A stretch of DNA of 53,300 bases from an uncultured Bacteroidales bacterium (lineage in GTDB: Bacteria > Bacteroidota > Bacteroidia > Bacteroidales > UBA932). The stretch is from the NCBI GenBank assembly GCA_947165305.1, contig CAMUZW010000002.1:1-53300 (forward strand), in the 5' to 3' direction. The notes beneath the pieces are model-generated. The model saw only the letters and a program-made list of their open reading frames with translations. It ran no database searches and was not told the origin of the DNA. Below are positions 1 through 53,300 of this stretch, in pieces. Position 1 is the first letter of the stretch; every line of letters begins with the position of its first letter. The position numbers and the translations under genes were made by a program.

Positions 1-2
1 GG

Positions 3-1673
3 GTCGAGGGCATCGCCGAGATCAACGACGAGACCTCCCGCGAGGGCGTCCGCGTCGTCATCCGTCTCAAGATGGGCGCCAACTCCAATGTGGTCCTCAA
101 CAACCTCTTCAAGTTCTCTCCGCTCCAGTCGAGCTTCGCATTCAACAATGTTGCCCTCGTCAAGGGCCGTCCGCGCACGCTGAGCCTCAAGGAAATCATC
201 GCCAACTTCGTGGAATTCCGCCACGAGGTGGTGGTCCGCCGGACCCGCTTCGACCTCGCAAAGGCCCAGAAGCGCGCCCATCTGGTGGAAGGCCTCCTCA
301 AGGCGATGGATGTCATCGACGAGATCGTACACGTCATCCGTTACGAGTCCAAGACGACCGAAGATGCCAAGAACATCATTATGGAGCGCTTCGGCTTCAC
401 CGACCCCCAGGCGACGGCCATCGTGGAAATGCGTCTGCGGCAGCTCGTCGGACTCGAGCGCGAGAAGCTCCAGAACGAATATGACGAGCTGATGAAGTTC
501 ATCGGCCGGTGCAACGAGATCCTCGCGAGCGTCGAGCTCCAGCTTGCCGTCGTCAAGGACGAGACGCAGGAGCTGAAGGACAAATACGCCGACCCGCGCC
601 GTACCGAGATCAACCTCGCCGTGGGTGATTTCAACCCCGAGGACTTCTACGCCGACGAGGACCAGGTGATCACCATCTCGCACCTCGGATACATCAAGCG
701 CACCCCGCTGACGGAATTCCGCACGCAGAACCGCGGCGGTGTCGGCCTCAAGGGAAGCGCCACGCGCGACGAAGACTTTATCGAGCACATCTATATCGCC
801 AATACGCATTCGACGATGCTTCTGTTTACCCAGAAGGGCCGCTGCTACTGGCTTAAGGTGTACGAGATTCCGGAAGGGACGCGCACTTCGAAGGGACGCG
901 CCATCCAGAACCTCCTCTCCATCGAGGCCGACGACAAGGTCAAGGCATACATCAATGTCAAGAGCCTCAAGGACGAAGAATTCGTCAACAGCCACTATAT
1001 CATGATGGTCACCCGGAACGGTATCATCAAGAAGACCTGCCTGGAGGCGTATTCCCGTCCGCGCACCAACGGCGTCAACGCCATCATCATCCGCGAGGAC
1101 GACGAACTCCTCGAAGCGATCCTCACCAACGGCCGCTGCAACGTCATGATCGCGGCCAACGGCGGACGCTGTGTCCGCTTCGACGAGACCGACGCCCGGC
1201 CGCTCGGCAGGATGTCCTCCGGCGTGCGTGGCATCAATCTTGATGAAGGGGACTTCGTCATCGGTTTTGTCTGTCAGGATCCCGAGGCGGAGGATGCGGA
1301 GCGCAGGCAGGTGCTGGTCGTCAGCGAAAACGGTTTCGGCAAACGTTCCGATCCGGCTGAGTACCGCCAGACATCCAGGGGAGCCAAGGGCGTCAAGACG
1401 ATACAGATTACCGAGAAGACAGGATCGCTCGTGGCGATCAAGAACGTGACCGACGAAGACGACCTCATGATCATCTGCCGTTCGGGAATGACAATCAGGA
1501 TGCCGGTGAGCACCATCCGGGTGACGGGACGCGCCGCCCAGGGAGTGAAGCTCATCAATATCCGCGAAAAGGACTCCATTGCGGCTGTTTCCGTCGTCCA
1601 GCATACTTCCGATGAGGAAGAGGCTCCGGAAGAGACCGTCGCACCGGTACAGGAAGATAATATTAACAATTAA
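3..1673 (+). CDS. gyrA: DNA gyrase subunit A, C-terminal part (5' truncated by window edge)
   Basis: Frame is open from the window start (VEGIAEINDETSREGVRVVIRLKMGANSNVVLNNLFKFSPLQSSFAFNNVALVKGRP); GyrA breakage-reunion domain followed by C-terminal beta-pinwheel repeats. Confidence 0.95.
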   Translation, partial: VEGIAEINDETSREGVRVVIRLKMGANSNVVLNNLFKFSPLQSSFAFNNVALVKGRPRTLSLKEIIANFVEFRHEVVVRRTRFDLAKAQKRAHLVEGLLKAMDVIDEIVHVIRYESKTTEDAKNIIMERFGFTDPQATAIVEMRLRQLVGLEREKLQNEYDELMKFIGRCNEILASVELQLAVVKDETQELKDKYADPRRTEINLAVGDFNPEDFYADEDQVITISHLGYIKRTPLTEFRTQNRGGVGLKGSATRDEDFIEHIYIANTHSTMLLFTQKGRCYWLKVYEIPEGTRTSKGRAIQNLLSIEADDKVKAYINVKSLKDEEFVNSHYIMMVTRNGIIKKTCLEAYSRPRTNGVNAIIIREDDELLEAILTNGRCNVMIAANGGRCVRFDETDARPLGRMSSGVRGINLDEGDFVIGFVCQDPEAEDAERRQVLVVSENGFGKRSDPAEYRQTSRGAKGVKTIQITEKTGSLVAIKNVTDEDDLMIICRSGMTIRMPVSTIRVTGRAAQGVKLINIREKDSIAAVSVVQHTSDEEEAPEETVAPVQEDNINN

Positions 1674-1686
1674 TTGTTCTCAGATT

Positions 1687-3024
1687 ATGAAAAAGATTTT
1701 GACTTTTGCCGCAATCGTTGCACTGAGCGTGCAGTTTGCTTTTGCACAGTCCAAGCCCGAAGACCTCCGCAAGGGGATCGAGAAGGCTTCTGCCGCTACG
1801 CAGGATGCCAAGAAGGCGGCCAAAGTGGCGACCTGGACCAAACTGGGAGAAGCCTATCTCAAGGCTTATCAGCAGCCCACCGCCAACATCCCCAGCATGG
1901 GTGTGACCGCAACGGAACTCGCTCTCCTGATGAATGGTGAGAAACCCAAGAGCGTGGCTCCCGTGACGCTCCAGGGTGAGGCTTATGAGAAGCAGGTCTT
2001 CAAGGACAAGAATCTCTACTTCCAGAACGGACGTCTCGCCTTCGTCGAGATCACCAAACCCGTCCTGGGCAAAGAGGATGCCCTCGAAGGTGTCGTCAAA
2101 GCGTACACCAAGGCCGCCGAAGTGGATACCAAGGGTTCCAAGAAAAAAGAGATTGCCACGGTCATCGGAGACGTTGACAAATTCTATTTCAACGATGCCT
2201 ATACGGCTTTTGTCCTCGGCGACAAGATGAAGGCTTCCGAACTCTTCCTCAAGGCTGCCGAAGTCTCCGTCCTGCCGATGAGCCCGAAGATCGACACCTC
2301 CGCTTTCTTCAACGCGGGTCTCGCCGCCGCCGAAGCCGGCAACCTCGACCAGGCCAAGGCCTGCTACGAGAAGTCGCTCCGCTATGGCTACGACAAGATC
2401 TCCAAGGGATCCATCTATTCCTCCATCGCCAACATCTATATGGAGCAGAAGGACACCCTGGCCGCCAAGAAGTATCTGGAGGACGGTTTCGCCGTCTATC
2501 CCGACAACCCGCAGATCATGACCGACCTCATCAACCTTTACCTGTGGACCAAGGGCGATCCCAAGCAGATCATCACCCTGCTCGACAAGGCAAAGGCCCA
2601 GATGCCCGACAATGCCGGTCTCTATGATGTAGAAGGTGACATCTGGAAGAACCTCGGCAATCGCGAGAATGCGCTTGCGGCTTACAAGAAGTCTCTGGAA
2701 ATCAACCCGAAGGGTGATTATCCTTACTATGCACAGGGCCGCCTCTTCTGCGACTGGTACAACGAAATCGACAACGAGAAAGCCCAGGTGGATCTCCGTG
2801 ACTACAAGAAATACGACGAGCTCGACGCCAAGAGCAAAGAAGTGCTCCAGAAGAGCCTCGAACCGCTTGAGAAATGCTATGAGGTCACGGGCCGCAGCGA
2901 CATGAAGCTCGCCGCCGCCGACCTCCTCAAGAAGGTGTATTTCCAGCTTCGCTCCGTCAAGCCCGAGTACATGGAGTACCACAAGAAGTATGACGAGATC
3001 TGCAAGCAGCTCCAGAGCAAGTAA
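1687..3024 (+). CDS. secreted TPR-repeat protein
   Basis: MKKILTFAAIVALSVQFAFAQ signal peptide; TPR-like helices (AFFNAGLAAAEAGNLDQAKACYEKSLRYG, ENALAAYKKSLEINPKGDYPYYAQG); ORF-track start moved to the ATG at 1687. Confidence 0.8.
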   Translation: MKKILTFAAIVALSVQFAFAQSKPEDLRKGIEKASAATQDAKKAAKVATWTKLGEAYLKAYQQPTANIPSMGVTATELALLMNGEKPKSVAPVTLQGEAYEKQVFKDKNLYFQNGRLAFVEITKPVLGKEDALEGVVKAYTKAAEVDTKGSKKKEIATVIGDVDKFYFNDAYTAFVLGDKMKASELFLKAAEVSVLPMSPKIDTSAFFNAGLAAAEAGNLDQAKACYEKSLRYGYDKISKGSIYSSIANIYMEQKDTLAAKKYLEDGFAVYPDNPQIMTDLINLYLWTKGDPKQIITLLDKAKAQMPDNAGLYDVEGDIWKNLGNRENALAAYKKSLEINPKGDYPYYAQGRLFCDWYNEIDNEKAQVDLRDYKKYDELDAKSKEVLQKSLEPLEKCYEVTGRSDMKLAAADLLKKVYFQLRSVKPEYMEYHKKYDEICKQLQSK

Positions 3025-3982
3025 GATCCTGTCTTTGCTGGCGGCCGCGCTCGTCCTGGCACCGTCCCTCGCGGGACAGTCGAAGGATGCGGACAAAATC
3101 CGGGCGTCGGTCGCCAGGGCCTCCAAAGCGGTCCGTAATCCCGGCAAGGCCGCGAAGACCGCTTCCTGGCTTTCGCTGGCGGAGGCATACGAAGACGCCT
3201 ATTCATTTCCCCTCTCCAACCTCGTTCCCGGAGAGGGGAATTCTGTCCGTACCCTTTCGGTCCGCGGACAGCGCCCCCGGGAAATCATGGCGGCGACGCC
3301 CGTGAGCGGCATCTACAAGAACGTATATTCTGACAAGGACGTCTATTTCGATGCGGACGGGAAGCTCCTGGCCATCCGGGTCACCCGCCCCCTGCTCGAC
3401 ACGGTCGATGCGCTGGCGGGCGCATTGGAGGCTTATAAGAGGGCATATGCCTGCGATCAGAAAGGTTCTTACACGGACCGGATTGCCGACCACATCTCCC
3501 ACATCGCCACCGAGTACAGGACACTGGCCGAAGTGGCCGGGATGCTCGGGGAAAGCGGACAGTCCATGCAGTATTACCGGCTCTCCGCGGCCGCTTCGAT
3601 GATGCCGCCCTGTCAGCAGCCCGACATCCCGTCGCTCCGGATCGTCGCGGCCGAGGACGAACGGCTCATGCTCGAACGGGCGGAGCGCGAGCGGATAGCC
3701 CGCCTCAAGGCGTCCGCCCTGGATATCTATGAAAGGGGAGCGGAAGAGTACCGTGCGGCCATGGCGGTCCTCGACCGTGCGGCAGCCCTTCCGGCGGGGG
3801 AGGACAAGGTGTTTCAGCAACTCCAGACGGCCTTCAAGGAGCAGCTCCTGAAAGCTTCCGTGTCGCTGAAGCAGAGTTATATGCTGACGGATGACGCCGC
3901 CGTGCGAGAGAAAGCCGGTTCGCTGTTACGCGGGATCGCGCTGTTCTTCGGCGTCGAAAGCCTGGACGATCTTGGTGACTAG
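2990..3982 (+). CDS. secreted protein, diverged paralogue of the upstream TPR protein
   Basis: Hydrophobic N-terminus (ILSLLAAALVLAPSLAGQ); colinear similarity to the upstream protein; overlaps it by 35 nt. Confidence 0.7.
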   Translation: MTRSASSSRASKILSLLAAALVLAPSLAGQSKDADKIRASVARASKAVRNPGKAAKTASWLSLAEAYEDAYSFPLSNLVPGEGNSVRTLSVRGQRPREIMAATPVSGIYKNVYSDKDVYFDADGKLLAIRVTRPLLDTVDALAGALEAYKRAYACDQKGSYTDRIADHISHIATEYRTLAEVAGMLGESGQSMQYYRLSAAASMMPPCQQPDIPSLRIVAAEDERLMLERAERERIARLKASALDIYERGAEEYRAAMAVLDRAAALPAGEDKVFQQLQTAFKEQLLKASVSLKQSYMLTDDAAVREKAGSLLRGIALFFGVESLDDLGD

Positions 3983-4879
3983 GGGATGGCGGACGATGTC
4001 TTCCTTGGAGAAGAAGATTGTTCCGACCCCTTTCAGATCCTGCAGCATCCGGATTCCCCTGAGGAGTCCGGAATCTGTTTTATGCGGGAGGTCGATCTGG
4101 CTGGCGTCGCCGGTGACGATGAATTTGGCGTTGGTCCCCATACGGGTCAGGAACATCTTGAGTTGCCCGAGGTTGGTGTTCTGCGCTTCGTCGAGGATGA
4201 CGCAGGCGCGGTCGAGCGTACGGCCGCGCATATAAGCCAGCGGGGCAATCTGGATGGTGCCGTCCGCGATGAATTCCTGCAGCTTGCGGGAAGGAATCAT
4301 GTCTTCCAGCGCATCGTAGAGAGGCTGCAGATACGGGTCCAGCTTGTCTTTGAGGTCGCCCGGAAGGAAGCCGAGCCGCTCACCGGCCTCCACGGCGGGG
4401 CGCGTCAGGATGATCTTGCGGATCTCCCGGTTCTTGAGGGCTCGGACGGCGAGTGCGATGGCGATGTAGGTCTTTCCGGTACCTGCCGGTCCGGTCGCGA
4501 AGATCAGGTCGTTCTCAAAGTAACTCCGGACCATTTCCTGCTGCCGAACGTTGCGGGCCTTGATGGGGCGGCCGTCCGTCCCGTGTACGATGACGGCGTC
4601 CGCCTCGATCCGGAAGCGGTCGGGGGAGGTCTCCCCGGCAAAGACATCTTCGACGTCATATACCGTCAGGCTGGTCTTGTGATGCCGGATTTCGATCAGT
4701 TTGCCGAGGTGCTCGGAAAACGAGGCGATATCGCTCTCGGTACCTTCCAGGATAATCTCGGCCCCCCTGGCCACGACCTTGAGGTGCGGGAAATAGTTGC
4801 AGAATTCGTTCAGGATCTTGTTGCCGGCCCCGTAGATCTCGATGGGGTCGATGGCTTCCAGATGCAGTTTCTTCTTCAT
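3926..4879 (-). CDS. phoH: PhoH family ATPase
   Basis: Walker A FATGPAGTGKTYIAIALAVRAL; ILTRPAVEAGERLGFLPGDLKDKLDPYLQPLYDAL; ILDEAQNT; TGDASQIDLP. Confidence 0.93.
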   Translation of the reverse strand: MKKKLHLEAIDPIEIYGAGNKILNEFCNYFPHLKVVARGAEIILEGTESDIASFSEHLGKLIEIRHHKTSLTVYDVEDVFAGETSPDRFRIEADAVIVHGTDGRPIKARNVRQQEMVRSYFENDLIFATGPAGTGKTYIAIALAVRALKNREIRKIILTRPAVEAGERLGFLPGDLKDKLDPYLQPLYDALEDMIPSRKLQEFIADGTIQIAPLAYMRGRTLDRACVILDEAQNTNLGQLKMFLTRMGTNAKFIVTGDASQIDLPHKTDSGLLRGIRMLQDLKGVGTIFFSKEDIVRHPLVTKIVQAFDAEEQRDPA

Positions 4880-6048
4880 CAGTCTTCTATGCCGGTCTTG
4901 CTTTTGACAAAGCGGTATGTGTTAACCATGTTGGTGTAGTCTTCGCGGATGCGCCATTCCTCCTGCCTCCCGATGTATTCCTTGACGGGGAGGACGCTGT
5001 AGCTGTCCTCGACCATCCGGGGCTTGGTGCACCAGAGATATGAAACGCCGGGCCGGGGAAGCACCTTGCGGATGCGGCCGTGGACGGCGACCTTGACGAG
5101 CGCCATCGCTTCGAGGCGGGCTTCGAGGTCGTTCTGGTTGGATACGGCATTGCCCAGGGAATAGAGCACCGGGACTTCCCGTACCGTGCCGTCGCTGTCC
5201 GTGACCGTGAGGAGTTCGTAATCCTGGACGACGTGCGGATGATGCCCGACGATGAGGTCGACGCCGCTCTTCGCCAGCCAGCGGGCCAGTTCTCCCTGCT
5301 GGGCGTTGTGCCGGAACTGGTATTCGATCCCCCAGTGGGGAATCGCGATGATGACGTCGGCGTGCTGCGCTTTGGCACGGGCGATCGCCTTCGCGATATC
5401 GTCCTTATGCATCAGGTTGACCTTCGGCCAGCGGGTGTCGGATCCGGAATTGGTCCCGTAGGTAAAGTTGAGGATGGCGAATTTGACGCCCTTGACCATG
5501 ACGATGACGGGGTAGCGGGCTTCATCGTCGGCACTGTCCTTGGAAACGCCCGTATAGACAATGCCGGTCGAAGCCTCCAGGGCATCGTACACGCGGATCG
5601 TACGCTTCAGGCCGGCGGATCCCTTGTCGAGAATGTGGTTGTTGGCCGTCAGCAGGACGTCAAATCCGCAGGATGCGATATAGTCGGGATAGGTGTCGGG
5701 CGCGGAGAAGGCGGGATACCCTGTGTAAGGAGGGCCTGCCATCGGAAATTCCATGTTGCAGATGGCGAGGTCCGCGGCTGTAAAACGGTCCTTCAGGTGC
5801 ATGAAGAAGGTGCTGAAGTCATAGTGGTGCGGGTTGTCGCGGTCGGCGCCGGGGTGGGTCTCGCTGTAGACGCGGAAAGCGTCGCGGGACTGCGGTCCGT
5901 GCATCATCACATCCCCGATCAGGACGATGGAGACGGTGTCCTTGCGGAACGAAAAATCCTCGAAAGGAATCCACGGACGTTCGATCTGGGCGCTCAGCGT
6001 CACCGGTATGACGAGAAGCAGGCCTGAGAGGAGGTTTTTCCAATTCAT
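4879..6048 (-). CDS. CapA-family (poly-gamma-glutamate synthesis-like) metallophosphatase, secreted
   Basis: MNWKNLLSGLLLVIPVTLSAQ signal; LIGDVMMHGPQ, CNMEFPMAG, LTANNHILDKG, IPHWGIEYQF, GHHPHVVQ motifs; start refined to 6048; TGATG overlap with phoH. Confidence 0.85.
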   Translation of the reverse strand: MNWKNLLSGLLLVIPVTLSAQIERPWIPFEDFSFRKDTVSIVLIGDVMMHGPQSRDAFRVYSETHPGADRDNPHHYDFSTFFMHLKDRFTAADLAICNMEFPMAGPPYTGYPAFSAPDTYPDYIASCGFDVLLTANNHILDKGSAGLKRTIRVYDALEASTGIVYTGVSKDSADDEARYPVIVMVKGVKFAILNFTYGTNSGSDTRWPKVNLMHKDDIAKAIARAKAQHADVIIAIPHWGIEYQFRHNAQQGELARWLAKSGVDLIVGHHPHVVQDYELLTVTDSDGTVREVPVLYSLGNAVSNQNDLEARLEAMALVKVAVHGRIRKVLPRPGVSYLWCTKPRMVEDSYSVLPVKEYIGRQEEWRIREDYTNMVNTYRFVKSKTGIED

Positions 6049-6053
6049 GTCCA

Positions 6054-6083
6054 CAAATATATGAAATATTTTGAGTAAATTTG
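6054..6083. promoter_or_regulatory. divergent Bacteroidetes-type -7 boxes (TATATTTG on minus at 6061-6054; TAAATTTG on plus at 6076-6083)
   Basis: TAnnTTTG motifs facing opposite ways in the 48-bp intergenic region. Confidence 0.6.
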
Positions 6084-6096
6084 CACTTTTGATGCA

Positions 6097-6531
6097 ATGA
6101 AAATGTATTCTGTCATAGGGCTTGCCTGTGCACTCCTCCTTGCGGCCGGGTGCGACTTCCTGCGTTCGGTCGCCGGAAGGCCCACAACGGAAGAATTGCG
6201 TGCCCTCAGGGAGCAGTCCGCCGCGCCTGCCGTTCCGGAGGCTGCCGTGGCAGAGGAGGAAGAAGACCCGCTTCCGGATTTGCTGTCTTCCTCCGTATCC
6301 GAATCCGGCTATCTTGTCATCGTCGGTGCGTACCGGGAGCCCCGCCATGCGGCTAGGAGCGCCGAGCGCTATCGCCGCGACGGGTATGAGGTTTGCATGG
6401 TGGAGCGGGGCGCCGTCACCCTCGTCGGGCTCTGCCCGAGCAGTGACCGGGAGGAAGCGCGCCGTGCGCTTCTCCGCCTCAGGGCCAAAGGAGCCTGCCC
6501 GGAAGGCTCCTGGATTTTGAACGACCGCTGA
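6097..6531 (+). CDS. SPOR-domain-like lipoprotein
   Basis: Lipobox LLLAAGC; C-terminal GYLVIVGAYREPRHAARSAERYRRDGYEVCMV resembles SPOR. Confidence 0.65.
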   Translation: MKMYSVIGLACALLLAAGCDFLRSVAGRPTTEELRALREQSAAPAVPEAAVAEEEEDPLPDLLSSSVSESGYLVIVGAYREPRHAARSAERYRRDGYEVCMVERGAVTLVGLCPSSDREEARRALLRLRAKGACPEGSWILNDR

Positions 6532-6532
6532 T

Positions 6533-7897
6533 ATGAAACGACTGTTTGCATCGATATGCCTGCTCGGCCTCCTCCTGCCGGCCTGGGGCCAGATCCGTCC
6601 CGGGAGCGTTCTCGACGACCTTGACGACGGCGAGACCGTGGCAGCCCTCAAAGCGCACGTGCGCACCCTTTCCGCAGCCTCCCTGGAAGGGCGTAAAGCC
6701 GGTTCGGAAGGGGAGAAGGCCGCGGCGGACTACGTCGCCTCGGTGCTGAAGCGCTATGACATCGACGTCATTTCCCTCGAAGGGGGAGATCCCTTCGGCA
6801 TCCGCTCCGAGAACGGAGATACCCTTACTTCCCGCAATGTCGTCGCCTTCATTCCGGGCTACGACAAGTCGCTTTCGGACCATTTCATCGTAATCGGCGC
6901 CAGGCTCGACAACCTCGGCAGCGACCGCTACACCGTCGACGGAGCCAGCCGGGAAAGAATCTATTTCGGGGCTAACGGCAACGCATCGGGCATAGCCGCC
7001 CTGCTGGAAGCTGGACGGATGCTCCAGACCAACCGCATTCTCCTGCGCCGTTCGGTCCTCCTGGTCGGCTTCGGCGCTTCCCGAGAGAGTTTCGCCGGCA
7101 GCTGGTACTTCCTGCACCGGGCCTTCAAGGATGTCGGAAACATCGACGCGATGGTCAATCTGGATATGTTGGGAACGGGTTATTCCGGCTTCTACGCCTA
7201 TACGTCATCGAATGCGGACCTCAATGCGATGCTCGGGACGGTTGCGGGCGACCTCAACCCCGTCGTCCCGACGCTGACGGCGGCGGAGCCTTATCCTTCT
7301 GACCATAAAGTCTTCTACGACAAGCAGATTCCGTCCGTCCTCTTCACGACCGGACGCTATCCGGAGCACGATACCGAGAAAGATACCCAGTCCGTCGTCG
7401 ACTACGCCTCGCTCGAGAAAGAGGTAGAATACATCTATAATTTCACCAAATATCTGATCAATGCGCCCGCGCCTTCATTCTTCCCGTCTGCGGACGGCAA
7501 GAAACAGAAATATGCGCCCGACGTGATGTCGTACTACGAATGCGACCACCGCCCCACCTTCCTCAACACGGCCGATCCTTCGGTCTTCCTGCAGAAGTGG
7601 GTGTATCAGTATCTCAAATATCCCCGTCAGGCGGTTGAGAACGGGATTCAGGGTCGTGTGATGGTCGATTTCGTCATTGATGCGACGGGGGCTGTGCGGG
7701 ACGTGAAGGTCTCCCGGGGCGTCGATCCGCTCCTCGACGACGAGGCGGTGCGGGTCATTTCCGCTTCCCCGAAGTGGAAGCCCGGCCGTCATCTCGGCAA
7801 GAAGGTGAGCGTGGCGCTCTCGCTTCCGGTCGAGTTCCGCCTCGAAAAGAAGGGCAGTTTCGGCCTGAACGGCCATAAATTCGGCAAAAAGAAATAA
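6533..7897 (+). CDS. M28-family peptidase-like (probably inactive) domain fused to a TonB C-terminal domain, secreted
   Basis: [20 protein letters not shown] signal; M28 fold motifs [39 protein letters not shown]-terminal [56 protein letters not shown] typical of TonB_C. Confidence 0.85.
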
Positions 7898-7904
7898 CAG
7901 TTAT

Positions 7905-10661
7905 ATGGATTACGAGTTTCAGAAAATCGAGAAGAAGTGGCAGGACAAGTGGGCCGCCGACAAGACGTTCAAGGTCGGTGTGGATCCCTCCAGACCCAAG
8001 TATTATGTGTTGGACATGTTCCCTTATCCTTCGGGCGCGGGATTGCACGTAGGGCATCCGCTGGGCTACATCGCCAGCGATATTTTCTCCCGCTACAAAC
8101 GGCTCAAGGGCTTTAACGTCCTTCATCCGATGGGCTATGACGCCTTCGGCCTCCCGGCCGAGCAATATGCCATCCAGACGGGTCAGCATCCCGAAATCAC
8201 CACCCACAAGAATGTCGCCCGCTACCGCGCCCAGATGGACCGGATCGGCTTCTCGTATGACTGGGACCGCGAATTCCGCACGTCCGACCCGTCGTATTTC
8301 AAGTGGACCCAGTGGGCGTTCCTCAAGATGTTCGGCAGCTGGTATGACAAGAAGCTGGACAAAGCGCGTCCTGTCGAAGAGCTTGTAAAAGCCTTTGCGG
8401 AAGGCGGATCTGCTGCCGTGGATGCCGCTTCGTCTGATGCGCCGGTCTTTACGGCCGCCGAGTGGAACGCTTTCTCCGACAAGGAGAAATCCGACATTCT
8501 GATGCATTACCGCCTGGCTTACCAGGGCGAGACCTTCGTCAACTGGTGTCCGCAGCTTGGTACCGTCCTGGCCAACGACGAAGTCAAGGAGGGGTATTCC
8601 GTCCGCGGGGGATTCCCGGTGGAGCAGAAGAAGATGACGCAGTGGCAGCTGCGGGTTTCGGCTTATGCCGGCCGCCTGCTGGAAGCGCTTGACCGGCTCG
8701 ACTGGTCTGATTCGCTCAAGGAGATGCAGCGCAACTGGATCGGCCGCAGCGAGGGCGCAGAGATGGTCTTCAAGGTGCGGAACGGCTCCGCCGAATACGA
8801 CATGACCATCTTCACCACCCGGGCCGACACCGTCTTCGGCGTGACCTTCATGGTCCTGGCTCCGGAGAGCGAATGGGTCGAAAAACTCACGGCACCGGAG
8901 CAGAAAGAAGCCGTTGAGGCCTATCTGGCCGAGGTCAAGAAGAAGACCGAGCGCGAACGGATCGCCGGCAAGACGGTATCCGGCGTCTTTACCGGTTCCT
9001 ATGGCATCAACCCCCTGACCGGGAAAGAAGTCCCCGTCTGGATTTCTGAATATGTACTGGCCGGATACGGTACCGGCGCCATCATGGCCGTTCCTGCCCA
9101 CGACAGCCGCGACTATGCATTCGCCCGGAAGTTCGGCCTTCCGGTCATTCCGCTCATCGAGGGTGCCGACGTGCGCGAAGAGAGTTTCGATGCGAAGGAA
9201 GGCATCATGATGAATTCCGGCTTCCTGAACGGTCTCACGGTCAAGGAGGCCATTCCTGCTGCCATCGAGTACATCGAGGCGCACGGCATCGGCCGCCGGA
9301 AGGTCAATTACAAGATCCGTGACGCGATCTTCTCCCGCCAGCGCTATTGGGGAGAACCGTTCCCTATTTATTATAAGGACGGCATCCCGACGCCGCTCCC
9401 GGAGGAAGCCCTGCCCCTGACGCTGCCCGAGGTCGACGAATTCCGGCCGACGGAGGCCGGGGATCCGCCGCTCGCGCGTGCCAAGGACTGGACCTATGAT
9501 GGTTATCCGCTCGAGACCAGCACCATGCCCGGCTTCGCGGGCTCCAGCGCCTACTATCTGCGCTATATGGATCCCCGGAACGACGGTGCGCTCGTCTCAC
9601 CGGAAGCGGATGCATACTGGCGCAACGTGGACCTCTATATCGGCGGCACGGAGCACGCGACGGGCCATTTGATCTACTCCCGCTTCTGGAACAAGGTGCT
9701 CTTCGACCTCGGCTATGTCTGCGAGGACGAGCCCTTCCTGAAGCTGGTCAACCAGGGCATGATCCAGGGACGCTCCAATTTCGTGTACCGGATCGTCGGG
9801 ACCAACACCTTCGTCTCGCTCGGGCTCAAGGACCAGTATAAGACGACCGAAATCCATGTGGATATCTCCCTGGTGCACAATGACCGGCTCGACACCGAAG
9901 CCTTCAAGGCCTGGCGGCCGGACTTCGCGGATGCGGAATTCATCCTCGAAAACGGGGAATACATCTGCGGGTGGGCTATCGAAAAGATGTCCAAGTCGAT
10001 GTTCAACGTCGTCAATCCGGACACCGTCTGCGATACGTACGGCGCCGATACGCTCCGCCTCTACGAGATGTTCCTCGGTCCGCTCGAGCAGAGCAAGCCC
10101 TGGAATACCAAGGGCATCGACGGCGTCAACCGCTTCCTCAAGAAGTTCTGGCGGCTGTTTTGGGACCGCGACCGCTTCCTCGTGAATGATGAGGAACCGA
10201 CCCGGGCGGAGCTCAAGGCTCTTCACACCTTGATCGCCAAGGAGCAGGAAGATATCGAGAATTTCTCGTTCAATACGACGGTCAGCGCGTTCATGATTGC
10301 GCTGTCTGAGCTCGGAGAATGCTCCAAGAGGGCCATCCTCGAACCGCTTACGATCCTGCTGTCGCCCTTCGCCCCGCACATCGCGGAGGAACTCTGGGAG
10401 CAGCTCGGGCATACGGGGAGCGTGGCTTTCGCCGCCTATCCTGCCTATAACGCCGCTTATACCGTTGAGGAGACCTGCACCTATCCGGTCTCGTTCAACG
10501 GGAAGACCCGCTTTATGGCTGACCTGCCGAAGAGCCTGTCGAAGGAAGAAGTGGAGGCCGCGGTCCGCGCCATGGACCAGACGGCAAAATACGTCGGGGA
10601 CGGCACCATCGTCAAGGTGATCGTCGTACCCGGAAGGATTGTCAACATCGTCGTGAAATGA
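7905..10661 (+). CDS. leuS: leucyl-tRNA synthetase
   Basis: [18 protein letters not shown] (HIGH-type), KMSKS motif ([14 protein letters not shown]), CP1 editing domain. Confidence 0.96.
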
Positions 10662-11590
10662 TCAACGCCAAGAAAATAGGAGGCATTGTCTGGGATTATT
10701 TCCTGATGACGGTCGGATGTCTGATCTTTGTAATGGGGTGGACGTCCTTCCTCCTGCCGAATGAGGTGACCAGCGGCGGCCTGACAGGCCTCTGCGCCGT
10801 CCTGCAGTATGCGACCAACGACAAACTGCAGGTGGCGTACACCTTCCCGGCCATCAACGCCGTACTCATCATTACGGCCACGTTCGTGCTCGGGAAGAGT
10901 TTCGGCTTCCGGACCATCTATGCCATCGCCGTTTCGTCGCTGATGTTCGAAATCATGCCCCGTTTCGAGTTCCTCCAGGCGGTGCCCGGCAATTTCCTGT
11001 ATCTGGACGAGAAGATCCTCGTTCCGGTCATCGGCTCCGTGATGGAAGGCATCGGTATCGGACTTATCCTGATGCGTGGCGGAAGCACGGGCGGTACCGA
11101 CATCGCCGCAATGATTATCGGGCGGTTCTGGCCGATTACGCCCGGCACGGTGTACATCATCCACGACCTTGCCGTCATCGGGTCGCTGCTGCTGATTCCG
11201 GGCAAAACCTTCCAGGATGTCGTGTACGGCTACATCTCTATGCTGACCTTCTCGTTTATGCTTGACTACGTGATCCTCGGTCAGAAATCCACCGTACAGC
11301 TGCTGATCTTTTCGTCCAAGTATCCCGCTATCGCCGACTATATCAATAACAAGATGGAACGCGGCGCCACGGTGCTCAAGGCGACGGGCTGGTACACCAA
11401 GGTCGACCGCGATGTCCTGCTTGTCATCGTCCGCAAGAGCGAAGTCCACGAAATTACCAAAGTCATTAAACAACTCGATCCCAAGGCTTTCCTTTCCATT
11501 TCTCCCGCCAACAGCGTGTATGGCGAGGGATTCGAAGAAATCAAGGCGGGCTTAGAACGCAAGAAGAAAAATGCCGAAGCACAAAATTAG
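10658..11590 (+). CDS. YitT family membrane protein (DUF161/DUF2179)
   Basis: Multi-[33 protein letters not shown]-terminal DUF2179-like [29 protein letters not shown]. Confidence 0.88.
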
Positions 11591-12527
11591 TTTCTGGAAA
11601 CTGATCAAGGAGTACGGGATCATGATGCTCGGACTCCTGTTCTCCACGACCGGATGGACCGCGGTCCGGATGCCGAACAACCTTATTTCAGGAGGCGTGA
11701 CCGGTATCAGCTCCATCATTCAGTATGCGACGGGCGGGTTCATCAAGGCCGGTTACTGCTACTTCGTGATCAACGCCATCCTGCTGGTCGTCGGGTTCTG
11801 GGTCATCGGGACCGGGTTCGGCGGCAAGACCATTTTTGCCGTAGCCTTCGTTTCGGTTGCGCTGGTCTTCCTCCCGGAATGGATTCCGTACGAGATCATC
11901 GAGACGCTGGCCATCAAGAACGGCAAGCTCATGTCGGTCCTGATGGGGGCGATCATGTCGGGCGTCGGTATCGGCATGTCGATCTCACAGGGCGGCAGTA
12001 CGGGCGGTACGGACATTATCGCCCTGGTCTATACGAAGTACCGCAACGTGTCGCCCGGCAAGGTCATCCTGGCGATCGACGTCGTGATCATCCTGTCGTC
12101 CCTCTTCATCCCTTCGTATGTCAAGGTGGGGGACGGCATGGAACTGATGCCTTTTGCCGACAAGGTGACGACCGTCGTGTACGGCCTGATCCTCGTGACG
12201 GTCTGCGGCTATGTCATTGACCTCTATATTTCCGGTTCCAAACAGAGCGTGCAGCTTTTCATTCTCTCCAAGAAGCATGAAGAGATTGCCGACGGTATCG
12301 TCAAGGATCTGCACCGCGGCGTGACCGTCCTGGAAGGGAAGGGCTGGTATACCAAGCAGTCCACCGAAGTGCTGATGGTCGTGACCCGTAAGTCGGATCT
12401 GAACCTGATGCTCCGCTATATCCAGTCCATCGATTCGGAGGCGTTCCTCTCCGTCTCGTCCGTAAACGGCGTCTATGGGAAGGGATTCGATACGATCAAA
12501 TTAAAAAAACACGCAAAAAGTGAATGA
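11571..12527 (+). CDS. YitT family membrane protein, tandem paralogue
   Basis: [63 protein letters not shown]; overlaps upstream gene by 20 nt. Confidence 0.88.
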   Translation: MPKHKISFWKLIKEYGIMMLGLLFSTTGWTAVRMPNNLISGGVTGISSIIQYATGGFIKAGYCYFVINAILLVVGFWVIGTGFGGKTIFAVAFVSVALVFLPEWIPYEIIETLAIKNGKLMSVLMGAIMSGVGIGMSISQGGSTGGTDIIALVYTKYRNVSPGKVILAIDVVIILSSLFIPSYVKVGDGMELMPFADKVTTVVYGLILVTVCGYVIDLYISGSKQSVQLFILSKKHEEIADGIVKDLHRGVTVLEGKGWYTKQSTEVLMVVTRKSDLNLMLRYIQSIDSEAFLSVSSVNGVYGKGFDTIKLKKHAKSE

Positions 12528-12568
12528 AACAGAAACCGTTTGAATAAAACGTAAATATTTTTTCTTTC

Positions 12569-12604
12569 AAACCTCTTTATCGCTCCGATAAGAGGTTTTT
12601 TTCT
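12569..12604 (+). terminator. intrinsic terminator after the yitT pair
   Basis: aaacctctttatcg-ctc-cgataagaggtttttttc. Confidence 0.8.
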
Positions 12605-12646
12605 TTTATAATTGCACTTTGCAAAATTATTAAATATCAACATGCT

Positions 12647-13693
12647 ATGATCGTATTGACTGTTTTGATGATCCTGGGATTATGGATTGGAGTTTCCGTT
12701 TTTCGTGATTGGAAAAAGCTACGGGAGTACCCTCAGATGCTTTTCCGGCTCTGCTCGCTGGTGCTGCTTGCCGCTTTGCTCGTTGAGTCCCTGTTGCTTT
12801 ATGGCGATGATGCGCTGACCGCATTCCCCGACGGGCTTACCCTCTCCCTGATGCTCTTGCTGTCGGCACCGCTGACGTGTGAAACGCCGGCAAAAGGAAC
12901 TGTCCGCATCCTTGTTTCATCCGCGCTGGCTGTGGTGGCACTGCTGCTCCCGTTACTGATGCATGGCAGATGTGAGACCCTGCATTTACTTGTACTGCTC
13001 GTCGCTGCGTCCTATCTGCTGACCGTTTCTGTCATCACGCTGGTCCGCTGGATGCACAGCCAGGATGTCATGCGGCCCGTCGCGCCCGTCTCCCTTGCCG
13101 AGATCCGGATCCGGAATTCAGAAGTCCTGCTGCTGCTTGTGATTGCAGGCGGGACGGCATTGATTTCTTCCTGTGACGGGCATTCCTCCCTTCTGTGGCT
13201 GCCCGGCATACTGGGAGCCCTTTTCTTCTGCATCCTTTACCTCTGGTCGGGTAGCGATTCCGCCCTTTCTCCCATTGGCTGGATGCGGCATCTGGCCGCC
13301 GTCCCGTCCGATGGCAAGGCGCCCCGGAATCCGCTCGATGCCGAGTTCTATGATGCCGTTTACCGGAAGTGCTGCCAGTACATGGAGTCCAAGAAGCCCT
13401 TTCTGGTGGAATCGTTCTCGCTCAGCGACCTCGCGGCCGGGGTCTTTACCAATAAAAGTTATGTATCAAAGGCTATCAACAGCTCGTCTGAACTCAATTT
13501 CCGCCGGTTCGTCAACCGCTACCGCGTAGCGTATGCACAGGAGATATTCCGTAAAAATATGTCCTTGCGCGTGCAGGACCTGACCATGCTGTCGGGCTGT
13601 CATTCCGTCCAGACGTTCTGCGCGATCTTCAAGCTTTTTACCGGAGAGACGCCCCGGGACTGGTGCGCGCGGATCAGGAAAGAGACTCCATAG
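12647..13693 (+). CDS. membrane-embedded AraC-family transcriptional regulator
   Basis: Several predicted N-terminal TM segments; C-terminal AraC HTH (FSLSDLAAGVFTNKSYVSKAINSSSELNFRRFVNRYRVAYAQEIF...TFCAIFKLFTGETPRDWC). Confidence 0.8.
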   Translation: MIVLTVLMILGLWIGVSVFRDWKKLREYPQMLFRLCSLVLLAALLVESLLLYGDDALTAFPDGLTLSLMLLLSAPLTCETPAKGTVRILVSSALAVVALLLPLLMHGRCETLHLLVLLVAASYLLTVSVITLVRWMHSQDVMRPVAPVSLAEIRIRNSEVLLLLVIAGGTALISSCDGHSSLLWLPGILGALFFCILYLWSGSDSALSPIGWMRHLAAVPSDGKAPRNPLDAEFYDAVYRKCCQYMESKKPFLVESFSLSDLAAGVFTNKSYVSKAINSSSELNFRRFVNRYRVAYAQEIFRKNMSLRVQDLTMLSGCHSVQTFCAIFKLFTGETPRDWCARIRKETP

Positions 13694-14390
13694 GGAAGGG
13701 GTTGATGCCTTCTGTCGGTGCCGTTACGGTGAGTTCCGTCTTCTTGACGGGATGGATAAACCGGATTTCCCGGGCGTGGAGGCTGATGCCGCCGCCGGGG
13801 TTGGAACGGGGCGCGCCGTATTTGAGATCGCCTTTGATGACGCAGCCGATACCGGCGAGCTGGCAGCGGATCTGGTGGTGCCGCCCTGTCATCAGTTCGA
13901 CGGCAAGCAGATGATAACGGTCCGTGTCCGCGAGCAGTGTATAGCGGAGGCGGGCCAGCTTGGCGCCGGGCGTGCCCTCCCGCACGATGAAAGATTTATT
14001 GGCTTTCTCGTTGCGGGACAGCCAGTTTTCGAGGAGGTCGGATTGTTTTGCAGGTGCTCCGCAACAGAGCGCCCAGTAGGTCTTATGCACGGAACCGTCG
14101 CGGAACATGGCACTGAGGCGTTCCAGGGCCTTGGAGGTCTTGGCGAAGAGGCAGACGCCGCTCACCGGCCGGTCGAGCCGGTGCGGCACACCCATGAATA
14201 CTTGCCCGGGCTTGCCGTCACGGGCGGCGATGAACGCCTTCAGGGTTTCGGAAAGGGGTTCGTCACCGGTCTTGTCGCCCTGGACGATTTCGCCGGGCCT
14301 TTTGTTGAGGATGAGCAGGTGGTTGTCTTCGTATAGAATGCGGCCCTCGATGTCAGCCTTTTCTGCTTCGGTAAGCGCTCTGTATATCAT
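13674..14390 (-). CDS. RluA-family pseudouridine synthase
   Basis: PHRLDRPVSGVCLFAKTSKALERLSAMF catalytic motif; LMTGRHHQIRCQLAGIGCVIKGDLKYG; start refined to 14390. Confidence 0.88.
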   Translation of the reverse strand: MIYRALTEAEKADIEGRILYEDNHLLILNKRPGEIVQGDKTGDEPLSETLKAFIAARDGKPGQVFMGVPHRLDRPVSGVCLFAKTSKALERLSAMFRDGSVHKTYWALCCGAPAKQSDLLENWLSRNEKANKSFIVREGTPGAKLARLRYTLLADTDRYHLLAVELMTGRHHQIRCQLAGIGCVIKGDLKYGAPRSNPGGGISLHAREIRFIHPVKKTELTVTAPTEGINPFPMESLS

Positions 14391-14392
14391 CG

Positions 14393-14424
14393 TTGTCAGT
14401 TTTACACTGCAAATATACTGACAA
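14393..14424 (-). promoter_or_regulatory. minus-strand TATATTTG promoter flanked by a perfect inverted repeat TTGTCAGT-N16-ACTGACAA
   Basis: Arms 14393-14400 and 14417-14424; -7 box on minus at 14417-14410, upstream of the pseudouridine synthase ATG. Confidence 0.55.
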
Positions 14425-14522
14425 TTTGGCATAAAAAACACTTGGCACAGGATTGGATGTTTGGCGGGCGTCGGTTTTTCCGACAGACAGTATGAATAAT
14501 TAAAAATAAGGAGACAAATATT

Positions 14523-16412
14523 ATGGGAAAAATTATTGGAATTGATCTTGGAACCACCAACTCTTGCGTGGCTGTGATGGAAGGCAACCAGCCGACCGTC
14601 ATCATCAACAACGAAGGCCAGCGGACCACTCCTTCTGTCGTTGCATTCACCGAAGGCGGCGAGCGGAAGATCGGCAACCCGGCCAAGCGCCAGGCCATCA
14701 CGAACCCCAAGAACACCGTTTTCTCTATCAAACGGTTCATGGGTGAGACGTACGACCAGGTTACGACCGAGGTCGCGCGGATGCCGTACAATGTGACCCG
14801 CGGCGAGAACAACACCCCGCGCGTCGAGATCTCGGGCAAGCTGTATTCTCCGCAGGAGATCAGCGCCATGATTCTTCAGAAGATGAAGAAAACGGCTGAG
14901 GAGTATCTGCGTCAGGATGTGACCGAGGCGGTCATCACCGTGCCTGCCTACTTCTCCGACTCCCAGCGTCAGGCGACCAAGGAGGCCGGCCGTATCGCGG
15001 GCCTCGATGTGAAGCGTATCATCAACGAGCCTACCGCGGCGGCCCTCGCCTACGGCCTCGACAAGAAGAACAAGAATATGAAGGTCGCGGTGTACGACCT
15101 TGGCGGCGGCACCTTCGATATCTCCATCCTGGAACTCGGTGACGGCGTATTCGAGGTCAAGTCCACCAATGGTGATACCCACCTCGGCGGCGATGATTTC
15201 GACCAGGTCATCATCGACTGGCTCGCGAAGGAGTTCGCCGACCAGAACGGCGGCATCGACCTCCGCAAGGACCCGATGGCCCTCCAGCGCCTCAAAGAGG
15301 CAGCCGAGAAAGCGAAGATCGAGCTTTCGAGCCAGACTTCCGCAGATATCAATCTGCCGTATATCATGCCGGTCGACGGCGTGCCCAAACACCTTGTCTG
15401 CACGCTTTCCCGTGCCAAGTTCGAGCAGCTCTCCGACGCGCTGTTCCAGCGGAGCATCGAGCCTTGCCGCAAGGCGCTCGCGGATGCACGTCTCAGCGCT
15501 TCCGATATCGACGAGGTCCTGCTCGTCGGCGGTTCGACCCGTATCCCGAAGGTCCAGGAGATCGTGAAGGACTTCTTCGGCAAGGAGCCCAACAAGAGCG
15601 TCAACCCGGACGAGGTCGTCGCCATCGGCGCTTCCATCCAGGGCGGCGTGCTCGCAGGTGATGTGAAGGACGTTCTTCTGCTCGACGTTACCCCGCTTTC
15701 GCTCGGTATCGAGACCCTCGGCGGCGTGATGACCAAACTCATCGAGTCCAATACCACCATCCCGGCCCGCAAGTCGCAGGTCTTCTCCACGGCGGCCGAC
15801 AACCAGCCTTCCGTTGAGATTCACGTCCTGCAGGGCGAGCGCCCGATGGCGAAGGATAACAAGGAGATCGGCCTGTTCCACCTGGACGGCATCGCTCCGG
15901 CCCCGCGCGGCGTCCCTCAGATCGAGGTGACCTTCGATATCGATGCCAACGGTATCCTCAATGTGTCCGCCAAGGACAAGGCGACCGGCAAGGAGCAGAA
16001 CATCCGGATCGAGGCCTCCAGCGGACTGAGCGAGGCGGAAATCCAGCGGATGCGGGATGAGGCCAAGGCCAACGAGGCTGCCGACAAGGCCGAGAAAGAG
16101 CGTGTCGACAAGATCAACAACGCTGACGCCCTCTGCTTCCAGGCCGAGAAGTTCCTCAAAGAGAACGGCGACAAGGTGCCTGCCGACGTCAAGGGTGAGG
16201 TCGAGAGCAACGTCAACCTGCTGAAAGAGGCCGTGAAGGCGCAGAACCTGGCCGACATCGACCGCTACAGCGAGGCGCTCAACAAGGCCTTCGAGAAGAT
16301 GTACCAGCAGACCCAGCAGCAGGCCGGACCTCAGCCCGGCGGTCCCCAGGGTCCTTTCCAGGGCGGCCCGCAGGGCCCTCAGAACGGCCCCGACGCTCCC
16401 GACGAGCAGTAA
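14523..16412 (+). CDS. dnaK: chaperone DnaK (Hsp70)
   Basis: [73 protein letters not shown]. Confidence 0.98.
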
Positions 16413-16415
16413 ACC

Positions 16416-16521
16416 GCGATGCGCAAGTCGCTAATTTACAAATAGTTATCAAAAATGCTCTGCCTCAAAACAGGCAGAGCATTTTTCGTAAAGCCCTGAT
16501 GTCTAGTGAGTTACACATCGC
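16416..16521. repeat. 106-bp inverted element, copy A (35-nt motif + 36-nt hairpin + inverted 35-nt motif)
   Basis: GCGATG...CATCGC ends; same 35/36/35 architecture as the element at 24092-24197. Confidence 0.75.
16451..16486. terminator. bidirectional intrinsic terminator after dnaK
   Basis: Perfect 15-bp stem AAAAATGCTCTGCCT-CAAAAC-AGGCAGAGCATTTTT. Confidence 0.88.
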
Positions 16522-16796
16522 GCTCGCGGAAGTATTGCGGTGCTGTGCAGACAGGTGTCGCATAAGGACGATTGGGGCTTTTAGGCTGAGATTCATCTTT
16601 TCGTAATCTCTCTCGGCGATACCGTTAAAAGTCTAAAACGAATTGTCTGAAATACAGGAAGTTTGCGTTTCTGCCGGTCTGCACAGCTATGCGCATCGTC
16701 CGCTGCGGTTGTTTTATTTTCGTCGCGAGACATGACTGGAAGGTCTATATTTTACGTAATTTTTTGTAAATTCGCGGGACAAAAGCACATTTTGCT

Positions 16797-17858
16797 ATGG
16801 ATAGAAGATCATTCCTGCTTTCGGGAGCCGCCGCGCTCCTCGCATCCCAGCTGCCGGGCATCGCCGGTGTTCCGTCCGGCCTCCTTTCCGACCCTTCCGC
16901 CGGACCGCGTAAAAAGGGAAAGGCTGTCCCCGCCGACGAAGATTATATGAAGCGCATCGCGCGCGAGGTCAAGCCGCTTGCGCCGTTGAACGTCAAAGAG
17001 ATCAATATCAAAGTCGGTGCGGACTCACCCTTCTCCGTCCTGCACCTGTCGGATACGCATATTGCCCGGGTCGACAACCGGGACGACGAACGGAAAATCC
17101 GTCTGGCGGCCAAACGGAACCGCTGGGCACTGTGGGGCGAGCACTACCTCGATGAGGCGATGCGCTATGCCGCCGAGCACGGGATGTACCTGATGCACAC
17201 GGGGGACCTGTACGACTTCGTCTCCGAGGCCAACCTGGATATGACCGCCATTCACATGGGCACCGCAGACTGGTTTGTCAGCGCAGGCAATCACGAGTAC
17301 TCCAAGTATGTCGGCGAGGCGAAGGAAGATGAAGCGTATAAGGCCGACAGCCGCGACAAAGTCCAGGGAGCCTTCCCCAACGACCTCACTTTTGCAAGCC
17401 GGATCATCAATGGGGTGAATTTCGTGTCCCTGGATGATGTATACTACAACATCACCGAGGCGCAGCATGCCCTGATGGAAGTGGAGATGAAGAAGGGGCT
17501 TCCGGTGGTGATGCTCTGTCACGTCCCGCTCTACACGCCGAAGCACTGCGACTACGAACTGGAGCATACGAAGGGCAAAGCCGCCTTCATGACCGGCGTT
17601 CCGCTGGAGATCACGTCGAATTATGACAAGGGCGTTACGTATACGCCCGAAAAAGAGTGGCGCAGACGGTCCCTTTCACAGAGGGCCGACAAGCCGACGC
17701 TGGATTTTGTCAACTGGTTGAAGGAACAGAAACTGCTTAAGGCCATCCTCTGCGGCCACCTGCATCACTTCTTCGAAGAGCCGTTCTCCAAGACCGCTGT
17801 CGAATACACCGTCGACGCCACCTTCCGCGGCGGCGTCCATGCCATCCATTTCCGCTAA
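16797..17858 (+). CDS. secreted calcineurin-like metallophosphoesterase
   Basis: MDRRSFLLSGAAALLASQLPG signal; LHLSDTHIARVD, MHTGDLYDF, SAGNHEYS, VMLCHVPLY, LCGHLHH motifs. Confidence 0.88.
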   Translation: MDRRSFLLSGAAALLASQLPGIAGVPSGLLSDPSAGPRKKGKAVPADEDYMKRIAREVKPLAPLNVKEINIKVGADSPFSVLHLSDTHIARVDNRDDERKIRLAAKRNRWALWGEHYLDEAMRYAAEHGMYLMHTGDLYDFVSEANLDMTAIHMGTADWFVSAGNHEYSKYVGEAKEDEAYKADSRDKVQGAFPNDLTFASRIINGVNFVSLDDVYYNITEAQHALMEVEMKKGLPVVMLCHVPLYTPKHCDYELEHTKGKAAFMTGVPLEITSNYDKGVTYTPEKEWRRRSLSQRADKPTLDFVNWLKEQKLLKAILCGHLHHFFEEPFSKTAVEYTVDATFRGGVHAIHFR

Positions 17859-21232
<3,374 letters not shown>

Positions 21233-21243
<11 letters not shown>

Positions 21244-21357
21244 TATCCATTTCAGAGACATGGCCGCCCGTGGCCACTTGAACGGGAGGGGCCCACGTAG
21301 TGGGAGGGATGGAGGAGCGAAGCTCCGGAAGTCTCAGAAATGGATACTACTGGTTCC
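21233..21357. repeat. 125-bp inverted-repeat element spanning the convergent 3' ends of copA and the CYTH gene
   Basis: Arms 21233-21259 and 21331-21357 are complementary at 26 of 27 positions; internal hairpins at 21261-21276, 21292-21304 and 21314-21326. Confidence 0.8.
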
Positions 21358-21823
21358 CGGGCCAGGTAGAGTAGGGGAATTTGGACAGATAGGAGTTGTA
21401 GTAGCGGCGGTCGCCGGTGACTTCGGCACCGAGCCATCCGGGGCGGTCGAAGGCCTCGTCCTCGCTGCCCAGCTCGATCTCCGCCATGATCAGTCCGCCG
21501 TTCTCTCCCAGAAACTCATCGATTTCCCAGAAACGCCGTCCCGCCGGAACGATATGCCGTACCTTCTCGATGCGGCCGCTCTTGGTGAGGCGCATGAGGT
21601 CTTCGGCGTCCTGCAGGGGAATTTCAATCTCCCATTCCGCCCGGCTCATGCCATTGGTGGGGCCCTTGACGGTCAGGATGCCCTTGTCATCGAGGATGCG
21701 GACACGGACGGTGTTGCCCCCGTCGTGGGCGATATACCCCTGGCTGATCCGGTGGCTCTCCGTTACAAATGCCCGGAACGCTTCGCTCTGTACCAAAAAC
21801 TTTCTTTCTGTCTCTGTATGCAT
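21347..21823 (-). CDS. CYTH domain protein (triphosphate tunnel metalloenzyme / class IV cyclase-like)
   Basis: TETERKFLV N-terminal ExExK motif; ISQGYIAHDGGNTVRVRI; LTVKG; EIEIPL; WEIDEFLGENGGLIMAEIEL. Confidence 0.9.
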   Translation of the reverse strand: MHTETERKFLVQSEAFRAFVTESHRISQGYIAHDGGNTVRVRILDDKGILTVKGPTNGMSRAEWEIEIPLQDAEDLMRLTKSGRIEKVRHIVPAGRRFWEIDEFLGENGGLIMAEIELGSEDEAFDRPGWLGAEVTGDRRYYNSYLSKFPYSTWPGNQ

Positions 21824-21835
21824 ACGGTGTAAATT

Positions 21836-22393
21836 TTACATCAAAAGGCCGGATGCGTCGCGGCCGGCGGCAAGTGCTTCCCGGATTTCGGTGGAGGAAA
21901 CGGTGACGAGCGGCGCGTCGATGAGTTCAATCTTATAGGATGGATCCTCCCGCATGAGCCGGGCCTTCAGATGGCCGCGGTGATACCCCTTCCGGGGAAA
22001 TACGGCGATGCCGAATTCGCGCAGGATGGCATCGTGCTCCCGCCAGTGCGGGAAGCTTTCCAGGTTGTCGGCGCCGATAATCAGGGTAAAGTCATTCGAA
22101 GGCTCGCGGGTGCGCAGTGCCCGGAGGGTGCGGACGGTGTAGTGAGGCGGTTCCATCCCGAGTTCGATGTCGTCGACCCGGACCTTGCCGCCTAGTTCCG
22201 GATGCCGGGCGACGGCCTCCCGTGCGGCCTGCAGGCGCCCGGACGCGGTCGCATTCCCGGAAGCGTCCTTGAAGGGATTCTGCGGACTCACGACGAGATA
22301 GACGCCGTCAAAACGCTTCGCGAGCAGGCGCAGGATGGCCAGGTGCCCGATGTGAAGCGGATTGAACGACCCGGAATAAACGGCGATGTGCAT
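21836..22393 (-). CDS. nadD: nicotinate-nucleotide adenylyltransferase
   Basis: GSFNPLHIGHLAILRLLA; VVSPQNPFK; IIGADNLESFPHWREHDAIL; VSSTEIREAL. Confidence 0.92.
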   Translation of the reverse strand: MHIAVYSGSFNPLHIGHLAILRLLAKRFDGVYLVVSPQNPFKDASGNATASGRLQAAREAVARHPELGGKVRVDDIELGMEPPHYTVRTLRALRTREPSNDFTLIIGADNLESFPHWREHDAILREFGIAVFPRKGYHRGHLKARLMREDPSYKIELIDAPLVTVSSTEIREALAAGRDASGLLM

Positions 22394-22395
22394 GG

Positions 22396-22962
22396 CTATT
22401 CTGCCAGGAAAGCGGCCACCATTTTTTCGCTCTCGCGGAAGGCCTTTTCGAGGTCGTCGTTGATGAGGATCCTGTCGAACTGCGGGGCGTAAGTCATCTC
22501 CTCGGCCGCCTTGGCGACGCGCTCCTCGATGGCTTCGGGCGTGTCGGTTCCGCGGGCGACGAGGCGTTTACGGAGCTCCTCGACCGACGGGGCCTGGATG
22601 AAGACCGACAGCGCGGCGTCTCCGAAATATTTCTTGAGGTTGACGCCACCTTTGACGTCGACGTCGAAGGCGATGGCGTGCCCTTTGGCCCAGATGCGGT
22701 TGACTTCGCTCTTGAGGGTGCCGTAGAAGCGGTCCTCGTAGACTTCCTCGTATTCGACGAATTTGTCGTCCCGCACCAGCAGCCGGAAGATGTCCGCGCT
22801 GAAGAAGAGGTATTCCACTCCGTCCTTCTCTTCGCCCCGGGGCGGGCGGGACGTCGCCGAGACGGAGAATTCCACGTCGTCGCGCTTGCGGAGAATGTTG
22901 CCTACGATGGTGCTCTTGCCGGATCCGGACGGCGCCGAGAAAATCAGAACTTTGCCTGCCAT
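22396..22962 (-). CDS. gmk: guanylate kinase
   Basis: IFSAPSGSGKSTIVGNIL; FSVSATSRPPRGEEKDGVEYLFFS; FVEYEEVYEDRFYGTLKSEV. Confidence 0.95.
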   Translation of the reverse strand: MAGKVLIFSAPSGSGKSTIVGNILRKRDDVEFSVSATSRPPRGEEKDGVEYLFFSADIFRLLVRDDKFVEYEEVYEDRFYGTLKSEVNRIWAKGHAIAFDVDVKGGVNLKKYFGDAALSVFIQAPSVEELRKRLVARGTDTPEAIEERVAKAAEEMTYAPQFDRILINDDLEKAFRESEKMVAAFLAE

Positions 22963-23083
22963 AAGCGTTGGGTGTTATTTCTGACAAAGATAATAAAGAT
23001 TTCCCGACTATTTGAAAATTCTTTAAAAATGATTAAATTTGCGACGCTCAAGTGGAAAACTTATTTTATTTAATATTATCGTT

Positions 23084-24085
23084 ATGATATCCTACAAAGA
23101 TTTAGGCCTTGTCAACACCCGCGAGATGTTCGCCAAGGCAGTCGCAGGCGGCTATGCCATCCCTGCTTTCAATTTCAACAATATGGAGCAGCTCCAGGCC
23201 ATCATCCAGGCCAGCGCCGAGACCAAGTCTCCCGTGATTCTCCAGGTCTCCAAGGGTGCCCGCAACTATGCGAACCAGACGCTTCTCCGCTATATGGCCG
23301 AGGGTGCCGTCGAGTACGCCAAGGAACTGGGCTGGGAGCATCCCCAGATCGTCCTCCATCTGGACCACGGCGACAGCTTCGAGCTTTGCAAGAGCTGCGT
23401 GGATATGGGCTTCTCCTCTGTGATGATTGACGCTTCTTCCCTCCCTTATGAGGAGAACATCGCTCTCACCAAGAAGGTCGTCGATTATGCGCATCAGTAC
23501 GATGTGACCGTCGAGGCCGAGCTCGGTGTCCTGGCCGGCGTCGAAGATGAGGTTTCCGCCGCGGAATCCCATTACACCAAGCCCGAGGAGGTGATCGACT
23601 TTGCGACCCGTACCGGCTGCGACAGCCTCGCCATCTCCATCGGTACCAGCCACGGTGCTTACAAATTCACTCCTGAGCAGTGCACCCGCGACCCCAAGAC
23701 CGGCCGCCTGGTCCCTCCGCCGCTCGCCTTCGACGTGCTGCACGAGATTGAGAAGAAGCTGCCCGGCTTCCCGATCGTTCTCCACGGCTCTTCCTCCGTT
23801 CCGCAGGAATATGTCGACATCATCAATGAATTCGGCGGCAAACTGCCCGATGCAGTGGGTATCCCCGAGGAGCAGCTCCGCGAGGCCTCCAAGAGCGCCG
23901 TCTGCAAGATCAACATTGACTCCGACAGCCGTCTCGCGATGACCGCCGCCGTCCGCAAGGTCTTCCACGACAAGCCTGGTGAGTTTGACCCGCGCAAATA
24001 CCTCGGCCCCGCTCGAGACGAGATGAAGAAGCTCTATATCCACAAGATCGTCAACGTCCTCGGTTCCGACGGCAAGGCGCTGTAA
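23084..24085 (+). CDS. fba: class II fructose-bisphosphate aldolase
   Basis: AGGYAIPAFNFNNMEQLQAIIQA; HLDHGDSFELCKSCVDMGFSSVMIDASSLPYEENI; VLHGSSSVPQEYVDIIN; start refined to 23084. Confidence 0.95.
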   Translation: MISYKDLGLVNTREMFAKAVAGGYAIPAFNFNNMEQLQAIIQASAETKSPVILQVSKGARNYANQTLLRYMAEGAVEYAKELGWEHPQIVLHLDHGDSFELCKSCVDMGFSSVMIDASSLPYEENIALTKKVVDYAHQYDVTVEAELGVLAGVEDEVSAAESHYTKPEEVIDFATRTGCDSLAISIGTSHGAYKFTPEQCTRDPKTGRLVPPPLAFDVLHEIEKKLPGFPIVLHGSSSVPQEYVDIINEFGGKLPDAVGIPEEQLREASKSAVCKINIDSDSRLAMTAAVRKVFHDKPGEFDPRKYLGPARDEMKKLYIHKIVNVLGSDGKAL

Positions 24086-24091
24086 TTTTAC

Positions 24092-24197
24092 GCGATGCGT
24101 AAATAATTGATCGTAAGCATTTTACGACAAACCCTCTACCCTGAAAAGGATAGAGGGTTTTTGTTAAGTGTTTGAATGTGAGGGATTTGCTCATCGC
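24092..24197. repeat. 106-bp inverted element, copy B (35-nt motif + 36-nt hairpin + inverted 35-nt motif)
   Basis: GCGATG...CATCGC ends; same 35/36/35 architecture as copy A. Confidence 0.75.
24127..24162. terminator. intrinsic terminator after fba
   Basis: ACAAACCCTCTACCCT-GAAA-AGGATAGAGGGTTTTT, GAAA tetraloop. Confidence 0.8.
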
Positions 24198-24256
24198 GCG
24201 AAAAGAAGAGAACGTCTGCGTTTGTAGAAGACGGCTGTTTTCGTTATCTTTGCACC

Positions 24257-24346
24257 TGGACGACGGAGGGAAACCCGGTGCGGATCCGGGACTGTGCCCG
24301 CAACTGTAACTTCCACATGGGAGAAGCCAGAATACCGGCCGCCGTC
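24257..24346 (+). ncRNA. cobalamin (B12) riboswitch
   Basis: gagggaaacccggtgcggatccgggactgtgcccgcaactgtaa core and gaagccagaataccggcc B12-box-like segment; terminal pairing gacgacgg/ccgccgtc; upstream TTATCTTTG promoter. Confidence 0.88.
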
Positions 24347-24403
24347 AAGTTATGCATCGGACTCGGGGACAAGCCCGGGCGGAAACGTAAAATTCAATTC
24401 ATT

Positions 24404-25606
24404 ATGAAAAAAGCTTTCCTGCTTTTGCTGTGCGGCGCGCTTGCATTCTCGGCGTGCGACAAAAACAATCCGGAGGGCGGGGTCAAGGAGTCCGACCTGA
24501 CGGGGGAGACGGTGGACCTCTCGGAGTTCGGTTATACCGGTCCCCGGAAAATCTTTATCCTCAACGAGGGCCAGAAGGGCGCCAACAATGCCAGTCTGGA
24601 TGTCATCCGTTTCTCGGACAAACAGTACCTCTCCGGTGTCTTCAAGAAAGTCAATCCCGGAGCCGGCGGCCTCGGAGATGTGGGCAACGACATCGCGGTA
24701 ATCGGGGACGAAGTATGGATTGTGGTGAACAATTCCGGCATCGTGGAGGTGATTTCCGCCGAGGATGAGAAGGAAATCGCCGCGATCAAGGTCCCGACGC
24801 CCCGCCGGATCGCCTATGACGACGACTATGTGTATGTCACGTCCTGGTCCGGCGCTTTCGTGGACGGGCACTATGACGAAAGCAATCATTACGTCGTTAC
24901 CGACAGCGCCAACCCCAAGGGACAGGTGTACCGGATCGACCGCAAGACCAAGAAGGTGAAAGGCTCCGTCGAGGTGGGCTATCAGCCGGAAGGCATCGGC
25001 CTCCTGGACGGGAAACTGTATGTGGCCAATTCCGGCGGCATCTCCAGCCAGATCGCTCCCGATTACGCATATGATCATACGATCAGCGTCATCGATGCGG
25101 CGTCCTTCACGGTATCGGAGACCATCGACGTGGTCGATGTGGAGGGCGGCACCAGGCGGGTTGTCAACCTTAAGGACGTGTATGTCGAACCCTTCAGCAA
25201 AAAAATCTATTTCACCGCCCTGGGCGATTATGGCGGCAATCATTCCGGTCTGTATTACATTCAGAATGATGGGAAAATCTACCTCGCCTCCCATTACGTG
25301 AGCGTATCGGCACGGTATTTCAATGAAATATATTGCATCGGAACCGAGCAGGAGTTCGACTGGAGCGCCACGTCCAAAGACTGGAGCGCCTGGAGTTGGA
25401 GCGGGAACCACAAAGTCCCTCTTTTTTACTCTTTCCTGAAGGATATGGCGGTGCCCTACGGGCTTTGCCTGTATAATGACAGGATTCTCTTCCTCTCCGA
25501 TGCGGGGGATTATTTCAATCCCGGTACCGTGACGATGATTGCAAACGGCGAGAAAGTCTGGACGGTGACGGCGGGCGTCTGCCCCGGTCATTTCGCCATC
25601 TGGTAA
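24404..25606 (+). CDS. surface lipoprotein with YncE-like beta-propeller, BtuG-like cobalamin-binding candidate
   Basis: Lipobox ALAFSAC; repeated propeller strands (GKLYVANSGG, YDHTISVIDAASFTVSETIDV, KKIYFTALGDYGGNHSGLYYI); directly downstream of the B12 riboswitch and upstream of a TonB-dependent receptor. Confidence 0.75.
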   Translation: MKKAFLLLLCGALAFSACDKNNPEGGVKESDLTGETVDLSEFGYTGPRKIFILNEGQKGANNASLDVIRFSDKQYLSGVFKKVNPGAGGLGDVGNDIAVIGDEVWIVVNNSGIVEVISAEDEKEIAAIKVPTPRRIAYDDDYVYVTSWSGAFVDGHYDESNHYVVTDSANPKGQVYRIDRKTKKVKGSVEVGYQPEGIGLLDGKLYVANSGGISSQIAPDYAYDHTISVIDAASFTVSETIDVVDVEGGTRRVVNLKDVYVEPFSKKIYFTALGDYGGNHSGLYYIQNDGKIYLASHYVSVSARYFNEIYCIGTEQEFDWSATSKDWSAWSWSGNHKVPLFYSFLKDMAVPYGLCLYNDRILFLSDAGDYFNPGTVTMIANGEKVWTVTAGVCPGHFAIW

Positions 25607-25608
25607 TA

Positions 25609-27594
25609 GTGCGCCGCGGTATTACCGCTCTGATTATTCTGTTTTCCGTTTCCTGGAGCCTGCGGGCCCAGGAGGCGGATACGCTGTCCGCGGCTTCCGT
25701 CGTCTCGGAACGGGAGCGTCCGGTGCTGCGGCCTTCCGAGGAAGTCCGGCTGGATGCGCAGGCGGCCGTCCCGCAGCAGGTCGCGGACGTACTGAACCGC
25801 TTTACGGGAGTGCAGGTAAAGGATTACGGCGGCGCCGGCGGGCTCAAGACGGTCAATGTCCGGAGTCTCGGCAGCGAACATGTGGGCGTCTTCCTGGACG
25901 GAATCCAGATTGACAATGCGCAGAATATGCAGGTCGACCTGGGGCGGTTCTCCACGGACGGGCTGCAGTCGGTCAGTCTGTATAACGGGCAGAAGACGGG
26001 CCGTCTGCAGACGGCGAAGGAATACGCTTCCGGGGCGGCGGTCCACCTGCGGACGGCGCAGCCGGTCCATCCGGACGGCAGCGGCGGCCGGGTGCGTCTC
26101 CGGGGCGGGACGCTGGGGACGGTGAACCCCTCCGTCCAGTGGGACAAGGACCTGCTTCCCGGGCTCACGCTCCGTACTTCGGCGGAATTCCTGTATAGCA
26201 GCGGGCGCTACCGCTTCCCGTATTTTGATACGACGCTTGTTCGTGAGAACGGCGATATCCGGAGCCTCCGCGCCGAGATGATGCTTCTGGGCCGTCATAA
26301 AGGAGGCGACTGGCGGCTGCACATCTATTCCTACGGCTCGGAGCGTGGCTTCCCGGGGCCGGTCATCCGCCGCGCCCTCGGCTTTCCTTTCAGCGCTGAG
26401 CGGCAGGCTGATCAGGATATCTTCGTCCAAGGGAGCTGGAACCAGGAATGGAACCGGCGCTATGCGACCGCTCTCCGGCTGAAATACGCCAACAATTACA
26501 CCCACTACTGCACCCACGCGGAGAAGGATCCGATGGCGTTCCCGTACGACCTGCACTACCGCCAGCAGTCGGGCTATGCTTCGCTGGCCCAGTCCGTTAC
26601 CATTATGGACTGGTGGACGGCCGATCTGAGTACCGATGTTCAGTACAACACCCTTGCGTCGGATGTGGGCCAGTTCGTATCCCCGCGCCGGACGACCTTT
26701 ACGGGGGCGCTGGCGACCCGTTTTGTCCGGGAGAAATTCCGGGCGGCGGCGCATATCGCCTATCTCGGCGCGTGGGATGTGTTCAGGACGCCGGATGCCG
26801 GCGGCTGGAGCCGGCAGAACGCCTGGCGCGATGCCTGGATGCCGTCCGTGAGCCTTTCCTGGCAGCCTTTCCCGTTCCTGGAACTGGATGCCTTCTGCAA
26901 GCGAACATTCCGCCTGCCGTCCTTCAATGACCTGTATTACAGCCTGATGGGGAATTCTTCCCTCAAGCCGGAGTCGGCCCTGCAGTGCGGAGGAGATGTC
27001 CGGTTCGCCCGGGAATGGGGGAACTGGCAGGTTGAGGCGAGGGTCTCGCCATACTATAACCGGGTGAACAACAAGATTGTCGCCATCCCCACAGCGTCGC
27101 AGTTCCGCTGGACAATGCTCAATGTGGGGCTCGCCGACATCACGGGCGTTGAGGTCAAGGCGGAGGCAGGATGGTCCGCCGGGCAGTGGGACCTTCGCCT
27201 GACCGGGCGCTACTGTTTCCAGCAGGCGCTGGACCACAGCACGGAAGGCAGCCGGACATACGGCAATCAGATTCCCTACATTCCCCTGCATAGCGGGAAC
27301 CTGTCCCTGCAGGTCCGCTGGCGGCAGTGGGCGCTCGGCTGGGACAGCGCCTTCACCGGCGAGCGGTGGTCCCGGACGGCCAACATCGCGGATTATCGCA
27401 TCGATCCCTGGAGCATAACCGATGTTTCCCTGCAGCGGACCGTCACGCTGCCGCCTTTGCGTCGGCGCACCGTGCCGCCGTCCCTTGTCTTCAGCATCCG
27501 CTGCAACAACCTTTTCAACTGCCATTACCAGATTGTGCAGGGTTATCCGATGCCCGGCATCAACGGCGTCGCCGCGGCTACATTCCTTTGGTAA
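25609..27594 (+). CDS. TonB-dependent outer-membrane receptor, BtuB-like
   Basis: GTG start; plug domain VADVLNRFTGVQVKDYGGAGGLKTVNVRSLGSEHVGVFLDGIQIDNAQ; beta-barrel to C-terminus; B12 riboswitch operon context. Confidence 0.82.
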   Translation: MRRGITALIILFSVSWSLRAQEADTLSAASVVSERERPVLRPSEEVRLDAQAAVPQQVADVLNRFTGVQVKDYGGAGGLKTVNVRSLGSEHVGVFLDGIQIDNAQNMQVDLGRFSTDGLQSVSLYNGQKTGRLQTAKEYASGAAVHLRTAQPVHPDGSGGRVRLRGGTLGTVNPSVQWDKDLLPGLTLRTSAEFLYSSGRYRFPYFDTTLVRENGDIRSLRAEMMLLGRHKGGDWRLHIYSYGSERGFPGPVIRRALGFPFSAERQADQDIFVQGSWNQEWNRRYATALRLKYANNYTHYCTHAEKDPMAFPYDLHYRQQSGYASLAQSVTIMDWWTADLSTDVQYNTLASDVGQFVSPRRTTFTGALATRFVREKFRAAAHIAYLGAWDVFRTPDAGGWSRQNAWRDAWMPSVSLSWQPFPFLELDAFCKRTFRLPSFNDLYYSLMGNSSLKPESALQCGGDVRFAREWGNWQVEARVSPYYNRVNNKIVAIPTASQFRWTMLNVGLADITGVEVKAEAGWSAGQWDLRLTGRYCFQQALDHSTEGSRTYGNQIPYIPLHSGNLSLQVRWRQWALGWDSAFTGERWSRTANIADYRIDPWSITDVSLQRTVTLPPLRRRTVPPSLVFSIRCNNLFNCHYQIVQGYPMPGINGVAAATFLW

Positions 27595-27643
27595 TCTGCT
27601 ATTAATTCATTATCTTTGCGAGATAAATCAACAGGGATTCAAA

Positions 27644-28249
27644 ATGGATAAAACTAGCTATGCGGTCGGTTTGAGCATTGCCCAGAATATGCTCCAGTCG
27701 GGTGTCAGGGACCTGACCATCGAAGATTTCATCGCCGGTGTCAAGGACACCCTGGCAAATGCAGAACCCAAGGTCTCTTTTGAAGAGGCCGACAAACTGC
27801 TCCAGGCTTATTTCCGCCGGATCGACGAAGAGCGCAAGGCCGAGCAGGCCGCCATCGGCGATGCCTTCAAGAAAGAAGGTGAAGAGTTTCTTGCCGCCAA
27901 TGCCGCCAAGCCCGGCGTCGTTTCGCTCGCCAGCGGACTCCAGTACAAGGTGCTCGTCGAGGGCAAGGGCCGCAAACCGGAGGCCATCTCCCAGGTCCGC
28001 TGCCATTATGAAGGCCGTTTCACCGACGGGACCGTCTTCGACAGTTCCTACAAGCGGGGCGAGCCGGCCGTCTTCGGGCTGGGACAGGTGATCCGCGGCT
28101 GGACGGAAGGCCTTCAGCTGATGTCCGAAGGCTCCAAGTACGAGCTTTATATCCCGTATTATCTCGCTTATGGCGAAGAGGGTGCCCACGGCGCGATTCC
28201 GCCCTGCGCGGCCCTGGTCTTCACCGTCGAGCTGCTGGACGTTCTGTAG
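27644..28249 (+). CDS. FKBP-type peptidyl-prolyl cis-trans isomerase
   Basis: ASGLQYKVLVEGKGRKP; VRCHYEGRFTDGTVFDSSYKRGEPAVFGLGQVIRGWTEGLQLMSEGSKYELYIPYYLAYGE; start refined to 27644. Confidence 0.93.
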   Translation: MDKTSYAVGLSIAQNMLQSGVRDLTIEDFIAGVKDTLANAEPKVSFEEADKLLQAYFRRIDEERKAEQAAIGDAFKKEGEEFLAANAAKPGVVSLASGLQYKVLVEGKGRKPEAISQVRCHYEGRFTDGTVFDSSYKRGEPAVFGLGQVIRGWTEGLQLMSEGSKYELYIPYYLAYGEEGAHGAIPPCAALVFTVELLDVL

Positions 28250-28843
28250 TTGGACTGGAAATCGGCATTCGAGATCTTCTGCCTGGTGACAGGCGTCGTG
28301 TATCTTCTGCTCGAGATCGGGCAGAAGAATGCGATGTGGTATGTCGGTATCGTGACCGGCGCGGCCTGCGCCCTGGTCTTCGGCTTTGAGCGGCTGTATG
28401 CCTCGATGGGATTGAACATCTATTATGTCGGGGTGTCATTCTACGGGCTGTGGCAGTGGAAGAAAGACGCTTCGGCCCTGGCAGCCGGAAAAGGAGCGGA
28501 AACTTCGCAGGCCATCCATCTGCGCCGTCCGTCCGCGACCGAACTCGGACTGAGCGTCCTCCTTCTTGCGGGAGGAACGGCGTTGCTCTGGTGGATCCTG
28601 CGCCTGACGGGTGACTCGCAGTCGCTGCTCGATGCCGGCGTAACGGTCCTGAGCGCCATCGCGACCTGGTGGCTCAGCCGGAGTATCCCGCACCAGTGGC
28701 TTCTGTGGATCGTGGCCGACACGTTCACGGCCTGGATGTGCGCCCGGCAGGGAATGGGCTGGATGACGGCCCTTTATGCCGCCTATGCGGCCTCGGCCGT
28801 GTATGGCTGGTATCATTGGAAAAAGAAAGGAAGCTATGTATAA
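28250..28843 (+). CDS. pnuC: nicotinamide mononucleotide/riboside transporter PnuC
   Basis: TTG start; NAMWYVGIVTGAACALVFGFERLYASMGLNIYYVGVSFYGLWQWKK; multi-TM. Confidence 0.87.
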   Translation: MDWKSAFEIFCLVTGVVYLLLEIGQKNAMWYVGIVTGAACALVFGFERLYASMGLNIYYVGVSFYGLWQWKKDASALAAGKGAETSQAIHLRRPSATELGLSVLLLAGGTALLWWILRLTGDSQSLLDAGVTVLSAIATWWLSRSIPHQWLLWIVADTFTAWMCARQGMGWMTALYAAYAASAVYGWYHWKKKGSYV

Positions 28844-29471
28844 CGAGAAATACCCGTCCAGACTCCTGGAAGAAGCGGTGGATGCCATTGCGATGCTCCC
28901 CGGCGTGGGACGCCGCGGGGCGCTTCGCCTTGCGCTTCATCTGCTCCGGCAGCCCGCGGAGAATGTCCACCATTTTACCGGTGCGGTCAATGCCCTCCGC
29001 GACGAAGTGCAGTATTGCCGGGAGTGCAACATGATCTCGGACGGGGAAGTCTGTTCGATCTGCGCAGACCGGACGCGGGACCACCATACAATCTGCGTGG
29101 TAGAGAGCATCCGCGACGTGATGAGCATCGAGAATACCGGCCAGTACCGCGGTGTATACCATGTTCTGGGCGGCATCATTTCGCCCATCGCGGGCATCGG
29201 CCCCTCCGACCTGGCGATTCCGCAGCTCAAACAGCGGCTGGAGGCCCTTCTCGCAGAAGGCGTTCCTGCCTCCGGGATCGAGGTGATCCTGGCGCTCAGC
29301 GGTGACGTGGAAGGGGAGACAACGTCGTTCTATCTCTACCGGCAGATCGAGTCCACCGGCGTCAAGGTCTCGTCTCTCGCACGCGGCCTCGGCTTCGGCG
29401 ACGATCTCGAATACGCCGATGCCCTCACCCTCGGCCGCTCCATCCAGAACCGCCAGATTTTCAAACCGTAG
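28836..29471 (+). CDS. recR: recombination mediator RecR
   Basis: LPGVGRRGALRLALHLL; zinc finger YCRECNMISDGEVCSIC; TOPRIM VVESIRDVMSIENTGQYRGVYHVLGGIISPIAGIGPSDL; start refined to 28836. Confidence 0.95.
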   Translation: MYNEKYPSRLLEEAVDAIAMLPGVGRRGALRLALHLLRQPAENVHHFTGAVNALRDEVQYCRECNMISDGEVCSICADRTRDHHTICVVESIRDVMSIENTGQYRGVYHVLGGIISPIAGIGPSDLAIPQLKQRLEALLAEGVPASGIEVILALSGDVEGETTSFYLYRQIESTGVKVSSLARGLGFGDDLEYADALTLGRSIQNRQIFKP

Positions 29472-29575
29472 TTTCCATATTCTTGGAGTTAAGCCGTCCG
29501 TGTTGCGAAATTCGGTAAATGTTTTTACCTTTGCAGACTGGAAGCAATCCGTAACAATCTGATCCGTCACGAACT

Positions 29576-30541
29576 ATGCTGAGCGTTTTCTACAAAGATA
29601 ATGGCAAGATTCTCGTCAAGACGGGGGGGAAGTGTCTCAAGGCGCTTGCCCTGGAGGATGTTATCTGGATCGACCTGATCGACCCGTCCGGGGATGAGAA
29701 GCGGGCGGTGGAGGCTTTCCTCGGTACCGAAATCCAGAGCCGCGCGCAGGCCGAGGAGATTGAGAGCTCCTCCCGGTACTTCGAGACGGACGAAGTCATC
29801 TTTGCCAACACGAACTTCCTGACGCCGGGCGCGGATGAATACATGATGCAGCCGGTGTCGTTCACCCTCGTGGAGAAATCCCTCACGACCCTGCGCGAAG
29901 TTCCGCTCCGCAGTTTCTCCGAACTCCAGCGGCGGATGCAGGTCAACCCGAAGCAGTATCCTACCGGATTCTCGGTATTCGCCAGCATCCTCGACCAGCG
30001 CGTCGACCTGGATGCGGATATGATCGAGATCCTCTCGAAGGAAATTTCGCAGTATGCCAAGCGCATCAACCAGCAGGAAGACATCAACGAAGACCTCCTG
30101 CTGGATATCAACCAGCTCCAGGAAAACAGCATGATCGTCCGCGAGAACGTGGTCGACAAGCAGCGCCTCATCTCCAACCTGATGAAGAGCACCAAGTATC
30201 CCAAGAGCCTGGAGAGCCGCCTCAATGTCCTTCTGCAGGATATCTCTTCACTGATCAACCATACCAACTTCATCTTCGAAAGGCTCGAGTATCTGCAGGA
30301 TACCGTCGTCGGTCTCATCAACCTCGACCAGAACCGGATCATGAAGGTATTTACCCTGATCTCGCTCCTGCTGATGCCGCCGACCCTGATCGCCAGCTTC
30401 TACGGCATGAATGTCCGCCTGCCGATGATCGGTGCCGACGACCCCAATGCCGTCATCTGGAACTGGGTCATTATCATCGCCGTGATGCTTCTTTCCGTCA
30501 TCGGCGTATGGTTTATCTTCAAAAGGAAGAATCTTTTGTAA
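29576..30541 (+). CDS. corA: CorA-family magnesium/cobalt transporter
   Basis: C-terminal LMPPTLIASFYGMNVRLPM (GMN motif) with two TM helices. Confidence 0.92.
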   Translation: MLSVFYKDNGKILVKTGGKCLKALALEDVIWIDLIDPSGDEKRAVEAFLGTEIQSRAQAEEIESSSRYFETDEVIFANTNFLTPGADEYMMQPVSFTLVEKSLTTLREVPLRSFSELQRRMQVNPKQYPTGFSVFASILDQRVDLDADMIEILSKEISQYAKRINQQEDINEDLLLDINQLQENSMIVRENVVDKQRLISNLMKSTKYPKSLESRLNVLLQDISSLINHTNFIFERLEYLQDTVVGLINLDQNRIMKVFTLISLLLMPPTLIASFYGMNVRLPMIGADDPNAVIWNWVIIIAVMLLSVIGVWFIFKRKNLL

Positions 30542-30588
30542 GGTTTTTGGGAAAAATATTTTTGAAGAACCGTTTTTTTGTTTATCTT

Positions 30589-30617
30589 TGCACGCTTTTT
30601 CGGAGGCGTGCATTTTT
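30589..30617 (+). terminator. terminator-like hairpin after corA overlapping the rpsA promoter
   Basis: TGCACGC...GCGTGCA followed by TTTTT; left arm overlaps the TATCTTTG box (30583-30590). Confidence 0.55.
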
Positions 30618-30677
30618 ATTGCCCCCGGAAAGCACAAAAAATAATGTTAAACTACTAGTTATTGTTCAATTAAAATT

Positions 30678-32453
30678 ATGGAAGAAAACAAGACTGTACT
30701 CAATGCCTCCGTCGCTCCCGAGGAGTTCGACTGGGCAGCGTTCGAGAATGACGGCGTTCAGCAGGAAGAGCGTGCAAACGATGCCGCCCTTTACGACCAG
30801 ACCCTTTCCAAGGTCGTCGAAAACGAGGTCGTGGAAGGCACCGTTACCGCTATCGGCAAGCGCGAAGTCATCGTGAACATCGGCTACAAGAGCGAAGGCG
30901 TCATCTCCGCTCCCGAGTTCCGTTACAACCCTGACCTCAAGGTCGGTGACAAGGTCGACGTCTATGTCGAGTCTGCCGAAGACCGCAAAGGCCAGCTCAT
31001 CCTTTCCCACAAGAAAGCACGCGCCCGCATGGCTTGGGATATGGTCAATGCAGCATATGACAACAACGAAATCGTCAAGGGCTTCATCAAGACCCGCACG
31101 AAAGGCGGCATGATCGTCGACGTGTTCGGCATCGAGGCTTTCCTCCCCGGCAGCCAGATCGACATCAAGCCCATCCGTGACTATGACGTTTTCGTAGGCA
31201 CCACGATGGATTTCAAGATCGTCAAGATCAACCAGGAGTTCCGCAATGTCGTCGTCTCCCACAAGGCCCTTCTCGAGGCCGAGCAGGAGCAGCGCCGCGC
31301 CGAGCTCATCTCCAAGCTGGAGAAGGGCCAGGTTCTCGAAGGAACTGTCAAGAACATCACCAACTACGGTGTGTTCGTCGACCTGGGCGGCGTGGACGGT
31401 CTCATCCACATCACCGACCTCAGTTGGGGCCGCATCTCCCATCCGGAAGAGGTGGTTACCCTTGGCGAGGAGATCAAGGTCGTCGTCCTTGACTTCAACG
31501 ATCAGCAGAAACGCATCGCCCTCGGTCTGAAGCAGCTCAGCGCCCATCCTTGGGACAACCTGAGCGCCGACGTCAAGGTGGGCGACACCGTGAAGGGCAA
31601 GGTCGTGGCCGTCGCCGATTACGGCGCCTTCGTAGAGGTCGAACCCGGTGTCGAGGGTCTCATCCACGTCAGCGAGATGTCCTGGTCGCCCAGGCTTCAC
31701 AGCGCGCAGGAATTCCTTACCCTCGGTCAGGAGGTGGAGGCTGTCGTCCTCACCCTCGACCGTGAGGCCCGCAAGATGTCCCTGGGTCTGAAGCAGCTCA
31801 CTGCCAACCCTTGGGACAGCATCCGCGAGAAGTATCCTGTCGGCAGCCAGCAGAAGGCCACCGTCCGCAACATCACCAACTTCGGTGTCTTCGCCGAGCT
31901 TGAGGATGGTGTCGAGGGCCTGATCCATATCAGCGATCTCAGCTGGAACAAGATCAAGCATCCTTCAGAGATGGTCCAGAGCGGCGATACGATCGACGTC
32001 ATCATCCTTGACTTCGACGAGCAGAGCCACAAGCTCAGCCTCGGCCACAAGCAGCTTACTCCCAATCCTTGGGATGAGCTCGAGGCCAAGTATCCCGTCG
32101 GCAGCACCGTCGAGGCCACTGTGGCCACTGTCGGTGACAAGGGCGCTACCATCACCCTCGAGGACGGTACCGAGGCTTTCGCCTTCCTCCGCGACATCGT
32201 CAAGGAAGACGGCAAGCAGGCACTCGCCGGTGAGAAGCTCCCGTTCAAGATTGTCGAGCTCCGTCGCAGCACCCGCCGCATCCTCGTTTCCCATCTCCGC
32301 ACTTATCAGGAGGTGAAGGAGGCGAAGGTTGCCGCCGAGGCCGAGAGCACCAAGAAGGCGGTCAAGAAGATTCAGAGCAATGTCGAGAAGGCTACCCTTG
32401 GCGACATCTCCGAGCTCGCCGCCCTGAAGGACAAACTCGAGAAGGGTGAGTAA
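30678..32453 (+). CDS. rpsA: 30S ribosomal protein S1
   Basis: Multiple S1 repeats ([72 protein letters not shown]). Confidence 0.96.
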
Positions 32454-33369
32454 TCCTCAAAATCTTTTCTCGGTCACCATGCTGGGTACGGCTTCGGCCA
32501 TGCCCGTATCGGACCGGAACCCCAGCGCCCAGGCACTTTGTGTGCGTGGGCGCTTTTTCCTTGTCGACTGCGGGGAAGGCGCCCAGCGGGCGATGGTACG
32601 GTATGGCTTCCCGCTTCAGCGGATCGAAGCCATCTTCATCACGCACGTCCACGGCGATCACGTGTACGGCCTGGAGGGCCTCCTGTCGACGATGGGCATG
32701 GGCGGCCGCCTGGCTCCGCTGGATATCTACGGTCCGCTCAACCTCGGGCCGATGCTCCGCTTCTTCCTTTCTTATAACGAGTGGCTCGGCTTTGAGATCC
32801 GTTTCCATCCCCTCGGGATGAAGGAGCCGGAAGTCATCCGCGAGAGCAAGACCATCGAGGTCGTCGCATTTCCGCTCCGGCACGGCATCGAGACGTTCGG
32901 CTATGTGTTCCGGGAGAAAGACCCGCAGTGGAACGTTGTCAAGGATGCCGTCGAAAGGTACCGGCTCTCGCTGACCGAAATCGGCACGCTCAAGCGGGGC
33001 GAAGACGTCGTCCGGGAGGACGGGAGCGTCCTCCGTGTGGCAGACATCTGCTATAAGCCTTACGAGCCGCGCAGCTATGCGTATGTCGCCGATACCGAGC
33101 CCTTCCCCGAAGAAGCCGGCTGGCTCAGGGGAACCGGCGTGATCTACCACGAGGCGACCTTCGTGGAGGAATTCCGTGACAAGGCGGTCGCCCGTCATCA
33201 CAGTACCACGCTGGACGCCGCGCGGGTGGCCCTGGAAGCCGGTGCCCGGAAACTCATCATCGCCCATTTCTCTTCCCGGTGCCGCGACGTGGCCCGCTAC
33301 GAGGCCGAATGCCGGACGGTTTTCCCCGAAACCTATGCGGCTTCTGACGGCGATGTCTTTGAAATCTGA
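32446..33369 (+). CDS. rnz: ribonuclease Z
   Basis: LGTASAMPVSDRNPSAQAL; FITHVHGDHVYGLEGLLSTMG; RHHSTTLDAARVALEAGARKLIIAHFSSR; overlaps rpsA by 8 nt. Confidence 0.92.
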   Translation: MSNPQNLFSVTMLGTASAMPVSDRNPSAQALCVRGRFFLVDCGEGAQRAMVRYGFPLQRIEAIFITHVHGDHVYGLEGLLSTMGMGGRLAPLDIYGPLNLGPMLRFFLSYNEWLGFEIRFHPLGMKEPEVIRESKTIEVVAFPLRHGIETFGYVFREKDPQWNVVKDAVERYRLSLTEIGTLKRGEDVVREDGSVLRVADICYKPYEPRSYAYVADTEPFPEEAGWLRGTGVIYHEATFVEEFRDKAVARHHSTTLDAARVALEAGARKLIIAHFSSRCRDVARYEAECRTVFPETYAASDGDVFEI

Positions 33370-33395
33370 AACCTTTTGTGTAAATTAGCCGTCGT

Positions 33396-34328
33396 ATGAA
33401 ACGACTGGTTTTAATATGGGGGGGTCTGGCCCTGATGCTCTCCGCCGTGGCCGCCGACGCGCCCGGGACGCCGGAGCAATATATCAAACAGTATTCCGCT
33501 ACGGCCGTCTCCGAGATGATCCGCAGCGGTGTTCCGGCCAGCATCACGCTGGCCCAGGGCCTGCTCGAATCCGGCGCCGGCACTTCTTCCCTCGCCGTCA
33601 ACGCCAACAACCATTTCGGTATCAAGTGCGGTTCGCTCTGGAAAGGGCCCACCACGCTGGCCGACGACGACCGCAAGAACGAATGCTTCCGCGTCTATGA
33701 TTCGGCGGAAGCCTCCTTCCGGGACCATTCCGACTTCCTCCGCTACAGCGACCGCTATAAATTCCTCTTCGACCTTGCGGAAGGCGATTACAAGGGATGG
33801 GCGCACGGGCTCAAGAAGGCCGGTTATGCGACCGATCCCGCCTATCCGCGCAAGCTGATCGAGCTGATTGAGCGCTACGGGCTTACGTCCTATGACACGC
33901 TCGATCAGGGGGAGGTGCTGCCCACCGCTCCCGACGAGATCGAACGCCCCAGGCCGCTGGAAGAAGGGGAGAAGATGCGCTTCAGCCTTTTGCGGGAAGC
34001 GTATTCCCGTAACGGCGTACCGTTCATCCTGGCGGCGGAAGGGGAGAGTTATGCCTCCATTGCCAAAGCCTATCATCTCTTCAAAGGCGAGATTCTCCGT
34101 TTCAACGATGCCGGTAAGGACGATACACTGCTTCCCGGCGACATCGTCTACCTGCAGCCCAAGAAGAAAAAGGCACCCAAAGGCCTCGACAAGTATATCG
34201 CGGAAGGCGGTGAATCGCTGCGCGATGTCTCCCGGCGCTTTGCCGTCCGCCTTTCATCCTTATGTAAAAAGAATGCCCTTGACGCCGCTTATGTGGCGGC
34301 GCCCGGGGATGAAATCCTTCTCAGATAA
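33396..34328 (+). CDS. secreted glucosaminidase (GH73-like) with LysM domains
   Basis: VPASITLAQGLLESGAGTSSLAVNANNHFGIKC; LysM-like C-terminal segments (GESYASIAKAYHLFKGEILRFND; GESLRDVSRRFAVRLSSLCKKN). Confidence 0.88.
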   Translation: MKRLVLIWGGLALMLSAVAADAPGTPEQYIKQYSATAVSEMIRSGVPASITLAQGLLESGAGTSSLAVNANNHFGIKCGSLWKGPTTLADDDRKNECFRVYDSAEASFRDHSDFLRYSDRYKFLFDLAEGDYKGWAHGLKKAGYATDPAYPRKLIELIERYGLTSYDTLDQGEVLPTAPDEIERPRPLEEGEKMRFSLLREAYSRNGVPFILAAEGESYASIAKAYHLFKGEILRFNDAGKDDTLLPGDIVYLQPKKKKAPKGLDKYIAEGGESLRDVSRRFAVRLSSLCKKNALDAAYVAAPGDEILLR

Positions 34329-35383
34329 TGGCCAAGAAAAAGAAATCCTCCGGCAGTCTCGTCCTGACGCTCCTCGTGCTGATGGCCGTCGTCGGCGTGC
34401 TGCTCATGTTTACCGGACGCCTCTACAAGGATTACCGGGGCCGGGCGTTCTCCCGGCAGTTCGAGCTCTGCGTGACGCCCGACATGTCTCCCGAGACCGT
34501 CCTCGACAGTATTTTCGCCCTTGGCTATGCCCGGGACGAAGCCAGTATCCGCCGTTCTTTCTCGCGGGTCGGTGCCGATAAAGCCGTAAAGCCCGGTCAC
34601 TATACCTTTGACACCCGTTCCTCGGCCATTTATGCAGCCAGGATGCTCTCGCGGGGCTGGCAGACGCCCGTCAACCTTGTTCTTTCCGGGACCATCCGGA
34701 CCAAGCAGGGGCTCGCCCGCAAGATTGCCAATCAGATGATGGTGGATTCGATTTCGGTGCTGGAGGCGCTCCGCTCGAATGAATTCCTCTCCGCCTACGG
34801 GACCGACACCTCAAATGTGTTCGCCTCGATTATCCCCGATACGTACCAGCTATACTGGACGGCATCGCTGGAGGATATTTTCGCGAAGTTCAAGCAGGGA
34901 TACGACGCCTTCTGGACGCCGGAACGCGACGCCAAGGCGGAAGAAATCGGCCTGTCGCGCCTCGAGGTCTCGACCCTCGCCTCCATCGTGGACGGCGAGT
35001 CCCGCTATCAGCCGGAGCAGCCCGCCATCGCCGGGGTGTATCTCAACCGCCTCCGCAAAGGGATGAAGCTGCAGGCCGACCCGACCGTCGCCTATTGCTT
35101 CGGCTATTCGCTGAACCGGATCCTGACGGCCCACCTCAGCGTGGATTCCCCGTATAATACCTATCGCTATGCGGGGCTCCCTCCGGGGCCGATCTCCTGT
35201 CCGCCCAAGAACTGCCTGGACGCCGTGCTCAATGCCGAACGTCACAATTACCTGTTCTTCTGTGCGGATGCCTCCCTCAACGGCTCCCACGTGTTCGCGG
35301 AGACTTATCCGGAGCATCTCGTCAATGCAAAGGCCTTCCAGAAGGCCCTCACGGAACGCCTGAAAGCCAAAGGCAACAAATAA
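34328..35383 (+). CDS. mltG: endolytic transglycosylase MltG
   Basis: N-terminal TM; IIPDTYQLYWTASLEDIFAKF; ASIVDGESRYQPEQPAIAGVYLNRLRKGMKLQADPTVAYCFG; YNTYRYAGLPPGPISCP. Confidence 0.92.
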   Translation: MAKKKKSSGSLVLTLLVLMAVVGVLLMFTGRLYKDYRGRAFSRQFELCVTPDMSPETVLDSIFALGYARDEASIRRSFSRVGADKAVKPGHYTFDTRSSAIYAARMLSRGWQTPVNLVLSGTIRTKQGLARKIANQMMVDSISVLEALRSNEFLSAYGTDTSNVFASIIPDTYQLYWTASLEDIFAKFKQGYDAFWTPERDAKAEEIGLSRLEVSTLASIVDGESRYQPEQPAIAGVYLNRLRKGMKLQADPTVAYCFGYSLNRILTAHLSVDSPYNTYRYAGLPPGPISCPPKNCLDAVLNAERHNYLFFCADASLNGSHVFAETYPEHLVNAKAFQKALTERLKAKGNK

Positions 35384-37519
35384 ATGGAACCTGTATTCGA
35401 CAATTATTCGCCCGAAGGTCAGGCGCTTATCCGCCGGGCCTATGCGGTGGCTGACGCTGCGCTGAAAGACAAACTGCGCAGCGACGGGACGCCGTTTATC
35501 GGTCATGCGACCGGCGTGGCTAAGATTGTCGCCGACGAAATCGGCCTTCCGCCGGAATGTGTCGCGGCTGTGTATCTCCACGAAACGATGCGGATGGACG
35601 GCGGTCCGGTCGATCTCAAAAAACTCGGTTTTGACGAAAGCGTCGAAGCCATGGTGGACGGTCTCAACAAGATTTCGACCATCAAGCCGAAGGACACCCG
35701 CCTCGAAGCGGAGAATTACAAGAAACTCATCATCCAGTATTCCCGCGACCCGCGCGTGACGGTGCTCAAACTGGCCGACCGGCTGGAGGTGATGCGCAAC
35801 CTGCAGATATTCCCGAAGACCTCCCGCGAGCAGAAGATCCTCGAGACCCTGATGCTGTATATTCCGCTGGCGCACCAGCTCGGGCTTTACAACATCAAGC
35901 GGGAGATGGAGGATATTTACCTCAGGTATGCCGAGCCCGAGAAGTACCGCCTGATCACCAATAAACTCAAGGCGACGGAGCGCGACCGCAACAAACTGAT
36001 GGCGGAATTCATCGAACCGCTCAAGGTGCGGCTCGATGAAGCAGGCATCCGGTATAAGCTCAAGATCCGCACCAAGGCGGCATATTCGATCTGGGCCAAG
36101 ATGGAGAAACAGAAGGTCCCCTTCGAGGGAGTCTATGACGTCTTCGCCATCCGCTTCATCATCGACTGCGAGGAGGACCCGAAGGTCGAAAAGGACCTCT
36201 GCTGGCAGGTGTATTCCTTCGTGACGGAAGAATACGAGCCCGATACGTCCCGTCTCCGCGACTGGATCACCAATCCCAAGCCGAACGGTTACGAGAGCCT
36301 CCATATTACCGTCAAGAACCGCGAGGGCGCATACCTCGAGGTGCAGATCCGCACCCGCCGGATGGATGACGTGGCCGAGAACGGCTTTGCGTCGCACTGG
36401 TCCTATAAGGGCATCAAGCGCGAAGAGACGATGGACAAGTGGCTTACGGCCGTCCGTTATGCGCTCGAGCATCCCGACAACGATTCGCCCGAAGACCTTC
36501 CGCAGCCGCCCTCCCGGGAAATATTCGTCTTTACGCCCACCGGCGAGCTCCGGATCCTTCCGACTGGGGCGACGGTGCTTGATTTTGCCTTCGGCATCCA
36601 CTCCAAACTCGGTGTACGCTGCCTGGGCGGGAAGGTCAACGGGAAGGCCGTATCCATCCGGGAAAAACTCACGACCGGCGACGTCGTCGAAATCCTGACC
36701 GGCAAGAACCAGCATCCGTCTGCGGACTGGGTCAATTATGTGGTGACCTCCAAGGCCCGGACCAAGATCCGCCAGGCACTCAGCGAGATGGAATTCGCCA
36801 AGGCGTCGGACGGCAAGGAACTGCTCCTGCGCCGCCTGAAGAACTGGAAGCTCGAATTCCCCAACGAAATGCTGTCGGAGTTCATGAAACAGCATCACTT
36901 CTCCACCGTCAACGGCTTTTTCGCGGCGATCGGAGCGGGGACGCTGGACGTGAACGTCATCAAGGATTACATCCTGTCGGAGGAACGCCGGCACGCCGAA
37001 GCCGTCGAAGCGGCCAAAGCGGCGGAAGCGGCCAAGGTCAAGCACGGTATCTCCGAGAGCCATGACGACATCCTCGTCCTCAGCGCCAAGGGCGTCAAGG
37101 GGCTCGACTACAAGATGGCGCGCTGCTGCCATCCGGTGTTCGGTGACGATGTCTTCGGTTTCGTGACGCGGGATGCGGGGATCAAGATCCACCGGATGTC
37201 GTGCCCGAACGCCGCCCGCCTGATCGAGCAGTATCCTTACCGTATCCAGAAGGTCAAGTGGGCCGACGCTCCCTCGAGCGGCAACTTCCAGGCGACCGTC
37301 AAGGTGACGGTCGACCTCGAGGCGGGGACCCCGGGACGGGTCATGGACATCGTGAATTCTTTCAAGGCATCGATCCGTACCTTCAACGTGACCGAAAACA
37401 GCCGGGCCGGGACGTACGAGATCGCGATGAAGATCGCCGTTCCCTCCAACCTGGAGCTCGACAAAGTCGTGTCCAGGATCAAACAGCTGAAAGGCGTTCA
37501 GAAGATTACGCGGATCTGA
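35384..37519 (+). CDS. RelA/SpoT-family (p)ppGpp synthetase with degenerate hydrolase HD motif
   Basis: Synthetase motifs YDVFAIRFII, NPKPNGYESLHITV, YLEVQIRTRRMDDVAENGFASHWSYKG; TGS, CC-type ZFD (MARCCHPVFGDDVFGFV) and ACT domains. Confidence 0.93.
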   Translation: MEPVFDNYSPEGQALIRRAYAVADAALKDKLRSDGTPFIGHATGVAKIVADEIGLPPECVAAVYLHETMRMDGGPVDLKKLGFDESVEAMVDGLNKISTIKPKDTRLEAENYKKLIIQYSRDPRVTVLKLADRLEVMRNLQIFPKTSREQKILETLMLYIPLAHQLGLYNIKREMEDIYLRYAEPEKYRLITNKLKATERDRNKLMAEFIEPLKVRLDEAGIRYKLKIRTKAAYSIWAKMEKQKVPFEGVYDVFAIRFIIDCEEDPKVEKDLCWQVYSFVTEEYEPDTSRLRDWITNPKPNGYESLHITVKNREGAYLEVQIRTRRMDDVAENGFASHWSYKGIKREETMDKWLTAVRYALEHPDNDSPEDLPQPPSREIFVFTPTGELRILPTGATVLDFAFGIHSKLGVRCLGGKVNGKAVSIREKLTTGDVVEILTGKNQHPSADWVNYVVTSKARTKIRQALSEMEFAKASDGKELLLRRLKNWKLEFPNEMLSEFMKQHHFSTVNGFFAAIGAGTLDVNVIKDYILSEERRHAEAVEAAKAAEAAKVKHGISESHDDILVLSAKGVKGLDYKMARCCHPVFGDDVFGFVTRDAGIKIHRMSCPNAARLIEQYPYRIQKVKWADAPSSGNFQATVKVTVDLEAGTPGRVMDIVNSFKASIRTFNVTENSRAGTYEIAMKIAVPSNLELDKVVSRIKQLKGVQKITRI

Positions 37520-37522
37520 CCG

Positions 37523-39682
37523 CTACGCTTTCCACACCTTGAGATATTGCTCCAGTGCCCACATCTCGTCGCGGTAGCGTGCCGCGGCGGAGAAGTCGAG
37601 CGCGGCGGCGGCCTTCTGCATCTTGCGTTTGGCCTCCGCGGCCGTTTTCTCCACCTGTTCCCGTGACATCGAACGGATGACCGGGTCCTGCAGGACGGCG
37701 GCGAGGTCGGCCGTGATGTAGCCGTCGACGTAGGCGGAACCCGGCTCGCGGACGGCGTCGTGGCCGAACCCGACCGTGATCTTGCCCTTGCCGAGCTCGG
37801 AAGGGGAAGGGATGTACGTCGGGTCCGAGACGGAGTCCTTCGCGCTGACGAAGCCGCTGATGTGGGTTGTGTCTTCTTTGGCATTGACCAGCTCGCTGAC
37901 GAGGATGTTGGACTTGGTGCCGACCTGGGTAGGGGTGATGTTGTGCAGTTTATTGTATTCCTGCTGTTTGCGCCGGCGGCGTTCCGTTTCGCGGATGGTC
38001 TCGTCCATGCTCTGGGTGATGGTGTCGGCGTACATGATGACGAGGCCGTTGAGGTTCCGGGCCGCCCGGCCCGCCGTCTGGGTCAGGGCCCTCGTCGAGC
38101 GGAGGAAGCCTTCCTTGTCGGCGTCCAGGATGGCCACCAGCGAGACGCTCGGGATATCCAGGCCTTCCCGGAGCAGGTTGACGCCGATCAGGACGTCGAA
38201 AAGCCCGTTCTTGAAGTCTTCGATGATTTCTACGCGTTCGGCCGTATCGACATCCGAATGGATATAGCGGCAGCGGACGCCCGTCTTGCGGAAATAGGAG
38301 TCAAGTTCCTCGGCCATCCGCTTGGTAAGCGTCGTGACGAGCACCCGCTCATCCCTTTCGGCTCGGATGCGGATCTCTTCCATCAGGTCGTCGACCTGGT
38401 TTTTGGTGGGACGGATTTCAATCGGAGGGTCCAGCAGGCCTGTCGGCCGGACGATCTGCTCGACGACGAGTCCGTCCGAGCGCTCCAGCTCGTATTCGGC
38501 CGGCGTCGCACTCACATAGACCGTCTGGCCGGTGACTTCCTCGAATTCGTTGAAAGTGAGCGGCCGGTTGTCCGCTGCGGCCGGAAGCCGGAATCCGTAT
38601 TCGATCAGGGTGGATTTGCGGGAATGGTCTCCGCCGAACATGGCGCGGATCTGCGGCAGGGTGACGTGGCTCTCGTCGATGAAGGTGATGAAATCCTTCG
38701 GGAAATAGTCGATGAGGGTGAAGGGACGCTGCCCGGGCTTCCGGCCGTCGAAGTAACGGGAATAGTTCTCTACGCCGGGACAGTAGCCCATTTCCTTGAT
38801 CATTTCGATGTCGTATTCGACGCGCTGTTTGAGCCGGCGGGCTTCGAGGCCCTTGTCGACGGATTCGAAATATTCGAGCTGTTTCACCAGGTCGTCCTGG
38901 ATCTGGCTGACCGCCTTCGCGCCCTTTTCCTTGGAGGTGACGAAGTTCTTGGCGGGGTAGAGGAGGATTTCGTCCAGTTTCTCGAAGGTCGCGCCCGTGA
39001 CGGGGTCGATGAGCGAGATGGCGTCGACTTCGTCGCCGAAGAATTCGATGCGGGCCGCGTAGTCGGCGCCGCCGAGGAAGATGTCGACGGTATCGCCTCT
39101 GACGCGGAAAGATCCCCGCTTGAAATCGGTCTCGGTCCGGTAATAGAGGGCATCCACGATGCGGTACAGGAGGCGGGTCATCGACATCTTTTCTCCTTTG
39201 CGCACCTTGACGGTCTGGTCGTGGAAGTCATCCGGATTGCCGATGCCGTAGAGACACGATACGCTGGAGACGACGATGACGTCGCGCCGGCCCGACATGA
39301 GGGCAGAGGCCGCACTGACGCGGAGTTCGTCGATTTTCTCGTTGATACTGAGGTCCTTTTCTATGTAAGTATCCGTCACCGGAATATAGGCCTCCGGCTG
39401 GTAATAATCATAGTAGGATACAAAATATTCGACCGCGTTGTCGGGGAAGAAGGACTTGAATTCGCCGTATAGCTGGGCTGCCAGGGTCTTGTTGTGGCTC
39501 AGAATGAGCGCCGGCCGCTGGAGCCGCTCGATGACGCCCGCCATCGTAAAGGTCTTTCCGGACCCCGTCACACCCAGGAGGGTTACATCGTCAACACCCT
39601 CTGAGAGAGCCTTGCAGAGTGCATCGATGGCTTCGGGCTGGTCGCCCGACGGAGCATAGGGGGATTGGAGCCGGAATTTCAT
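37523..39682 (-). CDS. uvrB: excinuclease ABC subunit UvrB
   Basis: [74 protein letters not shown]. Confidence 0.97.
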
Positions 39683-39768
39683 GTTGCTGTGTTTTGGTTT
39701 GTAAAGATACTAAAACGCGCGGATATCTTTTGGGGAAGCCACAAAAAAATGAAAATATTTTTAAAAAG

Positions 39769-39800
39769 TTTTGCAGATATCATTTTTATCCTTAAATTTG
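39769..39800 (+). promoter_or_regulatory. Bacteroidetes-type promoter of the ompA-like gene (TTTTG-N19-TAAATTTG)
   Basis: -33 TTTTG at 39769-39773 and -7 TAAATTTG at 39793-39800. Confidence 0.6.
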
Positions 39801-39872
39801 TGAGTTGAAAGGGGTATGGTATATCCCGCAAATAAGTAGAATGCAAATTTAATTATTGTATAACTAGTTATT

Positions 39873-41102
39873 ATGAAAGGTTTTAAAACAATTCTCGGAG
39901 CTATCGCTGTTGCAGCGATGCTCTCCGTCTCTTTCAGCGCCTCCGCCCAGGAGAACGCCAATCGTGACGAGAACGGCAAGATCGTCCGTGGTGCTTATGA
40001 GACCAACGGATTCTGGTCGAACTGGTTCATCGGCCTCGGTGGTGGTGTCAACACCTACTGGGACAAGGGTCAGGAAGGACTCAACATCGGCATCGCCGGT
40101 GAAGGTTTTGTCGGTAAGTGGTTTACTCCCTGCGTCGGTACCCGTATCGGCTACAAGGGCGTGACTGACCGTAAACCGATTCCCATCCCCGGTAACACTG
40201 ATGAGAAGAACCGCTGGTTTGCTCATTCTGTCAATGCCGACGTTCTCTGGAACATCTCCAACACCATCGGTGGCTACAAGGAGACCCGTTTCTGGGAGTT
40301 CGTTCCTTACTTCACCTCTGTGTTCTATGATCATGTATATGACACCGGTGGAGAGAAGAAGATGAACAATCTTGAGTTCGGCCTCGGTTTCGGTCTCCTC
40401 AATGACCTCCGTCTCTCGAAGCATGTCGACCTCTACCTGCAGATCCAGGCTGTTATGGTGCGCAACGCCGCCCTTAACGCCAACCCTGAGATCTTCCTCT
40501 CCCTCCTTCCGAGCGCAACCCTCGGTCTGATGTTCAACCTTGGCAAGAGCAACTGGGACCGTCACACCAGCATTACGCCGGTCGTTATCCCTGTTCCTTT
40601 CACCACCGATCAGTACAACGCCCTCAAGAAGCGTTGCGAAGAGCTCGAGGCTGAGAACGCCGCTCTTAAGGATCGTATCGCCGAGCTTGAGGCTGAGAAC
40701 GCCAAGTACAAAGGCCTGAAGGATGGTCAGACTTACATCTACAAGGATGGTGAGTTCATCGAGGTCAACTGCGAAGGCAAGAAGAGCGGTCCTGGCATTG
40801 TCTACTTCGACATTGACAAGTCCACCCTCTCCAGCCGTGAGAAAGCGCATCTCGAGTACTTCGCCGGTGATGCTCTCAACAAGGACAGCAAGGTCGTCCT
40901 CGTCGGTTCCGCCGACAAGCAGACCGGTACCGCTGCCTACAACCAGAAGCTGACCGAGCGTCGTGCCGAGACTGTCAAGAAGCTCCTCATCGACAAGTAT
41001 GGCCTGAGCGAGGACAACATTGAGATCAAGGCTGAAGGTGCCTCCAACAACATCTTCGACACTCCTGCGAAGAACCGTTGCGTCACCATCACCCTCAAGT
41101 AG
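39873..41102 (+). CDS. OmpA-family outer-membrane protein
   Basis: Signal peptide; beta-barrel; coiled coil CEELEAENAALKDRIAELEAENAKY; OmpA-C domain VYFDIDKSTLSSREKAHLEYFAGDALNKDSKVVLVGSADKQTGTAAYNQKLTERRAETVKKLL. Confidence 0.92.
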   Translation: MKGFKTILGAIAVAAMLSVSFSASAQENANRDENGKIVRGAYETNGFWSNWFIGLGGGVNTYWDKGQEGLNIGIAGEGFVGKWFTPCVGTRIGYKGVTDRKPIPIPGNTDEKNRWFAHSVNADVLWNISNTIGGYKETRFWEFVPYFTSVFYDHVYDTGGEKKMNNLEFGLGFGLLNDLRLSKHVDLYLQIQAVMVRNAALNANPEIFLSLLPSATLGLMFNLGKSNWDRHTSITPVVIPVPFTTDQYNALKKRCEELEAENAALKDRIAELEAENAKYKGLKDGQTYIYKDGEFIEVNCEGKKSGPGIVYFDIDKSTLSSREKAHLEYFAGDALNKDSKVVLVGSADKQTGTAAYNQKLTERRAETVKKLLIDKYGLSEDNIEIKAEGASNNIFDTPAKNRCVTITLK

Positions 41103-41124
41103 TCAGAGACTCTTGCAGAATTGT

Positions 41125-41154
41125 AAGGGATGTCCTTCGGGGCATCCCTTTTTT
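41125..41154 (+). terminator. intrinsic terminator after the ompA-like gene
   Basis: GGGATGTCC-TTCG-GGGCATCCC followed by TTTTTT; UUCG tetraloop. Confidence 0.88.
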
Positions 41155-41177
41155 GTTATGCCGGGCCTTTCTCCGTT

Positions 41178-41213
41178 GTCATTCCGGGCTTGTCCCGGAA
41201 TCTATTTTTTTTT
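41178..41213. repeat. palindrome gtcattccgggcttgtcccggaat followed by a T-tract running into the aguA promoter
   Basis: Inverted arms ATTCCGGG/CCCGGAAT then CTATTTTTTTTTATATTTG. Confidence 0.6.
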
Positions 41214-41243
41214 ATATTTGTAAGTTATAATTATTGGAATAAG

Positions 41244-42281
41244 ATGCGACTACCTGCCGAATGGGAAAAACAGTCCGGTGTGCAGTTGACCTGGCCGGAT
41301 GAAAGTACTCCTTGGTATGAATTGCCGGAGGTCCAGCGGTGTTACGCGCGGATTGCCGAAGCAATCCTGCGCCGGGAACGGCTCCTGATCGTTACGGCGG
41401 ACGTGGCGGTCTGCAAGGCCCGTCTCGCGGAGATCGTCCGGTCAGACGGCCTGGATCTGGACGTGGAGAAGATTCAGTTTCAAGTCGCTCCGCTCAATGA
41501 TACCTGGGCACGGGATCATGGCGGTATCGCCGTCTGGGGAGATCAGGGTGAGCCGTATCTGTACGACTTTGTCTTCAATGGCTGGGGCTTGAAGTTCGCT
41601 TCCAACCTTGATAATCTGATTACCCGTACTATCTTCTTCCAGCATGCTTTCCGGCCGGAGGTCATGTGTGTGGATATGCGTCCGTTCGTCCTGGAAGGGG
41701 GAAGTATTGACTGCGACGGAAAGGGGACCCTGATGGCGACTTCGGAGTGCCTGCTGTCTGACAATCGCAACGAATATCTGGAGCAGGAGGAAATTGAAGC
41801 CGAATTGAAGCAGGCGTTCGGCCTGCAGCGGGTGCTCTGGCTGGATCATGGCGGTATTGCCGGAGACGATACGGATTCCCACATCGACATCCTGGCCCGC
41901 TTTGCGCCGGATGATACGATTCTCTATACGGCCTGCGACGATCCTTCGGACGAGAATTACGCACCCCTGAAGGCGATGGAAAAGGACCTGCGGGCTTTCC
42001 GGACGCTGGACGGCAAACCATACCGGCTGCTGCCGCTGCCGCTTCCGGAGCCGATGTATCTGGAGGATTACCGTCTTCCCGCGTCCTATGCCAATTTCCT
42101 CGTCGTAAACGGGGCCGTGCTGGTCCCGGGGGCGGGGAGTGCTTTGGACAAAGTTGCGGCAGAACAGATTGCGAAAGCCTTCCCCGGGCGGGATGTCGAG
42201 GTAATCGACTGCCGTCCGCTGCTTTCCGGCCACGGCGGCCTCCACTGCGTCACAATGAATTTCCCGGAAGGATATATGTAA
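41244..42281 (+). CDS. aguA: agmatine deiminase family (PAD-type) protein
   Basis: MRLPAEWEKQSGVQLTWPDESTPW; NDTWARDHGGIAV; FVLEGGSIDCDGKGTLMATSECLLSDNRN; WLDHGGIAGDDTDSHIDILARF; catalytic GGLHCVTMNFP; start refined to 41244. Confidence 0.87.
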   Translation: MRLPAEWEKQSGVQLTWPDESTPWYELPEVQRCYARIAEAILRRERLLIVTADVAVCKARLAEIVRSDGLDLDVEKIQFQVAPLNDTWARDHGGIAVWGDQGEPYLYDFVFNGWGLKFASNLDNLITRTIFFQHAFRPEVMCVDMRPFVLEGGSIDCDGKGTLMATSECLLSDNRNEYLEQEEIEAELKQAFGLQRVLWLDHGGIAGDDTDSHIDILARFAPDDTILYTACDDPSDENYAPLKAMEKDLRAFRTLDGKPYRLLPLPLPEPMYLEDYRLPASYANFLVVNGAVLVPGAGSALDKVAAEQIAKAFPGRDVEVIDCRPLLSGHGGLHCVTMNFPEGYM

Positions 42282-42300
42282 TATTAAAGCTTAATAACCT

Positions 42301-43536
42301 ATGATGAGAAAATTATTTCTGAGGAGTGCGATGATGATGTTGCTGGTGACGGTTGCCTGCCACAAGCAGCCAAAACCCGCTCCCGACCCGGGGCCCGGCC
42401 CCGATCCCGTTCCACCCGTTGAGACCGTCATTCCGGCGGATCAGTCCAAGTTCTATATGACTGCCGCCGAGGATCTTGAAGGAAAGGTATCCGACAATAC
42501 GGCGGGCCTCAAGGTCCTTCTTCAGGACAGCAAGTATTATGCGGTGGATGAGCGCGTCCTGTCTGTCAGTTACACGGCCGACAAGGATATCGTCGGCACC
42601 GTCAAGGACGGCGATGTTACCGGCGGCGGCCATACCGTCACGATGACCTGGGCATCGCAGGATCCCGTTCACCGTCCTGCCGTACTGCATGCGCCCGATG
42701 CCGGAGAATTCGGTATCCTGTGCCTTCCCGGGACCTATGACGGCAAGTTTACCGTCACGACCTCGCGCTATACCTACCAGTTCACCGGGACGGTGACGGC
42801 AGAGGCGGGCCGGACGGTTGCAGTAACGCTGGATTTTGCGTCGCCTGACGAGCAGCCTACCCGCAAGGTCGGCATCATCGGCGACTCTATCTCCACCTTC
42901 GACGGAACGATGTGCAGCCCCGAATATACCGCTTTCTATCCGGCAAACGACCCGAATGTGGGCAACGCCGACGCAACGCTTGCGGCCAAGGCGGTAGACA
43001 GCAAGGAGAAGACCTGGTGGTGGCGCGTTATCTACGACAATATGCAGCACGGGACGCTGGACGTAAACAATTCCTGGTCCGGCACCCGCGTAGTCCATGA
43101 AGTCAAGAACGGCCGTTCAAGCGGTCAGCCTACGCCTGCCGGGTTCGTGGACAGGGCCTATGCCTTCGTCGATCCCGACATCATCATCATCCACGGCGGC
43201 ACTAACGACCGCAACCAGAGTTCCCCCCTGGGCTCCTACGACTGGGATCTTCCGATCGGACAGCTTGATGCAAACAGCTACCGGAGCGCGATGATCCTGC
43301 TGGTGAAGATGCTACAGAACCGCTATGAGGGCGTGCAGATCATTATGCTGATCGGTGACCGCCTGACAGCCGACTACGAGGCGGCCAACAAGGCCGTTGC
43401 CGAGCACTTCGGCCTGCCGTACGTCAACTTCGTCGGAGATTCCATCGAGAAGTGCAGCGGCAGTCATCCTACCGCTCCCGCCTTCAAGAAGATGGCGGAC
43501 AAGATTTACGACACTTGCAAGGACTATTTACCGTAG
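42301..43536 (+). CDS. lipoprotein SGNH/GDSL hydrolase
   Basis: Lipobox-like LVTVACHKQ; proline-rich linker; GIIGDSISTFDG; IHGGTNDRN; C-terminal SGSHPTAPAFKKMAD. Confidence 0.82.
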   Translation: MMRKLFLRSAMMMLLVTVACHKQPKPAPDPGPGPDPVPPVETVIPADQSKFYMTAAEDLEGKVSDNTAGLKVLLQDSKYYAVDERVLSVSYTADKDIVGTVKDGDVTGGGHTVTMTWASQDPVHRPAVLHAPDAGEFGILCLPGTYDGKFTVTTSRYTYQFTGTVTAEAGRTVAVTLDFASPDEQPTRKVGIIGDSISTFDGTMCSPEYTAFYPANDPNVGNADATLAAKAVDSKEKTWWWRVIYDNMQHGTLDVNNSWSGTRVVHEVKNGRSSGQPTPAGFVDRAYAFVDPDIIIIHGGTNDRNQSSPLGSYDWDLPIGQLDANSYRSAMILLVKMLQNRYEGVQIIMLIGDRLTADYEAANKAVAEHFGLPYVNFVGDSIEKCSGSHPTAPAFKKMADKIYDTCKDYLP

Positions 43537-43542
43537 AGCGCT

Positions 43543-45951
43543 ATGAAAAAGACATTGTTCATGCTTGGCATCGCCGTCCTGATGGCGGCCGCCTGCGCCC
43601 AGGAAAACGCCACCGAGGCATCCGTGGCGCTTAAAAAGGCCTACAAGGCCGGCGAGACCGTACAGATTACGGCCACCCTGCCGGAAGTGGAAAAGATCGA
43701 TACCCGCGTATCGCTTTCCGATAACGGGAAAGGCGGATTCGCCCCTTCCTGGCAGGAGGGCGACCAGATTTGTATCGGTGATGAATTCTTCACGCTGGTT
43801 TCCTCTCAGGGAACGAAGGGCGTTTTCGAAGGGAAGGCGCCCTCCGGCGACCGTTTCAATATCACGACGTCCGTCCTGGATTATATGACGGAGACAATTG
43901 TTCAGAAGTCGGACGGCGATTTCTCGCACCTCCATTATGACGCAACGCTGACGGGTGTCGACAGTTTCGAGGACATCCATTTCAGCTATGGTTGGGCAGC
44001 GGAACACGGCGGGACCTTCTCGCAGTCGGGCTGCCTCTGTCTGGTCCTCAACCTGCCTGCGACGGCATCTGCCATCGCCTCGGTCTCTTTCGCCGGCGAG
44101 GGTATTGACGAACGCCGTATCGAAGTGGAGGACGGCACTCTGGCCGGCCTGGGCTTCACAGCATATCTTCCCGCCGGGGAAATTGTTCTCTCCGCGGATA
44201 AGAAAGTGACCATTACCGTGACGACAGTCTCCGGAGATGTTTATACGGACACGTTCCTCCCCGGTCCTCAGACTTTGTACCAGGGTTATGTGCACCGCCT
44301 GGTTACGTCGCCGGCATCCTGGAACCGGGAACTGTCCGGCAAAGGAAGCGAGAGCGATCCCTATCTGATCGGGTCCGTCGAGGATTTCAACAACATCCGC
44401 AACTTGATCGAGGAGAATGCCTATACATGGTTCCGCCAGATAGCGGATATCGATTTCTCGGGCGTGGAGAACTGGCTTCCCCTGAACGACGAAAACAAGG
44501 CTTTCGGCATTATGTATGACGGGCAGAACCACAAGATCACGCATTTTCACTGCACGGCATCCAGCCGCGCGAGCCTGTTCGGTATCCTGCACGGCGAGGT
44601 GAAGAACCTGACGGTGGAGGATTCGGAGGTCGTGACCACCGCTAGTTCTCCCTGCGGCATCGTCGCCGCGTGGGTGGGAAATCTGGAGAGCACCCTGCAG
44701 GGCCGTCTGGAGAATGTGCACGTGGTCCGCGGGAAGGTGTCCACTTCCGCCTCTACGAATATCGGAGGCCTGACTGGTCGCGCGGGAGGAGGAGAATTCG
44801 TGGACTGCTCTTTTGACGGTATCGTCGAGCGGACGTCGGCGGGCGCTTATTCTTCCACCTATTATGCTGTCGGAGGCATTCTCGGGGAGGCACGGGAAGG
44901 CGTGTCCATCACGCGCTGCACCACGTCCGGAACGATGACGACAAGGAGCGGCCGCGCCTGCGGCGGCATCCTGGGCCAGTGCGCCACCAAACTCGACATC
45001 ACCGACTGCAGCAGCACGATGAATATCACCGCGCGGGACGACGTGGCGGGCGGCATCGTCGGCTACTATGGCAACGGAACCATCTCCGGATGCACCGTCG
45101 CCGCGAATATTACCGTAACGGACGAGGCCTCCGGAACCACCAGCAGTTACATAGGTGGCATCGCTGCCCATACCGCCGGCGAAGTTACCATCGAAAAATG
45201 TACCTATACGGGCAATCTGACCGGCGCCGACGGCCTTGTCGCGGGCATCCTCGGCCAGTGCAACGCCTCCACGGGCAGCGGCGCGACCATCCGGCAATGC
45301 ACGTCTTCCGGTAAGCTCATCGGAGCGGCGGTTGTCGGCGGCATCGTCGGCCGTTCGACCAATAACGGACTCAGCGTCAGCGATTGCGGATCTGCGATGG
45401 AAATTGCCGGGACCGGCTCTTATACGGGCGGCCTGGCGGGCGACCTGCCCAAGAATTCAACCATCCGCAATTGTTATGCGACGGGCCCTGTAGCCGGCGT
45501 CTATGCCGTGGGCGGTCTCATCGGCCGCGCTTATGGCCGGCAGGGATCGTCCTCCGGCCTCGACTTGGATGTCAATACGACCGTTGAGAATTGCATCGCT
45601 TTTAATCCTTCCGTAAAAACGATCACTTCCGGAGGGGAGAATCCGGCCAGTCACTACAGCGGGGGCGCCGTCATCGGTTGCTCCTCGAGGCCCAACACGC
45701 TCAAGAACTGTTGGCGGAATCCGGATATGGCCCTCGAATTCTACAGCGACGCTTCGCTCAACGTGCTTTTTGACCATGCGGACAGTTCGCCTTCCAGCCC
45801 GCTCGCGCAGCCGGCCGGTTCGGCAAAATGGTTCAGCCCGTATCACGGGAAGGCCGCGGCTGCCGGTTCGACGGTATCGTCCGTCGCCCGCACGCTCGGC
45901 TGGTCCGAGACGGTCTGGGACCTCTCGGGAGCCGTTCCTGTGCTTAAGTAG
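43543..45951 (+). CDS. surface lipoprotein with GLUG-type beta-helix repeats
   Basis: Lipobox LMAAACAQ; about nine repeats such as VGGILGEAREGVSITRCTTSGTM and CGGILGQCATKLDITDCSSTMNI. Confidence 0.82.
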   Translation: MKKTLFMLGIAVLMAAACAQENATEASVALKKAYKAGETVQITATLPEVEKIDTRVSLSDNGKGGFAPSWQEGDQICIGDEFFTLVSSQGTKGVFEGKAPSGDRFNITTSVLDYMTETIVQKSDGDFSHLHYDATLTGVDSFEDIHFSYGWAAEHGGTFSQSGCLCLVLNLPATASAIASVSFAGEGIDERRIEVEDGTLAGLGFTAYLPAGEIVLSADKKVTITVTTVSGDVYTDTFLPGPQTLYQGYVHRLVTSPASWNRELSGKGSESDPYLIGSVEDFNNIRNLIEENAYTWFRQIADIDFSGVENWLPLNDENKAFGIMYDGQNHKITHFHCTASSRASLFGILHGEVKNLTVEDSEVVTTASSPCGIVAAWVGNLESTLQGRLENVHVVRGKVSTSASTNIGGLTGRAGGGEFVDCSFDGIVERTSAGAYSSTYYAVGGILGEAREGVSITRCTTSGTMTTRSGRACGGILGQCATKLDITDCSSTMNITARDDVAGGIVGYYGNGTISGCTVAANITVTDEASGTTSSYIGGIAAHTAGEVTIEKCTYTGNLTGADGLVAGILGQCNASTGSGATIRQCTSSGKLIGAAVVGGIVGRSTNNGLSVSDCGSAMEIAGTGSYTGGLAGDLPKNSTIRNCYATGPVAGVYAVGGLIGRAYGRQGSSSGLDLDVNTTVENCIAFNPSVKTITSGGENPASHYSGGAVIGCSSRPNTLKNCWRNPDMALEFYSDASLNVLFDHADSSPSSPLAQPAGSAKWFSPYHGKAAAAGSTVSSVARTLGWSETVWDLSGAVPVLK

Positions 45952-45971
45952 TATAAACTAAGTAAAGAAAG

Positions 45972-46856
45972 ATGAGAAACATTAAGATTGGTTTGGTGCA
46001 GCAGCGCTGCGGAGCGGACATCGAAGCGAATGTCCGGAAACTGGAGGAGAATATCCGGAGGGCGGCGGCTTGTGGCGCACAGCTCGTGGCGCTGCAGGAA
46101 CTCCACAACAGCGTGTATTTCTGCCAGACGGAGGATGCCGCGCTCTGCGATCTTGCAGAGCCCATTCCGGGGCCTTCCACCGAGCGTTTCGGCGCCCTGG
46201 CGAAGGAGCTCGGCATCGTGCTGGTGCTCTCCCTCTTTGAGCGCCGGGCTCCGGGCCTGTATCACAATACCGCCGTCGTCCTGGAGAAGGACGGGACGAT
46301 CGCCGGGAAGTACCGCAAGATGCACATCCCCGACGATCCGGGATACTACGAGAAGTTTTACTTCACGCCCGGGGATCTCGGATTCAAACCGGTCAAGACA
46401 TCGCTGGGGACGCTCGGCGTGCTGGTGTGCTGGGATCAGTGGTATCCGGAGGCGGCCCGTCTGATGGCCCTCGCCGGGGCGGAACTCCTGATTTACCCGA
46501 CGGCGATCGGCGGCGTCGCGACGGACGCCAAAGAGGAACAGGCGGTCCAGCGGCAGGCCTGGCAGCTTGTCCAGCGCGGTCACAGCGTGGCGAACGGCCT
46601 TCCGGTGATCACCGTCAACCGTACCGGCGTCGAGCCCGATCCGTCGGGACATACGCCCGGTCTGGATTTCTGGGGACACTCCTTCGCCACCGGCCCGCAG
46701 GGTGAGATCCTCTCCGAGTTCGGATACGATGAAGAGGGGGTTAAGGTGGTCGAAATCGACCTCGACCGCACGGAATACGTCCGCAAGGGATGGCCCTTCC
46801 TCCGCGACCGCCGGATTGATGCCTATAGCGAACTGACAAAAAGATTTCTGAAATAA
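45972..46856 (+). CDS. aguB: N-carbamoylputrescine amidase (nitrilase superfamily)
   Basis: IKIGLVQQRCGADIEANVRKLEENI; ALQELHNSVYFCQTED; KYRKMHIPDDPGYYEKFYFTPGD; GVLVCWDQWYPEAARLMALAGAELLIYPTAIG. Confidence 0.92.
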   Translation: MRNIKIGLVQQRCGADIEANVRKLEENIRRAAACGAQLVALQELHNSVYFCQTEDAALCDLAEPIPGPSTERFGALAKELGIVLVLSLFERRAPGLYHNTAVVLEKDGTIAGKYRKMHIPDDPGYYEKFYFTPGDLGFKPVKTSLGTLGVLVCWDQWYPEAARLMALAGAELLIYPTAIGGVATDAKEEQAVQRQAWQLVQRGHSVANGLPVITVNRTGVEPDPSGHTPGLDFWGHSFATGPQGEILSEFGYDEEGVKVVEIDLDRTEYVRKGWPFLRDRRIDAYSELTKRFLK

Positions 46857-46890
46857 TTTGCATATATCATTTATTTACCATACCTTTGCA
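46857..46890 (+). promoter_or_regulatory. Bacteroidetes-type promoter of the outer-membrane receptor gene (TTTGC ... TACCTTTG)
   Basis: TTTGCATATATCATTTATTTACCATACCTTTGC upstream of 46927. Confidence 0.55.
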
Positions 46891-46926
46891 GTGTACTATT
46901 AAACTAATACACTATTTAAGGTCCTT

Positions 46927-49398
46927 ATGAAAAGATTATTGTTGGTGTGTCTGGCCCTGATCCCCGCGGGCCTGTTTGCACAGAACCGGGCGACAGGCCG
47001 CCTGGTTGACGGGAATACGTCCGCCCCCGAGACCGGTGCGGTCGTGCAACTCCTGGAAGGGGAGTCCGTACGTGCATACGCCATCAGCGACTCGCTTGGC
47101 GTCTTTACCCTGGAAGGGAAGTCCATACAGAATGGTACTCCCTATACTTTGCTTATCGAGAATATGGGCCGCAAGAGTATCCGCCGCGAGCTTACGATGG
47201 ACGGGACGCCCGTGGATCTGGGAGATATCCCCCTGGAGGATGACTTGCAGGCGCTGGAGAGTTCGAAAGTCGTGTCGGCCCGTAAACTTATCAAGATGGA
47301 TGTCGACAAGGTGACATATGACGTGTCCGAGGATGTGGATGCCAAGGCGACGACGGTCCTGGATATGCTCCGCAAGGTCCCGATGGTCACGGTGGACGGC
47401 CAGGACAACATCACGGTCAACGGCAGCTCCAGCTTCAAGGTTTATGTCGACGGCAAGCCCAACGAGATGCTTTCGGCCAATCCCTCCAAGGTATTCAAGG
47501 CGATGCCGGCCACGGCCGTCAAGAATATTGAAGTCATCACCAATCCCGGCGCGAAGTATGACGCCGAGGGGACGGGCGGCGTCCTGAATCTCGTCACGGT
47601 ACGTAACAGCGACGGATCCAGCGCCATTCCCGACGGCGTCAGCGGATCCCTGAACATCGGCGCCAACTCGCAGTGGAGCGTTGACGGCGGCCTCTTCTTA
47701 CAGGCCCGCAAGAAGAAATTTTCCTTCGGGATGAATCTCAACAGCGCTTACCAGGATGTCCGCGGCGCTTCTTCCGAATCGACGCAGACGAACGGAGATA
47801 TCTCGATTCTTTCGACAGCCGGTCCGGTGAGGCAACAGGTTCCCTTCACGTTTGCCCAGGTCAACGCCAGTTATGAAGCGGATACGCTCAATCTCGTAAG
47901 CGCCTCGCTCGGATTCGATTACTGGGCCTATAAGTCTGCTGCGCCCGGAATGCTTACAGCCCTTCAGGCAGAGGCTCCGCTCTACAGTTATGACTCATAT
48001 TCGTCACAGACAGGTGTCTACTATGGCATCAATGCCGGGCTGGACTACCAGCACACCTTCCGCTCCGATAGCCAGCGCATGCTGACGCTTTCTTACCGTT
48101 TCGGCATCGATCCCGAGAAGGGGAATTCCTTCTCCGAGTATAGCAATGTCATAGGGACGGCCCTGCATCCCCGCCGGGTGCTGACGAACGACCGCAGTTC
48201 CTCGCATACTTTCCAGGCAGACTTTACGACGCCGATCGTCAATTCCAAGCATACCCTTTCCACCGGAGTCAAGTTCATCTATCGCTTCAACAAGGCCGAC
48301 GATCTTTACCGGCAATTTGACGAAACGGCCGCCGAAGAGACGGTCCTCAGCGAGAATAAGGTCAATTACCGGCACTACAACTACATTGCTGCGGCTTACG
48401 CCGAATATGCCGGAACCGTCGGAAAGTTCGGTCTCAAGGCCGGTCTCCGCTATGAGCACACCATCCAGAAGGCCGTCGAGAACGGGACCCGCTGGCCGCT
48501 GATCCATTACCCTTCGGTGGTGCCGAATGCCAGCGTCCAGTGGAATTTCGCGGCGACGCAGAATATCGGCCTGGCGTACAATATGCGCATCCGCCGGCCT
48601 GGTATCAGCTATCTCTCTCCGTTCATCAACCGGAGCAGCACCACGTCCATTTCCTACGGAAATCCCGACCTGAAACCTTCCCTGGACCATTCCCTCAAGC
48701 TCGAATACCATTACTTCTCGCAGAAAGTGGTCGTCAATGCAGGGGCAAGTTACCATTACGGCCAGGGCGGCATCTCGCAATACAGTTTCTACGGAGAGGA
48801 CCCGGAAGATGCCTCCGTGATGATCCTTCAGAATACCTATGGCAATATCGTCGATTCCCACCAGGCGGGCCTCAATTATTTTGTGAGCTGGAATCCCTGG
48901 AAGGATACGCGGATCTATTCCCGCGGCGAGGGCGGCTATCAGACCTTCCGCGCCAAGGAACTTGACCAGTCAAACCATGGCCTGACAGGCTTCCTGATGG
49001 TGGGTGCGCAGCAGACGATTCCGTGGGATATCCGTCTCAGCGCCAATTTCTTCGCCTCTTCCCGGCGCCATTCGCTCCAAGGCTGGAACGGCGGATTCAT
49101 GGGGCTTTCGATGGCCATTTCCAAGAGTTTCCTCGACGACCGGCTGAGCATTACCCTGCAAGGTTTCACCAACCTCAACAAGGGCCCGGCACGCTTCCGG
49201 AACCATTCTGCGGGCAAGGATTTCACGCTCGACGGGCTGATGCGGTTCCCGATCCGCAGCATCGGTCTTAACCTGGCCTGGAACTTCGGCAAGAAGGGGA
49301 TTCAGACGGCCTCCGTCAAGCATACCATCACCAACGATGACGTGATGAGCGGCGAACGATCCGGCTCCCAGACTTCGGCGGCCCAGGGCGGAATGTAG
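46927..49398 (+). CDS. TonB-dependent receptor-like outer-membrane beta-barrel protein with N-terminal carboxypeptidase-regulatory-like domain
   Basis: Signal peptide; plug VLDMLRKVPMVTVDGQDNITVNGSSSFKVYVDGKPNEMLSANPSKVFKAMPATAVKNIEVITNPGAKYDAEGTGGVLNLVT; long barrel. Confidence 0.85.
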   Translation: MKRLLLVCLALIPAGLFAQNRATGRLVDGNTSAPETGAVVQLLEGESVRAYAISDSLGVFTLEGKSIQNGTPYTLLIENMGRKSIRRELTMDGTPVDLGDIPLEDDLQALESSKVVSARKLIKMDVDKVTYDVSEDVDAKATTVLDMLRKVPMVTVDGQDNITVNGSSSFKVYVDGKPNEMLSANPSKVFKAMPATAVKNIEVITNPGAKYDAEGTGGVLNLVTVRNSDGSSAIPDGVSGSLNIGANSQWSVDGGLFLQARKKKFSFGMNLNSAYQDVRGASSESTQTNGDISILSTAGPVRQQVPFTFAQVNASYEADTLNLVSASLGFDYWAYKSAAPGMLTALQAEAPLYSYDSYSSQTGVYYGINAGLDYQHTFRSDSQRMLTLSYRFGIDPEKGNSFSEYSNVIGTALHPRRVLTNDRSSSHTFQADFTTPIVNSKHTLSTGVKFIYRFNKADDLYRQFDETAAEETVLSENKVNYRHYNYIAAAYAEYAGTVGKFGLKAGLRYEHTIQKAVENGTRWPLIHYPSVVPNASVQWNFAATQNIGLAYNMRIRRPGISYLSPFINRSSTTSISYGNPDLKPSLDHSLKLEYHYFSQKVVVNAGASYHYGQGGISQYSFYGEDPEDASVMILQNTYGNIVDSHQAGLNYFVSWNPWKDTRIYSRGEGGYQTFRAKELDQSNHGLTGFLMVGAQQTIPWDIRLSANFFASSRRHSLQGWNGGFMGLSMAISKSFLDDRLSITLQGFTNLNKGPARFRNHSAGKDFTLDGLMRFPIRSIGLNLAWNFGKKGIQTASVKHTITNDDVMSGERSGSQTSAAQGGM

Positions 49399-49420
49399 AA
49401 ATGTTATTATCGATATTCAT

Positions 49421-50383
49421 ATGAGAAAGGTTTTACTGGTGATTGTATCGGCCTTGCTGGCGCTCCCGGTGTCCGCACAGTTCATTGCGAGCCGCGAGAT
49501 GTTGCTGGAGCCGACGGAAACCCGTCTTTTTGCCCACAGGGACACCTGCGACCTGTATCTGGATATGTATGCCCCGGCACCGGGGATGGACATCCTGCCG
49601 GACGGGCGCCATAAACCGACCGTGCTGTATGTCTTCGGCGGCGGCTTCGTCACGGGCCGGCGGAACGATCCGTTCTGCTTCCCCTGGTTCGACCAGCTCC
49701 TGAAGGACGGCTACCGCATTGTCAGCGTCGATTACCGGCTGGGGCTCAAGGGTGTCGAGATGCGCTTTGACCTGGCGCATCTGATCGACGCGGCCAAAAA
49801 GACGAAACGGGCGGTGGACATGGGCGTAGAGGATGTTTTCTCGGCCATTACTTATCTTGCGGCGCATCCCGAACTCGGCGTAGAAATGGATAATATCGTT
49901 GTTTCAGGCAGTTCTGCCGGAGCGATGATCTCGCTTTCTGCGGTATGTGAATCCTGCAACCGGCGCGCGCTGTCGAAGCAGCTTCCGGAAGGCTTCCACT
50001 TCAAGGGCGTGATGTCCTTTGCGGGGGCCATCGTGACGGATACCGGCAAGCCCTCCTATGAGGATGTCCCCTGTCCGCACCTGCTATTCCACGGTACCGA
50101 TGACGGGGCTGTGGAGTATGATAAGACGGCCTTCGGCAAGCGCGGGATGTATGGCAGCAGTTCGCTGGTCGGTATCCTTGCCAAGACAGGGTGCTCCTAT
50201 CAGATTTACCGCTATCTCGGACATTCGCATGATATGGCGGCCAATATGGAAGAGACCTGGCCGGAACAGAAACGCTTCCTGGAGCACAGCGTCATCGCGG
50301 GTGAGCCGCTCATCATCGACGCAACCCTCGACGACCCATCCATGACGGTCCGCCAGACCATCACCCTGAAAGACATTTACTAG
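49421..50383 (+). CDS. secreted alpha/beta hydrolase (esterase-like)
   Basis: Signal peptide; TVLYVFGGGFVTGRR; nucleophile elbow VVSGSSAGAMISL; LFHGTDDGAVEY; YLGHSHDMA. Confidence 0.82.
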   Translation: MRKVLLVIVSALLALPVSAQFIASREMLLEPTETRLFAHRDTCDLYLDMYAPAPGMDILPDGRHKPTVLYVFGGGFVTGRRNDPFCFPWFDQLLKDGYRIVSVDYRLGLKGVEMRFDLAHLIDAAKKTKRAVDMGVEDVFSAITYLAAHPELGVEMDNIVVSGSSAGAMISLSAVCESCNRRALSKQLPEGFHFKGVMSFAGAIVTDTGKPSYEDVPCPHLLFHGTDDGAVEYDKTAFGKRGMYGSSSLVGILAKTGCSYQIYRYLGHSHDMAANMEETWPEQKRFLEHSVIAGEPLIIDATLDDPSMTVRQTITLKDIY

Positions 50384-50387
50384 CAGT

Positions 50388-52055
50388 ATGAGCAAATTTA
50401 CAGACAGGATCAGGGCCCTGGGAGCGGGGGTGGTCCGCAGTTTCCGGGAGTTCCCGATGGAGGCGCTGCTGGGCGTGACGTTTTTTGTCTTGTCCATCCT
50501 CACCGACCTGGAAGTCATGGCGGGGGTTCCTTTCCTTTATTTCCTTCCGCTGTATATCCTGACATTCTGCCTGCACCGTTTTGCGCGGCAATGCCGGAAG
50601 GTGGTCTGGACGGCGCTCTATATCGCATCGTGGGCGCTCTGGATTCCCGTCTGGCTCCTGTGCCCCGACGAGCCCGGAAAAGCCATTACGATTGTGATCT
50701 ATCTGGTGGCTTTTATCGTGCTCTTTGCCGGATGCTCCGCCAAGGATAACGAGTCTTACGGCAGCGGGATCATCCATGCGCTCTTCAAGGGAATCGAAGC
50801 CTGCCTGATCGGAGGCTTGCTCTCCGGCGTTATTTCAGCCATCATCGCATCCGTCAGTTTCCTGTTCCTTTCCGGACATATCCATGAGCGGTGGTATGTC
50901 TATCCGAATCTCCTGATCTGGCTGGTGCTGGTCCCGCTCCTTTGCTGTCTCTTTATCTCCGAGAAGACGCAAACGCAGAAAGGGAATAAAATCCTGACCA
51001 TCCTGGTGGATTATATCCTTTCGCCCGGCCTGCTGATTTATTCCGTTATTCTGTATCTGTACATCCTCCGTATCCTGTTCCAATGGCGGCTTCCGGATGG
51101 CGGCGTCGCCTATCTGGTGGGCAGTTTCATTGGCGTGGCCCTCGTCTGCCGGCTGCTGCAAGAACTCCTGGAAGTACGGCATTTTGACTGGTATTACAAA
51201 TATTTCCCTTATATGGCCATCGCACCGCTCCTGCTGCTGTGGATCGGCGTGTTCCGCCGGGTCGGGGAGTACGGACTGACCGAGCAGCGGTTTTATCTGA
51301 TTGCGGCCGCCCTGCTGCTGACGCTGTTTACCGCCTTCCTCTTGTTCCCGAAGATGCGCTCTTTCCAGCGGATGAGCCTGATCGTGGGCGGGGCGGCCAT
51401 CCTGATTACTTTCATCCCGGGTATCCGGGCGAAGGACTTCGGCATCCGGAGCCAGCAGACGCGGCTGGAGAAGATGCTCCCGCTACTGCTGACTGACGGT
51501 AAGCTGCCTTCTCAGACGCCTTATCGCGAGATAGCGGCTTCGCCGGAATTGGAAAAGGCCTGGAAGGCCGCCTACGGTGCCTGGTGGTATCTTGAGCGGG
51601 AGATGGGGAACGCCGCCTTCGAGGCCCGTTACGGACAATATGGGACCCTGATGTTTGATGAATGGCGTCTCCGGGAAGAGAAAGGCCGGGTGACGGATCC
51701 CCCGGTTCTGGAAGAAGGAGAGATGAAGTCGCATTTTCTGAGCGGCCATGTCGAACTGGGGGACTATACCCGTTATCTGGATTCCGGAGAATACCACTAC
51801 TATGAGGATTCCTCCGTAGCCATTTTCTATGCAGACGAAACCCGGACGACCGAACTGCTCCGGTGCGAGATCGTCAGCCGTCTTGAGGCCCTTGACCAGG
51901 CCGATGATCCGGCTGCGCAGGCCGACTCGGCTCTTCTTGTCTATCGCAATGACCAATATCTGGCGATTTTTGAGCAGATCACGGATTATCGCACCGTCAG
52001 GGACAGTCCGCTGTTTTTCACGACCGGCCGGCGGATGCTTTTTACCAGGCCTTAA
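50388..52055 (+). CDS. multi-pass membrane protein, DUF4153-like
   Basis: About 10 hydrophobic helices then a soluble C-terminal domain; resembles Bacteroidales DUF4153 proteins. Confidence 0.6.
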   Translation: MSKFTDRIRALGAGVVRSFREFPMEALLGVTFFVLSILTDLEVMAGVPFLYFLPLYILTFCLHRFARQCRKVVWTALYIASWALWIPVWLLCPDEPGKAITIVIYLVAFIVLFAGCSAKDNESYGSGIIHALFKGIEACLIGGLLSGVISAIIASVSFLFLSGHIHERWYVYPNLLIWLVLVPLLCCLFISEKTQTQKGNKILTILVDYILSPGLLIYSVILYLYILRILFQWRLPDGGVAYLVGSFIGVALVCRLLQELLEVRHFDWYYKYFPYMAIAPLLLLWIGVFRRVGEYGLTEQRFYLIAAALLLTLFTAFLLFPKMRSFQRMSLIVGGAAILITFIPGIRAKDFGIRSQQTRLEKMLPLLLTDGKLPSQTPYREIAASPELEKAWKAAYGAWWYLEREMGNAAFEARYGQYGTLMFDEWRLREEKGRVTDPPVLEEGEMKSHFLSGHVELGDYTRYLDSGEYHYYEDSSVAIFYADETRTTELLRCEIVSRLEALDQADDPAAQADSALLVYRNDQYLAIFEQITDYRTVRDSPLFFTTGRRMLFTRP

Positions 52056-52072
52056 CTTGTTTTTATGAACTT

Positions 52073-52105
52073 TTGGCATTCTCTTGCGGAATGCCAATTT
52101 TTTTT
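52073..52105 (+). terminator. intrinsic terminator after the DUF4153-like gene
   Basis: TTGGCATTC-TCTTGCG-GAATGCCAA followed by TTTTTTTT. Confidence 0.83.
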
Positions 52106-52107
52106 AT

Positions 52108-52143
52108 TATATTTGCACCACAGTGTACCACAGTAACAGTGGT
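52108..52143 (+). promoter_or_regulatory. TATATTTG promoter followed by an ACCACAGT repeat array (putative operator)
   Basis: TATATTTG 52108-52115; ACCACAGT at 52117-52124 and 52127-52134; inverted near-copy ACAGTGGT at 52136-52143. Confidence 0.5.
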
Positions 52144-52194
52144 GCCCGGAATGACGGAAGAGATCAATTCAAAGTATTTATAAAATAATTTGCC

Positions 52195-53300
52195 ATGCAG
52201 AAAAGTCTTAAAACCAGAAAGCCGAAGGCGGGATTGCTGTTGATAGCTTCGCCGCGGTTCAAGAACCTCTACGGCCCCAAGCGGGGAACCTATGGTGAGC
52301 GCAAGGATATCGCCGTGAAGGAGATCAAGGCCACGATGGATTTCCTGGACCTGGTAGATCCCGGGATTGTCTATGAACGGGAGGACGCCGAACGGGCGAT
52401 GAACCTGTTCTTCAATGAAAAGGTCGACTTCGTCTACGCCGAATTCCTGAGCTGGAGCGAGGATTTCGCCTGGATCCGGTTCCTCCGCGACTGCCCGGAG
52501 ATGCCGATTATCTTCTGCAATGTCGCCAAGCCCCGGATGACTTTCGAGACGACCCTCGATGAGGATGACTTCGTGGATTACCTCTGCGCCGGCACGCTGG
52601 TCGGTTCGCTGGAGGGCTCCGGCAGCGTCGCCCGTATCGGGCGGGAGAATGTCAAGACCGTGATGGGCAATCGGGAGGAGATTACGGAGAAGGTCCGCAT
52701 CTTTGCCGACGCCGCCCGCACCCGTGCTATTCTGAGGCATTCCAACGTAGGCCTGATGGCCAATATGAACGAGGCGATGTGGTCCACCTATATCGACAAC
52801 TACGACCTGTTTTCCAAGATCGGCCCGGAGATTCACTATCTTCCCTACAGCGACTACGGCACCGAGATCGAGAACCTCACCGACGAGGAAGTCAAGGCGT
52901 ATGCCGACGAGCTTACCTCCAAATACAAGATGATGGATGACGTGGAGTATGATAAATTCATCGGCTGCGTCAAGGCAACCCTCGGTATCAAGAAACTCGC
53001 CGAGAAGAACGACATCGACTGCTATGTCTACAACGACATCGACCAGGCGACCTTCCGCACCGCCGGCTGCCGTGCGGGCTTCTATCCGCAGTGGTTCAAT
53101 GAGAACGTCAGCGTCCTCGTGCCGGAGGCCGACATCGGCGCGGGCCTGATTACCTACATCCTCAAACTCCTGAGCGGGAAGAACGTCAACTTCATCGAGC
53201 CGTTCCACATCGAGGATGACTTCGGTACCTTCGCGGGCGGTCACGCCGGTCCGAACGACCATAATGACCCTGCCTGGCAGGACAACGTCATCATTTCCCG
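52195..53300 (+). CDS. L-fucose/L-arabinose isomerase-like protein, 3' truncated by window edge (not in the ORF track)
   Basis: Continuous frame from ATG 52195: MQKSLKTRKPKAGLLLIASPRFKNLYGPKRGTYGERKDIAVKEIKATMDF...VPEADIGAGLITYILKLLSGKNVNFIEPFHIEDDFGTFAGGHAGPNDHNDPAW; C-terminal motifs resemble the AraA/FucI superfamily. Confidence 0.75.
   Translation, partial: MQKSLKTRKPKAGLLLIASPRFKNLYGPKRGTYGERKDIAVKEIKATMDFLDLVDPGIVYEREDAERAMNLFFNEKVDFVYAEFLSWSEDFAWIRFLRDCPEMPIIFCNVAKPRMTFETTLDEDDFVDYLCAGTLVGSLEGSGSVARIGRENVKTVMGNREEITEKVRIFADAARTRAILRHSNVGLMANMNEAMWSTYIDNYDLFSKIGPEIHYLPYSDYGTEIENLTDEEVKAYADELTSKYKMMDDVEYDKFIGCVKATLGIKKLAEKNDIDCYVYNDIDQATFRTAGCRAGFYPQWFNENVSVLVPEADIGAGLITYILKLLSGKNVNFIEPFHIEDDFGTFAGGHAGPNDHNDPAWQDNVIIS

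What the first reader, a model, noticed from the sequence alone, without database searches (positions are those of the whole stretch)
6533..7897. M28 peptidase-like domain with missing zinc and catalytic residues, fused to a TonB C-terminal domain
Compared with the M28 family pattern (GAHxDHxG ... GADDNASG ... GEExGLxGS ... D ... H), this protein reads GARLDNLG (ligand His to Arg124), GANGNASG (bridging Asp-Asp to Asn148-Gly149) and [10 protein letters not shown] (Glu-Glu to Ser183-Arg184). The fold-defining glycines and the later Asp/His survive, and the ORF is intact. It continues into a clear TonB C-terminal domain ([48 protein letters not shown]). It has a cleavable-looking signal peptide and no obvious proline-rich linker, unlike canonical TonB. 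This suggests a secreted pseudoenzyme repurposed as a binding or scaffold module coupled to the envelope. It starts 1 nt after the stop of a SPOR-like lipoprotein gene.
Basis: partly seen in the sequence, partly recalled or inferred. Interest (0 to 1): 0.62.

Follow-up and report, generated by a model that had tools for sequence, protein, structure and literature searches.

The report
Dead peptidase fused to TonB domain
A secreted gut-bacterial protein joins a peptidase-shaped domain, which has lost almost its whole zinc site, to a TonB-type binding domain; enzyme-looking relatives still exist, and the same kind of loss has happened several times in one bacterial family, which gives a natural experiment in how enzymes become non-enzymes.

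Summary
The ORF at 6533-7897 is an M28 domain (Pfam E 2.7e-20; AlphaFold pLDDT 92; closest folds are Streptomyces and Vibrio aminopeptidases) plus a TonB_C domain (E 6.4e-19). Four of the five metal ligands and the catalytic Glu are gone: His>R124, bridging Asp>G149, catalytic Glu>S183, Glu>R184, His>D280. Only D211 remains. R124 and G149 are fixed in all 107 genus orthologues, and S183 in 106. The fusion was found only in one Bacteroidales family (16 of 26 genera), not in about 780 other genomes sampled in the order and phylum. Within that family some members keep all six active-site residues, while others lost different subsets: at least 7 changes on the tree, and an AU test rejects one degenerate clade (p 9e-7). 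TonB_C is intact in 85 of 85. Upstream lies a SPOR protein gene, overlapping or nearly abutting it across the genus. The genome has a separate membrane-anchored TonB, so this protein is probably not an energy transducer. Best reading: a periplasmic pseudopeptidase adaptor under purifying selection. Its binding partner is unknown.

The parts
6097..6531 (+). SPOR-domain lipoprotein gene (144 aa, lipobox LAAGC), immediately upstream partner
   Evidence: Pfam PF05036 E 1.3e-5; 77 of 80 genus loci have it upstream on the same strand; gap mostly -8 to +13 nt in the genus, gcvT in between in most other genera
6533..7897 (+). Pseudo-M28 / TonB_C fusion protein, 454 aa
6533..6589 (+). Signal peptide, residues 1-19, predicted cut before Q20
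   Evidence: hydrophobic segment at residues 3-14; A/G/S at position 19 and Q20 invariant 107/107; cleavage inferred, not tested
6836..7438 (+). M28-like domain (residues 102-302)
   Evidence: PF04389; Foldseek best hits 1tkf, 2anp, 1amp, E 3.5e-16 to 1.9e-15
6902..6904 (+). R124 in place of metal-ligand His (H97 in Vibrio aminopeptidase)
6977..6979 (+). G149 in place of bridging Asp (D117)
7079..7084 (+). S183-R184 in place of catalytic Glu (E151) and ligand Glu (E152)
   Evidence: S183 fixed 106/107, position 184 free to vary
7163..7165 (+). D211, the only metal ligand kept (D179)
   Evidence: 106/107 in genus
7370..7372 (+). D280 in place of ligand His (H256); N, G, D, A or Q in the genus, never His
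7610..7843 (+). TonB_C domain (residues 360-437)
   Evidence: PF03544 E 6.4e-19; 85/85 members match; W356, Y360, Y363, P364, G374, F380, G386, S412, P413, W415, F435, L437 invariant
7905..10661 (+). leuS, conserved downstream neighbour (context only)
   Evidence: 80/80 genus loci and most family loci

Best explanation
SHOWN by sequence: a secreted M28-fold domain that has lost four of five metal ligands and the general base, joined to an intact TonB_C domain, retained across a genus and, as a fusion, across much of one Bacteroidales family in which canonical active-site members also exist. INFERRED: it is catalytically dead and works as a periplasmic adaptor. The former aminopeptidase cleft binds a peptide or protein end without cutting it; R124, possibly paired with D211, would occupy the emptied metal site. 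The TonB_C domain docks on an envelope partner (peptidoglycan or the periplasmic face of an outer-membrane transporter). It acts together with the SPOR lipoprotein encoded just upstream, probably on the same transcript. It is not a TonB energy transducer. Confidence: pseudoenzyme about 0.93; adaptor with TonB_C as the constant working part about 0.5; any particular partner below 0.2.
For: Ligand states RGSxDx in nearly all genus orthologues (exceptions: one RGAEDN, one RGSLEN). R124/G149/S183 are fixed while 184 and 280 vary, so the site has settled on new residues rather than simply decaying. In the genus the former pocket is more conserved (0.84) than the rest of the domain (0.69); 5 of 207 circular shifts do as well. 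Purifying selection: median omega 0.26 for the M28 domain and 0.21 for TonB_C, and the M28/TonB_C ratio is like that of canonical-site lineages (0.060/0.050), so no extra relaxation of the dead domain. TonB_C core invariant in 85/85 while ligands are not. Several losses: 7 changes by parsimony, 13 if losses cannot be reversed, one degenerate clade rejected, AU p 8.7e-7. Fold confident, pLDDT 92. Separate anchored TonB in the genome. SPOR gene overlapping or nearly abutting in most genus loci.
Against: No biochemical data; no binding partner identified. In one g57 member with R124 position 211 is Asn, so the pairing is not universal. A few near-complete, small genus genomes lack a full-length copy (G256, G322, G369), so it is not indispensable. 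dS is near saturation (median about 1.1), so omega values are rough. SPOR linkage could be passive: in most other genera gcvT, a metabolic gene, lies between, and in some there is no SPOR hit nearby.
Confidence: 0.5

Rival explanations
1. It is still an enzyme: a one-metal or metal-free hydrolase or transferase using the remodelled site (for example S183 as nucleophile, D211 and a partner residue).
For: S183 and R124 are almost perfectly fixed in the genus and the pocket is conserved. The M28-like CA_C2195 binds one zinc with part of the canonical set missing (PMC4000134).
Against: Only one of five ligands is left and two positions (184, 280) drift freely in the genus. CA_C2195 still has Asp-His-His around its zinc (PMC4000134) and this protein does not. 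Glutaminyl cyclases, the known M28 enzymes with changed chemistry, keep all five ligands (PMC4000134). Other degenerate lineages fixed different residues at the same positions, which does not suggest one new chemistry.
Confidence: 0.08
2. It is an energy-transducing TonB with an unusual globular spacer: the N-terminus is an uncleaved anchor and the M28 domain is just a linker between membrane and TonB_C.
For: TonB_C is canonical and fully conserved; the N-terminus has a hydrophobic segment.
Against: The hydrophobic stretch is short and ends in an invariant A/G/S-Q junction typical of signal peptidase I; there is no proline-rich periplasm-spanning linker; a TM-anchored TonB with a PPPPP stretch exists in the same genome; the three other TonB_C proteins in the genome likewise start with a signal-peptide-like or lipoprotein-like sequence rather than a TonB-type anchor.
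Confidence: 0.08
3. It is a gene in decay: catalysis was lost because the function is no longer needed, and the ORF is on its way out.
For: Omega in the genus is higher than in canonical-site lineages (0.26 against 0.06); some small genomes lack it.
Against: Intact ORF in essentially all genus orthologues, new residues fixed at former ligand positions, and omega raised equally in its TonB_C domain. The same outcome (loss with retention of the fusion) recurs in several lineages.
Confidence: 0.04
4. It is a regulator of a living peptidase or amidase: the dead domain pairs with, or competes with, an active hydrolase (as degenerate LytM factors do for amidases), brought to peptidoglycan by SPOR and TonB_C. 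This is a special case that overlaps the adaptor reading.
For: SPOR neighbour; some members keep a full site, so the fold and partners could be shared; the genus has a second, standalone degenerate M28 protein.
Against: No active partner identified; the second M28 paralogue is itself degenerate; the LytM analogy is from general knowledge, not tested.
Confidence: 0.25

Closest known systems
MEROPS/Pfam M28 aminopeptidases (Streptomyces griseus aminopeptidase, Vibrio proteolyticus aminopeptidase)
   Same: Fold and motif frame; Foldseek E 3.5e-16 to 1.9e-15, 20-21% identity
   Different: Four of five metal ligands and the catalytic Glu are replaced; a TonB_C domain is added
Non-peptidase M28 homologues (transferrin receptors 1 and 2; the DUF4910 protein CA_C2195; PMC4000134)
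   Same: M28 fold with an altered active site; the receptors use it for protein-protein interaction
   Different: Those described there are eukaryotic receptors or a clostridial protein; none is described with TonB_C. Here canonical-site and degenerate members coexist in one bacterial family
TonB C-terminal domain proteins (TonB, HasB)
   Same: TonB_C by Pfam (PF03544) and by sequence match to solved TonB domains 5lw8, 6sly, 6fip
   Different: No inner-membrane anchor, no proline-rich linker, globular M28 domain instead
Other TonB_C proteins without a TonB-type anchor in the same genome (320, 317 and 156 aa open frames)
   Same: Signal sequence (one a likely lipoprotein) plus C-terminal TonB_C
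   Different: Different or no N-terminal domain; function also unknown

Membership tests
Peptidase family M28 (active enzyme) | Fold / profile match | tested here: met
   PF04389 E 2.7e-20; Foldseek to 1tkf and 1amp
Peptidase family M28 (active enzyme) | Five co-catalytic metal ligands (His, Asp, Glu, Asp, His) | tested here: not met
   R, G, R, D, D at 124, 149, 184, 211, 280
Peptidase family M28 (active enzyme) | Catalytic general-base Glu | tested here: not met
   S183, 106/107 Ser in genus
Peptidase family M28 (active enzyme) | Metal-dependent aminopeptidase activity | not testable with these tools
   needs purified protein
TonB energy transducer | C-terminal TonB_C domain | tested here: met
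   PF03544 E 6.4e-19, TIGR01352 E 1.2e-11
TonB energy transducer | Uncleaved N-terminal inner-membrane anchor that contacts ExbB-ExbD | tested here: inconclusive
   signal-peptidase-I-like junction with invariant Q20 argues against; cleavage not measured
TonB energy transducer | Proline-rich periplasm-spanning linker | tested here: not met
   residues 308-350 are not proline-rich (6 Pro in 43, no run)
Non-peptidase M28 homologue (pseudoenzyme) | M28 fold with conserved loss of catalytic residues and continued purifying selection | tested here: met
Glutaminyl cyclase (M28 fold, changed chemistry) | All metal ligands and active-site Asp/Glu kept (PMC4000134) | tested here: not met

The most novel reading that the evidence does not exclude
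One Bacteroidales family carries a TonB_C-tethered M28 protein that has repeatedly switched from enzyme to non-enzyme, each time keeping the TonB_C part and in several lineages putting Arg where a zinc-binding His was, so that catalysis is optional and binding is the selected function.
Probability: 0.55. Interest if true: 0.65.

Novelty: new variant of a known kind. Interest (0 to 1): 0.5.

Why it matters
Pseudoenzymes are usually known as finished products. Here full-site members, members that lack only the general base (HDQEDH, HDNEDH), and members with one to four ligands gone all sit in one gene family at a largely conserved place next to leuS. That makes the order and the repeatability of active-site loss directly testable. 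It also draws attention to TonB_C domains on proteins without a TonB-type anchor, whose function is not established.

Tried and rejected
Surviving ligand His at H279: rejected by alignment. Loss as a sequencing or assembly slip: rejected by 107 orthologues. One single ancestral loss in the family: rejected. Fusion as a widespread Bacteroidota architecture: not found in about 387 other genomes of the order nor, beyond the window's own genome, in a phylum sample of 396 that overlaps it slightly; there the three other matches past 1e-70 are 319-332 aa M28-only ORFs. SPOR neighbour as an invariant partner: weakened, since in most other genera gcvT lies between and some loci show no SPOR hit. R124-D211 pairing as a strict rule: not strict. 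Literature searches for an M28-TonB fusion or M28 pseudoenzyme with TonB found nothing. The second structure job was not used, and coordinates of the model were not available.

Full report
WHAT IS THERE. The ORF at 6533-7897 (+) encodes 454 residues without interruption. hmmscan finds Peptidase_M28 (102-302, E 2.7e-20) and TonB_C (360-437, E 6.4e-19); NCBIfam agrees on TonB_C. An alignment-based AlphaFold model has mean pLDDT 92, and its best PDB matches are the Streptomyces and Vibrio zinc aminopeptidases. The N-terminus is a short hydrophobic stretch ending in a junction where residue 19 is A/G/S and Q20 is invariant in 107 orthologues; I infer a cleaved signal peptide. There is no other hydrophobic segment and no proline-rich linker.

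THE ACTIVE SITE. Mapping to Vibrio aminopeptidase (ligands H97, D117, E152, D179, H256; base E151, from general knowledge of the family) uses the sequence alignments and the family alignment. The window protein reads R124, G149, S183 (base), R184, D211, D280. Four of five ligands and the base are gone. The non-variation of R124, N148, G149, N150 (107/107 each) and S183 (106/107) against free variation at 184 and 280 says that part of the old site has been rebuilt and part released.

DISTRIBUTION. Contig names among the orthologues include Candidatus Cryptobacteroides, a Bacteroidales genus; I infer the window is from that genus or one close to it. In the window's family, 16 of 26 sampled genera hold a full-length fusion. 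None of about 387 genomes from 119 other families of the order does; their best matches are M28-only or TonB_C-only. A phylum sample of 396 genomes, partly the same ones, adds none beyond the window's own genome. These are samples, with at most four candidates scored per genome. A few near-complete small genomes of the genus lack the full-length gene (G256, G322, G369).

EVOLUTION. Writing positions 124-149-183-184-211-280 as a string, canonical is HDEEDH. Nine of ten g52, nine of fourteen g45, the g54 and g59 members and one g57 member are canonical, as are the nearest M28-only relatives; the window genus is RGSxDx apart from single-position exceptions (one RGAEDN, one RGSLEN); others read NAKENY, NDKExx, HAGEDR, RAGEDR, HDSEDN and so on. 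On a tree built without these columns the canonical/non-canonical label changes at least 7 times; counting losses only, 13. A tree with all degenerate members in one clade is rejected (AU p 8.7e-7); the tree is a quick one and some rows are long. In some members only the base is lost (HDQEDH, HDNEDH), a plausible first step. Throughout, TonB_C is intact: 85 of 85 members match Pfam and a dozen of its residues are invariant.

SELECTION. Pairwise NG86 omega in the genus: M28 median 0.26, TonB_C 0.21; in canonical-site g52+g45: 0.060 and 0.050. Both domains are under purifying selection, and the dead domain is not relaxed relative to its own TonB_C. dS is about 1.1, so absolute values are rough. 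In the genus, residues around the former active site are more conserved than the rest of the domain (0.84 against 0.69; 5 of 207 circular shifts match that).

CONTEXT. Downstream is leuS in 80/80 genus loci and nearly all family loci with enough flank; in g63 it lies on the other strand and the one g57 locus L124 lacks it. Upstream is a SPOR protein gene: in the genus the two genes overlap or lie within a few bases in most loci (81 of 107 upstream proteins show a lipobox by a simple pattern), and gcvT is absent there in 110/110; in the other genera gcvT sits between SPOR and the fusion, or at least upstream of the fusion, except g56 where neither was found. The genome has only two M28-domain proteins plus an M20-type hit; the second M28 protein (C15) is also degenerate (HSKLDN) and its genus orthologues are too. 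It has a separate TonB with a TM segment and PPPPP, and three more TonB_C proteins without a TonB-type anchor.

HOW IT MOST LIKELY WORKS. Shown: fold, ligand loss, retention, intact TonB_C, gene order. Inferred: no catalysis; the old cleft still binds something; TonB_C docks on an envelope partner; the SPOR lipoprotein, made with it, places the pair at peptidoglycan. R124 may fill the metal site against D211, but one R124 member has Asn at 211, and I could not measure distances in the model.

AGAINST WHAT IS KNOWN. Non-peptidase M28 homologues are an established kind: the transferrin receptors, and the DUF4910 protein CA_C2195 with one zinc (PMC4000134). TonB_C domains are well known in TonB and HasB. 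I found no description of this fusion in the held literature, which does not cover most subscription journals. So: a new variant of a known kind, with an unusually complete evolutionary series.

Noticed in passing
L196 / L207 (own genome contig C15, about 12669-13604, minus strand): A second, standalone signal-peptide M28 protein in the same genome is also degenerate (HSKLDN; Lys or Asn usually replaces the catalytic Glu), and 13 genus orthologues are degenerate too.
   Followed up: partly
L198, L201, L202 (own genome contigs C51, C5, C23): Three further TonB_C proteins without a TonB-type anchor, one a likely lipoprotein; their role is unclear.
   Followed up: no
window 6531-6533 versus L126 3724-4830: gcvT lies between the SPOR gene and the fusion in most other genera but is absent there in all 110 genus loci checked, bringing the two genes together.
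   Followed up: partly
window 10658-12527: Two adjacent, overlapping membrane-protein paralogues (YitT-like by my reading) follow leuS; the pair is common in genus loci.
   Followed up: no
window 1579-3982: Two overlapping genes that look related to each other (TPR-like by my reading; both hit the same neighbouring ORF in relatives).
   Followed up: no
L137 (G118, g59): A canonical-site family member with a 325-aa open frame that lacks TonB_C; truncation, frameshift or true loss not resolved.
   Followed up: no
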